Below, in pieces: positions 1 through 39,849 of a DNA stretch of 39,849 nucleotides. This DNA comes from Myxococcales bacterium (lineage in GTDB: Bacteria > Lernaellota > Lernaellaia > Lernaellales > Lernaellaceae). The stretch lies in contig JAAYVF010000066.1 of assembly GCA_012517325.1 (NCBI GenBank), positions 1-39,849 of the forward strand, given 5' to 3'. The notes below the pieces were generated by a model. That model made no database searches and was not told where the DNA came from. It saw only the letters and a program-made list of their open reading frames with translations. Position 1 is the first letter of the stretch, and the number at the start of each line of letters is the position of its first letter. A program made the translations under genes and the position numbers.

Positions 1-68
1 CGCCGCCGGCCGCCGGCGCCGATGAACTGCGGGTGAAGAATCCGGGTCAGTCGGGTATCGACCGCGTG

Positions 69-977
69 ATGAAAACCTTCTCCTGCAAGGCGTGCGGCGC
101 CAAGGTCAGTTACGATCCGAGCGTCAAGGCGCTGGCCTGCGCCTATTGCGGTTCGTCGTACGTGATCGAGGAAGAGCAGGCGGCCTTCGCCGAGCGTCCC
201 AACCGGATCGTGCCGTTCGCCTTCGACAAAACCCAGGCCGAGCAGCGTTTCTGGAAGTGGCTGGGCAAGGGCTTCTTCCGCCCCCGCGATCTGACGAAAA
301 AAAGCGCACTCAACGAAATCCGCGGGGTCTACATGCCTTTCTGGGCCTTCGACGCCGACGCCTATTCGAACTGGAGCGCCGACGCGGGATATCACTATTA
401 CGAGAAGGAGGCCTACACCGAAAAGGACCAGCAGGGCCATACGGTGACCAAATACCGCGATGTGCAAAAGACCCGCTGGCAACCGGCGAGCGGCGCGCAT
501 TCGGCGCATTACGAGGACTTCCTGGTCTCGGCCTCCAAAGGCCTGGACCAGGAATGGGTGAACAAGATCGCGCCGTTTGAACTGACGCAGGCCAAGTCCT
601 ACAACGGCGATTACCTCGCCGGTTTCGCCGCCGAGAATCCGTCGATCGACCCGGCCGGCGGCCGCGGCACGGCGGCGGTCGAATTGCAGAAAAAGGAAAC
701 CGCGGAGTGCGCGCGGCTGGTGCCGGGCGACACGCACCGCAACCTGAATGTGCGGTCGAGTTTCGCCAACTGGAATTACGACCTGGCGTTGTTGCCGTTG
801 TGGATTTCGGCTTTCCTCTACAAGGACAAGGTGTATCGGTTTCTGGTCAACGGCCAGACGGGCGAGGTGCAGGGCAGCGCGCCGTTCTCGTGGCTGAAGC
901 TGATTCTCGTGCTGCTGATCGCCGCCGGCGTCATCGGCGGCGCGACGCTGGTCGCGCTGCTGCTCGGCCAGCAATAG
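69..977 (+). CDS. Zinc-ribbon protein with C-terminal membrane anchor
   Basis: The 302-aa protein begins with a zinc ribbon: C6-x2-C9 (SCKACG) and C24-x2-C27 (ACAYCG), like TFIIB-type ribbons. A soluble middle part contains a YMPFWAFD stretch typical of bacterial zinc-ribbon membrane proteins. One strongly hydrophobic helix (about residues 276-300) ends the chain. The likely topology is a cytoplasmic ribbon and central domain held to the inner membrane by a tail anchor. The ATG at 69 is chosen because the ribbon starts right after it. The frame is open to the window edge and has a GTG at 33, so a longer protein starting upstream cannot be excluded. Another frame reads into a stop at 34-36 (APMNCG then TGA), possibly the end of an upstream gene. 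Function unknown; the family often sits beside SPFH/band-7 genes, which cannot be tested here. Confidence 0.7.
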   Translation: MKTFSCKACGAKVSYDPSVKALACAYCGSSYVIEEEQAAFAERPNRIVPFAFDKTQAEQRFWKWLGKGFFRPRDLTKKSALNEIRGVYMPFWAFDADAYSNWSADAGYHYYEKEAYTEKDQQGHTVTKYRDVQKTRWQPASGAHSAHYEDFLVSASKGLDQEWVNKIAPFELTQAKSYNGDYLAGFAAENPSIDPAGGRGTAAVELQKKETAECARLVPGDTHRNLNVRSSFANWNYDLALLPLWISAFLYKDKVYRFLVNGQTGEVQGSAPFSWLKLILVLLIAAGVIGGATLVALLLGQQ

Positions 978-998
978 CGTTCGGTCGCCGCGGGGTAA

Positions 999-2363
999 TT
1001 AGAATTTGTAATCCTTGTTTTTCGGGTCGAAGTCGCGGTCGGTCAGGCCGGTGTTGAAGCGGATTTGCGACCATTCGAAATCCTCGTTGAGCTGCCCCGC
1101 CGCGTCGTAATTGACCACCTTCAACGGCATCCCGGTGATCACGTCGTGGCTGATGACCGTGCGCGGCGAGTAATAGCGGCGCGCCGCGGCGTTGGCGAAC
1201 CGGCTTTCGACGGTGTAGACCAGCCGCCCGCCCAGATCGGAGCCGCCCTTGAATTGCAGGGTCACCTCATTGGCTTTCAACCCGCGGTACAGGTTGTCGT
1301 AGATCATCTTCAGCGTGTTGCCGATGTCCAGTTCGGTCAGCTTGTGGTTGGTGTCGGCCCGCAGCAGCGACGAATCGAGGCTGAGCGAGACGGTCGCCAC
1401 GGAAAGCAGGCCGCCCTCGTGCACCAGCAATTTTTCGTCCTTGCCCAGGCGGTAGATCAGTTCGCGGCCGAGGTGCGGTTCCTTGATCCACTTCATGTAG
1501 ATGTCGCCCGGTTTCCGGAACTTCAGCAGGCTGGTGTTCTTTTCCTGTAGCTTGCCCTTGATCCGCTCCTGCTTGATCAGGACGCAGGAGTAGTCCTTGA
1601 TCTTGGCCCAGCTTTGGGTCAGCGCCGTGTTCATCCGCTCGGGATCGATGAAAATGCCGGCGGGCGAATACCCCGGGAATCCGTAGGCCGGGTTGGCCGG
1701 ATCGAAGTCGCGCGCCGTCAGGCCGGCGTTGAGCCGCAAATCGGTCAACTGGTATTTCTCGCGCAGGCCGGCCGCGTCGGTCACCTCGATGCTCTGCGGC
1801 AGGCCGTTGGCGGCGAAGGCGATGATTGCCTTGTCGGCCGGTCCGGTCATCACCAGGGTACGCGGCGCGTCGGCGGCGGCGATCTGGTGATCGTTCTGCC
1901 ACGACAGCACGGCCTCGGCCAGCTTGTCGAGCGAGAGGAATTGCAGCGTGCGCAGGTAGTCGCGTTTGACGAGCGGGTCGTCGGGCGACAGGCTGGCGGC
2001 GGAAAACGAAAGCACGCCGCCGTCCTTCACCCAGACCAGGTTGTTGTTCCAGCCCGGCTTGTACAGCGCTTCGCGGCCCTGGTGCGGGCCGCCGGTCCAT
2101 TTCAGGTAGACCGCGCCGCCCTTGGCGCTCTTCACCTGGATGGTTTCCGCCGGGCGCGCCTGCTTGCCGATCCGGTTCTGCAGCGTGATCGTGTAGACGC
2201 TGTCCTTGTAACCGGCGACGGCCTGCTGCAAGGCCGTCAGCAGCGGATTCGCCGCCGCGGCGCGGGACGGGCCGGCGGCCGGCAGGAAGAACAAGCCGAT
2301 TCCCAGGCAGGACAAACCGAGGCCCAACTTCGCGACCCAGCGCCACCACAAACGTTTCTTCAT
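999..2363 (-). CDS. Exported tandem DUF1571 protein
   Basis: The 454-aa protein has an N-terminal signal peptide (MKKRLWW..., hydrophobic core, cleavage near SRAAAA). It carries two consecutive copies of a DUF1571-like domain. Copy one covers about residues 45-225 (YKDSVYTITLQ, YLKWTGGPHQGREALY). Copy two covers about 235-454 (KDYSCVLIKQERIKGKLQE, YMKWIKEPHLGRELIY). DUF1571 is known mainly from exported proteins of Planctomycetes and related groups and resembles the LolA/LolB-like outer-membrane lipoprotein sorting fold; its function is not established. The ATG at 2363 is chosen over an upstream in-frame ATG (2429) because the signal peptide starts there. It lies 88 bp downstream of the proline operon on the same strand, so co-transcription is possible. 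It converges on the zinc-ribbon gene with 21 bp between stops. Confidence 0.8.
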   Translation of the reverse strand: MKKRLWWRWVAKLGLGLSCLGIGLFFLPAAGPSRAAAANPLLTALQQAVAGYKDSVYTITLQNRIGKQARPAETIQVKSAKGGAVYLKWTGGPHQGREALYKPGWNNNLVWVKDGGVLSFSAASLSPDDPLVKRDYLRTLQFLSLDKLAEAVLSWQNDHQIAAADAPRTLVMTGPADKAIIAFAANGLPQSIEVTDAAGLREKYQLTDLRLNAGLTARDFDPANPAYGFPGYSPAGIFIDPERMNTALTQSWAKIKDYSCVLIKQERIKGKLQEKNTSLLKFRKPGDIYMKWIKEPHLGRELIYRLGKDEKLLVHEGGLLSVATVSLSLDSSLLRADTNHKLTELDIGNTLKMIYDNLYRGLKANEVTLQFKGGSDLGGRLVYTVESRFANAAARRYYSPRTVISHDVITGMPLKVVNYDAAGQLNEDFEWSQIRFNTGLTDRDFDPKNKDYKF

Positions 2364-2451
2364 CGGATCGTCAATCCTTTCCGGTGGGGATCGCTTTTCT
2401 TTATAGTGGATTCGCGCGGTCCATTGCAATGCGCGGCTTCGCCGGGCGCCG

Positions 2452-3591
2452 TCAGCCGATGATCATCTGCTCGACTTCCAGCCCGCCGCGTTCGAAGCGG
2501 CCCAGGTCGTAATTCGCCAGATCCGGATGCACACGGCCGCTGACCAGGTGATCGGCCACCATTTCCGACAGTGCCGGCGCGAACATGAAGCCGTGCCCCA
2601 TCAGCCCGTGATACTGGTAAAAATTCTCGGGCCGGTCGACGTAGCCGATGATCGGGTTGGTGTCGGGCGTGATGTCGTAGAAGCCCGCCCACTGGCGCAG
2701 CACCTTCACGGCGCTCAGGCGCGGCACCAGGTCGATCATCAGACGGCTGACCTTGCGCATGAAGGCGAAGGTGCTGTTGTAATCGCTCGCCGGGCCCTTT
2801 TCGAGGCCGACGCAGGCGTAGATTTCGCCGCGCATCGTCTGCGCCACGTACATGCCGCTGTTCATCGGAATCAGGTTGGTGCCGAGGAACGAATGCAACG
2901 GCTCGGTGACGATCGCCTCGTGCTTTTCCGGATGATTGGGCAGTTCGACGCCGCACATTCGCCCGATTTGCGGCGCCCAGGCCGAGGTCGCGTTGACCAC
3001 CAGGTCGGCCGCGAACGCGCCGCGCGGCGTCACCACCTGAACGATCTTCGTCCCGGCGGTTTCCAGCGCGGTCACCTCGTGGTGCGCCAGCACCTCGACG
3101 CCGAGCTGGCGGCAGACCTTGGTGTAGCCCCACACCATCGCAAAGGGGAAGCACACGCCGTCGCGTTTGTGAAAGGAGCCGAGGCGGATGCCCGCGGTGT
3201 TGATCCACGGCACCAGCCGTTTGATCTCGGTGGGCGACAAGAGCTGCGAACGAACGCCGTTCTCGTGCTGCAGGCGATCGTTCTTTTCGAACTGCGCCGC
3301 CTGCTCGTCGGTGTAGGCGAGAAACAGGTAGCCGTCCTGCCGGAACCAGTTGTTGAAGCCGGTGTCCTGCGGAAAGCTCTCGAACAGCTCCTCGCTGCGC
3401 TTCATGATGCGGATGTTGTCGGCCGTGGACCATTGGGCGCGCACACCGCCGCCGCACCGCGCCGAAGCGCCGGCGTTCAGGTGGTCGCGTTCGAGCACGG
3501 TAATATGGCGCCAGCCGCGCTTGGCCAGGTTCCAGGCCAGGGACAAGCCGACGATCCCGCCGCCGATGATGACCGTCCGCGGGCCGCTCAT
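2452..3591 (-). CDS. FAD-dependent amino-acid (proline-type) dehydrogenase, beta subunit
   Basis: The 379-aa DAO-family flavoprotein begins with a dinucleotide-binding motif, VIIGGGIVGLSLAW, at about residues 6-19. It has the SARCGGGVRAQW region and the C-terminal GFYDITPDTNPIIGY and GLMGHGFMFAPA segments that are typical of sarcosine oxidase beta and proline dehydrogenase beta subunits. By family knowledge this is the catalytic subunit that oxidises the secondary amine. The ATG at 3591 overlaps the preceding TGA (ATGA), so it is translationally coupled to the BFD-like gene; a longer reading from 3726 would run through that gene and is rejected. The adjacent P5C dehydrogenase argues for L-proline as substrate, with electrons passing to the alpha subunit. 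Alternatives are D-hydroxyproline, sarcosine or opine oxidation. Confidence 0.85.
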   Translation of the reverse strand: MSGPRTVIIGGGIVGLSLAWNLAKRGWRHITVLERDHLNAGASARCGGGVRAQWSTADNIRIMKRSEELFESFPQDTGFNNWFRQDGYLFLAYTDEQAAQFEKNDRLQHENGVRSQLLSPTEIKRLVPWINTAGIRLGSFHKRDGVCFPFAMVWGYTKVCRQLGVEVLAHHEVTALETAGTKIVQVVTPRGAFAADLVVNATSAWAPQIGRMCGVELPNHPEKHEAIVTEPLHSFLGTNLIPMNSGMYVAQTMRGEIYACVGLEKGPASDYNSTFAFMRKVSRLMIDLVPRLSAVKVLRQWAGFYDITPDTNPIIGYVDRPENFYQYHGLMGHGFMFAPALSEMVADHLVSGRVHPDLANYDLGRFERGGLEVEQMIIG

Positions 3592-3866
3592 GGCTTTTCT
3601 CCTTCCTTGGCGCCGGCGAAGGCGGCCAGCGGCGTCCACGCCAGGGGCGGGCGGCTGGCCATCGGCAGGATTTCGGACTCGGGCACGCCTTCCTCGCGCA
3701 GCAGGCGGGCCAGATTGACCAGGCACATGCGGCCCTGGCAGGGCCCGGTGCCCAGCGCGTGAAAGCGCTTCAGCGATTCGATATCGCGCAGGCCGCTACG
3801 GATCGACTCGCGCAGTTCGTCCTCGGTGATATCCTCGCAACGGCAAACGATGGTTTTGCGCGGCAT
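3588..3866 (-). CDS. BFD-like [2Fe-2S] protein, small subunit of the dehydrogenase
   Basis: This 92-aa protein has a bacterioferritin-associated-ferredoxin-like [2Fe-2S] signature: C8 and C10 (IVCRCED) and C43 and C48 (GPCQGRMC). In HcnABC, opine oxidase and LhpBEF/PDH-type dehydrogenases such a domain is either fused to the alpha subunit or separate, as here. It probably carries an iron-sulfur cluster that relays electrons from the beta-subunit flavin. It starts 4 bp after the alpha-subunit stop and shares an ATGA overlap with the beta gene, so the three subunits are co-translated. The C-terminal 30 residues (Pro/Ala-rich) look disordered. Confidence 0.85.
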   Translation of the reverse strand: MPRKTIVCRCEDITEDELRESIRSGLRDIESLKRFHALGTGPCQGRMCLVNLARLLREEGVPESEILPMASRPPLAWTPLAAFAGAKEGEKP

Positions 3867-3870
3867 GGTG

Positions 3871-5325
3871 TCAATTCTCCAGCAAACGGTTCAATTCGGC
3901 TTGACGCGTTTCGTCCGGGTGCAGGTCGAGTCCCGCCGCCAGACCGGTCCGGCGACCCCGCGCCGCCGTTTCCGCGGGCGAGGCCGCGCCGAGCATTTCG
4001 CCGGTCACGAACAAATCCGCGCGGCCGGTGCGGCCGGCGCGGTCGGCTTCGACGAGGAAGCCGTGCTGTTCCGGATGGCTGATCGCCTTGGCGCCCGCCT
4101 GCGCGGCCAGTTCCCAGCTTGGCGCCGGCGGCAGGCTGGCGCAGACCAGGTCGGAGCGCAGTTCGATCGGCTCGCCGCCGTCGGTCGGCTCCAGCCGCAG
4201 GCCCTTCAGGTGGAAATTGCCGATGGCCCGCGTCACGCGGTAACCCAGGAAAATCGGGACGCCGCTGGTCTGCACCTTTTCGGCGCGGTCGCGGTCGCCC
4301 GCGATCTTCGTTTCCGCGGTCACCAGGCCCAGGACGCGCACGCCGATCTGCGGCAGGCGCTCGGCCAGCGAGAGCGCGGCGTCGTCCGCGCCGAGGATCG
4401 TGCACGACACGGCGGGGCAGATGCCCCAGCGATGGATGAGTTTCAGCAGGCCGCGCGACGAGAAAATGTTCGGCAGATCGTTGTTCGGAAACAGCGGCGG
4501 CTGGTCGTAGGCGCCGGTGGCCAGAATCGTCCGCCGGGCGGTCAGCAGAATCAGGCCGCCCTGGTGATGAATCGCCCAGAAGCCCTCGCGGTAATAGCCG
4601 ACGCATTCGGCCGCCGTGACGACTTCCACGCCGGCCCGGTCCAGCGCCGCGCGACGATCGCGCACCCACGCAGGGCCATCGGCCAGGCCGTCGACCGGTT
4701 CGGGCCAGCCGGTGAAGTGGCCGCCGACCTCCGGCGCGTCCTCGAAGAGCGCCACCTTGGCGCCCGTCGCGGCCGCGGCCAGCGCGGCTTCGAGGCCCGC
4801 CGGCCCGCCGCCGATCACCGCCACCTCGACGCTCTTTTCGCGCAGGGGCGGCACGGGCGTTTCGCGGTCGGGCAGGTCGCCCAGGCCGGCGAAATGGCGG
4901 ACGGATTTTTGCAGCAGCTTGTTCGCCCACTGGGGCTTGGTGAACATTTCCTGATAGTTGAAATGGCGCGGAAACAGGAAATCGATCGTGTGCAACAGGT
5001 CGTCGGTGGCCTGCGGCACGGCGTTTTCGCGCTGGACGACCATTCCGTCGCGGCAGGCGACGTGGCAGGTGCGGACGTTGGGCAGGCCGTCGACCCGCGC
5101 CAGGCAGCTCATGCAGCGGCCCGCCAGGCAGAACAGGCCGCGCGGCCGGTGGTACTTCATCGAGCGCGCGGCCGTGCGTACGCCGTTGGCGTACAGGGCG
5201 ATCGCCACGGGTTCCTTGGAAAACGCCTTGAGCCGGTAGCCCTCGAAGCGGATTTGCAGCGGTTCGCCGCGATCGAATTCCCGCTCGTGATGCGTGTAGA
5301 TGCGGTGATCCTTGATGCGTTGCAT
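3871..5325 (-). CDS. Ferredoxin/NAD(P)-FAD oxidoreductase, alpha subunit of the dehydrogenase
   Basis: This is a 484-aa two-domain protein. Residues 1-105 form a Fer2_4-type [2Fe-2S] domain with the C66-x4-C71-x2-C74 pattern (LFCLAGRCMSC) and C87/C91. Residues from about 165 form a pyridine-nucleotide-disulfide oxidoreductase fold with the FAD motif VIGGGPAGLEAAL and a second Rossmann region (ILATGAYDQPPLFPNNDLPN). The order matches the N-terminal half of sarcosine oxidase alpha, HcnA/B-like proteins and archaeal PDH alpha. Its role is electron transfer from the beta-subunit flavin to NAD or the quinone pool. It starts 3 nt after the P5CDH stop. The BFD domain, often fused at the C-terminus in homologues, is a separate gene here. 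Confidence 0.85.
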   Translation of the reverse strand: MQRIKDHRIYTHHEREFDRGEPLQIRFEGYRLKAFSKEPVAIALYANGVRTAARSMKYHRPRGLFCLAGRCMSCLARVDGLPNVRTCHVACRDGMVVQRENAVPQATDDLLHTIDFLFPRHFNYQEMFTKPQWANKLLQKSVRHFAGLGDLPDRETPVPPLREKSVEVAVIGGGPAGLEAALAAAATGAKVALFEDAPEVGGHFTGWPEPVDGLADGPAWVRDRRAALDRAGVEVVTAAECVGYYREGFWAIHHQGGLILLTARRTILATGAYDQPPLFPNNDLPNIFSSRGLLKLIHRWGICPAVSCTILGADDAALSLAERLPQIGVRVLGLVTAETKIAGDRDRAEKVQTSGVPIFLGYRVTRAIGNFHLKGLRLEPTDGGEPIELRSDLVCASLPPAPSWELAAQAGAKAISHPEQHGFLVEADRAGRTGRADLFVTGEMLGAASPAETAARGRRTGLAAGLDLHPDETRQAELNRLLEN

Positions 5326-5328
5326 GGA

Positions 5329-6885
5329 TTAATAGCGCTCCGTGTAGCTTTTGGCCTGCAGGAAAAGCCCGAGGTAATCGGCGCCGCCCGCCTTCGAGCA
5401 GGTGCCGCTCATGTTGAAGCCGCCGAACGGCTGCACGTTGACCAGCGCGCCGGTGATCTTGCGGTTGACGTACAGGTTGCCGACGAAGAACTCGCGGCGC
5501 GCGCGGTCGATCCGCTCGCGGCAGTTCGAGATCAGGCCGCCGGTTAGGCCGTACTCGGTCGCGTTGGCCAGTTTCAGCGCCTGGTCGAAATCCTTCGCCT
5601 TGAGCAGCGACAGCACCGGGCCGAAAATCTCTTCCTGGTCGAGCCGCGATCCCGGCTTCACGTTGTCGACCACCGTCGGCTGGATGAAGTAGCCGCCGTC
5701 GATTTCCACCGCTTCGCCGCCCGTGAGGATCTTCGCCTCTTTCCGGCCGATGGCGATGTAGGCGAGGATTTTCTTGTGCGACGCGGCGTTGATCACCGGG
5801 CCCAGGTAATTGGCCGGATCGACCACCGGCCCGATCGTGATTTTCTTCACCTGCTGCGCCAGCAGCTTTTTGAATTCCTCGTACACCTCGGCCACGACGA
5901 TGACGCGGCTGCACGCCGAGCATTTCTGGCCCTGGAAACCGAAGGCGCTGATGGTGGCGGCCATCGCCGCTTTTTCCAGGTCGGCGGTTTCGTCGACGAT
6001 CAGCGTGTCCTTGCCGCCCATCTCGACCGCGACCCGCTTGATCCACTTTTGTCCCGGCGACATTTTCGCGGCCTTTTCGACGATGCCCAGGCCGACTTCC
6101 TTGCTGCCGGTGAAGTTGATGGCGCGGACGCGCGGGTTGGTCACCAGCTCCTCGCCGCAGGTGGCGCCGGGGCCCGGCACGACGTTGAGCACGCCGGCGG
6201 GGATGCCGGCCTCGAAGAGGATCTGGGCGACCTTGTAGCCGATCAGCGGCGCGTCGGACGAGGGTTTCAGGCAGACGGTGTTGCCGGTCACCAGCGCCGC
6301 GGCGGTCATGCCGGCCAGGATGGCGCAGGGGAAGTTCCAGGGCGGAATGACGCTGACCACGCCGAGCGGAATGTAGCTGGTTTCGTTTTTCTCGCCGGGA
6401 TAATACCCGACGCTCATGCCGCGCTCCCACACCAGCGCCTGGCGGGCGTAGAATTCCAGGAAGTCGATCGCCTCGGCCAGGTCGGCATCGGCCTCGACCC
6501 AGTTTTTACCGACCTCGAGCACCATCGTGGCGTTGAGTTCGAAGCGGCGCCGGCGCATGAGCTGGGCGGCGCGGATCAGGATTTCGGCTTTTTTCTGCGC
6601 GGGCTCGGCGGCCCAGGCGGGAAACGCCTTGTCGGCGGCGGCGATCGCCAGTTTGGCTTCCTCGACCCCGGCCTTGGCGAAAACGCCCAGCGACTGACTG
6701 GGATTGGCCGGGTTGGTGGTGGCGAAGGTGTGCTTGGTCTTGATTTTCTTCCCGTTGACGATCAGGGGATGGACCCAGTCCTTCTTGCCGCCTTCGGCCA
6801 CCTGCAGCAGCGCGCTTTCCATGCCGGCTTTGTGGCGAGGTTCCTGGAAATCCAACAGCGGCTCGTTCGTGAACGGTCCAAACAT
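5329..6885 (-). CDS. rocA: 1-pyrroline-5-carboxylate dehydrogenase
   Basis: A 518-aa aldehyde dehydrogenase of the RocA/PruA monofunctional P5CDH type. It oxidises glutamate-gamma-semialdehyde to glutamate with NAD(P). The catalytic Cys is C322 ([12 protein letters not shown]) and the general-base Glu is E288 (VAVEMGGKD). The N-terminal signature ([26 protein letters not shown]) is characteristic of RocA rather than of generic ALDHs. Length is normal for the family. The ATG at 6885 is preceded by a strong Shine-Dalgarno (AAAGGAG, 8 nt spacing). It is the first gene of the operon; the three downstream genes encode the dehydrogenase that would make its substrate. There is no PutA fusion in the window. 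A 10-bp inverted repeat lies in the leader. Confidence 0.9.
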
Positions 6886-6911
6886 CGGGCGTCTCCTTTC
6901 TTAAAGCGATA

Positions 6912-6935
6912 ACGGCAAGCGTGGGCGCTTGCCGT
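6912..6935 (-). promoter_or_regulatory. Perfect inverted repeat in leader of the proline operon
   Basis: ACGGCAAGCG, a TGGG loop, then CGCTTGCCGT form a perfect 10-bp inverted repeat 26 nt upstream of the rocA start. In the mRNA sense it sits between an AT-rich segment (TATTAAT, ATTTATA at 6934-6960) and the Shine-Dalgarno. No U-run follows on either strand, so an intrinsic terminator is unlikely. A repressor operator or a leader stem-loop are both possible. Confidence 0.45.
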
Positions 6936-7224
6936 ATAAATGATCTCTCTGGCGATTAATAGGTCGCGGTCGACCGGGCCGGGAGAGCGGGATTGTGAGC
7001 GAAGTAGTCATCGGCACGTTTCGGTTTTGCTCAAGTTTGAGGGCATGCTAGCGCCGAAGATCGGCTTTGACAACCGGGTGAAAAAGCGTGTGAAAAGGAA
7101 AGGATGGCGTTTCCAGAGCGCGATGGCGGCGTTGCGGACGGAAGCCGTGGGACCGGCGAAGGATCTCCGGCGAACAGCGAGTCAGCCATGATCCCGGAGG
7201 TTCCCCATTCGCCGTTCGCCATTC
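6936..7224. other. Non-coding stretch between proline operon and phosphodiesterase gene
   Basis: No convincing gene is seen between 6886 and 7224. The rocA-proximal part contains the inverted repeat and AT-rich promoter-like sequence. An 83-codon plus-strand frame (6940-7191) is basic, lacks a ribosome binding site and resembles nothing known. At 7203-7225, abutting the next stop codon, is a short reiterated motif (ATTCGCC, GTTCGCC, ATTCC; on the minus strand GGAATGGCGAACGGCGAATGG). This resembles the ATTCGCCATTC-type dispersed intergenic repeats seen in environmental genomes; that resemblance is from memory. Confidence 0.4.
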
Positions 7225-7974
7225 CTAAATTTCGTACGTTCGCCCTTGCTCCAGCAGTTCCACGTTCAGGCCGGTTTTGCGGTAGTCGGCGGCGATTTCG
7301 GCGACGTGGGCCGGTTGCATGTGGGTGACCAGGACGCGGAGCGGCCGGTCGACCGTGGCGAGGTCCGCCGCGGCGCGGGCGGGCCAGTAATGGGCGTTTT
7401 TTTCGCCCTGGGCGGCGAGGCGGTCGGGAAACGCGGTGTCGATCAGCACCGTTTGCACGTTTCGATTCGCCGCGACGGCCCGCCAGAAGCGCGTCGTGCC
7501 CTTGCTGTCGCCCGTGTAGGCGAGCGCGACGCCGTCCCTTTCGACGATCATTCCCGCGCAAAACACCGTGTGCTCCACCGGCACCGCCGTGACGGTATAC
7601 GGCCCGACCGGCGCCGGTTCGCCCTCGACGAGCGTCTGGTAAACGAGCGCCGGCGGATCGCCGACCCGGGTGAAATCGAGCCACATCGTGCCGTTGAAGA
7701 CGTGTTCGCGCAGCGCGGCGATGGTCGGCGCCATGCCCGCCAGCGTCAGGCCGGCGCGCGCCGCCACCTTGATCAGCAGGAACTGCGGGATTTCCTTGAG
7801 GTGGTCGAAATGGGGATGGCTGAGCAGCACCCAGTCGATCGGCGCCATTTCGTCGGGCGACAAGGCCGAGTTGATCGTGCCGCCGTCGAGCAGCAGGCGG
7901 TCGTCGAGCAGGTAACCCGGCGAAAAATGATCGCGATCCAACCGGCCGTAACAACCCAGCACGCGCAGTTTCAT
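7225..7974 (-). CDS. MBL-fold class II cyclic-nucleotide phosphodiesterase-like hydrolase
   Basis: This 249-aa metallo-beta-lactamase-fold protein has the metal motif H53-x-H55-x-D57-H58 (LSHPHFDHLKEIP). Further metal-binding histidines or aspartates lie in VPVEHTVFCAG, YTGDSKGT and LVTHMQP. The SHPHFDHL form and the TGDSKGT segment fit the class II 3',5'-cAMP phosphodiesterase family and other exonuclease/RNase Z-like MBL relatives. The probable reaction is cyclic-nucleotide or phosphodiester hydrolysis in the cytoplasm. The ATG at 7974 has an excellent Shine-Dalgarno (AAGGAG, 7 nt), so the upstream in-frame ATG at 8028 is not used. It is transcribed divergently from the M14 peptidase gene. 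Confidence 0.75.
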   Translation of the reverse strand: MKLRVLGCYGRLDRDHFSPGYLLDDRLLLDGGTINSALSPDEMAPIDWVLLSHPHFDHLKEIPQFLLIKVAARAGLTLAGMAPTIAALREHVFNGTMWLDFTRVGDPPALVYQTLVEGEPAPVGPYTVTAVPVEHTVFCAGMIVERDGVALAYTGDSKGTTRFWRAVAANRNVQTVLIDTAFPDRLAAQGEKNAHYWPARAAADLATVDRPLRVLVTHMQPAHVAEIAADYRKTGLNVELLEQGRTYEI

Positions 7975-8033
7975 CGTTTGGCTCCTTGAATTCGACGGCA
8001 GTTTGTCGCGTTTGCGGCGCGAGGGCAAACGGT

Positions 8034-8062
8034 TTGACGCCGGGAAACACCCGGCCTAAAGT
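8034..8062 (+). promoter_or_regulatory. Candidate sigma70-type promoter of the M14 peptidase gene
   Basis: TTGACG (8034-8039), a 17-nt spacer and TAAAGT (8057-8062) lie 30 bp upstream of the ATG at 8092. The spacer holds a 6-bp inverted repeat, GCCGGG-N5-CCCGGC (8039-8055), which could be a protein-binding site. The -35 matches consensus at 5 of 6 positions and the -10 at 4 of 6. Confidence 0.45.
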
Positions 8063-8091
8063 TTCGCGAACGGGTCGAAAAGGGGACAACC

Positions 8092-10794
8092 ATGCGCCGT
8101 TTATGCCTGGCTACTTTCATCATCATGATCGCCTGGGCCGCGACCGCCTGGGCGGATGCGCCTAAAAACGTGATCGAGGTCTACGCGCCCAATTACGATA
8201 CCCTGACCGCGCTGGCCGATTACAACGTCCGCTTCGAGGACTTCGAGCGGGAAGACTGGGTGCGCATCATCTGCGACGCGAAGACGATCGACGAACTGCG
8301 GGCCGCCGGCTTCGAGGTCAACGTGCTGATCGCCGACCTCGATAACTGGGTCAAGTCGCGGGCCCAAGCGATGGCGCAGCGGCCGAAGGAAGCGCCGCCG
8401 ACCGACGTCGTGCTCGATCACTACCTTACCCACGCGGAAATGACGACCTTCCTTTACGACCTGGAAGCGGCTTATCCGGACATCCTGTCCGTCGAGGAGA
8501 TCGGCGACAGCGTCGGCGGCCGGGCGCTCTTCGTAGCGAAGATTTCGGATAACGTGGCGGACAACGAGGCCGAACCGGCGGTCTTCTTCGAGCACAACAT
8601 CCACGGCGACGAGATCGCCGGCTACACCCTGGCGCTGTTCGTCATTCAGTGGCTGGTGACCGAATACGGCAGCGACCCCGACGTCACGGCCCTGGTCGAC
8701 AACCGCGAAATCTTCATCGAGCCGCTGACCAACCCCGACGGCAATTACGACGACCCGACCTGGGGCCGCAGCCGCTACAACAACCACGGCGTCGACCTCA
8801 ACCGCAACTATGGCTACATGTGGGATCCGGACGAATCCGCTCCGGGCGACGCGCCGCACAGCGAACCGGAAACGCAGGCCGTGGCCGAATTCTGGGAAGG
8901 CAACCAGCCTTTCATCTTCGGTATGTCGGGCCACAGCGGCACCGTCATTTTCCTGCACTCCTGGGGCTATATCGGTAACGATCCCGCCGACGACGCCGAA
9001 TTCGATTACATCGGCGAACAATATATCTACCCCAATCATTGCACCGATCCAGAAATGAACGTCCAAGGCAGTTGCTATAATGTGCTGTACCAGGCGGTCG
9101 GCGTCACCATGGACGAAATGTACGGTTCGCACGGCATGCTGGGGTTGTCCTACGAACTGAGCTACACCAAGGAATGCTCCTGGGCCACCTCGGTCGCGGT
9201 GTGGGAAGACCACCAACCGGCGATCAAGTGGCTGTTGCAGGAAGTCGGCAACGGCCTGCACGGCACGGTGACCGACATCGATTCGGGCGATCCGGTGGGC
9301 GCCCTGGTGCAGGTCGACGGCAAGTGGATGACCTTCACCGACTACGAAGTCGGCGATTTCCACAAGTACCTGCGCGCGGGCAGTTACACCCTGCATGTGA
9401 CGGCCAACAATTACGAGGATTACACGACCACCTTCGCGATCACCAACGGCGCGCCGACGAACCTCAACATCGAATTGACGCCGTCGGCCGAACCGCACAC
9501 TTTCCTGTTCCGCTGGCTCTACGACGAAATGCCCAACAGCTATTCCTCCACCTATCCGCCGGCCAACGCCTTCGGCCCGCCGGACGGCGATTTCATCAGC
9601 CTGGGCAACGGCGGCTTCGCCGTGGTCGATCTGGGCCCGGACGGCATCGCCGACGATGCGGGTTCGGATCTGGTCGTCTACGAGGCGGGCAGCGACGGCG
9701 ACGAGCCGTTCACGCTTTACGGCAGCAGCGGCGGACCGCACGGGCCGTGGGTGGAACTCGGCGAGGGCGACGGCACCTCGGGCTTCGATCTGGACGCCGC
9801 CGGCCTGGCGAGCGTGCGGTACCTGAAGATCGAGGACGGGGGCAGCGACCTGGATGCCGCGAACGACGGCTTCGACCTGGATGCCATCGGCACGCCGGTC
9901 TACCTCGCCGCCTTCAGCGCCGACGTCACCGAAGGCGCCCGGCCGCTGGAGGTGCACTTCACCGACCACTCGACCGGCAGCCCGACCTCGTGGTCCTGGG
10001 ATTTCGGCGACGGCAACACCTCCACCGAGCAGAACCCGACCAACACCTACACCGACCTGGGCACCTACGACGTCACCCTGATCATCAACGGGCCGGAAGG
10101 CGAAAAAACCCTGACCAAGACCGCTTACATCTCGGTCATCGAATTGCCGCCGACGGTCGATTTCACCGGCACGCCCACGAGCGGCGTCACGCCGCTGGAC
10201 GTGCAGTTCACCAGCGCGATCACGGGCGTCGTCGAAACGTATGCCTGGACCTTCGGCGACGGCGGCACCTCGGATGAGGCCAATCCGCTGCACACCTACG
10301 AGGCGCCGGGCGTCTATACGGTCAAGGTCGAGGTCACCGGTCCGGGCGGCTCGGTGTCGCGGCAGCGGTGGCGCTACATCAAGGTCAACTGCGGCGCGCC
10401 GATCGCCGACTTCGAGGCCGATGTGCTGACCGGCCAGGCACCGCTGACCGTCCACTTCACCAACCTCAGCGAGGTTTCGGCGGATTGCCCGGCCGCCTAC
10501 CTCTGGGATTACGGCGACGGGCAGACCGGCACGGCCGCCGAGCCGCAGCACGTGTACGAAACGGCCGGCGTCTACACCGTCACCCTGACGGCCACCAACG
10601 ACGGCGGCACCGATGTCGAGTCGAAAACCGGCTACATCACCGTCGAAGGCGGCGCGGACGACGATGACGACAACACGCCCGACGACGACGACAACGACGC
10701 CTCGCCCGCCGACGACGACAACGACGACGTTGACGACGATGACGACGCGGCCGGCGACGGCGATGACGACGACGATTCCGGTTGCGGGTGCTGA
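8092..10794 (+). CDS. Secreted M14 zinc carboxypeptidase with PKD domains and D-rich CGC tail
   Basis: The 900-aa protein has a signal peptide (residues 1-21, cleavage near AWA). The M14 metallocarboxypeptidase domain spans about 105-385: zinc ligands H171 and E174 (HNIHGDE) and H281 (MSGHSGT), substrate region NNHGVDLNRNY, and catalytic Glu E355 (GLSYELSY). A carboxypeptidase regulatory-like domain (about 388-465) and a second beta-rich region follow. Then come three PKD domains (about 604-683, 683-766, 766-855), each with the WDFGDG/WTFGDG/WDYGDG core. A 40-residue Asp-rich tract ends in SGCGC at the extreme C-terminus. There is no C-terminal membrane helix or basic patch, unlike MYXO-CTERM or LPXTG signals. 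It probably digests extracellular peptides at the cell surface. The tail is shared with the S8 protease at 37501. Confidence 0.9.
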   Translation: MRRLCLATFIIMIAWAATAWADAPKNVIEVYAPNYDTLTALADYNVRFEDFEREDWVRIICDAKTIDELRAAGFEVNVLIADLDNWVKSRAQAMAQRPKEAPPTDVVLDHYLTHAEMTTFLYDLEAAYPDILSVEEIGDSVGGRALFVAKISDNVADNEAEPAVFFEHNIHGDEIAGYTLALFVIQWLVTEYGSDPDVTALVDNREIFIEPLTNPDGNYDDPTWGRSRYNNHGVDLNRNYGYMWDPDESAPGDAPHSEPETQAVAEFWEGNQPFIFGMSGHSGTVIFLHSWGYIGNDPADDAEFDYIGEQYIYPNHCTDPEMNVQGSCYNVLYQAVGVTMDEMYGSHGMLGLSYELSYTKECSWATSVAVWEDHQPAIKWLLQEVGNGLHGTVTDIDSGDPVGALVQVDGKWMTFTDYEVGDFHKYLRAGSYTLHVTANNYEDYTTTFAITNGAPTNLNIELTPSAEPHTFLFRWLYDEMPNSYSSTYPPANAFGPPDGDFISLGNGGFAVVDLGPDGIADDAGSDLVVYEAGSDGDEPFTLYGSSGGPHGPWVELGEGDGTSGFDLDAAGLASVRYLKIEDGGSDLDAANDGFDLDAIGTPVYLAAFSADVTEGARPLEVHFTDHSTGSPTSWSWDFGDGNTSTEQNPTNTYTDLGTYDVTLIINGPEGEKTLTKTAYISVIELPPTVDFTGTPTSGVTPLDVQFTSAITGVVETYAWTFGDGGTSDEANPLHTYEAPGVYTVKVEVTGPGGSVSRQRWRYIKVNCGAPIADFEADVLTGQAPLTVHFTNLSEVSADCPAAYLWDYGDGQTGTAAEPQHVYETAGVYTVTLTATNDGGTDVESKTGYITVEGGADDDDDNTPDDDDNDASPADDDNDDVDDDDDAAGDGDDDDDSGCGC
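10657..10779 (+). repeat. GAC/GAT-rich tract encoding poly-Asp linker
   Basis: Repetitive GAC/GAT/AAC codons encode the DDDDDN, DDDDND and DDDNDD runs just before the CGC tail of the M14 peptidase. Mixed GAC/GAT usage suggests selection at protein level, but the reiteration makes the tract prone to length change by slippage. Similar tracts occur at 29891-29953, 31459-31620 and 37504-37626. Confidence 0.8.
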
Positions 10795-10818
10795 GCGGAC
10801 TTACGAAGTGAAATAGTA

Positions 10819-10842
10819 GCGGGCGGCCTTCGGGTCGCCCGC
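10819..10842 (+). terminator. Stable UUCG-capped hairpin after the M14 gene
   Basis: A 10-bp stem (GCGGGCGGCC / GGTCGCCCGC, one G-T pair) closes a TTCG tetraloop 24 nt after the peptidase stop. It is followed by seven A residues and then TCTTTCC, so the downstream U-run is poor. Transcript-end protection or a non-canonical terminator is likely. Confidence 0.45.
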
Positions 10843-10888
10843 GAAAAAAATCTTTCCTTCCTTACCCGAAGCGTTTATTTTAAGGTTC

Positions 10889-11554
10889 ATGCCGCGCAAA
10901 GCCTTTCGACTGGTCTGGTTCATCTGGCTGGCCGTCGCCGCCTGCTCGCCCCTGCGCGGGCTGCCCGAAAACGCCGGTTCGGTCGGTTCGACCGACAACG
11001 GCTACCTGGTCGGCGGCATTCAATTGCCAAGCAATGACGATCTGGTGGTGTTGGAACCCGAAAAGGCCTGGGGCACCCCGGAACTGGTTCATCTGCTCGA
11101 GGCGGTGGCGGCGGACATGCGCCTGGCCTATCCGGACGCTCCGCCGCTGGTCGTCGGTCACCTGTCGCGGCGCGAGGGCGGCTCGTTGTCGCCGCATCGC
11201 AGCCACCAGAGCGGCCGCGACGCCGACGTGGCGATGTACGCCGCCGACAACAAATTGCACCGGCGGTTTCTGGACATGACCAGCGCCGAGTTGGACGTCC
11301 CGAAAACCTGGGCGCTGATCGACACGCTGCAAACCAAAGGGCGTATCCAGTACATTTTGCTCGATTGGGAAGTGCAGCAGCGCATCTACGAGGAGATTTC
11401 CCTGTTCGAGCCCGAGCAGCGGCTGGCCTCGCTGTTTCAATATCCGCGCCCCCGCCGCACCCGCGCGGGCATCGTCCGCCACGCGTCGGGCCATTGCAAC
11501 CATTTGCACGTTCGCATTCACTGTCCGGAACAGGACACCCACTGCATCGAGTGA
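10889..11554 (+). CDS. MepA-like (M74) murein endopeptidase lipoprotein
   Basis: This 221-aa protein has a lipoprotein signal peptide: positive start, hydrophobic core, lipobox VAA-C19. The M74/LAS-type metallopeptidase motifs are visible: H106-x6-D113 (SPHRSHQSGRDADV, also H103) and H205-x-H207 (HCNHLHVRI), the zinc ligands and catalytic His of penicillin-insensitive murein endopeptidase. MepA cleaves D-alanyl-meso-diaminopimelyl cross-links. Here the enzyme is probably anchored to a membrane by lipid, facing the periplasm, unlike soluble periplasmic E. coli MepA. It is slightly shorter than E. coli MepA. The start codon has an AAGG close upstream, a short spacing. It follows the M14 gene after 94 bp containing a hairpin, so a separate transcript is likely. 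Confidence 0.85.
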   Translation: MPRKAFRLVWFIWLAVAACSPLRGLPENAGSVGSTDNGYLVGGIQLPSNDDLVVLEPEKAWGTPELVHLLEAVAADMRLAYPDAPPLVVGHLSRREGGSLSPHRSHQSGRDADVAMYAADNKLHRRFLDMTSAELDVPKTWALIDTLQTKGRIQYILLDWEVQQRIYEEISLFEPEQRLASLFQYPRPRRTRAGIVRHASGHCNHLHVRIHCPEQDTHCIE

Positions 11555-11644
11555 CGCCGGCGAGTTTCTTGACAGCGGGTCGCCGACGAAGGCACGATGC
11601 CGCCAAGCCCGACCGATTCGTTTTTCCTGACCCGGGAGCCCGAT

Positions 11645-13615
11645 GTGCCGACCGCGCGTTCCGCGTTGACCTTGATTCGCCGCCTCGCCGCCCTGGCGAT
11701 CGGTTGCCTGACGCTGCTTGTCGCTCCGGCGATCCCGCATGCGGCCGATGACGCCGAACCGGAGCCGGCGGCCGCCGAGGCGCCCGAACCGCCCGTGGTG
11801 ACGGTGACCGCGCGGCGGCTCAACGAATCGCTCGAGGATCCGGCCGCGTTCGTCGACGTCATTCGCCTGGATCAATACGCCGGCCGGCTGGTCGACACCG
11901 AGGAAGTGCTGCGTCAGGCGGCGGGCGTCAACGTGCGCAGCTTCGGCGGCCTCGGATCCTACGCCACGGTGTCCATTCGCGGCTCGAGCGCCGATCAGGT
12001 GGTCGTGCTGGTGGACGGCATCCGCCTCAACAGCACCGCGGGCGGCGGCGTCGATTTGAATTCGATTCCACCGGAACAGATCGAACGCATCGAAGTCTTG
12101 CGGGGCGGCGAGTCGTCGCTTTACGGCGAAGGGGCGATCGGCGGCGTGGTGAACATCATCACCAAACGCGGCGCGGGCGCGACCGCCAACCAGGCGTCGC
12201 TCACCACCGGTTCGTACGACACCTGGCGGCTGGCCGCTTCCCGCGGGGGCGGCGCCGGCCAATGGCGTTATTACGCGGGCGGCAGCTTCTTTCACACCGC
12301 CGGCGATTACCGGTTCGAAAACGACAACGGCACGACCCTGGATGAAAGCGACGATTTCACCGACGTGCGGCGCAACAACGAACTGGAAACGCGCAGCCTG
12401 CTGGTGCAGGCGGGTTATGCGCCGATCGCGGCGGTGGATCTGGCGGCGCAAAACGAATTGTATTCCTCCGACGCGGGCGTGCCGGGGCTGGTCACCTTTC
12501 CGTCGCCGCACGCCCATCAGAAGTTGCTGCGCGAATTGCCGGTCGTTTCGGCGGCGTGGGCCGGCCTGGGGCTGACCGACCTCAGCGGCAAGACCCAACT
12601 GAGCCTGCGCTACGAACGAGCGCAATTCCGCGACGGCTACGGCGAACAGACGGGCGTGCCGCTGGCGTCGGATCGAACCGAAACCGAACCGGCGGCGGAG
12701 CAGTCGTTCTACTACGCCTGGGGCGAACACCAGCTTTGGAATCTGACCGGCGTGTATCGCCATACGGCGCTGGCCGGCGGCGATTTCGGCGGCCCGACCC
12801 GCGACGCGTGGGGCGCGGCGCTGGGCGATCAGGCGTTCCTCTGGGCGCGGCGGGTGACGCTGACGGGCAACGTGCGCTACGACGGCATTTCCGACCTGGA
12901 CGGTGCGTGGAGCCCGAAGGGCGGGCTGGCGCTTTCGCCGTGGGACTGGCTGACCGTCAAGGGCAACATCGGCCGCAGTTTTCGCGCGCCCAATTTTTCC
13001 GAGCTGTATTTCAATCAGGGGTTGGTGATCGGCAATCCCGACCTGGCGCCGGAGCGCGCGTTGCATTTTGACGGCGGCCTGCAATTGTCGTGGTTGCCGT
13101 ATTTCTTCGCCGAGGGGGCATACTTTCGCAGCGAGGTGAAGGACCTGATCGAATACCAGTTGGTCGACGGCTTCCGGTACAAACCGTTCAACGTCGGTCG
13201 CGCGCGGCTGGAAGGCCTGGAACTGTCGACCCGGACCGAGGCGACGCGCTACCTGGCGCTCAGCGGCGCCTACACCCTGACCTATGCGATCGACGAAACG
13301 CCGGGCGCCAACCGCCGCGGCCGCCAGCTCCCCGGACGGCCGCGACACGTGGGGTTCGGGCGGGCGACGGGGACGGCGGGGATCTTTTCGCCGTTCGTCG
13401 AATTCAATTACGTGGCCGGCAATTACGTCACCCCGGCGAACACCAAGCTGCTGCCGGAGCGCCGGCTCTGGAACGCGGGCCTGGTGGTTTCACCCGACGA
13501 ACACGCGCGGATCGGCTGGGAAATGAAGAACCTCGCCGACGAGCGCGTCGTCGACGTGCGCGGCTTTCCGCTGCCGGGTCGGTCGGTCTACCTGACGTTC
13601 GATTATTCGTTCTGA
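11645..13615 (+). CDS. TonB-dependent outer-membrane receptor (BtuB-like)
   Basis: The mature protein has a TonB-box-like segment (VVTVTARR), a plug domain (about residues 40-160: VLVDGIRLN, IERIEVLRGG, SSLYGEGAIGGVVNIITKR) and a 22-strand-type barrel ending in aromatic F (YLTFDYSF), as expected for barrel assembly. Plug wording is closest to cobalamin/siderophore receptors of the BtuB/CirA group; the substrate cannot be told. The GTG at 11645 is preferred: GGGAG lies 6 nt upstream and a normal signal peptide follows at once. The ATG at 11597 would add 16 residues before the signal peptide. A TTGACA at 11569-11574 may be the -35 of its promoter. Its last 13 bp overlap the convergent tetR gene. 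No TonB/ExbBD or ABC transporter genes are adjacent. Confidence 0.85.
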   Translation: MPTARSALTLIRRLAALAIGCLTLLVAPAIPHAADDAEPEPAAAEAPEPPVVTVTARRLNESLEDPAAFVDVIRLDQYAGRLVDTEEVLRQAAGVNVRSFGGLGSYATVSIRGSSADQVVVLVDGIRLNSTAGGGVDLNSIPPEQIERIEVLRGGESSLYGEGAIGGVVNIITKRGAGATANQASLTTGSYDTWRLAASRGGGAGQWRYYAGGSFFHTAGDYRFENDNGTTLDESDDFTDVRRNNELETRSLLVQAGYAPIAAVDLAAQNELYSSDAGVPGLVTFPSPHAHQKLLRELPVVSAAWAGLGLTDLSGKTQLSLRYERAQFRDGYGEQTGVPLASDRTETEPAAEQSFYYAWGEHQLWNLTGVYRHTALAGGDFGGPTRDAWGAALGDQAFLWARRVTLTGNVRYDGISDLDGAWSPKGGLALSPWDWLTVKGNIGRSFRAPNFSELYFNQGLVIGNPDLAPERALHFDGGLQLSWLPYFFAEGAYFRSEVKDLIEYQLVDGFRYKPFNVGRARLEGLELSTRTEATRYLALSGAYTLTYAIDETPGANRRGRQLPGRPRHVGFGRATGTAGIFSPFVEFNYVAGNYVTPANTKLLPERRLWNAGLVVSPDEHARIGWEMKNLADERVVDVRGFPLPGRSVYLTFDYSF

Positions 13616-14232
13616 ACGGGGGAGATCAACAACAGGACGTTGTCGATCCATTGCCGCGAGCTTTTTTTCAATTCCGCGACGGTCAATTCCGGGAAGGTGA
13701 TCCACTCGAACCACTTGAAGAACACCCACGCTTCCATGGTAATCGCGGCGTCCGCCGGCTGCAGGTCGGCGCGAAAGAGGTTCCGGGCGATGCCTTCGGT
13801 GATGATTTTCATGACCGGCCGGCGAAACCGGGAGAAATGCCAGCGATACAGGTCGGCGACCTTTTCGGTCAGCGCTTTTTCGCGCAGGGCCAGGGTCTGC
13901 AATTCGAAAATCATCGCGTAAACGCCCGGCGCCTGCCGGTGCGACGGCATGACCGATTGCAGCAGGGTCCGCAGGCGATCGATCGGATCTTTGGTGGCGG
14001 CCAGGGCTGCTTCCATCCGCTCGAATTCGCTTTCGAGCTGGCGTTCGCAAACCAAAAAGAACAACTCGAGCTTATTCGGCGCCAGGTCGTAGAGGCTGCC
14101 CTTGCTCACCCGGGCGCGGCGCGCCACGTCTTCCAGCCGTGTGCCGCGCAGGCCGTGAATGGAAAACAACTCGTGCGCGGCCGATAAAATAGCCTCGCGC
14201 CTCGCGTCCGGATCGCGTGTTTTGGGACTCAT
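13603..14232 (-). CDS. TetR/AcrR-family transcriptional regulator
   Basis: This 209-aa protein has an N-terminal TetR DNA-binding domain: REAILSAAHELFSIHGLRGT, then the helix-turn-helix VARRARVSKGSLYDLAPNKLEL at about residues 36-57. A larger helical ligand-binding domain follows (RRPVMKIITEGIARNLFRADL, typical of the family). It overlaps the end of the convergent TonB receptor gene by 13 bp and is transcribed away from the 14381 operon. It could regulate itself and the divergent lipoprotein/selenium operon through the palindromic site at 14264-14290. The effector is unknown. Confidence 0.85.
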   Translation of the reverse strand: MSPKTRDPDARREAILSAAHELFSIHGLRGTRLEDVARRARVSKGSLYDLAPNKLELFFLVCERQLESEFERMEAALAATKDPIDRLRTLLQSVMPSHRQAPGVYAMIFELQTLALREKALTEKVADLYRWHFSRFRRPVMKIITEGIARNLFRADLQPADAAITMEAWVFFKWFEWITFPELTVAELKKSSRQWIDNVLLLISPVQNE

Positions 14233-14263
14233 GGCTGCGGTGATTACCTCCCCCGAAAAACAT

Positions 14264-14290
14264 TTGACGCCCCGTGGGGAGTCCCGTCAA
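14264..14290. promoter_or_regulatory. Candidate TetR operator between divergent genes
   Basis: Inverted arms TTGACG (14264-14269) and CGTCAA (14285-14290) flank a perfect 10-bp palindrome CCCCGTGGGG (14270-14279), about 30 bp upstream of the tetR start. The outer and inner dyads are not concentric, so they may be two sites. A further dyad CCCGT-N6-ACGGG lies at 14292-14307. TetR regulators commonly bind such palindromes in their own divergent promoter region. Confidence 0.35.
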
Positions 14291-14380
14291 TCCCGTCCGG
14301 GAACGGGTACGACGGCGGATTGGTGCCCGCCGGGTCCTATGGTATTCTTTTCGCTTCCCGCATGACGGAGAAAGTGGGCC

Positions 14381-15031
14381 ATGAGCCGCTGGTTGCGTAC
14401 GACTTTGATTTTCTGCCTGGCGATGCTGCTGTCGTCGTCGGCTTGCCTGCGGACGCGAGTGGACGGAACGGTGCCCAAACCGGACGCCAACGCCGCGGCG
14501 CAGCAGCCGATGCAGGCGCCGTTCGTCGAAGCGCTGCTGTTCGGGTATTGGGAAGCCGAGCCGTATACCTCCAATTGGGTGGAGACGCGCGACATCCCGC
14601 AACGGCCCGGCCTGTTGTTCGGCTGGCGGATGAAGTTGAAGGAGCCCTACGGCAAATACGTCCGGATCATCGAGCGGCTGACCGCGCCCACCGGCCCGCA
14701 GACCTGGGGCCCGCTGGAACGCCGGCATCTGGTCAGCTCCGATCACCAGGTGGCCACCGTGCCCAATTCGCTGAAGGTCCGCGAAGGTTGGATCCAGCGG
14801 TCGAATTGGATGATCAGCGAGGGCGATCCGCTCGGCGATTACCAGATGGAAATTCAGGTCAACGGGCGCATGGCGATGCGCTTCGTGTTCAAAGTGGTCC
14901 CGGATACCGGCCCGCCACCCGCGGTCGAGGAGGAGGGCGAGGATATCCAGGACGAAATCATCGAGGATGGAGAAGGGGAAGAGGAAGAGCCGGCGGTACC
15001 GGAAACCGGACCGGCGCCGCCCGCCCCCTGA
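14381..15031 (+). CDS. Uncharacterised lipoprotein heading the selenium operon
   Basis: This 216-aa protein has a lipoprotein signal peptide with C22 (LSSSAC). The central domain (about 45-175) is beta-rich with many aromatic residues (LLFGYWEAEPYTSNW, LLFGWRMKLKEPYGKYVRIIE, GDYQMEIQVNGRMAMRFVFKV). The C-terminus is a low-complexity acidic and Pro-rich tail (EEEGEDIQDEIIEDGEGEEEE). I recognise no family. The alternation of beta strands with a final FKV strand resembles an immunoglobulin-like or carbohydrate-binding sandwich, but that is weak. It starts the run of seven same-strand genes; the Nudix gene follows after 5 bp. A GGAG lies 10 nt before the ATG. Confidence 0.75.
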   Translation: MSRWLRTTLIFCLAMLLSSSACLRTRVDGTVPKPDANAAAQQPMQAPFVEALLFGYWEAEPYTSNWVETRDIPQRPGLLFGWRMKLKEPYGKYVRIIERLTAPTGPQTWGPLERRHLVSSDHQVATVPNSLKVREGWIQRSNWMISEGDPLGDYQMEIQVNGRMAMRFVFKVVPDTGPPPAVEEEGEDIQDEIIEDGEGEEEEPAVPETGPAPPAP

Positions 15032-15036
15032 CGGAG

Positions 15037-15654
15037 ATGCGAGCCGAAAAAATGCCGCAACCCAAAGCCATGTTTTCGATCGCCGATTTTCAAGCGACGC
15101 TGCAGCACCGCCAGCCGTTCATGGCGACGATCGACGGTTTTCGCCCTTCGGCGGTGTTGTTGCCGATCTTGCGCGGTCCCGACGAGGATTTCGTGCTGCT
15201 GACCCGGCGCACCGAAAAGGTGGAGCATCACAAGGGACAGATCAGCTTTCCGGGCGGCCGGCAGGACCCGGGCGAAAGCATCTTGGCGTGTGTTTTGCGG
15301 GAAACCTACGAGGAAGTCGGCGTCGCCGCCGAGACGATTCAAATCCTTGGCCGGCTGGACGATACCTGGACGCCGACGCGTTATATCATTACGCCCTTCG
15401 TCGGCGTTTTACCGTCTACCGTGAAGTTGACCGCCAATCCGGAGGAAATCGCCGAGCTGTTGATTATTCCGCTGAGCCAATTGCTTTGTCCCGATAAATA
15501 TGAGGAAAATGAGATGACCCATTTCGGGCAAAGCGCCGTCGTTCCGTTCTTCTATGTCGGATCGACCATCATTTGGGGAGCGACAGCCCGGATTTTGAGG
15601 CAGTTTCTGCAACTGGCTTTTCAATGGGAGGCCAAACCTTGCGAAAGCTACTGA
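15037..15654 (+). CDS. Nudix hydrolase, probable CoA pyrophosphatase (NudL-like)
   Basis: A 205-aa protein with a complete Nudix box, G-x5-E-x7-REx2EExGV (GGRQDPGESILACVLRETYEEVGV region at about residues 71-94). The preceding KVEHHKGQISFPGG is the UPF0035/NudL signature of CoA pyrophosphatases, which split CoA or oxidised CoA to 3',5'-ADP and 4'-phosphopantetheine. The start is uncertain: ATG 15037 has GGAG abutting it, and ATG 15052 or 15070 are alternatives with no better site. It sits between two lipoprotein genes. The link with selenium metabolism is unclear; housekeeping clean-up of nucleotides is the simplest role. Confidence 0.8.
   Translation: MRAEKMPQPKAMFSIADFQATLQHRQPFMATIDGFRPSAVLLPILRGPDEDFVLLTRRTEKVEHHKGQISFPGGRQDPGESILACVLRETYEEVGVAAETIQILGRLDDTWTPTRYIITPFVGVLPSTVKLTANPEEIAELLIIPLSQLLCPDKYEENEMTHFGQSAVVPFFYVGSTIIWGATARILRQFLQLAFQWEAKPCESY
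15626..15631 (+). promoter_or_regulatory. Shine-Dalgarno inside the Nudix gene that fixes a TTG start
   Basis: GGGAGG lies 7 nt before the TTG at 15639 and within the end of the Nudix coding sequence. The nearby ATG codons at 15624 and 15654 have no such site, so this decides the start of the second lipoprotein. Confidence 0.6.
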
Positions 15655-16205
15655 TGATCGGCCTGATTGGTTTGTTGCTGGCGACGGTCGCTTGTCACCA
15701 GAAAGACAAGAACGCTTCCGGGGAAGAGGAATTCGGCCCCAAGGAACTGCTGCCCGACAAAACCGAGGCGAACGCCGAAACGGGCGGCACCACGATCGTC
15801 GTGGCGGGCGATGTTGTGGTTGTGGAACTGACGGTTTACCATCCGCCCTTCGTCTACCTGACCGGCGAATCGCCGGTGACGGTCATGGCGCCGGTCGAAC
15901 CCCACTGTGTTTTCGAACAGGCGCTGTTTCCGATGAAAGTCGCGCGCTTTCCCTTGGAAGTCCGCTTTCAGATCGCGCCGCGCGCGGCGCCGGCTTCGTT
16001 CGTGCTGAAACTCGGCTTGCGGATCAATTACGCCTACAAATCCGACGAAAAGCCGTTGTTTAAAAACACGCTGATCGACGTTCCGCTCAAAATCGTGCCG
16101 ATCGCCGAGGGGCACGTGCCGAAAATGGTGCGTATTCCGCTCGAACATTTTTTAACCGTCGCCGAAGAAGTGGAAACCCCGCCGCAGGAGAACGCTGCAC
16201 CATGA
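15639..16205 (+). CDS. Lipoprotein with DsbD-N-like Ig fold, coupled to yedF
   Basis: The TTG start gives a 188-aa protein with a lipoprotein signal (RKLLMIGLIGLLLATVA-C19). After an acidic linker comes one beta-sandwich domain (about residues 45-170). The strand pattern (VVVVELTVYHPP, FPLEVRFQIAPRAAPASFVLKLGLRINYAY, DVPLKIVPI) resembles the N-terminal domain of DsbD/thiol-disulfide reductants. The Cys pair that such domains use is absent: one Cys remains (EPHCVF) besides the lipobox. The resemblance is my inference from pattern only. It overlaps the Nudix stop by 16 nt and shares ATGA with yedF, so it is translated with the selenium genes. A periplasmic sulfur/selenium redox or binding role is possible but unproven. 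Confidence 0.65.
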   Translation: MRKLLMIGLIGLLLATVACHQKDKNASGEEEFGPKELLPDKTEANAETGGTTIVVAGDVVVVELTVYHPPFVYLTGESPVTVMAPVEPHCVFEQALFPMKVARFPLEVRFQIAPRAAPASFVLKLGLRINYAYKSDEKPLFKNTLIDVPLKIVPIAEGHVPKMVRIPLEHFLTVAEEVETPPQENAAP

Positions 16206-16792
16206 AAAAACTGGATGTCAGGGGACTGGCCTGCCCCGAACCGATCGTCCGCGCCAAACGGGCCCTGCTCGATGAACGCGAACCGCAAGTGCTGCTGATC
16301 GTGGATTCGGCGGTGACGCGCGACAACCTCAAGAAATTCGCCGCCGCCAAGGGTCTGCAATTTGCCGAATCCGCGCAAGGTCAGGAATGGCAAATTACCC
16401 TTACCGCCACCGGCGAGGCCGGCGCGGGCCAGACCGCGGCGGGCGGCGTTTTGAAAAAGGGCCCGGTGGTGCTCGTTCGCCGCCGCACGTTCGGCGAGCC
16501 CAGCGGCGAGTTGGGAACGATCCTCATCCGCGCCTTTTTTAAAACGCTCGGCGATTTGGAAGTCCTGCCGGAGAAGATCATCTTCATCAACGAAGGCGTG
16601 CAACTGGCCTGTCACGACGAGGCCGTCATCGAGTATTGCGGCAAGCTCGCGGCCGCGGGCGTCGAAATCGTGAGCTGCGGCACCTGCCTCGATTACTTCA
16701 ACTTGGTGTCCGGTTTGAAGGTCGGCCGGGCCGGCAACATGTACGACATTGCCGGGGCCCTGATGGAGGCCGCTCACGTCGTGGAGCCCTGA
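16202..16792 (+). CDS. yedF: Selenium metabolism protein YedF (TusA + DsrE-like)
   Basis: A 196-aa two-domain protein. Residues 1-75 are a TusA/SirA-like domain with the active Cys C11 (DVRGLACPEPIVRAK). Residues about 86-196 are a DsrE-like domain with C137 (VQLACHDE) and C159-x2-C162 (CGTCLDYF). This architecture is the sulfurtransferase-like selenium metabolism protein YedF, found with selenocysteine genes and thought to handle a reactive Se/S persulfide; the exact reaction is not settled. It overlaps the upstream lipoprotein (ATGA) and is followed after 3 nt by the desulfurase, its presumed Se donor. Confidence 0.9.
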   Translation: MKKLDVRGLACPEPIVRAKRALLDEREPQVLLIVDSAVTRDNLKKFAAAKGLQFAESAQGQEWQITLTATGEAGAGQTAAGGVLKKGPVVLVRRRTFGEPSGELGTILIRAFFKTLGDLEVLPEKIIFINEGVQLACHDEAVIEYCGKLAAAGVEIVSCGTCLDYFNLVSGLKVGRAGNMYDIAGALMEAAHVVEP

Positions 16793-16795
16793 GGC

Positions 16796-17956
16796 ATGGC
16801 CGAAAACGGACATTTGTACTTCGACAACGCCGCCACCAGCTATCCCAAACCGGCGGAAGTGTATGCGGCGCTGGATCGCTACGCGCGCGAGGAAGGCGGC
16901 TCGGCGGGGCGGGGCGCCCATGCCCGCGCCGTCGCCGGCAGCCGGTTGCTGTTCAATCTGCGCGAGGAACTGGCTGCTTTACTGGGCGGACACCCGGACC
17001 GTCTTGTGTTGACCCGCCACGCCACCGAGGCGCTCAACCTGGCGTTGTTTTCGCTGATCGAACCGGGAGCCGTCGTGGCTCACGGCGCGCTCGAGCACAA
17101 TGCCGTCATGCGCCCCTTGCAGCATCTCGCGGCGACGCGCGGCGTCCGGTTGCTCGAAATCCCGGGCGACGCCGACGGCCGCCTGACCCCCGACGCGCTG
17201 CGCCGGGCGCTCGCCGCGGAGCCGATCGCCGCGGTCGTCACCCTGCACGGTTCCAACGTCAACGGCGCGATACAGGATTTGGCGGCCCTGGGCGAGTTGT
17301 GCCGAGCGCGCGAAATTCCGTTCATCGTCGATGCCGCCCAGACGGCCGGTTGCTGGCCGATCGACCAGGAAGCCATGGGCATCGACGCCTTGTGCGTCAC
17401 CGGCCATAAAAGCCTGCTCGGTCCGACGGGCGTCGGCGCGTTGCTGCTCGCCGCGCGCGTCGCCGAGCGCGTCGCGCCGCTCGTTCACGGCGGCACCGGA
17501 TCGGAATCGGAAAAGGAAACGATGCCCGATTTTCTGCCCGATCGGCTCGAAGCGGGCACGCCCAACACGTTCGGGGCGGCCGGCCTGTTGGCGGGGGTTC
17601 GCTACGTGACGCGGCGGACCGTGGCGGCGGTGCGCCGCCACGAGGACGAACTGCGCGGCCGGTTGCGCGAGCGGTTGCGGGCGATACCCGGCCTGCGCGT
17701 GCTGGCTGCGGACGGTGACGCGCTGGCGGTGGTCAGCGTGGTCGGCGCCGTGGCGCCATCCGACCTGGCGTTTCTCCTGAGCGAACGCTACGGCATCGCG
17801 ACGCGCGCCGGATTGCATTGCGCGCCGCGCGCCCACCGCACGCTCGGCACGCTGGCGATGGGCGCCCTCCGGCTCGCGCCCGGCCCCTTGACGCCGCCGG
17901 CGGCGGTCGACGAAGTGGCCGCTGCCCTGCACGATTTGCTGGGAGCGCTGGCATGA
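16796..17956 (+). CDS. NifS/SufS-like cysteine desulfurase of the selenium operon
   Basis: A 386-aa class V aminotransferase-fold PLP enzyme. PLP Lys is K205 (VTGHKSLLGPTG), the stacking His is H101 (LEHNAVM), D179 is in VDAAQT, and the mobile-loop catalytic Cys is C342 (GLHCAPRAHRTLGT). The GLHCAP-x-AH pattern belongs to the desulfurase subfamily found in selenium clusters next to YedF. It removes S or Se from (seleno)cysteine as a persulfide or perselenide, here likely passed to YedF and the DUF3343 protein for SelD. It lies 3 nt after yedF and shares ATGA with the next gene. Confidence 0.9.
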   Translation: MAENGHLYFDNAATSYPKPAEVYAALDRYAREEGGSAGRGAHARAVAGSRLLFNLREELAALLGGHPDRLVLTRHATEALNLALFSLIEPGAVVAHGALEHNAVMRPLQHLAATRGVRLLEIPGDADGRLTPDALRRALAAEPIAAVVTLHGSNVNGAIQDLAALGELCRAREIPFIVDAAQTAGCWPIDQEAMGIDALCVTGHKSLLGPTGVGALLLAARVAERVAPLVHGGTGSESEKETMPDFLPDRLEAGTPNTFGAAGLLAGVRYVTRRTVAAVRRHEDELRGRLRERLRAIPGLRVLAADGDALAVVSVVGAVAPSDLAFLLSERYGIATRAGLHCAPRAHRTLGTLAMGALRLAPGPLTPPAAVDEVAAALHDLLGALA

Positions 17957-18204
17957 CGGTCTGCGCCTTGATCTTCCGCAGCGTTCACGACGTGCTCAAG
18001 GCCGAAAAGATCGTGCTGGGAAAAAACCTGGCGGTACGGCTGATTCCGGTTCCGAAACAAGTCGATCCCGATTGCGGAGTGGCGTTGCAGATCTCCTGCG
18101 AACAGCGTGACGAGATTCTTTTTCTGCTGGCCGAACTGCACCACCGGCTGAAGGGCGTTTACCTCGTCGATGGCACGAGGTTCTCGCCGCTCGAGGACCG
18201 ATGA
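17953..18204 (+). CDS. DUF3343 putative Se/S carrier-like protein
   Basis: An 83-aa protein of the DUF3343 family (FRSVHDVLKAEKIVL start, LIPVPKQVDPDCGVALQI core). Family members carry a conserved Cys in the DCGVAL loop (here C41) and are repeatedly found between a NifS-like desulfurase and selenium genes; a role as a Se/S carrier has been proposed. The start is fixed by ATGA overlap with the desulfurase. It overlaps selB by 4 nt. Confidence 0.85.
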   Translation: MTVCALIFRSVHDVLKAEKIVLGKNLAVRLIPVPKQVDPDCGVALQISCEQRDEILFLLAELHHRLKGVYLVDGTRFSPLEDR

Positions 18205-20117
18205 GCACCCGTCGCCTGGTCATGGGCACCGCCGGTCACATCGATCACGGCAAAACCAGCCTGATCAAAATGCTGACCGGCGTGGATTGCGACCGCCTAC
18301 CCGAGGAAAAAGCCCGCGGCATCACCATCGAACTGGGCTTCACCCATCTGGAACTGCCGTCCGGTTTCGCCGTCGGCGTGGTGGACGTGCCGGGGCACGA
18401 GCGTTTCGTGCGCGCCATGGTGGCCGGCGCGGCGGGCATCGACTTCGTGCTGTTCGTCGTCGCCGCCGACGAGGGCGTCATGCCGCAAACCCGCGAGCAC
18501 TTCGCCATCTGCCGCCTGCTGGGCCTGCGCCACGGACTGATCGCCCTGACCAAGGCCGATCTGGTGGACGACGAGATGCTCACCCTGGTGAAAGACGAGC
18601 TGGCCGAGCTGACGGCCGGCACTTTCTTGGCGGCGGCGCCCGTGGTGCCGGTCAGCGCCGTGACCGGCGCCGGCCGCGAAGCGATCCGGCAAGCGATCGA
18701 CGACGTGGCCCGGGCGGTCGTCGAACGCAGCGACAGCGGCATCTTCCGCCTGCCGATCGACCGGGTGTTCACGATCAAGGGTTTCGGCACGGTGGTCACG
18801 GGCACCTGCATCGGCGGGCAGGTCGCGGTGGGCGACGAGGTGGAGATCCTGCCGGAAGGGCGGCGGGCCCGGGTGCGGGGGTTGCAGGTTCATGAAAAGC
18901 CGGTCGAGGCCGCTTACGCGGGGCAGCGCACGGCCGTGAATCTGCAGGGCATCGAACTGCAGGAAGTATCCCGTGGCGCCATGCTCGCGACGCCGGACGT
19001 TCTGACGCCGACCCAAATCATCGACGTCGAAACGGAGCTGCTGCCCGAGGCCCCGCGCCCGATCAAGCACCGCAGCCTCGTGCGGGTCCATTGTTACACC
19101 CGGGAAGTCATGGCCCGCGCGGTGCCGCTCAATTTCGAGGTGCTGGAAGCCGGCCAAACGGGGCTGTTGCAACTGCGGTTGGCCGAGCCGCTGATCGCCC
19201 TGCCGGGCGACCGTTTCGTGTTGCGCTCGTATTCGCCGGTGCTGACGGTCGGCGGCGGCACCATCCTGAACTCGCAGGCGAACAAACACCGCGCGCCCTA
19301 TGCGGAGGCGCTGGCCGATCTGCAGATCCTGCGCACCGGGACGCTGGCCGACCGCCTGGCCGTGCACTATCGGCAGGCGGGTCGTTACGGCCGGCGGCTG
19401 GCGCGCCTGGCGCCACTGGTCGGGCTGCACGAAAAGGGATTGCGCGAGGAATACCAGAAACTGCTCAGCTGCCGCCGGATCGTGCGGATCGACGCCGACA
19501 CCGAAAACGCCGTCGACGCCGAAGTCTTCGCCGCTTTACAGGCGGAACTGTTGGAACTGGTGGCCGCCCATCACCGCGACCACCCGTACGAGCCCGGCAT
19601 CAGCCGGGCCGAATTGCTCGGCCGCGCGGGGGTGGGCGCCGAGGCGAAAGTCGTGCAAAAAGCCCTGTCCGCCCTGGCCGCGGAAAAGAAGGCGGTCATC
19701 GAGGGAAATCTCGTCCATGCGCCGACGCACGACGCGGCGGCCGACGAGGCCATGCAACGATCGGTCGCGCGGCTGCACGAAGCGATCCGCCAGGCGGGGA
19801 TGGCCGCGCCGACCTACAAAGAGTTGCAGGAAACCGAACCGGACCCGAAATTGCTCGATCAGGCCCTGGCGGTGCTGACGCGGGAAAGCCGGATCCGGCG
19901 CGTCGGTCCGACGCTGTTTTACGACGCGGCGGTGCTGGCCGAGGCGCAGGAGCGATTGACGGCCTACCTCGCCGCGCACGGTGATATCGACGCCCAGGGG
20001 ATGAAGACGCTATACGGCATCAGCCGCAAGTGGACCATTCCGCTCGCCGAATATTTCGACGCCCAGCGCCTGACCCTACGCGTCGGCGACAAGCGCACGC
20101 TTCGCCGGATGAAGTAG
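18201..20117 (+). CDS. selB: Selenocysteine-specific elongation factor SelB
   Basis: A 638-aa translational GTPase. G1 is GTAGHIDHGKTS (residues 9-20), G3 is DVPGHERF, G4 is LTKADLV, and the switch segment is EKARGITIELGF. Domains II-III are EF-Tu-like (VFTIKGFGTVVTGTC, GDRFVLRSYSPVLTVGGG). The C-terminal part from about 380 is the set of winged helices that bind the SECIS RNA (KWTIPLAEYFD and KRTLRRMK at the end are typical). It delivers Sec-tRNA to UGA codons with a SECIS element. Its presence means the organism encodes selenoproteins. selA, selD and the tRNA gene selC are not in this window. It is the last gene of the operon, converging on the FHA gene with 35 bp between. Confidence 0.95.
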   Translation: MSTRRLVMGTAGHIDHGKTSLIKMLTGVDCDRLPEEKARGITIELGFTHLELPSGFAVGVVDVPGHERFVRAMVAGAAGIDFVLFVVAADEGVMPQTREHFAICRLLGLRHGLIALTKADLVDDEMLTLVKDELAELTAGTFLAAAPVVPVSAVTGAGREAIRQAIDDVARAVVERSDSGIFRLPIDRVFTIKGFGTVVTGTCIGGQVAVGDEVEILPEGRRARVRGLQVHEKPVEAAYAGQRTAVNLQGIELQEVSRGAMLATPDVLTPTQIIDVETELLPEAPRPIKHRSLVRVHCYTREVMARAVPLNFEVLEAGQTGLLQLRLAEPLIALPGDRFVLRSYSPVLTVGGGTILNSQANKHRAPYAEALADLQILRTGTLADRLAVHYRQAGRYGRRLARLAPLVGLHEKGLREEYQKLLSCRRIVRIDADTENAVDAEVFAALQAELLELVAAHHRDHPYEPGISRAELLGRAGVGAEAKVVQKALSALAAEKKAVIEGNLVHAPTHDAAADEAMQRSVARLHEAIRQAGMAAPTYKELQETEPDPKLLDQALAVLTRESRIRRVGPTLFYDAAVLAEAQERLTAYLAAHGDIDAQGMKTLYGISRKWTIPLAEYFDAQRLTLRVGDKRTLRRMK

Positions 20118-20152
20118 CGTTTCGCCGATGCGGCGGTCGTTTTCCGCGGCGC

Positions 20153-20977
20153 TCAATCTTTTTTAAACACCGCATGGATGAATTTGCTGAACCGGCCGCG
20201 CAACCCTTCGCGGTGGCGATAGACCAGCCGGGCTTCCGGCAGTTCGATGACGTCGCCGTCGCGCAGCAGCCGTTCGGTGACGCGTCGGCCGTTGACGAAG
20301 GTGCCGTTTTCGCTTTTCAGATCGACGAGCAGGCAACCGGCGGCGTTGTTTCGGATTTCCGCGTGATGGGCGCTGACGGCCGGCGCGGTCAGCCGCAGGT
20401 GGCAATCGGCGGCGCGGCCAAGGCGAAAGACCGGCATCGCCAGCAGGTAACAGCCTTCGATCTGTTCCGCGCCGGTCGTTTCGAGCCGGGGAAAGCGGGC
20501 GACCTGAAGCTTCTTCTCGAACGCGCTTTCCAACAAGTCGTGCTTGCCGCGCGCCAGAGTGAGATCGAACGAACCGGCCGTCTCGCTGGTTTCCCGGGGC
20601 GCCGTCGTGGCGCCGCGCGGGTCGAACAACTCGGCGATCTGGTCCTTCGACAGCGCCATGGTGCGCTCCAGCGCCGCGTCGTCCCGCTCGTTTTCGCTGA
20701 CGGCGAACAGGTTGGAGCCGAGAATCAGCAAGTCGCCGACGCAGAGCGGCACGGGATCGTGGATGCGCCGGCTGTTGACGAAAACGCCGTTGGTGGATTG
20801 CTGGTCGCGGATGACCGGGCCGGCTTTTTCGATCATCAGCAGCGCGTGCCAGCGCGACACGTCCGGGTCGGTCAGAATGATGTCGTTGGATGGGTCGCGG
20901 CCGATCGTCAAGCGGGACTTGTATAGGGGAAAAAGCAAAACCTGCCCTTCGCCATCGGTGCTTTTCAGTTCGAACAT
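20153..20977 (-). CDS. Protein with two FHA domains
   Basis: A 274-aa protein. FHA domain 1 spans about residues 1-95 (LTIGRDPSNDI, VSRWHALL, STNGVFVN). FHA domain 2 spans about 175-260 (FRLGRAADCHLRL, VSAHHAEI, SENGTFVNGRRV). Both keep the GR, S-x-x-H and NG core residues that bind phosphothreonine. A charged linker (96-165) separates them. It has no signal peptide, membrane segment or catalytic domain, so it is probably a cytoplasmic phospho-Thr adaptor. No Ser/Thr kinase is nearby. It is convergent with selB and co-oriented with the cytochrome gene upstream, but a promoter-like sequence separates them. Confidence 0.9.
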   Translation of the reverse strand: MFELKSTDGEGQVLLFPLYKSRLTIGRDPSNDIILTDPDVSRWHALLMIEKAGPVIRDQQSTNGVFVNSRRIHDPVPLCVGDLLILGSNLFAVSENERDDAALERTMALSKDQIAELFDPRGATTAPRETSETAGSFDLTLARGKHDLLESAFEKKLQVARFPRLETTGAEQIEGCYLLAMPVFRLGRAADCHLRLTAPAVSAHHAEIRNNAAGCLLVDLKSENGTFVNGRRVTERLLRDGDVIELPEARLVYRHREGLRGRFSKFIHAVFKKD

Positions 20978-21031
20978 GCCTGGCCTCGTCGGTTGCCGGC
21001 GGCGGTCGCCGCGGTGCGCTAGCTTTTCGAT

Positions 21032-21059
21032 AACTTAGAAGACCGGACCGGTTTGTCAA
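21032..21059 (-). promoter_or_regulatory. Candidate promoter of the FHA gene with palindromic spacer
   Basis: On the minus strand TTGACA (21059-21054) is followed after 16 nt by TAAGTT (21037-21032), with a poor -10. The spacer contains the perfect palindrome ACCGG-N-CCGGT (21042-21052). The start codon lies about 55 nt downstream. Confidence 0.35.
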
Positions 21060-21091
21060 ACGGCCGGGGCGAGCGGTTCGTCGCCGGCGCA

Positions 21092-23482
21092 CTAGGGTTG
21101 AGGGAACGGAATCGGGAAAACGGTTTGTTGCAGCACCAGCGGCTCGATCCGATTCGCCGGATCATCGGTGATCCAGGTCATAAAACGATCCGTATAGCGT
21201 AGGTAATACAATGAATAAGTCGCTTGCAGGGGAAACGCCACATCCGGTGGGATCTCGATATTGTACTCGTCCAGATAGGGATGATCCGGCGAAATCCATT
21301 TGCGGTTGATAATGTCTACATAGGACAGCGAATCCATCGGCTCGATCCAGTTTCCGGTCGCGTCCACTTCCAGCCGGCCCAACTGGTGATCCGGCACGTC
21401 GGGGGAACCGCTCTTCCAGATCTCGCGACCCAGATTGTCCCGGATTTCCAACGCCAGCCAGGATCGGGTGATATTGGCGAAAAGGGAACTGGGAAAATCG
21501 TGCGCGACGTTGCGACTGGCTGCGGTCAGGCCGAGCCGCAGTCGCCAGGGCTGGGCGGAGCGGTCCCAGACCATGGTGGTCAAATTGAAAAGAAAATGGC
21601 CCTTTTTATCGCCGACTAGATTGTCGAGGCCGCGGATTTTATTCAACGTGCGGGCGTAATTGTTGACCCGATAGGCTTTCAGTGTTTCGTCCAAAAAGGT
21701 CGATAGCTGGTACAGCGGCACCAACTCGGATCGCAGCCATAGCTTTTGATTGTCGGCGAAGAGGACGAGTTGCTCTTGCTGCGTCGCTTCGGTTTCCAAG
21801 GCGGTTTTCGGCAGCAGATAATGGATGCCGAACATCCGGTGATCCTGCCAGGTGTATTGGTACTCATCTCGTTCCAAGCGGGGCATGTGGCAGGATTGGC
21901 ATGGAAAGGTTTTGGCGAAGGACGAAGCGCGATAGGAACTGACGTTGTCGAGCGGAATGTGCAAATGGCCGTTTCTGGTCGATTCCAGCGAATGGCAAGG
22001 AAAACAGCCGCTGCCGTCCTTGGTGATCGGCGGCGCGAAATCCTGCACATGTTCCAGAACGCTACGCAGCATATAGGCCTGCCGTTGATCGGAATCCTGA
22101 TAAAGCCGATCAACCCGCGGCAGTGATACGGCGTATTCGCCGTTTTTATCGTTGGCCCGGCGCATCAGGTGACAGGCGCGGCAACTGACCCCTTCGCTTT
22201 GACGGACATGCTCCGGATCGATCAGCAAACCTGGATTCTCGTTGAACGATACCGCCGGATCATGGCAAACGGCGCAATGACGCAGAATTTCGGTTCCATG
22301 CTTTGCCGCCAAAGCCTGCGCCGTTCGCTGAAAAGGAAGATTTTTTGCGGCATAAGCGTGAACGGAAACAACCCATTGGCGATAGGGCACTTCATGGCAT
22401 TTTTTGCATTCGATGCTTTTTTCAAGCGTCGCCGGAGGTAAATTTCGGAAGATCAGGTTTTCTTTTTTTGCCAGCGGTTCGGTGACGTATTGGTGGCGAT
22501 CAAGCGAGGCTTGAATCAAATGCTGTTTGGCTTCGGTAAAGGAATAAAACGCCAAACCGGTGGCGGCGCAAAGGATCAGCGCCGGAAGATAGTAAGCGTG
22601 TCGCCAACGAGTCGGAAAAAAGAGCCGGGAAGACAGCAACAGCAGGTAATACCCACCGAAAAAAAACAGACCGAAAGCAAAAAGCGAATGAATTTTCCGG
22701 TAGAAAAAGGCAAACCGCAGGGCGACCGGATTTAAGGTTGAATAGATCCCGGTGATCACGACGAGAAGCAGAAAATAATGAGCCAGGCACCACCAACGGG
22801 TCAGCATGGCATCCCGATGTACGGGACCGCGGGTGAATACCAGGTAAAACAAGATTAACGGGAGAACGGAAATATTGACGAAAAAAACCAAGAGCAAGGG
22901 GACCGGTGCCAGGAGAGACCAAATCATTAATAATGGGTAGGCCAGAAAGGAAATGGTCAGCAATTTGGAGTGGAAGCGCCATAAGGCGAACAACAAATAG
23001 AGAAGCGTCAGCAAGGCGAATAACGAACCGATGACGGTATGCAACTGCAATTGCCGTTCATAAACCGGCGCCAGACTCAGGTTACAAACGAGCCAACCGG
23101 TGTTGAGCCAGAGGATCAGGAGACTGGCGAGATAGAGAAAAGACAGCAAACCGAGGCCGATTCTTTGTTTACGTCCGGGAGGGCGAATGGCCGGTGCGAG
23201 GGGAGACGCCGGTTCCACGTCGGCCGGTGGTTGAAGCCAGTGGCGAGAAAGAAAACGGAAGAAAGCGACCAAAATCCAACCGTAGACGGCGGCCATCAAC
23301 AGGCCGGCTAGGGAGATCAGCAAATTAATGCCGACGCTTTGATAATCTCCCTCCCGCCAAGGTGTAATGCTGTTGGAAATACGGTTGTAAATATTGATAA
23401 GTGCCCAAAAGAAAATTAAAACAAACGAAAGCGCGGCGAAAAATAGAAATAAATATTTAAATGTATTTTTTAAAAAGTTCAT
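21092..23482 (-). CDS. Polytopic membrane cytochrome with five c-type hemes
   Basis: This 796-aa protein has two halves. The N-terminal about 340 residues hold roughly nine hydrophobic helices (e.g. LFLFFAALSFVLIFFWALI, INLLISLAGLLMAAVYGWIL, LFAFGLFFFGGYYLLLL). The C-terminal periplasmic part carries five CxxCH heme sites: CKKCH, CAVCH, CRACH, CFPCH, CQSCH, followed by a heme-free beta-rich region. It probably passes electrons between the quinone pool and periplasmic or outer-membrane acceptors. I cannot match it to a named respiratory complex. Base composition is clearly lower in GC than the neighbours and the 5' end is AT-rich. No good ribosome binding site precedes the ATG at 23482. Both suggest recent acquisition. 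Confidence 0.8.
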   Translation of the reverse strand: MNFLKNTFKYLFLFFAALSFVLIFFWALINIYNRISNSITPWREGDYQSVGINLLISLAGLLMAAVYGWILVAFFRFLSRHWLQPPADVEPASPLAPAIRPPGRKQRIGLGLLSFLYLASLLILWLNTGWLVCNLSLAPVYERQLQLHTVIGSLFALLTLLYLLFALWRFHSKLLTISFLAYPLLMIWSLLAPVPLLLVFFVNISVLPLILFYLVFTRGPVHRDAMLTRWWCLAHYFLLLVVITGIYSTLNPVALRFAFFYRKIHSLFAFGLFFFGGYYLLLLSSRLFFPTRWRHAYYLPALILCAATGLAFYSFTEAKQHLIQASLDRHQYVTEPLAKKENLIFRNLPPATLEKSIECKKCHEVPYRQWVVSVHAYAAKNLPFQRTAQALAAKHGTEILRHCAVCHDPAVSFNENPGLLIDPEHVRQSEGVSCRACHLMRRANDKNGEYAVSLPRVDRLYQDSDQRQAYMLRSVLEHVQDFAPPITKDGSGCFPCHSLESTRNGHLHIPLDNVSSYRASSFAKTFPCQSCHMPRLERDEYQYTWQDHRMFGIHYLLPKTALETEATQQEQLVLFADNQKLWLRSELVPLYQLSTFLDETLKAYRVNNYARTLNKIRGLDNLVGDKKGHFLFNLTTMVWDRSAQPWRLRLGLTAASRNVAHDFPSSLFANITRSWLALEIRDNLGREIWKSGSPDVPDHQLGRLEVDATGNWIEPMDSLSYVDIINRKWISPDHPYLDEYNIEIPPDVAFPLQATYSLYYLRYTDRFMTWITDDPANRIEPLVLQQTVFPIPFPQP

Positions 23483-23592
23483 GCCGTTTGTTTATTTAAT
23501 GAAATTGGTTGCACTCTTGTGACGCGATCGGCACAACTTAGTGTTGGCTTCATGGTAAATGACATTCTGCTGTGAGGTCAACAACCGGGATT

Positions 23593-23598
23593 TATAAT
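23593..23598 (+). promoter_or_regulatory. TATAAT -10 box in AT-rich divergent intergenic region
   Basis: A perfect TATAAT sits about 90 bp upstream of the radical SAM start. The best -35 at 17 nt spacing (CTGTGA, 23570-23575) is weak. The 204-bp AT-rich gap 23483-23686 separates divergent genes and must hold both promoters; on the minus strand only a TTGACC (23581-23576) stands out. Confidence 0.35.
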
Positions 23599-23686
23599 GT
23601 TTTTGTGGTCAGTGCCCAATGCGTCCCGAAGGGGGGAGGCGGCAGGGGTGCTGTTTTCCCGTCATTCTTCGTGTAGGATACCGGCC

Positions 23687-24667
23687 ATGAAAACGGGACC
23701 GACACAGGCGATCATCGCGGTGACCTACCGCTGCAACGCGCGGTGCGGCATGTGCGACATCTGGCGCAAGGAGCACGCGCCTGAGGTCGAGCCGAGCGTG
23801 TACTATCATCTGCCGGCGAGCTTGCGGGAAATCAACTTGTCGGGCGGCGAACCCTTTTTACGCGACGACCTGGAAAAAATCGTCGCGGTCATGACCGAAC
23901 GGCTGCCGGGCGCTCGCATTTTAATCAGCAGCAACGGCCTTTTAACCGAACGCATCGCGCGCCTGGCGCCGGACCTGCATCGGCTCAATCCGCGGTTGGG
24001 CCTGCGCGTCAGCATCGATGGTTCGGCCGCGACGCATGACCGCATTCGCGGCATTCCGGGCGCCCACGAGCATGCCTGGGAAACGCTGGCGGCGGCGCGG
24101 CGGGGCGGGCTGCGCGACCTGGGCATCGGCTTCACGATGGTCGCGGGCAACGAAGAAGAAATGCTGCCGGTGTACGAGCGGGCGATGGCCCTGGGCTACG
24201 AATTCACCGGGACCGTGGTGCACAGCTCGCCGATTTTTTTCGGCGAACACGACGCCCAGGAACCCGACCGCGAGAAAGCCGGCGCCGCCTACGAGGAACT
24301 GCGCCGCCGGCAACTGCGCTCCTGGAAACCGAAGAACTGGTTCCGCGCCTATTTCACCGGCGGCCTGCGCGACCTGGTGCGCGGGGCGGCGCGGCCGATC
24401 CAGTGCGAAGCGGGCACCGCGTTCTTTTACCTCGATCCCTACGGCACGGTCTTTCCGTGCCACCTGCGCGACTGGCCGCTGGGTAAAATCGAGGAAGGCT
24501 ACGACCGCCTGCGCGCGCAAGGCGCCGCCCAGCTCGAACGCGTCACCGCCTGTCGGGCCAATTGCTGGATGACTTGCACTGTCGCGCCGACGATGCGCCG
24601 CGACCTGTGGTGGACCGCGGCGCGCGTGTCGGTCGACCGGGTCAAAGCCTTGGTAGGGTGGTATTGA
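23687..24667 (+). CDS. Radical SAM protein with SPASM-like C-terminus
   Basis: A 326-aa protein with the radical SAM cluster motif C16-x3-C20-x2-C23 (YRCNARCGMC). The GGE-type motif is NLSGGEPFLRDD and SAM-contact strands are ISSNGLL and LRVSIDGS. The C-terminal region has further cysteines in a SPASM/twitch-like layout (IQCEAG, VFPCHLRDWPLG, ACRANCWMTC), likely holding an auxiliary [4Fe-4S] cluster. Such proteins modify peptides or other small substrates; the substrate is not deducible. The stop overlaps the next start (TGATG), so it is coupled to the GT4 gene, suggesting a role in surface glycan or lipid-linked metabolite synthesis. The ATG at 23687 is chosen because the core fold starts directly; an upstream ATG at 23597 would add 30 non-conserved residues. 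Confidence 0.85.
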   Translation: MKTGPTQAIIAVTYRCNARCGMCDIWRKEHAPEVEPSVYYHLPASLREINLSGGEPFLRDDLEKIVAVMTERLPGARILISSNGLLTERIARLAPDLHRLNPRLGLRVSIDGSAATHDRIRGIPGAHEHAWETLAAARRGGLRDLGIGFTMVAGNEEEMLPVYERAMALGYEFTGTVVHSSPIFFGEHDAQEPDREKAGAAYEELRRRQLRSWKPKNWFRAYFTGGLRDLVRGAARPIQCEAGTAFFYLDPYGTVFPCHLRDWPLGKIEEGYDRLRAQGAAQLERVTACRANCWMTCTVAPTMRRDLWWTAARVSVDRVKALVGWY

Positions 24668-25770
24668 TGCGCGTCGCCATGCTCGGCCTCAAGGGTCTGC
24701 CGGGCACGTATGGCGGCGTGGAACGTCACGTCGAGGAACTCGGCGCGGCGCTGGCGGCGCGCGGCCACGAGGTGACGGCCTACGTGCGGCCGTTTTACAC
24801 CCCGCGCGAAATCGAAGTGCGCGGCGTCCGGACCCGCCTGCTGCCGACGATCCACACGAAACACCTCGATGCGACCGTGCACACGTTTCTCGGCGCCTGG
24901 CATGCCGGCTTGTCGGCGTTCGACATCGTTCACTTTCACGGCATCGGCCCGGGGGCGTTCGCGCCGATTACGCGGCTGCTGGGCCGTCCGGTGGTGTTGA
25001 CGATCCACAGCCTCGACTACCGGCGCGACAAGTGGAACCGCCTGGCGAAATGGGCGTTGCGGCAGGGCGAGCAAGTAGCCGTTCGCGCGGCGCGGCGGGT
25101 GATCTGCGTCAGCGAAAGCATCGCCGCCGGTCACGCCGTCCGCGGGAACAAGGTGGTGCAGATCCCCAACGGCGTCGGCCGGCCGCAGCCGCGGGCGCCC
25201 CGCCTGATCGGCGAACAGTGGGGTTTGCACGGCGGCGATTACGTGTTGTACGCGGGACGCGTCAGCCCGGAGAAGGGCGTCCATCACCTGATTCGCGGCT
25301 TTCGCGCGTTGCCCGGCGATCGGCGGCTGATCATCGCGGGCGGCACCAGCCACACCGACTATTACCTCCGTGATTTGCGGTCAGAAGCCGACGCGCGGGT
25401 GCTTTTCGTGGGCTACCAGGAAGGCGAGGCGCTGGCGGAGCTGTACAGCAACGCCGCCGCCTTCGTTTTGCCGTCCGATCACGAAGGAATGCCGGTGGCG
25501 CTGCTCGAGGCCTGGAGTTACGCTTTGCCGACGCTGGCCAGCGGCATCGGGCCTTGCCGCGAAATCGGCGGTCCCGACGGCGAGCGCGGCCGGTATTTCG
25601 CGCCCGGCGATCCGGCCGACCTGGCGGCGCGGCTGGCCGAACTGCTGCGCGACCCGGCGGCGCGCGAAACGGCGGCGCGGGCGCAGGCATTCGTGTTGGA
25701 AAGGTACGGCTGGGAACAGATCGCGGCGCGGGTCGAGGAGCAATACCGGTTGGCGCTGGAGGATCGGTGA
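24667..25770 (+). CDS. Family 4 glycosyltransferase
   Basis: A 367-aa GT-B fold enzyme. The N-terminal acceptor domain starts MRVAMLGLKGLPGTYGGVERHVEEL, whose Gly-rich loop is typical of GT4. The C-terminal donor domain has YAGRVSPEKGVHHLI and the EX7E-type region DHEGMPVALLEAW. It transfers a sugar from an NDP-sugar to a glycan intermediate at the cytoplasmic membrane face. It overlaps the radical SAM gene by 1 nt (24667) and the methyltransferase by 1 nt (25770), so the three are coupled. Confidence 0.9.
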   Translation: MRVAMLGLKGLPGTYGGVERHVEELGAALAARGHEVTAYVRPFYTPREIEVRGVRTRLLPTIHTKHLDATVHTFLGAWHAGLSAFDIVHFHGIGPGAFAPITRLLGRPVVLTIHSLDYRRDKWNRLAKWALRQGEQVAVRAARRVICVSESIAAGHAVRGNKVVQIPNGVGRPQPRAPRLIGEQWGLHGGDYVLYAGRVSPEKGVHHLIRGFRALPGDRRLIIAGGTSHTDYYLRDLRSEADARVLFVGYQEGEALAELYSNAAAFVLPSDHEGMPVALLEAWSYALPTLASGIGPCREIGGPDGERGRYFAPGDPADLAARLAELLRDPAARETAARAQAFVLERYGWEQIAARVEEQYRLALEDR

Positions 25771-26594
25771 TGGCCACTTGTCCGCTTTGTCAGGCGGCGC
25801 ATCGCGTCACGTACTACCGCGGCACCCGGAGCGGCGACGTCCATCGCTGCACGGCCTGCGGTTTCGTTTACGCCGATCCGCGCGGCGAACGCGTCGCCGG
25901 CGGCCCACCGGCGCGCACCGACGAGCCGGCGGTTTACCTGGAAAACGCCCGTCACCGCCTGGGACTGCTGCGGCGGTATGGGGGCGTGGCCGGCGGGCGG
26001 CTGCTCGATGTCGGCTGTTACGACGGCGGTTTTCTGCTCGCGGCGCAACAATTGGGATTTGCCGGCACAGGCGTCGAGCCCAGCGCACGCGGCGCCGCAC
26101 TGGCGCGGGAACGTGGGTTGACGATCGTCGCCGCGCCGTTCGAGCGGGCGGAATTCGCCGCGCCGTTCGACGCGATCACCTTCATCCACAGCCTCGAACA
26201 TTTTGAAAACCCGCGCCAAGCCCTGTCGCTGGCCCGCCGGCACCTGCAACCGAACGGCGCCTTGCTGGTCGAGGTGCCGAATTTCGCCGCCTGGTCGCGG
26301 CCGCTCCTCGGTCGTCGCTGGCGGCAGTTCATCGCCGATCACCACCAATTTTTCGAACCGCCCACGCTGCACCGCTGCCTGGCCGAAGCCGGATTCGCCG
26401 TCCGTGAAATGCGCCCGGTGAGCAAAATCCTCAGTTTGGGGTTGCTTGCCGACCGCGTAGAGCGGTATTACAACCTCAAAGCCGGCCGGGCGCTGGCGGG
26501 TTTGCTCGCCCGTCGCCGGTGGACTGAAAAACAGATCAGCTTGAACCTGGGCGATATTCTGCTGGCCGTTGCCACGGTGGCGCGGGAGCGCTAA
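25770..26594 (+). CDS. Class I SAM methyltransferase with N-terminal zinc finger
   Basis: A 274-aa protein. The N-terminus has a four-Cys zinc site: C4/C7 (MATCPLC) and C27/C30 (HRCTACGFVYADP). The methyltransferase domain follows with the SAM motif LLDVGCYDGGFL, the acidic loop GVEPSARG and HSLEHFENP (motif IV/post region). The layout is the Methyltransf_23-type enzyme common in polysaccharide and O-antigen clusters, where it methylates sugars. The TGATG junction couples it to the GT4 gene. The sugar transferase follows after 43 bp. Confidence 0.85.
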   Translation: MATCPLCQAAHRVTYYRGTRSGDVHRCTACGFVYADPRGERVAGGPPARTDEPAVYLENARHRLGLLRRYGGVAGGRLLDVGCYDGGFLLAAQQLGFAGTGVEPSARGAALARERGLTIVAAPFERAEFAAPFDAITFIHSLEHFENPRQALSLARRHLQPNGALLVEVPNFAAWSRPLLGRRWRQFIADHHQFFEPPTLHRCLAEAGFAVREMRPVSKILSLGLLADRVERYYNLKAGRALAGLLARRRWTEKQISLNLGDILLAVATVARER

Positions 26595-26637
26595 GCTTTA
26601 GCCGTCGGGCCGGGAGGATCTCGCTGGAAGTTTGTCC

Positions 26638-28068
26638 ATGCAGCGGGAACGCATATCCGGAATGACGGCTTTTTCGGTGGTGACGGACGCCGCCGGGATC
26701 CTCGTTTCGTTTTTTCTCGCCTACCTGATCGTCGATTCCCTGAAACAATACCTGCCGGGGCCTTATCAGGCGCGCCAGTTGTACGAATTGGGATATTACG
26801 GCTGGTGGTTGATGATCGACCTTGCCCTGACGCTGTCGCTGCTCTATTTCTTCGGTTTTTACACCTTCGGCCGGACCCTGAGTTACTTCGATATTTTGCT
26901 CAATCTGGCCAAGGCGCTGGGCAGCGGATTCTTCCTGCTGATCTTCGTCCTGTTTCTGCTGCGGGTGCAGGACGTGTCCCGTTTGCTGCTGGGCACGCAC
27001 ACGCTGGTCAAGTTCATCATTCTGCTCAACCTGCGGGTGCTGCTCAAATCGGTGATCGGCAAGCTGCACGAGCACGGCTACGACCAAATCAACGCCCTGG
27101 TGCTCGGCACCGGCGCGCGGGCCACGAACCTCATCCAGCGGTTGTCGTCCAGCCCGGACCTGGGGTATCGCATCGTCGGCGTGCTGACCGAAAACGGTTT
27201 TCCGGGCCTGGATCTGGGCCGGATTCCGGTGCTCGGCAAGATGCGCGAACTGCGCGACGTGTTGCTGCGCCAAAGCATCGACGAGGTGTTTTTCGCGGCC
27301 TCCATCGAAGAGCGTTTCGACATCGACGACCTGGTGTTCGCCTGCGAGGAAGTCGGCGTGCGCTTTTCGGTGCTGGCCGACTGGTTCCGGCCCAACTTGG
27401 CGCGCACCTCGCTGCGTTCGCTCGGCGAACTGCCGCTGCTGACCTTCTCCACAACGCCCAGCCAGGTCGGCCAACTGATGGCCAAGGCGGTGATGGACCG
27501 CTTCCTGTCAGCGCTGCTGATCGTGTTGATCAGTCCGTTGTTGCTGGGCATCGCGCTGGCGATCAAGCTGGGCGACCGCGGGCCGGTGTTTTTCCACCAG
27601 CGGCGCAGCGGTCTGAACGGGCGCGTCTTCAAAATGTACAAGTTCCGCACGATGGTGCCCAACGCCGAGTCACTGCAAAAAGAGTTGACCGACCGCAACG
27701 AGATGAGCGGGCCGGTGTTCAAGATCGCCCACGATCCGCGCGTCACCGGCGTCGGCCGCTGGTTGCGCCGGTACAGCCTCGACGAACTGCCCCAACTGTT
27801 TAACGTCCTACTCGGCGACATGAGCCTGGTTGGGCCGCGGCCGCCGATCCCCGAGGAGGTGCGGCAGTACGAACGCTGGCAGCGGCGGCGGTTGTCGATG
27901 AAACCCGGCCTGACCTGCTTCTGGCAGATCGGCGGGCGCAACCAGATCGATTTCAGCGAATGGATGGAACTCGATCTGAAGTACATCGACAACTGGTCGC
28001 TCAAACTCGACATCATCATTCTGCTCAAAACCATTCCCGTGGTGCTGCTCGGCAAGGGCGCCAGTTGA
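26638..28068 (+). CDS. Polyprenyl-phosphate sugar phosphotransferase (WbaP/EpsE-like)
   Basis: A 476-aa membrane enzyme that starts polysaccharide repeat-unit synthesis by moving a sugar-1-phosphate onto undecaprenyl phosphate. It has about four N-terminal helices (residues 10-120), then a CoA-binding-like Rossmann region (ALVLGTGARATNLIQRL). A further helix (SALLIVLISPLLLGIALAI) leads into the bacterial sugar transferase domain with KMYKFRTMVPNAE, RYSLDELPQLFNVLLGDMSLVGPRPP and KPGLTCFWQIGGRN. This is the full polyprenyl glycosylphosphotransferase length. The ATG at 26638 has GGAAG about 7 nt upstream; an in-frame TTG at 26632 is the alternative. Confidence 0.92.
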   Translation: MQRERISGMTAFSVVTDAAGILVSFFLAYLIVDSLKQYLPGPYQARQLYELGYYGWWLMIDLALTLSLLYFFGFYTFGRTLSYFDILLNLAKALGSGFFLLIFVLFLLRVQDVSRLLLGTHTLVKFIILLNLRVLLKSVIGKLHEHGYDQINALVLGTGARATNLIQRLSSSPDLGYRIVGVLTENGFPGLDLGRIPVLGKMRELRDVLLRQSIDEVFFAASIEERFDIDDLVFACEEVGVRFSVLADWFRPNLARTSLRSLGELPLLTFSTTPSQVGQLMAKAVMDRFLSALLIVLISPLLLGIALAIKLGDRGPVFFHQRRSGLNGRVFKMYKFRTMVPNAESLQKELTDRNEMSGPVFKIAHDPRVTGVGRWLRRYSLDELPQLFNVLLGDMSLVGPRPPIPEEVRQYERWQRRRLSMKPGLTCFWQIGGRNQIDFSEWMELDLKYIDNWSLKLDIIILLKTIPVVLLGKGAS

Positions 28069-28153
28069 GCCGTCCGCCTTTTTTCCTCTCTTGAGCCGCC
28101 CGCCGATTCGTGCTTGATTGGCCCCGGTATAAACCGAAAAAGGAGCAAGCGAC

Positions 28154-29587
<1,434 letters not shown>

Positions 29588-29650
29588 CGCTACGCGGAAT
29601 CAAACCCTGATTGTTGGTTGACCGTTTTCCGGCCGTGCCGCAAATTCGCC

Positions 29651-29678
29651 TTGCCACTGAAAATTATGATGCTATAAT
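29651..29678 (+). promoter_or_regulatory. Strong sigma70-type promoter for the lipoprotein pair
   Basis: TTGCCA (29651-29656), a 16-nt spacer and a perfect TATAAT (29673-29678) lie in an AT-rich intergenic stretch. The start would be near 29685, about 100 nt before the ATG at 29786. Confidence 0.65.
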
Positions 29679-29785
29679 AAATTCGTATCCGCCAGACGCG
29701 GGATATCATTTTATCGCCTGGTCAGCGTTCGTCGGGGGTGGCGGTCGGAGCCTCGCCCCTTCGGCAGGGCCGGTGCGAGGAAAAA

Positions 29786-31363
29786 ATGAAATTCATGATC
29801 AGATTAGGGCTGGTCGTTTGTCTGGGCTGGCTGCTCGCCTTCGGTTCCTGCGCCGCCTCCGGTGCGAACCCGGAACAAGCTCAAGCGGCAGACGATGATC
29901 TCGCCGGCGACGGGTCCGACGACGACGCGGCCGCCGACGACGATCGGGACTCTCAATCCGCCACCCTGGATTTCGCTACCCTACCCGACACCGCCGAGGA
30001 GTACGCACCGCCGCCGTCGGACGAGATCGGCGTTTTCGTCGCGGCCGAAACGGGAAGCGATCGCAATCCGGGCACCATGGCCGCGCCCAAGCGGACCCTC
30101 CGCGCCGCGATTCGGCTGGCCCGGCGAGTCGACAAGGTCGTCTTCATTGCCGCCGGAACCTACCCGGAGTCGATCACCACCGCCGTTTCGCTCTTCGGGG
30201 GTTACCGCGCGACGGACTGGGCGCGCGACATCCGGGCCTATCGCTCGATCATTGCGCCGCGCCTGCCGACCGGCGTGACCGTTGCGCCGACAGCCCGAGT
30301 GCCGGAGGTGATCCTCGAGGGCCTCGAAATTCATGGGGCCGATGTGCGAACGTTCGATCCGGTCCAGGGTGAAACCGCGATCTCGGTCGCCCTGGCGGTC
30401 ACCGGCGGAAACGCCGTTCTGGCGCACAACCGGATCGTCGGCGGCACGGCGTCGGATCTCAGCGCCGGCGGGCTGGCGTGGTCGATCGGCCTGCAGGGCC
30501 GGGACATCGAATCCATTCAATTGATTGCCAACGAGATCACGGGCGGCGCCGCTCGTGGCTTAAGCGAAGCCCGGACCTGGGGCATCGCGATCGACGGCGA
30601 TGGCGCGCAAGTGACTGCCATCGACAACCGCGTGCATTACGGCGCCGCGCTCAGCAGCGGCTATTTCGCGAAATCGTCTGGCGTCAGTCTGAGCGGCGAT
30701 ACCGCGGAGACCGCCGCCTTGTTCGTGCGCAACGACATTCGGGTGCGAAATTCCGTCGCCCACCGAACGGCCGACGATACCGTCGTTCTATCCACGAAGG
30801 GCGAGGTGGCGCTGACCGCCGTGGGCAACTATTTTTACGCCGCGTCGGCGTACGGGGCGACGCTGGTGGACAGCGCGGGCCCGGCGGTCCTGATTCAAAA
30901 CACGCTGACGCTGCGCGCCGACGGCATGGCGTCGGCGACCGTCTTTCACCGCCGGGCGTCACTGGTCGACAATCTCTTTTTTCTCGATGCGTACATGGAC
31001 TCGGTTTTTATTCTGCTGGCGGACGGGGTTTTCGCCACCCGCCTCGTCGCCAACAATTTCTATTTGAACCGGCCCCACGGCAATTTTATTTTTCGCGGTC
31101 GCCAGGGCATCGAGGATTTGTCGGTGCTCGAAGATTGCCATTGGCGCGGCTGCGCGGAAGCGCGGCGCAACCGGAACGATCAGCCGCGGTTGGCGGCTTG
31201 GGAAGATTTTCACCTCCGGGACGATAGCCCCTGCATCGATCGGGGTGTCGATCCCGCGCCCTGGTACGACGGCCCGGAAATCCGCCGTGACCTCGACGGC
31301 CAGCGACGGCCCCAGGGCGTCGGCTGGGATGTCGGCGCGGACGAATACCGGCCGGAGGAGTAG
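29786..31363 (+). CDS. Lipoprotein with D-rich linker and parallel beta-helix domain (paralogue 1)
   Basis: A 525-aa protein. Lipoprotein signal ends at C22 (LLAFGSC). An Asp-rich linker follows (about residues 36-58, encoded at 29891-29953). Next is a DUF1565-like entry segment (IGVFVAAETGSDRNPGTMAAPKRTL, VVFIAAGTYPESI) leading into repeated beta-strand coils (VLAHNRIVGG, LIANEITGG, VTAIDNRVHYG), as in pectate-lyase-like right-handed helices. It closes with a choice-of-anchor-like end (DSPCIDRGVDP, RRDLDGQRRPQGVGWDVGADEY). The fold is carbohydrate-binding or surface-structural by family; no catalytic residues are assigned. The ATG at 29786 has GAGG 6 nt upstream; the frame's earlier ATG (29738) lies before the signal peptide. 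Confidence 0.85.
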   Translation: MKFMIRLGLVVCLGWLLAFGSCAASGANPEQAQAADDDLAGDGSDDDAAADDDRDSQSATLDFATLPDTAEEYAPPPSDEIGVFVAAETGSDRNPGTMAAPKRTLRAAIRLARRVDKVVFIAAGTYPESITTAVSLFGGYRATDWARDIRAYRSIIAPRLPTGVTVAPTARVPEVILEGLEIHGADVRTFDPVQGETAISVALAVTGGNAVLAHNRIVGGTASDLSAGGLAWSIGLQGRDIESIQLIANEITGGAARGLSEARTWGIAIDGDGAQVTAIDNRVHYGAALSSGYFAKSSGVSLSGDTAETAALFVRNDIRVRNSVAHRTADDTVVLSTKGEVALTAVGNYFYAASAYGATLVDSAGPAVLIQNTLTLRADGMASATVFHRRASLVDNLFFLDAYMDSVFILLADGVFATRLVANNFYLNRPHGNFIFRGRQGIEDLSVLEDCHWRGCAEARRNRNDQPRLAAWEDFHLRDDSPCIDRGVDPAPWYDGPEIRRDLDGQRRPQGVGWDVGADEYRPEE

Positions 31364-31394
31364 GGAAACAATCGAACATCGAGGAGGGGCGCGA

Positions 31395-32873
31395 ATGAAA
31401 ACCCGATGGCTTGGCCTCCTCATCATGGCTTGTTGCACAATCCTGATCGACTGCTCGACTGACGACGACGACCCTTCGACAAGCTCAGGGCAGGCTGATG
31501 ACGATAATGATGACGCCTCCGGCGTCGATGACGACAGCGCCGCCGATGACGATGGTGGTGGGACCGACGACGACCTCGGCGATGACGACCTGACCGACGA
31601 TGACACCGACCTGCCGGATTACGGTTACGAACCGCCCGTGCCCAGCGATGAAATCGGCATCTTCGCCGCCCAAACCGGCGGCGACGACGCGCCGGGAACC
31701 ATGGCCCAACCCGTGCGCACCATCGGCCGCGCCATGGAACTGGCGTTCGCGGCGGACAAGGCGGTGTTCGTGGCGCGCGGGCATTACCGCGAAGCCGTGC
31801 AGGCCGTGGCTTCGCTCTACGGCGGTTACGAGGAAGCGGGTTGGACCCGCGACCTCGCCGCCAACGCGACCTACATCGAAGCCCCGCTGGATCGGGCCGG
31901 AGTGACGGCGAGCGGGACGGCGGCGCGCGGCGAACTGGTCGTCGAAGGCTTTCACGTTCAGGGCGGCTTCGCCCAAGACACCTCGATCGGCGTCGACATC
32001 CGGCGCGATGAGGTCACGCTGCGCTGGAACGACATCGCCGCCGGCACCGTCTGGACCTACGGCGGCGGCGGTTTATCCTACGGCGTCTCGGTCGGCGACA
32101 GCGCGGCGGTCCTGATCGTCGACAACGACATCCGCGCCGGGAAGGTGTTCGCGCCGGCGTCGTATGCCCAGCCGGTGGGCGTCAATCTCGACGCGGGCGC
32201 CGCGGTCACTCTGGTGGGCAATCGCATTCGCGGCGGCGCGGTCCTGCTTTCGCTCGACGAGCTTTCGATCGCCGTGCAGAACCGTTCGGAACTGCCGGTG
32301 GTACTGGTCAACAATCAATTAGCGACGGCCCCGTCGCCGTATGCCTACGGCTTTTCCACCTATACCGGCGGCTTGCTGGCGCACAACACCATCGTCATTC
32401 GCGACGCGCAATACTTGTCGTACGCCGTGGTGATCAACCAATCGCTGATCGATCCGGAAGCCCAATTGGTGCTCGTCAACAATATTTTCTCGATGGGCGC
32501 GCAACCAAACGGCCGGCCGGTCGCCTTGTGCTCCTGGATCAAACACGACCGCATCACCGCGGTGGGTAACGATTTCCACGGGCCGGCGGGTTTTCACCTG
32601 ATCGAAGCGGACCTGGCCTATTTCGACAATCCGGAGCGGGTCAACGCCTGCCGGTGGACCGGTTGCCGGGAAGCCCACGACAATCTTTCGGCCGCGCCGG
32701 AATTCGTGGGCGGTGGCGACTATCACCTGACCGCGGGCAGCCCGTGCCGCGACGCCGGGATCGATCCGACGCCTTGGTACGACGAGTTGTGGGTGCGATA
32801 CGACCTCGACGGCAATCCGCGCCCATGGGGCCCCGGTTGGGACATCGGAATGGATGAATACAAGGGGCCATGA
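31395..32873 (+). CDS. Lipoprotein with D-rich linker and parallel beta-helix domain (paralogue 2)
   Basis: A 492-aa tandem paralogue of the preceding gene. It has the same entry segment (DEIGIFAAQTGGDDAPGTMAQPVRTIGRAMEL, AVFVARGHYREAV, SLYGGY), helix coils and ending (GSPCRDAGIDPTPWYDE, YDLDGNPRPWGPGWDIGMDEY). The lipobox Cys is C13 (LLIMAC) or C20 (ILIDC, with an unusual Asp at -1). The D-rich linker (31459-31620) is much longer than in paralogue 1 and contains an in-frame foreign insert PSTSSGQA. Strong Shine-Dalgarno (GAGGAGG). It lies 31 bp after paralogue 1 and is probably co-transcribed. The two differ clearly in sequence, so the duplication is old. Confidence 0.85.
   Translation: MKTRWLGLLIMACCTILIDCSTDDDDPSTSSGQADDDNDDASGVDDDSAADDDGGGTDDDLGDDDLTDDDTDLPDYGYEPPVPSDEIGIFAAQTGGDDAPGTMAQPVRTIGRAMELAFAADKAVFVARGHYREAVQAVASLYGGYEEAGWTRDLAANATYIEAPLDRAGVTASGTAARGELVVEGFHVQGGFAQDTSIGVDIRRDEVTLRWNDIAAGTVWTYGGGGLSYGVSVGDSAAVLIVDNDIRAGKVFAPASYAQPVGVNLDAGAAVTLVGNRIRGGAVLLSLDELSIAVQNRSELPVVLVNNQLATAPSPYAYGFSTYTGGLLAHNTIVIRDAQYLSYAVVINQSLIDPEAQLVLVNNIFSMGAQPNGRPVALCSWIKHDRITAVGNDFHGPAGFHLIEADLAYFDNPERVNACRWTGCREAHDNLSAAPEFVGGGDYHLTAGSPCRDAGIDPTPWYDELWVRYDLDGNPRPWGPGWDIGMDEYKGP
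31459..31620 (+). repeat. GAC/GAT-rich tract encoding N-terminal poly-Asp linker
   Basis: About 50 codons dominated by Asp (DDDD, DDDNDD, DDDSAADDD, DDDLGDDDL) follow the lipid-anchor region. The repeat unit matches the C-terminal tracts of the M14 and S8 peptidases. It is interrupted by the 26-bp dispersed repeat at 31471-31496. Confidence 0.75.
31471..31496 (+). repeat. Dispersed-repeat insert within the D-rich linker
   Basis: CCTTCGACAAGCTCAGG with flanking bases encodes PSTSSGQA here and would encode CPELVEG on the other strand. This sequence is known to me as a widespread dispersed repeat in environmental bacterial genomes; no second copy is seen in the window. It is an imperfect palindrome and stays in frame in the Asp tract. 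Confidence 0.6.
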
Positions 32874-32889
32874 CCCTCGCTTGCGGCGG

Positions 32890-33143
32890 TTGACGACCTC
32901 CGATGGACCGAAAATTCACCACCAATTCTGTCTTATTCGCATTCATTCGTGTGCATTCGTGGTTAAAAACCACGCCTTTCTCCCGCGTTCCGCGGGATAG
33001 AGACGTGGCACACCGACACTCTTTTTTCAAATGAAGACAGGATTGGAACCACGAATGAACACGAATGGGAAGAAATTACCAATTTTAATTTGTGACCTTC
33101 ATTCGTGGTGATTGACGACTCCCAATGGACCATACTTTCAACC
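32890..33143. repeat. Intergenic inverted and direct repeat unit
   Basis: No gene is seen between 32874 and 33164. CATTCGTGTGCATTCGTGG (from 32944) reappears inverted as ACCACGAATGAACACGAATG (33048-33067), one mismatch in the core. A further CATTCGTGGT lies at 33099-33109. The outer borders are direct repeats: TTGACGACCTCCGATGGACC (from 32890) and TTGACGACTCCCAATGGACC (from 33112). The region is AT-richer than its surroundings and resembles a MITE-like or duplicated dispersed repeat. Between the arms is a short GC hairpin, CCCGCGTTCCGCGGG. Confidence 0.6.
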
Positions 33144-33164
33144 GAGGAACGAGGCGGAAAAAGT

Positions 33165-34175
33165 TTACGCGCAGAACCAGGCGTTGTCGCCTTCGCGGTA
33201 GCCGAATTCGGCCAATCGCGGCCGGATCAGGTCGCGCGCGCCGCGGCTGCCGACGTAGACCAGCAGCGGCAAGCGGGGCAGCGACGACAGCGCCGCGGGC
33301 GCCACGACCGGCGCGCCGCCGTGCACATGGCCGATCTTGCGCGGGTCGATGTCGATCCAGGCCCGGATGCGAACCCCCAAGGCTTGCAACGGCCGCACGG
33401 CCCGCCGGCTGCCCGGACCGGCGCCCCAGACAATCACTTCCGGCGACCCTTGCAACGGCCCGGCGGCCAGGTACTCGGCTTTCAGCCGATGGAACGCTTC
33501 GGGCCCGTAGCGCGGATCGATCCGACTGGCCCGGCGCGGCCGGTCGCGCCAGAAATAAAGCACCTCGGGAACCTTCGCCATTTTCGCGCCCGCCGCCGCC
33601 AGGCGCAGCAGCAAATCGTAGTCCTCGGGAAAAGCGCCGGCGCGCCAGCCGCCGAGGCGGCGCAATCGATCCGCCGGGCAAAGCAGGGTGGGGTGCACGA
33701 CCGGGCATTCCACGAACCGCTCGCGGTGAATGGCTTCCGGATCGACGAGCGAATTGACCCACTTGGCGTAAGTCGCGTAACCGCCCGCGTAGGTTTCGCC
33801 CGGCGGCGGTCCGATGAGGCAGGAAACCAGCGTGAGGGCCGGATCGCTTTGCAGCAAGGCGAGTTGTTTTTCGAGGCGATCGGGAGCGCAGCGGTCGTCG
33901 GCATCCATCCGCGCGAGGTAACGACCGCGCGTCGCCGCCAGCCCGGCGTTGAGCGCGGCGACGATGCCTTGGCCCGGCGAGGCCAACAGGCGGACGCGCT
34001 CGTCAGCCGCCGCCGCCCGGCGGGCGACCGCCAGCGTATCGTCGGCGGAGTGATCGTCGATGACGAGGATTTCCAGATCGGCGAGTGTCTGGCGGCGCAG
34101 ATCGGTCAGGGCGTCGTCGAGCGTCGCCGCCTCGTCGCGCGCCGGCAGCAGGACGGTGATCAGCGGGGCGGCCAT
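33165..34175 (-). CDS. GT2 glycosyltransferase with C-terminal Rossmann-like domain
   Basis: A 336-aa protein. The N-terminal GT-A domain (1-235) shows PLITVLLPARDEAATL, VIDDHSADDT, the metal-binding DxD-type YLARMDADDR and the acceptor motif EDYDLLLRL. The C-terminal about 95 residues form a nucleotide-binding-like domain: VIVWGAGPGSRRAVRPLQALGVRIRAWIDIDPRKIG, then VYVGSRGARDLIRPRL. The Gly pattern resembles PglD-N or methyltransferase C-terminal domains. The ATG at 34175 follows the AAA gene stop by 8 nt, so the pair is coupled. Likely a glycan-building enzyme; substrate unknown. Confidence 0.85.
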   Translation of the reverse strand: MAAPLITVLLPARDEAATLDDALTDLRRQTLADLEILVIDDHSADDTLAVARRAAAADERVRLLASPGQGIVAALNAGLAATRGRYLARMDADDRCAPDRLEKQLALLQSDPALTLVSCLIGPPPGETYAGGYATYAKWVNSLVDPEAIHRERFVECPVVHPTLLCPADRLRRLGGWRAGAFPEDYDLLLRLAAAGAKMAKVPEVLYFWRDRPRRASRIDPRYGPEAFHRLKAEYLAAGPLQGSPEVIVWGAGPGSRRAVRPLQALGVRIRAWIDIDPRKIGHVHGGAPVVAPAALSSLPRLPLLVYVGSRGARDLIRPRLAEFGYREGDNAWFCA

Positions 34176-34183
34176 GCGGGCGT

Positions 34184-35923
34184 TCAGTGCACCAGCGGCC
34201 GCAGTTGCCGCAGCCGCAACGCGACCTGATCGCGCGGCATGCTCCGGTACGGTTCGGGCAGCAGGTCGCGGTTCGTGCATTCCATCACCGCCGCCAGGGC
34301 CTGGTACTCGATCTCCTCGCCGTAGACGGGCGGGATGAACTGCGCGAAGGCCTGGGCGAAATCGGCGGCGTCCACCGTCTGGCTGCCGCGAATCGCGGCG
34401 TGGCGCTTGGCGCGGATGCAAACGGCCTCGAGATCGGCGCCGGAAAGGCGCGGCGATCCGGCGGCCTGGTACGGCTCCTCGACGGATTGCACGTCGGTTT
34501 TGATCTTGTTCTTGCGGACGATCACCGCATACAGCGCCTGCCGATCGGCGGCCGACAGCGGGTGAAACAGCGGGACGTGTTCCTCGGCGCGGCCCTGGCG
34601 CTTGATGTCCACCGGCAGCAGGTCGGGGCGGGCGGTCATCAAAAACCAGATGACGCGGCCGCGCAGCGTGGTGTCGGCCATGAAGGAGGCGATCGTGCCG
34701 AAGATCCGGCTGCTGGTGCCGCTGTCGCCGGAGGCGTCGCGGTCGCCGATCCAGGTGTCGGCCTCGTCGAGGATCACGCCCAGCGGCCCCATGGCGCGGA
34801 AGATGCCCAGCAGTTTTTGCAGGTTGGCCTCGGTGACGCCCTGCCACTGGCTGCGGATGTTGAGCAGCTTGACGCAGGGGATGCCGATCTCGCCGGCGAA
34901 ACAGGTGACCAGAAACGTCTTGCCGGTGCCGACGGGGCCGCAGATCAGGTAGCCCATCGGAATGACGTCGAGCCGGCCGCCCTTGATCATTTTGGCCATG
35001 CCGCGCAATTCGGTGACGACGGCGTCGGCGCCGGCGACCAAGTCGAGGTTGAACTTCGGCTCAATGAATTCGAGCAGGCCGTAGCACTCGGCCTCGATCA
35101 GTTCCTTCTTGCGCTGCATGAGCGCGCCGAGGTCGAGGCGAACCCGGTGGCGGATAGCGTCGGCCAGCACCTGCTGCACGTGAACCCGCGACAGGCCGCC
35201 GGTCAGTTCGGCCATCGCCTCGTGACCGATCGCCGACAGTTCGTCCCAATTTCGCTCGGCGGTCTGTTCGGCGATGAACTCCCGCCGCTCCGCCGCGTCG
35301 GGCAGCTCGATCTCGACCGGCACTGAATACGGATTGCGCACGAGATCCTGGTTGAGCCGGGAAAGCTGCTCGGTGATCAGGCAAACAGTGACGTCGGCCT
35401 GCAGAAACGACGGGTCGTCGGCCCAGTTGCGAAGGTAGATGAGCGTGGCGCGGTCGCCTTCGGCCAGACCCCCGGCGTCGCTTTGCGGCGCGATCAGTTC
35501 GGCGTATTCGACGATCAGCGCCAGGCTTTTGCGCTCGGCCAGGCGGGTGCGAATGTAGCGGTCGATGATCGGAAACAGCTTGTACGGTTCCTTGGGCACC
35601 TGCAGGATCAGCGGCTGGCCCGGCGTATTCTGGACGGTCTGGTAGGCCTTCAGAAACGCGGCGAAGTCGTTGGCCGTTTCGTTGTTCGCGTAGGCCAGGC
35701 CGGAGGCCCGGTCGTAGTGCAGCACGAAATCGCGTCCGGCGAACAGGCTCTCGGACAGGAACGTCTTCAGGTTGTGAAACTCAGTCCGCGCCTGACGCCG
35801 CAGCGGCACCAGGTCGCGGACGTTGCCGTGCAGGATGAACTGGTTGACCGTGTGCGTGGCGTACTTTGCCGCCAGTTCCCCGGCCCAGGCCGGCAACGTT
35901 TTCAGGTATTCCGGATCGATCAT
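34184..35923 (-). CDS. Two-module AAA+ ATPase
   Basis: A 579-aa protein. The C-terminal AAA+ module is complete: Walker A GPVGTGKT (329-336), Walker B LGVILDEAD (381-389, D386/E387), sensor/arginine-finger-like region FLMTARPDLLPVDIKRQGRAEEH, and helical lid. The N-terminal 270 residues look like a degenerate AAA fold: a Walker-B-like strand SLALIVEYAEL (133-143), sensor-1-like VTVCLITEQLSRLNQDL (179-195) and sensor-2-like lid GGLSRVHVQQVLADAIRHR, but no P-loop. This dead-plus-live layout recalls Ycf46-type ATPases; that is inference. ATG 35923 is preferred (GGGGGA 5 nt upstream); ATG 35947 or TTG 35971 would lengthen it. It sits between a protein of unknown function and a glycosyltransferase on one strand. 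Confidence 0.8.
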   Translation of the reverse strand: MIDPEYLKTLPAWAGELAAKYATHTVNQFILHGNVRDLVPLRRQARTEFHNLKTFLSESLFAGRDFVLHYDRASGLAYANNETANDFAAFLKAYQTVQNTPGQPLILQVPKEPYKLFPIIDRYIRTRLAERKSLALIVEYAELIAPQSDAGGLAEGDRATLIYLRNWADDPSFLQADVTVCLITEQLSRLNQDLVRNPYSVPVEIELPDAAERREFIAEQTAERNWDELSAIGHEAMAELTGGLSRVHVQQVLADAIRHRVRLDLGALMQRKKELIEAECYGLLEFIEPKFNLDLVAGADAVVTELRGMAKMIKGGRLDVIPMGYLICGPVGTGKTFLVTCFAGEIGIPCVKLLNIRSQWQGVTEANLQKLLGIFRAMGPLGVILDEADTWIGDRDASGDSGTSSRIFGTIASFMADTTLRGRVIWFLMTARPDLLPVDIKRQGRAEEHVPLFHPLSAADRQALYAVIVRKNKIKTDVQSVEEPYQAAGSPRLSGADLEAVCIRAKRHAAIRGSQTVDAADFAQAFAQFIPPVYGEEIEYQALAAVMECTNRDLLPEPYRSMPRDQVALRLRQLRPLVH

Positions 35924-35999
35924 GGCATCCCCCGTTTCCCGATCCATAACAAAAGATTCGCCGATCGGCAATCAAGGCGCGGGGCCGCAGAAACGGCAA

Positions 36000-36055
36000 C
36001 GGGCGACCGCGTCGGGTCGCCCGCTGAAGGCGGTCGCGGCGCGAACGTCGCGCCG
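36000..36055 (-). terminator. Two tandem hairpins after the 428-aa gene
   Basis: Directly after the stop, GGCGCGA and TCGCGCC form an 8-bp stem with a 3-nt loop (36037-36055). A second 9-bp stem, GGGCGACC / GGTCGCCC plus a C-G pair, spans 36000-36023. No strong U-run follows (GTTGCCGTTT). They may attenuate read-through or protect the upstream transcript from decay between this gene and the AAA+ gene. Confidence 0.4.
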
Positions 36056-36056
36056 G

Positions 36057-37343
36057 TTATTCGTCGGCCTGTTCGAAGCGCGACAGGCTCATTTCGGCGA
36101 CGTTGAGCCGGAACGAGTTGTTGAAATCGGCCATCGTCGCGGCGATCACGGCCTTGCGGTTCTCGGTCAGGAATTCCAGCAACTTCGAATTGAATTCCTC
36201 GACGCTGCCCAGGGTCAGGCACGACGAGGCGCCCGCGGCGCGCGCCGCGTCGATGTCGATGTCTTTGCGGGCGACGGCCACCACCAGCGGCCCGCCGAGT
36301 TTTTTCATCAGCGGGGCGAAGCCGGCGAAGTCCTTCGGTTCGATCGCGTTGCCGCCCAGCAGGAACAGGATCGGTTTGCCGTCGAAGATCGCCAGGAAGT
36401 TGGTGATGTTGTTGACGGCTTCGAACTCGTAGACGTCGCCGATGTCGATGCCCATTTTCAGCAGCAGGTCGAGGGCGAAAACCCGCCCGATCCAGCTTTT
36501 GCCGAGATAAACGCGCTTGTCCTTCGGCAGGATGAACAGGCGGCGAACGTTTTGCATATCCAGCTCGTCGCCGTTGACGTCGCGCACGCCGGCGGCTTTG
36601 AGCGCTTCCAGGCCGGCGCGATCCTTGGCGCGCAGCACCGGTTGGCCGGTATGCTGGCTGTAAACGACGATTTCCTCGGTGAACAGATCGGCTTCGAGCA
36701 GCTTATCGATGAAGTATTCGATTTCCTCGGCGTCGTCGCGTTCCTCGAGCCACTGATCGACGATGATCTCGCCCTTTTTATCCTGCAACGCCTTGAGGAA
36801 CGGTTCGAGTTTCTTTTCGCGCAGGACGCTCGCCATTTCCAGCTCGTAGGCGTTGGGCGCCACGGGGTGCTGGCCGTCCAACGAATCGAGGTCCAGATCC
36901 GTGCCGGTGGGCTTGTTCCAGGTGAAAGCCTCGGCCTCGTATTCGACTTCCATCAACAGGGAGATGGTTTCGCACAATTTGTCCAGTTCGGTTCCGGCGC
37001 TCATGCCGATCGGGGCGATGGCGCCGACCTCGAAGGCGATTTGGGGCACGTAACTGACGGCGCCCGGATCGGCGAAGGGATCGCCGCTTTCGCCCACGAC
37101 GCGTTTTAAAAAGACCTTCAGGTAGAGCAAGCGTTTGTCGTCGGGAAAGAAAATGTCGCCGGTCACGTTGTCCGGCGCCGTGGTAACGCGAGACGACGGC
37201 ACGCCGAACAGGGAGGCCGCTTTTTCGCGCACGCTGTTGAGCATGCCGACAAAGCCGTCTTTCGACAGGCCTTCCATCAGGTGGATGAAATCGAAATTTT
37301 TGATCGTGGCACTGGCTGTTTTGCGGACCATCTGGAGCAGCAT
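36057..37343 (-). CDS. Unrecognised 428-aa soluble protein
   Basis: I do not recognise this family. The protein has no signal peptide or membrane segment. A helical N-terminus (1-60) leads into a mixed alpha/beta region and an acidic helical stretch (about 170-230). The C-terminal third has a Rossmann- or receiver-like strand pattern (KPILFLLGG, PLVVAVARKDIDIDAARAAGASSCLTLGSVEEFNSKLLEFL); the last part recalls the end of response-regulator receiver domains, but no phospho-acceptor triad is evident. It has a strong promoter and ribosome binding site (GGGAGGA) of its own and is followed by the AAA+ and GT2 genes on the same strand, so it may be the partner or substrate of the ATPase. Confidence 0.7.
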   Translation of the reverse strand: MLLQMVRKTASATIKNFDFIHLMEGLSKDGFVGMLNSVREKAASLFGVPSSRVTTAPDNVTGDIFFPDDKRLLYLKVFLKRVVGESGDPFADPGAVSYVPQIAFEVGAIAPIGMSAGTELDKLCETISLLMEVEYEAEAFTWNKPTGTDLDLDSLDGQHPVAPNAYELEMASVLREKKLEPFLKALQDKKGEIIVDQWLEERDDAEEIEYFIDKLLEADLFTEEIVVYSQHTGQPVLRAKDRAGLEALKAAGVRDVNGDELDMQNVRRLFILPKDKRVYLGKSWIGRVFALDLLLKMGIDIGDVYEFEAVNNITNFLAIFDGKPILFLLGGNAIEPKDFAGFAPLMKKLGGPLVVAVARKDIDIDAARAAGASSCLTLGSVEEFNSKLLEFLTENRKAVIAATMADFNNSFRLNVAEMSLSRFEQADE

Positions 37344-37390
37344 GCTCTCCTCCCGGTGCTCTTTAAAAGGATCTGGTAGCTGTTTAAATG

Positions 37391-37420
37391 ACTATAGACA
37401 TGATGTTTTTTCGTTGTCAA
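37391..37420 (-). promoter_or_regulatory. Near-consensus sigma70-type promoter
   Basis: On the minus strand a perfect TTGACA (37420-37415), an 18-nt AT-rich spacer and TATAGT (37396-37391) precede the 428-aa gene by about 47 nt. This is the best promoter match in the window and probably drives the three-gene operon down to 33165. Confidence 0.75.
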
Positions 37421-37456
37421 CAAAATCGCGAGGCCCGTTTCGCGTTTCTTGCCCGC

Positions 37457-37492
37457 CCGTCGCCGGCTGGAAAAGCGCCGGCCGGCGGACGG
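37457..37492 (-). terminator. GC-rich stem-loop downstream of the S8 protease gene
   Basis: CCGTCGCCGGC (37457-37467) pairs with GCCGGC-G-GACGG (37481-37492), an 11-bp stem with one bulge, 8 nt after the stop codon. The following minus-strand sequence (GGCGGGCAAGAAACG) has no U-run. Possible factor-dependent or stabilising 3' end. Confidence 0.4.
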
Positions 37493-37500
37493 CGGCCGCG

Positions 37501-39603
37501 TCAGCAGCCGCAGGCTTCGGAACTCTCGTCGTCGTTGTCGTCGTCGGACGGGTTGGCGTCGTCGTTGTCGTCGTCGGTCTGGTCGTCGTCGGCGGCATCG
37601 TCGTCGGCGCTGTCGTCGTCGGCGTCCTGGCAGGTCGGGTCCGCGGCGTCTTTCAGGCCGTCGCAATTGTTGTCGACGAAATCGTCGCAGATTTCCACCG
37701 CGCCCGGGTGGATCGCCGCGCTGTCGTCGTTGCAGTCGCCGGAGCAGAGGAAGTAGCCGTCGCCGTCGGCGTCGACTTCGCCGTCCAGCAGTTGGGCGTC
37801 GCAGTTGTTGTCGACACCGTCGCAAACCTCGTCGGCGCCGGGGTAGACATTCGGATCGTTGGGCCGGCAGTCGCCGTCGCATTGCGGGACACCGTCCTCG
37901 TCGGGATCGGTCTCGTTCGGCGGCAGCACGTCGTCGCAATTGTTGTCGACGCCATCGCAGATTTCATTCGCGCCGGGATAGGTTTTCGGGTCTTCGGGAC
38001 CGCAGTCGCCTTCGCAGGCCATGTAGCCGTCCTCGTCGGGGTCGGTTTCGTCGGCCGGGACGACCTCGTCGCAGTTGTCGTCGATGCCGTTGCAGGATTC
38101 GGTCTGGCCCGGATGGATGGCGGCGTCGTAGTCGTTGCAGTCGTCGCCGCCGCATTCCGGCTTTTCGTAGCCGTCGCCGTCGTTGTCGCAGGCGTTGGCC
38201 AGGAATTCATAGGCCGCCACCACGTCGATCCGGCCGCGGCCGAAGGTGTTGTCATCGCCCGCTTCGCCCAGGTCCACCGCCGTGAAATAGAGCGCCATCT
38301 TGAGTTGCTGCACGGTCGCGTCCGGGTAGGCCTGGCTGAGCAGCAGGATAGCGCCGGAAACGTGCGGCGTCGCCATCGAGGTGCCGTCCATCTCGGTGTA
38401 GCCGCCGGGGATCGACGAGCGCACCGCCTGGCCGATCGCCGAGACCTCGGGCTTGATGGTGGCGCGGTCGCAACGCGACGGGCCGCGGCTCGAGAAGCTG
38501 GCGATCCGGTCGCCGGACGGGGCGAGCGCGCCGATCGCGAAGGCGTTGTAATCGGTGGTGATGCGGTCGGCCGGCGAGCGCAGCGTGCCGCGGAACGGCC
38601 CCTCGTTGCCGGCGGCGAAGGTGACGACCACGCCGGCCATCTCCGCCACATCCATCGACGCCCAGAAGGTGTCGTCGCAATACGGGAAGCCCGAAATGCC
38701 CCACGAGTTGTTCACCACGGCCGGCACGTCGTCCATCGTGCCCGGGTTGTTGTCGGGATCGGCGAACCATTCGAACGCCGCGACCGCCTCGGTGTAAATG
38801 TTGACCGTCGGCACGTCGACCACCGCCGCCGCGATCCACTGCGCGCCCGGCGCCATGCCGATCTGGTTGTCGCCGTCGTCGCCGCCGACCATCGTGCCCA
38901 TCGTGTGGGTGCCGTGCTCGCCGCTGTCATAGGGGAAATCGGCGTGCTGCCAGGGGTCGTACCAGCATTGCGAGGCGGGAGCGGAAAGGCCCCGCCAGCG
39001 CGTCGCGAAGGCCGGGTGCGTGCCGTCGCAACCGGTATCCATGTCGCCGGCGATGACGCCCGTGCCGTCGATGCCCAGGTCCCACAATTCCGGCGCGCGG
39101 GTGCTTTCGATGCCGGGTTCGATGCCCTTGGGGCCCTTCTCGTCACCGTCGGCGATCCGCACCGGAGCGATCGATTCCAGCGGGTAGTCGAAATAAATGC
39201 GGTCGACTTCGGGTCGCTGGCGAAGCAGTTGGTAGAAATCGGCCGTGGCGCGCACGGCGAAGGCGTTGTCGATCCAGTAGGCGCGATACGACTGCACGGC
39301 GCCGAGTTTCTGATAAGTTTCGAGGAAGAGCCGCAGCGGTTCCTGGGTCTGCGCCGCTTTGTCCTGCAACGTGGTAATGACCTCGAAATGCCGCCTGGAG
39401 CGCGAGGCCTTCATGGTGTCGAGGCGATCCTGCAGATCCCGCAAATCGACGCGATCGGCCAGTACGACGTAGCTGCCCACCATTTCTTTGTCGGCGGCGT
39501 TGTCCAGCGCGTCTTCCAGGGTCGGATCGACCCAGGCGGCGAACGCCTGTGCGAAGGTGAAGGAAATCAGCGTGAAGAAAAACAGGAAAAGAACTTTTTT
39601 CAT
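37501..39603 (-). CDS. Secreted S8 subtilisin-like protease with MopE repeats and D-rich CGC tail
   Basis: A 700-aa protein. Signal peptide 1-22. Residues about 40-140 look like an I9-type propeptide (YVVLADRVDLRDL, RIYFDYP). The catalytic domain has D189 (AGDMDTGCDGTHP), H230 (GEHGTHTMGT), oxyanion N299 (VVNNSWG) and S409 (DGTSMATPHVSG). From about 487 there are four Cys-rich MopE-type repeats (CNGIDDNCD, CDGVDNNCDDVL, CDGVDNNCDAQL, CDDFVDNNCDG), each with GDC and YPGA/HPGA segments; the family is annotated as putative metal-binding. A D-rich linker then ends in EACGC. The ATG at 39603 fits the signal peptide, with GGGGAG 7 nt upstream. An upstream in-frame extension to 39663 is rejected. 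Confidence 0.92.
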   Translation of the reverse strand: MKKVLFLFFFTLISFTFAQAFAAWVDPTLEDALDNAADKEMVGSYVVLADRVDLRDLQDRLDTMKASRSRRHFEVITTLQDKAAQTQEPLRLFLETYQKLGAVQSYRAYWIDNAFAVRATADFYQLLRQRPEVDRIYFDYPLESIAPVRIADGDEKGPKGIEPGIESTRAPELWDLGIDGTGVIAGDMDTGCDGTHPAFATRWRGLSAPASQCWYDPWQHADFPYDSGEHGTHTMGTMVGGDDGDNQIGMAPGAQWIAAAVVDVPTVNIYTEAVAAFEWFADPDNNPGTMDDVPAVVNNSWGISGFPYCDDTFWASMDVAEMAGVVVTFAAGNEGPFRGTLRSPADRITTDYNAFAIGALAPSGDRIASFSSRGPSRCDRATIKPEVSAIGQAVRSSIPGGYTEMDGTSMATPHVSGAILLLSQAYPDATVQQLKMALYFTAVDLGEAGDDNTFGRGRIDVVAAYEFLANACDNDGDGYEKPECGGDDCNDYDAAIHPGQTESCNGIDDNCDEVVPADETDPDEDGYMACEGDCGPEDPKTYPGANEICDGVDNNCDDVLPPNETDPDEDGVPQCDGDCRPNDPNVYPGADEVCDGVDNNCDAQLLDGEVDADGDGYFLCSGDCNDDSAAIHPGAVEICDDFVDNNCDGLKDAADPTCQDADDDSADDDAADDDQTDDDNDDANPSDDDNDDESSEACGC
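37504..37626 (-). repeat. GAC/GAT-rich tract encoding C-terminal poly-Asp linker of the S8 protease
   Basis: Reiterated Asp codons (DADDDSADDD, DDDQTDDDNDDAN, DDDNDDE) immediately before the ACGC end. On the opposite strand it reads as GTCGTC repeats and creates spurious open frames. It matches the tract at 10657-10779 in unit and position. Confidence 0.75.
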
Positions 39604-39666
39604 GGCGGGCTCCCCTGCGAGTACCTGGCGAAATCGGATCCGGTCATCCGGAGCCAAAAGCAAGGC

Positions 39667-39695
39667 ATTGTAAGAGCGGCCGAATCGGCGGGCAA
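39667..39695 (-). promoter_or_regulatory. Promoter of the S8 protease gene
   Basis: Minus strand: TTGCCC (39695-39690), a 17-nt spacer and TACAAT (39672-39667), with a 5' leader of about 55 nt to the ATG at 39603. The left end of the insertion sequence lies within about 15-25 bp upstream of the -35. Confidence 0.6.
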
Positions 39696-39708
39696 GACGG
39701 GGAAAGGG

Positions 39709-39849
39709 ACGTGTATTAGCTTAGCGACTTTGTCCCCTGTAACTGCTTAGCGATTATGTCCCCCATGAAGAAGGACATGATTTCGATGACTCCCAAGGAG
39801 TTACAGCGGATGAGGTTGCTGGTCTGCGTCCTGGAGGGGCAGCTGCCCC
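39709..39849 (+). mobile_element. Left end of an insertion sequence (ISNCY-type), cut by the window edge
   Basis: Two near-identical 19-bp repeats, GCTTAGCGACTTTGTCCCC (39719-39737) and GCTTAGCGATTATGTCCCC (39745-39763), lie just before a transposase start. Such reiterated ends are typical transposase-binding sites. The exact outer boundary is uncertain; 39709 is an estimate. Confidence 0.65.
39765..39849 (+). CDS. Transposase, N-terminal fragment (ISNCY-like)
   Basis: Only the first 28 codons are inside the window: MKKDMISMTPKELQRMRLL, then VCVLEGQLP. The pattern of a Met-Thr start, KEL-x-RM-x-LL and VLEGQL just before a helix-turn-helix matches the N-terminus of ISNCY-family transposases as I remember them. 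The real start may be the ATG at 39786, which has AAGGA 10 nt upstream, rather than 39765 or 39777. It runs off the right edge, so completeness is unknown. Confidence 0.6.
   Translation, partial: MKKDMISMTPKELQRMRLLVCVLEGQLP

Follow-up and report, generated by a model that had tools for sequence, protein, structure and literature searches.

A helix-less C-terminal cysteine tag behind acidic linkers as a probable surface anchor in one candidate phylum

Introduction

Does an exported protein that ends in Cys-Gly-Cys directly before its stop codon carry an attachment or processing site at that end? The question is raised by an M14 peptidase gene in a stretch of DNA of 39,849 nucleotides, analysed at its full length and called the window below. 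An original prediction, made from the sequence of the window alone, proposed that the terminal cysteines are such a site. The analysis supports this proposal, while the chemistry (lipid, disulfide or other) is unproven.

Two known systems offer points of reference. In MYXO-CTERM proteins, a helix is preceded by a "generic GCGC motif", one Cys of which is invariant; lipidation of this Cys by an Lgt-like enzyme has been proposed, and cleavage by myxosortase was shown to occur distal to the presumed lipidated Cys (PMC11980579). In Bacteroidetes, export of lipoproteins to the surface is signalled by the sequence SDDDD behind the lipid Cys (PMC5080379).

The tag and its counterparts in the window

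The M14 zinc carboxypeptidase (8092..10794, + strand) is encoded by an open reading frame of 900 aa. ORF reading and domain search give a Sec signal peptide (MRRLCLATFIIMIAWAATAWA), a Peptidase_M14 domain and three PKD domains. An Asp/Asn-rich linker of about 40 residues, free of Lys and Arg, lies at 10657..10776 and is followed by the terminal tag SGCGC (10777-10791) and its TGA stop, which closes the feature at 10794. The protein ends in GDDDDDSGCGC, and the helix and basic tail are absent, as had been predicted. The S8 subtilase on the opposite strand (37501..39663, -) has the same layout, which was also confirmed. Its likely start is the ATG at 39603, with the signal MKKVLFLFFFTLISFTFAQAFA, and it comprises a Peptidase_S8 domain and MopE repeats. 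The Asp-rich linker (37513..37626) leads into the terminal Cys-Gly-Cys and TGA stop (37501..37512), assigned from the sequence and the genome-wide pattern. The end reads DDESSEACGC, with no helix or basic residues beyond the motif.

The same kind of linker had been reported next to the N-terminal lipid anchor of two lipoproteins of the window. This holds for the protein at 29786..31363 (+), where the D-rich linker stands right behind LAFGSC (lipobox Cys at 29849-29851) and is thus an N-terminal counterpart of the tag. Its paralogue at 31395..32873 (+) has the linker after the N-terminal Cys at 31452-31454, but its status as a lipoprotein is doubtful because Asp at position -1 (TILIDC) makes a poor, atypical lipobox. 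Both proteins match the choice-of-anchor Q family, the first barely above the cut-off. Beside the M14 gene, positions 10889-11554 (+) encode a small protein with the lipobox AVAAC that resembles a MepA-type murein endopeptidase.

Number and anatomy of the tags in the genome

In the genome of 5.25 Mb there are 98 copies of the pattern TGYGGNTGYTGA, but 10 of the reversed control pattern. The pattern TGYGGNTGYTAR shows no excess (19 occurrences, 68 for its control); most of the 19 are nevertheless real tags on reading. The stretches around nearly all pattern sites were read, about 1.77 Mb. As they were picked for CGC sites, class ratios are biased and variants elsewhere are under-counted. Signal peptides were called by a home-made rule.

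Open frames of at least 60 aa ending in CGC number 90, and the tail is D/N-rich or acidic in about 84 of them, nearly all with a Sec-type signal peptide. The curated set holds 82 distinct proteins with a D/N-rich linker and a CGC end, and variant endings (CGA, CGN, CF, CI, CCG, GCGCG) were found in about 20 further proteins. From composition alone, at most about 0.05 CGC ends would be expected per roughly 4,500 proteins. The prediction would have failed had CGC ends been no more frequent than chance allows and lacked signal peptides or linkers; they lie vastly above chance, and the proteins that bear them nearly always have a signal peptide as well as an acidic linker. A chance or composition effect is ruled out by the excess of the pattern and the low expectation. 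The twelve bases that code for CGC and the stop are written in 20 different ways, which indicates selection at the protein level. The tag is carried by about a hundred secreted proteins, some 2% of the genes of this genome.

Among 102 curated tails, the residue preceding the first Cys is Gly in 83 and Ser in 10. The end is CGC in 79 and CCGC in three, and in most of the remaining tails one Cys is still found among the final five residues. The variant ends are CGA, CGN, CGF, CGW, CF, CI, CS, CG, C, CCG, CCGI, CGCG and CGCGS; the rows CPLKD, CQGAG, CRR, CWY and CE are possibly spurious. A single Cys close to the stop is the only invariant residue of the tag, and the second Cys is not essential. 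The linker has a median length of 40 residues, with Lys, Arg and His together below 1%. The cargo is made up of unrelated ectoenzymes, peptidases, beta-propellers and FG-GAP proteins.

Two side observations concern the DNA of these tails. In many proteins (e.g., those of L066 and L050), the linkers are (NDD)n runs that resemble expanded trinucleotide repeats (AAC GAC GAC), and through repeat expansion their length may vary between strains. The stop codon is TGA in 65 of the 82 CGC tails and TAA or TAG in 17. The TGA share of 79% compares with 47% in other long genes; the context of the preceding base is partly responsible and the rest is unexplained.

Exchange with other anchors

Where an exported protein has an acidic tail but no terminal Cys, it is either an N-terminal lipoprotein (L070, L085, L111, L124) or a genuine MYXO-CTERM protein with Cys, helix and Arg. 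In a hand-curated table, the terminal Cys is present in 82 of 82 proteins with signal peptidase I (SPI)-type signals vs two of six lipoproteins (Fisher p = 6e-6). Tagged proteins thus have SPI-type signals and no lipobox, with two exceptions, both in L106. These two neighbours (L106:8095-9714 and L106:9922-12882) apparently combine a lipobox with the C-terminal Cys tag and are possibly doubly anchored. Apart from this pair, which was counted against the anchor model, the terminal Cys replaces another anchor and the tag is exclusive with other anchors.

It had also been noted that the linker sits beside the attachment point at either protein end, and this holds genome-wide. The same D-rich linker stands directly behind the lipid Cys in more than 40 lipoproteins of the genome. 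A domain of about 370 aa occurs in both arrangements, as signal, domain, linker and GGCGC end in L066 and as lipobox Cys, linker and domain in L040 (404 aligned residues, e=1e-26). Anchor and linker have thus changed protein ends together. Behind a PKD end, L123 has the tag and L048 has MYXO-CTERM. Genuine MYXO-CTERM proteins of the genome share the linker as well (DDDNDDDSGGCSVGRGDPLLSLLGAMAAIGLVALAVSRRRER), for example as DDDNDDDSGGC, then helix, then RRRER. Small clusters of such proteins with poly-Asp linkers, here outside Myxococcota, are found at G000:C6:50427-51390 and C122:68928-70405.

Distribution across genomes

Of the seven genomes of the phylum, six contain the strict DNA pattern: G005 has a single copy, and the other five have 9-23 copies each. 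In the remaining genome, G004, the sequences before the stop are DDDDDDQSCCG and DDDDACCG in two M14 homologues. These CCG endings are a dialect of the same tag, which all seven genomes use. A third G004 match covers the PKD region only (L233) and has no tag. The complete tails of M14 homologues in the other phylum genomes end in SGCGC, GGCGC, GGCF, ACCG, ACGCSS or GGCGS; the G003 frame L227, whose end is not readable, was left out. The tag or a close variant is kept in nearly every complete tail, including CCG in the most distant genome. The set of phylum genomes has no tag-less member for contrast.

Outside the phylum, the strict pattern was found in eight of 283 genomes, one match each. Only two of these matches close an open frame; each of the two frames has fewer than 50 codons and lacks a signal peptide. 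When 84,980 species were scanned for DDDDx, one of G, S, A or C, and a CGC end, 12 true matches were obtained, all in a single same-phylum MAG (JAOSJX01, deposited as Deltaproteobacteria FR_14, which is G003). The one remaining match, in Hyphomonadaceae, is in the wrong frame and was rejected as chance. No tag was found in viral contigs. The tag is restricted to one small candidate phylum, with none found outside it in the 283 bacterial genomes or the 84,980-species scan.

Relation to known sorting systems

The closest known system is MYXO-CTERM/myxosortase (TIGR03901, MrtX family). Both systems concern Sec-exported proteins, surface-located by inference in the case of the tag, with a (G)CGC-type motif: behind a linker stands a short signature of Gly and Cys that includes an invariant Cys. 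This genome has the two forms with a common linker, and the product of a myxosortase would have the same end as the tag. In contrast to MYXO-CTERM, the stop lies directly behind the motif and cleavage is unneeded. The helix that follows the MYXO-CTERM motif is absent in the tags and none is hidden downstream; an Arg-rich cytoplasmic tail is absent from the M14 and S8 proteins and from the CGC ends read genome-wide. The above-cut-off TIGR03901 matches that were read at the C-terminus all bear a helix, and no CGC-ended protein is among them. The tag had been proposed to be distinct from MYXO-CTERM. This stands as far as the missing helix and basic tail are concerned, but the tag has the signature Cys motif of MYXO-CTERM, and the same linker goes with both. 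On these features, the tag is better seen as a relative of MYXO-CTERM than as something unrelated. It is not a member of that family, and there is a good probability that it works like one.

Other systems share less with the tag. JDVT-CTERM, Synerg-CTERM, GlyGly-CTERM/rhombosortase and PEP-CTERM are likewise C-terminal sorting tags on exported cargo, but they are tripartite (motif, helix, basic tail), whereas this tag consists of the motif only. CTERM-type tags such as these and MYXO-CTERM all depend on a membrane helix to keep the tail close to the enzyme up to cleavage. N-terminal lipoproteins with a surface-export signal (LES, SDDDD in Bacteroidetes) have a Cys beside an Asp run, and this genome has many lipobox Cys with the same linker. 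An acidic run adjoining a Cys, with a putative role in surface export, is present in the tag too, but at the opposite terminus, without a lipobox and with a signal peptidase I-type signal. The C-terminal domains of type IX secretion also provide helix-less surface sorting in a Gram-negative-type envelope. Unlike the tag, a disordered acidic tail with a Cys, they are folded beta-sandwich domains that are cut off. No NCBIfam family describing the tag was found, nor was a description of a helix-less version of MYXO-CTERM in the literature searched, which mostly excluded subscription journals.

Proposed mechanism and alternatives

The reading preferred here, with a probability of roughly 0.6, is that a D/N-rich linker followed by Gly or Ser, a Cys, an optional Gly and Cys, and the stop forms a phylum-specific C-terminal surface-anchoring tag. 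Its Cys is most likely lipidated, and the tag would then be a "pre-cut" form akin to MYXO-CTERM but without the helix. The sequences themselves establish the tag, its number and cargo, its association with signal peptides, its interchange with N-terminal lipid and MYXO-CTERM anchors and its restriction to the phylum. The evidence for a role as anchor is good; the lipid is an inference, with no biochemical evidence of any modification. The enzyme, the export route and the surface location of the tagged proteins are inferences as well. Judging from its N-terminal signal peptide, a tagged protein would be exported by Sec. Its extreme C-terminal Cys would then be modified covalently, most likely with a lipid, by a membrane acyltransferase that is unidentified but could be one of three Lgt paralogues. 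Next to the lipidated Cys, the acidic linker may mark the protein for the cell surface, like the poly-acidic stretches of surface lipoproteins, and the folded protein would cross the outer membrane probably by the T2SS. The stop right behind the Cys motif would give the terminus that a myxosortase otherwise has to cut. Since that terminus is already made by the stop codon, the proposal needs no helix, basic tail or protease. A bolder version is tentative and falls somewhat short of an even chance. It holds that bacteria of this phylum lipidate the extreme C-terminal Cys of about a hundred exported proteins in each genome, with neither a transmembrane helix nor proteolysis. The enzyme would be a specialised paralogue of Lgt or an acyltransferase not yet known, and poly-Asp would be a surface-export signal working at either end. 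Such lipidation would be a third lipoprotein route after the N-terminal lipobox and the MYXO-CTERM type.

The original prediction called for a co-occurring membrane protease or acyltransferase. Such enzymes are encoded, a myxosortase-family protease (Mrt_core 118 bits, cut-off 100) and three Lgt paralogues (G000:C87:48576, C27:44104, C7:33151), but no enzyme gene was found to track the tag across the phylum genomes. Mrt_core is above the cut-off in this and three other phylum genomes, reaches 98.8 bits in G004 and is weak in G002. In G001, which is 99% complete and has at least 22 tags, no member of the CPBP family (which includes myxosortase) was detected, which weakens myxosortase as an obligatory processing enzyme. 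At least three Lgt loci are present in all seven phylum genomes, with some frames broken in G003 and G004. The conserved Lgt residues are retained in most aligned copies, and one Lgt adjoins LspA. Three or more Lgt matches were found in five of five well-assembled phylum members vs five of 139 other well-assembled genomes. The association of this excess with the tag is suggestive only, because the phylum is one lineage, and three Lgts may simply reflect many lipoproteins. An Lgt substrate is normally a Cys beside a membrane-embedded signal peptide. A soluble acidic C-tail offers no membrane-embedded segment, which speaks against lipidation by Lgt, and access of the enzyme to the tail is the largest gap in the model. 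The T2SS secretin GspD is full-length and above the cut-off in six of seven phylum genomes; in G002 it is broken into two pieces. The gene neighbourhoods of the Lgt paralogues and the myxosortase showed no specific conserved partner.

Anchoring need not involve a lipid. The terminal Cys could be linked by a disulfide to another tagged protein, or to a surface or matrix protein that bears a Cys, and the two Cys (CGC) or CC of most tags and their flexible terminal linkers would suit such cross-linking. We regard this tether as unlikely, since single-Cys variants (GGCGA, GGCF, GGCI, GGC) stand behind the same linkers and the exchange of the tag for an N-terminal lipid Cys or for MYXO-CTERM speaks for anchoring in a membrane. 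The same single-Cys variants rule out a CXC-specific redox motif. CXC is a known redox-active arrangement and poly-Asp binds cations, so a tail acting as thiol/disulfide or metal site without any anchoring can be imagined. It is very improbable, as the CXC pair is not conserved among the variants, the cargo is unrelated (peptidases, propellers, FG-GAP) and the exclusivity with other anchors would be left unexplained.

The tag could instead be a recognition or processing signal for a machine of the secretion or transpeptidase type, which would couple the protein to a second molecule of the surface and might trim its end. The residues past the invariant Cys vary (C, CG, CGx, CGC, CGCG), which is compatible with removal, and the genome encodes the myxosortase-family protease described above. 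The lack of a detected CPBP protein in G001 and of any enzyme that tracks the tag makes this reading doubtful. That the tags are ordinary MYXO-CTERM ends masked by stop-codon readthrough, frameshift or sequencing error can practically be set aside. TGA is commoner at the tags (65 of 82) than in other genes, but 17 tags end in TAA or TAG, the next in-frame stop is no further away and the pattern recurs in independent genomes. Downstream transmembrane-like peptides are no commoner than in controls (14 of 82 vs 182 of 919), and this comparison in the main refutes readthrough or frameshift into a hidden helix.

Conclusions

If the anchor reading is true, a tag of linker, Cys and stop shows that the helix and the protease are dispensable and isolates the modification step. 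It would be a minimal substrate for testing which enzyme modifies the MYXO-CTERM Cys, and possibly a short, genetically simple tag for surface display. The surface proteome of an uncultured phylum would become readable from its C-termini.

Follow-up and report, generated by a model that had tools for sequence, protein, structure and literature searches.

The gene at positions 21092-23482 of the window (the whole stretch of DNA that was analysed, 39,849 nucleotides) codes for what appears to be a member of a widespread, apparently undescribed family, in which a putative haem b membrane unit is joined to a five-haem periplasmic wire. It is a single uninterrupted frame of 796 amino acids on the minus strand, with CXXCH motifs at residues 359, 403, 434, 493 and 528. 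Its probable role is to connect the quinone pool of the membrane with the periplasm by electron transfer. The preliminary description as a nine-TM, five-haem protein is borne out: the open reading frame is real, with five CXXCH motifs and about nine TM helices. It had recognised the membrane and pentaheme parts and had missed both the probable C-terminal Ig-like domain and the recurrence of the architecture elsewhere. Its statement that the architecture could not be matched to a known complex is correct for the exact fusion, whereas each of the two halves corresponds to a type of cytochrome already known. The novelty is the fusion; both component cytochrome types are already known, and no description of their fusion was found in the literature searched, most subscription journals lying outside the search. 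The features of the gene are as follows.

21092..23482, minus strand: fusion protein of 796 aa, with a putative cytochrome b, a pentaheme cytochrome c and a putative Ig-like part; intact open reading frame with a near full-length homologue in genome G294 (E 5e-75)
22448..23482, minus strand: membrane half, residues 1-345, about nine TM helices, putative DUF4405-like cytochrome b (hydropathy, invariant residues, weak family matches in homologues only)
23039..23041, minus strand: H148 codon, predicted haem b ligand at the periplasmic end of a TM helix (conservation)
22688..22690, minus strand: H265 codon, predicted second ligand of the same haem b (conservation, 25/25 and 24/24)
21803..22423, minus strand: pentaheme domain, about residues 354-560 (Pfam Cytochrome_C554, 5.2e-8; profile against 5ze8, 6.6e-14)
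22394..22408, minus strand: haem c site 1, CKKCH (motif)
22262..22276, minus strand: haem c site 2, CAVCH (motif, invariant)
22169..22183, minus strand: haem c site 3, CRACH (motif, invariant)
21992..22006, minus strand: haem c site 4, CFPCH (motif, invariant)
21887..21901, minus strand: haem c site 5, CQSCH (motif, invariant)
21113..21595, minus strand: putative C-terminal Ig-like (beta-sandwich) domain, about residues 630-790 (collinear, individually weak 5ze8 match; conserved motif round H661)
21500..21502, minus strand: H661 codon, Ig-like domain; probably encodes the distal ligand to one of the c haems (conservation)

Judged by its sequence, the soluble half is a member of the pentaheme cytochrome (PHC) family of T. 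tepidum c552 and Geobacter ExtKL. Besides the Pfam match, the 796-aa sequence alone matched 5ze8, an entry named cytochrome c552, in the PDB (4.6e-5). We take 5ze8 to be the penta-haem c552 of Thermochromatium tepidum with its Ig-like domain; its structure paper is reportedly that of Chen et al. 2019. The match of the family profile to 5ze8 is collinear and consists of 45 bits for haems 1-3, 9 bits for haems 4-5 and 4.2 bits for the Ig-like part, the latter two pieces being weak when taken alone. The five c-haem motifs, all CXXCH, stand in collinear order and align with 5ze8 at sites 1-3 and 4-5. The ExtKL model gave weak matches for relatives and 0.012 for the 796-aa protein. As far as the excerpted text of PMC11976967 goes, the PHC family comprises the T. 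tepidum c552-type proteins and Geobacter ExtKL and Gsu2801, and is related to the archaeal nanowire AvECN. In its members, including sPHC and lPHC of cable bacteria, an Ig-like domain comes after the five c haems; the 796-aa protein has five haem motifs and, behind them, a putative Ig-like domain. The family members are described there as carrying a signal peptide and as lacking a polytopic membrane domain, whereas here such a domain precedes the haems (PMC11976967). Two AlphaFold models had mean pLDDT values of 50 and 39, and beta strands for the Ig-like domain were seen only in these low-confidence models.

Conservation was assessed in 25 fused proteins, a 60% non-redundant set from 58 proteins of at least 600 aa that includes the 796-aa protein. 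Nine histidines are present in all 25, namely the five motif histidines and H375, H478, H548 and H661. The last is also histidine in 27 of the 29 rows of the soluble set, which includes the 796-aa protein, and lies in the post-haem domain within the motif AHDFPSS, whose aligned counterpart reads GH.FP.GP in most relatives. CXXCH is invariant in the family alignment at sites 2-5. Site 1, CKKCH here, is CX4CH or CX5CH in the other nine copies of the same genome and in many family members. The CX5CH form was observed in four copies of the genome (L022:7977-10049, L023:7027-9054, L171:7580-9865 and L172:7035-9146) and in the copies of the genome G002; an S-x-H after the CX5CH site is kept, so covalent haem at the five-residue spacing is possible.

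Since there are four invariant non-motif histidines for five c haems, one c haem is without a universally conserved histidine ligand. The protein could accordingly be read as a membrane-bound terminal reductase, in which quinol electrons run through the haems to a substrate at one c haem without a distal histidine, so that donor complex and enzyme form one chain. Among the less strong matches of the profile are MccA and cytochrome c nitrite reductases, and ten copies in one genome could mean ten substrates. No CXXCK or other catalytic signature was seen, however, the fifth ligand may be a histidine that shifts among subfamilies, a methionine or another group, and most of the reductase matches span only the region of haems 4-5. 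We regard a terminal reductase as unlikely.

For the membrane half, a DUF4405-like cytochrome b is the most likely identity. With the hydropathy cut set to 1.6, seven TM segments were obtained, and with 1.3 eight, all before the first haem site; nine are obtained when the 42-residue hydrophobic stretch 174-215 is split at its APVP turn. Lysine and arginine counts (16 inside, 10 outside) fit a cytoplasmic N-terminus and a haem domain on the outer, periplasmic side. H148 is histidine in all 24 rows of the 25-row alignment that have a residue there (one row has a gap), and G245 and H265 are each present in 25/25. In a separate alignment of 24 membrane halves, H148, G245, H265 and P336 were found in every row, and the H148/H265 pair is kept in membrane halves that are only 12-21% identical to that of the 796-aa protein. 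A second pair of membrane histidines occurs in 14/25 and 12/25 fused proteins, as though the family could do with or without a second haem b, which about half of its members would carry. The 796-aa protein lacks this pair; the aligned positions are A166 and Y279.

When the 24 membrane halves were searched one by one against Pfam with E values up to 0.1, five matched DUF4405 (best 1.2e-4), two cytochrome b561 (Ni_hydr_CYTB) and one Ferric_reduct, all below the cut-offs wherever bit scores were given. Four homologues scored 16.1-20.3 bits for DUF4405 (PF14358) as full proteins, under the curated cut-off of 26.7 bits. The 796-aa protein had no Pfam match in its membrane half, whether searched as the whole protein or as the half alone, and so did not reach the DUF4405 cut-off; the host genome had no DUF4405 match above it. 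Of the four central haem-ligating histidines that characterise DUF4405, the H148/H265 pair is all that was found. DUF4405 proteins bind haem b and were proposed as transmembrane electron carriers, and FezC was shown to bind haem b, according to the parts of PMC11334425 at hand. DUF4405 cytochromes and FezC share with the 796-aa protein a multi-helix membrane core with central histidines; they are presented there as not fused to c haems, whereas the 796-aa protein is fused, yet does not match the DUF4405 model (PMC11334425). The conserved histidine pairs, the DUF4405 matches and the haem b binding of DUF4405 proteins together suggest one haem b near the periplasmic face here and a second one in about half of the family. 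Without the second pair, electrons may not cross the membrane in the 796-aa protein.

The membrane half might instead be an anchor or assembly platform without haem b, the histidine pair serving another role such as metal binding. The 796-aa protein has no significant match to any cytochrome b family, and a PDB search with a profile of the membrane half alone returned no significant cytochrome, cytochrome b included, the best matches being chlorophyll-binding CP43 (E 0.014). Against this, the two intramembrane histidines are invariant at 12-21% identity and the membrane parts of some members do match DUF4405. We consider an anchor without haem b improbable.

We favour, with somewhat better than even confidence, a single-chain unit of the cytoplasmic membrane for electron transfer between quinone and periplasm, made of a DUF4405-like haem b core, a PHC chain and the Ig-like domain. 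The sequence data show the domain make-up, the conservation and the distribution of the protein, whereas its haem b binding, topology, quinone contact, direction and partner are inferred, as follows. The DUF4405-like core would consist of two similar helix pairs, with a position 20 residues before each key histidine that is glycine in most members (T128 and G245 here). H148 and H265 would hold haem b between them, close to the periplasmic face, and the odd number of helices would put the PHC-type pentaheme chain on the periplasmic side, where the Ig-like domain may supply one haem ligand, H661. The electron route would link quinol with haem b, the five c haems and a partner in the periplasm; no quinone site was identified. 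Quinol oxidation as the direction is weakly suggested by CbcL-like designs and by the own genome, in which no COX1 match (that is, no haem-copper oxidase match) was found; a cytochrome c assembly protein is present.

The nearest known designs are CbcL, MtrH and MtoC of Geobacter and others, for which the excerpts of PMC9129911 and PMC6295460 propose or show a link between quinone and periplasm. Like the 796-aa protein they have in one chain a membrane b domain (di-haem in CbcL, MtrH and MtoC) and a multihaem c domain (PMC9129911, PMC6295460). Their N-terminal multihaem c and C-terminal six-TM b parts stand in the reverse order of those found here: CbcL, as far as it is described in these sources, has nine c haems N-terminally and a six-helix HydC/FdnI-like b domain C-terminally, whereas the 796-aa protein has the reversed order and a PHC-type c part. 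Judged by its parts, the 796-aa protein should work as CbcL does, along a route of quinone, haem b, c haems and periplasmic partner. ImcH and CymA/NapC likewise begin with a membrane part, and their periplasmic c haems come after it (PMC6295460). The same excerpts give them a short anchor or three TM helices and mention no bis-His cytochrome b core, in contrast to the five to nine TM helices of the fused family (PMC6295460). If the favoured reading is true, the family would be a widespread one-piece conduit between quinone and periplasm, with ten copies in one genome and a near-universal presence in one phylum-level group, of a type that the known gateways CymA, CbcL and ImcH do not cover. It can be searched for by the combination of membrane-core histidine pair, pentaheme domain and Ig-like domain. 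Two other arrangements were observed. The own genome contains on contig C60 (L176:1003-3069, minus strand) a 688-aa protein with 11 CXXCH motifs followed by a membrane part with histidines in its helices, a CbcL-like layout. In the Nitrospirae MAG S146_64 one frame (L031:2601-4820) has ten CXXCH motifs, five N-terminal, then about six TM helices with histidines and then a PHC-like five, which is another order of the same modules.

The neighbours of the fused cytochromes differ between copies. At three loci a membrane-anchored repeat protein, beta-propeller-like by eye and without a Pfam match, lies directly upstream of the fused cytochrome with a 4-base overlap; those of L112 and L118 are homologous (E 5e-37).

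L112:10612-12294: membrane-anchored repeat protein
L118:8796-10973: membrane-anchored repeat protein
L021:5903-8095: membrane-anchored repeat protein

At L117 an FG-GAP/UnbV_ASPIC/TPR protein adjoins the fused cytochrome, and a gene with a similar start is found at L113. Members of a polytopic family stand beside fused cytochromes in three genomes, and one of them matches spermine/spermidine synthase.

L023:8987-11383: polytopic family member
L171:5009-7615: polytopic family member
L118:4645-6720: polytopic family member
L175:2340-4481: polytopic family member
L115:1422-3692: polytopic family member
L115:10929-13121: polytopic family member

The copy in the window has none of these repeat, FG-GAP/TPR or polytopic neighbours and no adjacent partner gene; it is flanked by an FHA gene on one side and a radical SAM gene on the other. 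The beta-propeller-like proteins (by eye) of L112, L118 and L021 and the L117 protein would be in line with a reverse flow: a partner such as a beta-propeller protein would carry out an oxidation in the periplasm, and the electrons would reach the quinone pool by way of the pentaheme chain and then haem b. Since the window copy lacks such a neighbour, and the neighbours seen elsewhere are without known enzyme activity and several without a Pfam match, we give this direction a small chance. In a further reading, the fused proteins would be the base in the inner membrane on which cytochrome chains are built: haem b would accept electrons from quinol, the tethered pentaheme unit would start or dock a soluble PHC stack via the Ig-like domain, and the paralogues would be tuned to different partners. 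It is prompted by the relation of the soluble half's family to archaeal extracellular cytochrome nanowires (excerpts of PMC11976967), and we consider it a long shot.

The fused architecture recurs patchily among bacteria. A search of the genome contigs with the 796-aa protein alone as query found nothing; with an alignment as query it found 22 relatives, mostly soluble pentahemes. A profile search of 386 diverse genomes (maximum E 1e-10) matched 85 of them, many via soluble pentahemes. The best three candidates per genome were scored. Among the matches inspected, frames whose first haem is preceded by three or more TM segments came from at least 19 of the 386 genomes, with 14 family codes. The phylum of G044 has matches in 78 of its 84 genomes; in 69 of the 84 the match begins no later than profile position 40 and reaches at least position 640, and the members inspected also bear C-terminal TPRs. 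The phylum of G035 has a full-length match in one of three genomes; in that of G294, six long matches of the fused type come from G294 itself and none from G156. So patchy a distribution suggests that the gene was transferred or repeatedly lost.

The closest relative of the 796-aa protein is encoded on contig C24 of G294, a genome of another phylum, with 28% identity over 677 aa; the next best is a paralogue in the own genome (E 8e-32). A quick tree of 46 soluble halves joined the window protein and that of G294 with an SH-aLRT of 98, on a long window branch (2.06). The pair lies inside a 13-row clade (97) of fused proteins from the own genome, G002 and G294 and two soluble rows.

The preliminary description had called the gene compositionally foreign, with about 30-45% GC against about 70% in selB. 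The GC content is indeed low, 0.521 (0.487 in the N-terminal and 0.546 in the C-terminal half) against 0.678 in selB, but the drop was overstated, 30-45% fitting only the most AT-rich lines. In 455 kb sampled from the own genome the GC content was 0.620 (sd 0.040 in windows of the length of the open reading frame), and about 1% of the windows were as low; in a crude set of 316 genes, 3.8% had a GC and 10% a GC3 as low. The flanks have a GC content of 0.663, and the gap of 0.14 is the largest among the ten copies of the genome, the other nine having 0.538-0.652 and lying at most 0.07 from their own flanks. A ribosome binding site had been reported as lacking, and no Shine-Dalgarno-like 4-mer was found upstream. 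This absence says little, since only 36% of 315 crudely picked genes of the genome have such a 4-mer (17% in shuffled upstream regions).

A foreign origin is further favoured by a synteny junction and by the closest relative in another phylum, whereas the paralogues are genome-wide. In the sister genome G001 the left-flank genes up to the FHA gene are together on contig C38 and the right-flank genes from the radical SAM gene on C27. The flanking blocks are thus conserved but on separate contigs, which places the gene at a synteny junction. G002 cannot be compared there because its selB contig ends about 1.1 kb past selB, without an FHA match. Widespread close homologues of the same architecture and matching composition in the host lineage, which had been named as evidence against foreignness, exist in part: among seven genomes of the host class, the own genome has ten fused copies, the sister genus genome G002 three and the other five none. 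The nearest relative lies outside the lineage, the composition deviates and the gene was not found beside the same genes of the sister genome. A horizontal gain is plausible, but it would be an ancient one, and the gene belongs to a family with ten members in the genome. The identity to the closest relative is only 28%, and the quick tree, with its long branch, points to no recent donor.

Several other explanations were considered. A recently acquired foreign gene is weakened by the ten copies and by the low identity to any relative found. A mis-binned contig was rejected for the flanks, whose genes are 37-72% identical to their G001 homologues in two collinear blocks, and an insertion element was rejected, as no notable repeats flank the gene. 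The alignment with the G294 homologue starts at residue 140 and runs through to the end, which makes an artefactual join within the gene unlikely; an assembly join may still lie beside it. At 16202-20117 of the window, a TusA/SirA-like gene, a cysteine desulfurase-like gene and selB lie together, in an order that is kept in G001 and G002. The first two are putative assignments by motif resemblance, and the group is possibly a selenium-handling cluster.
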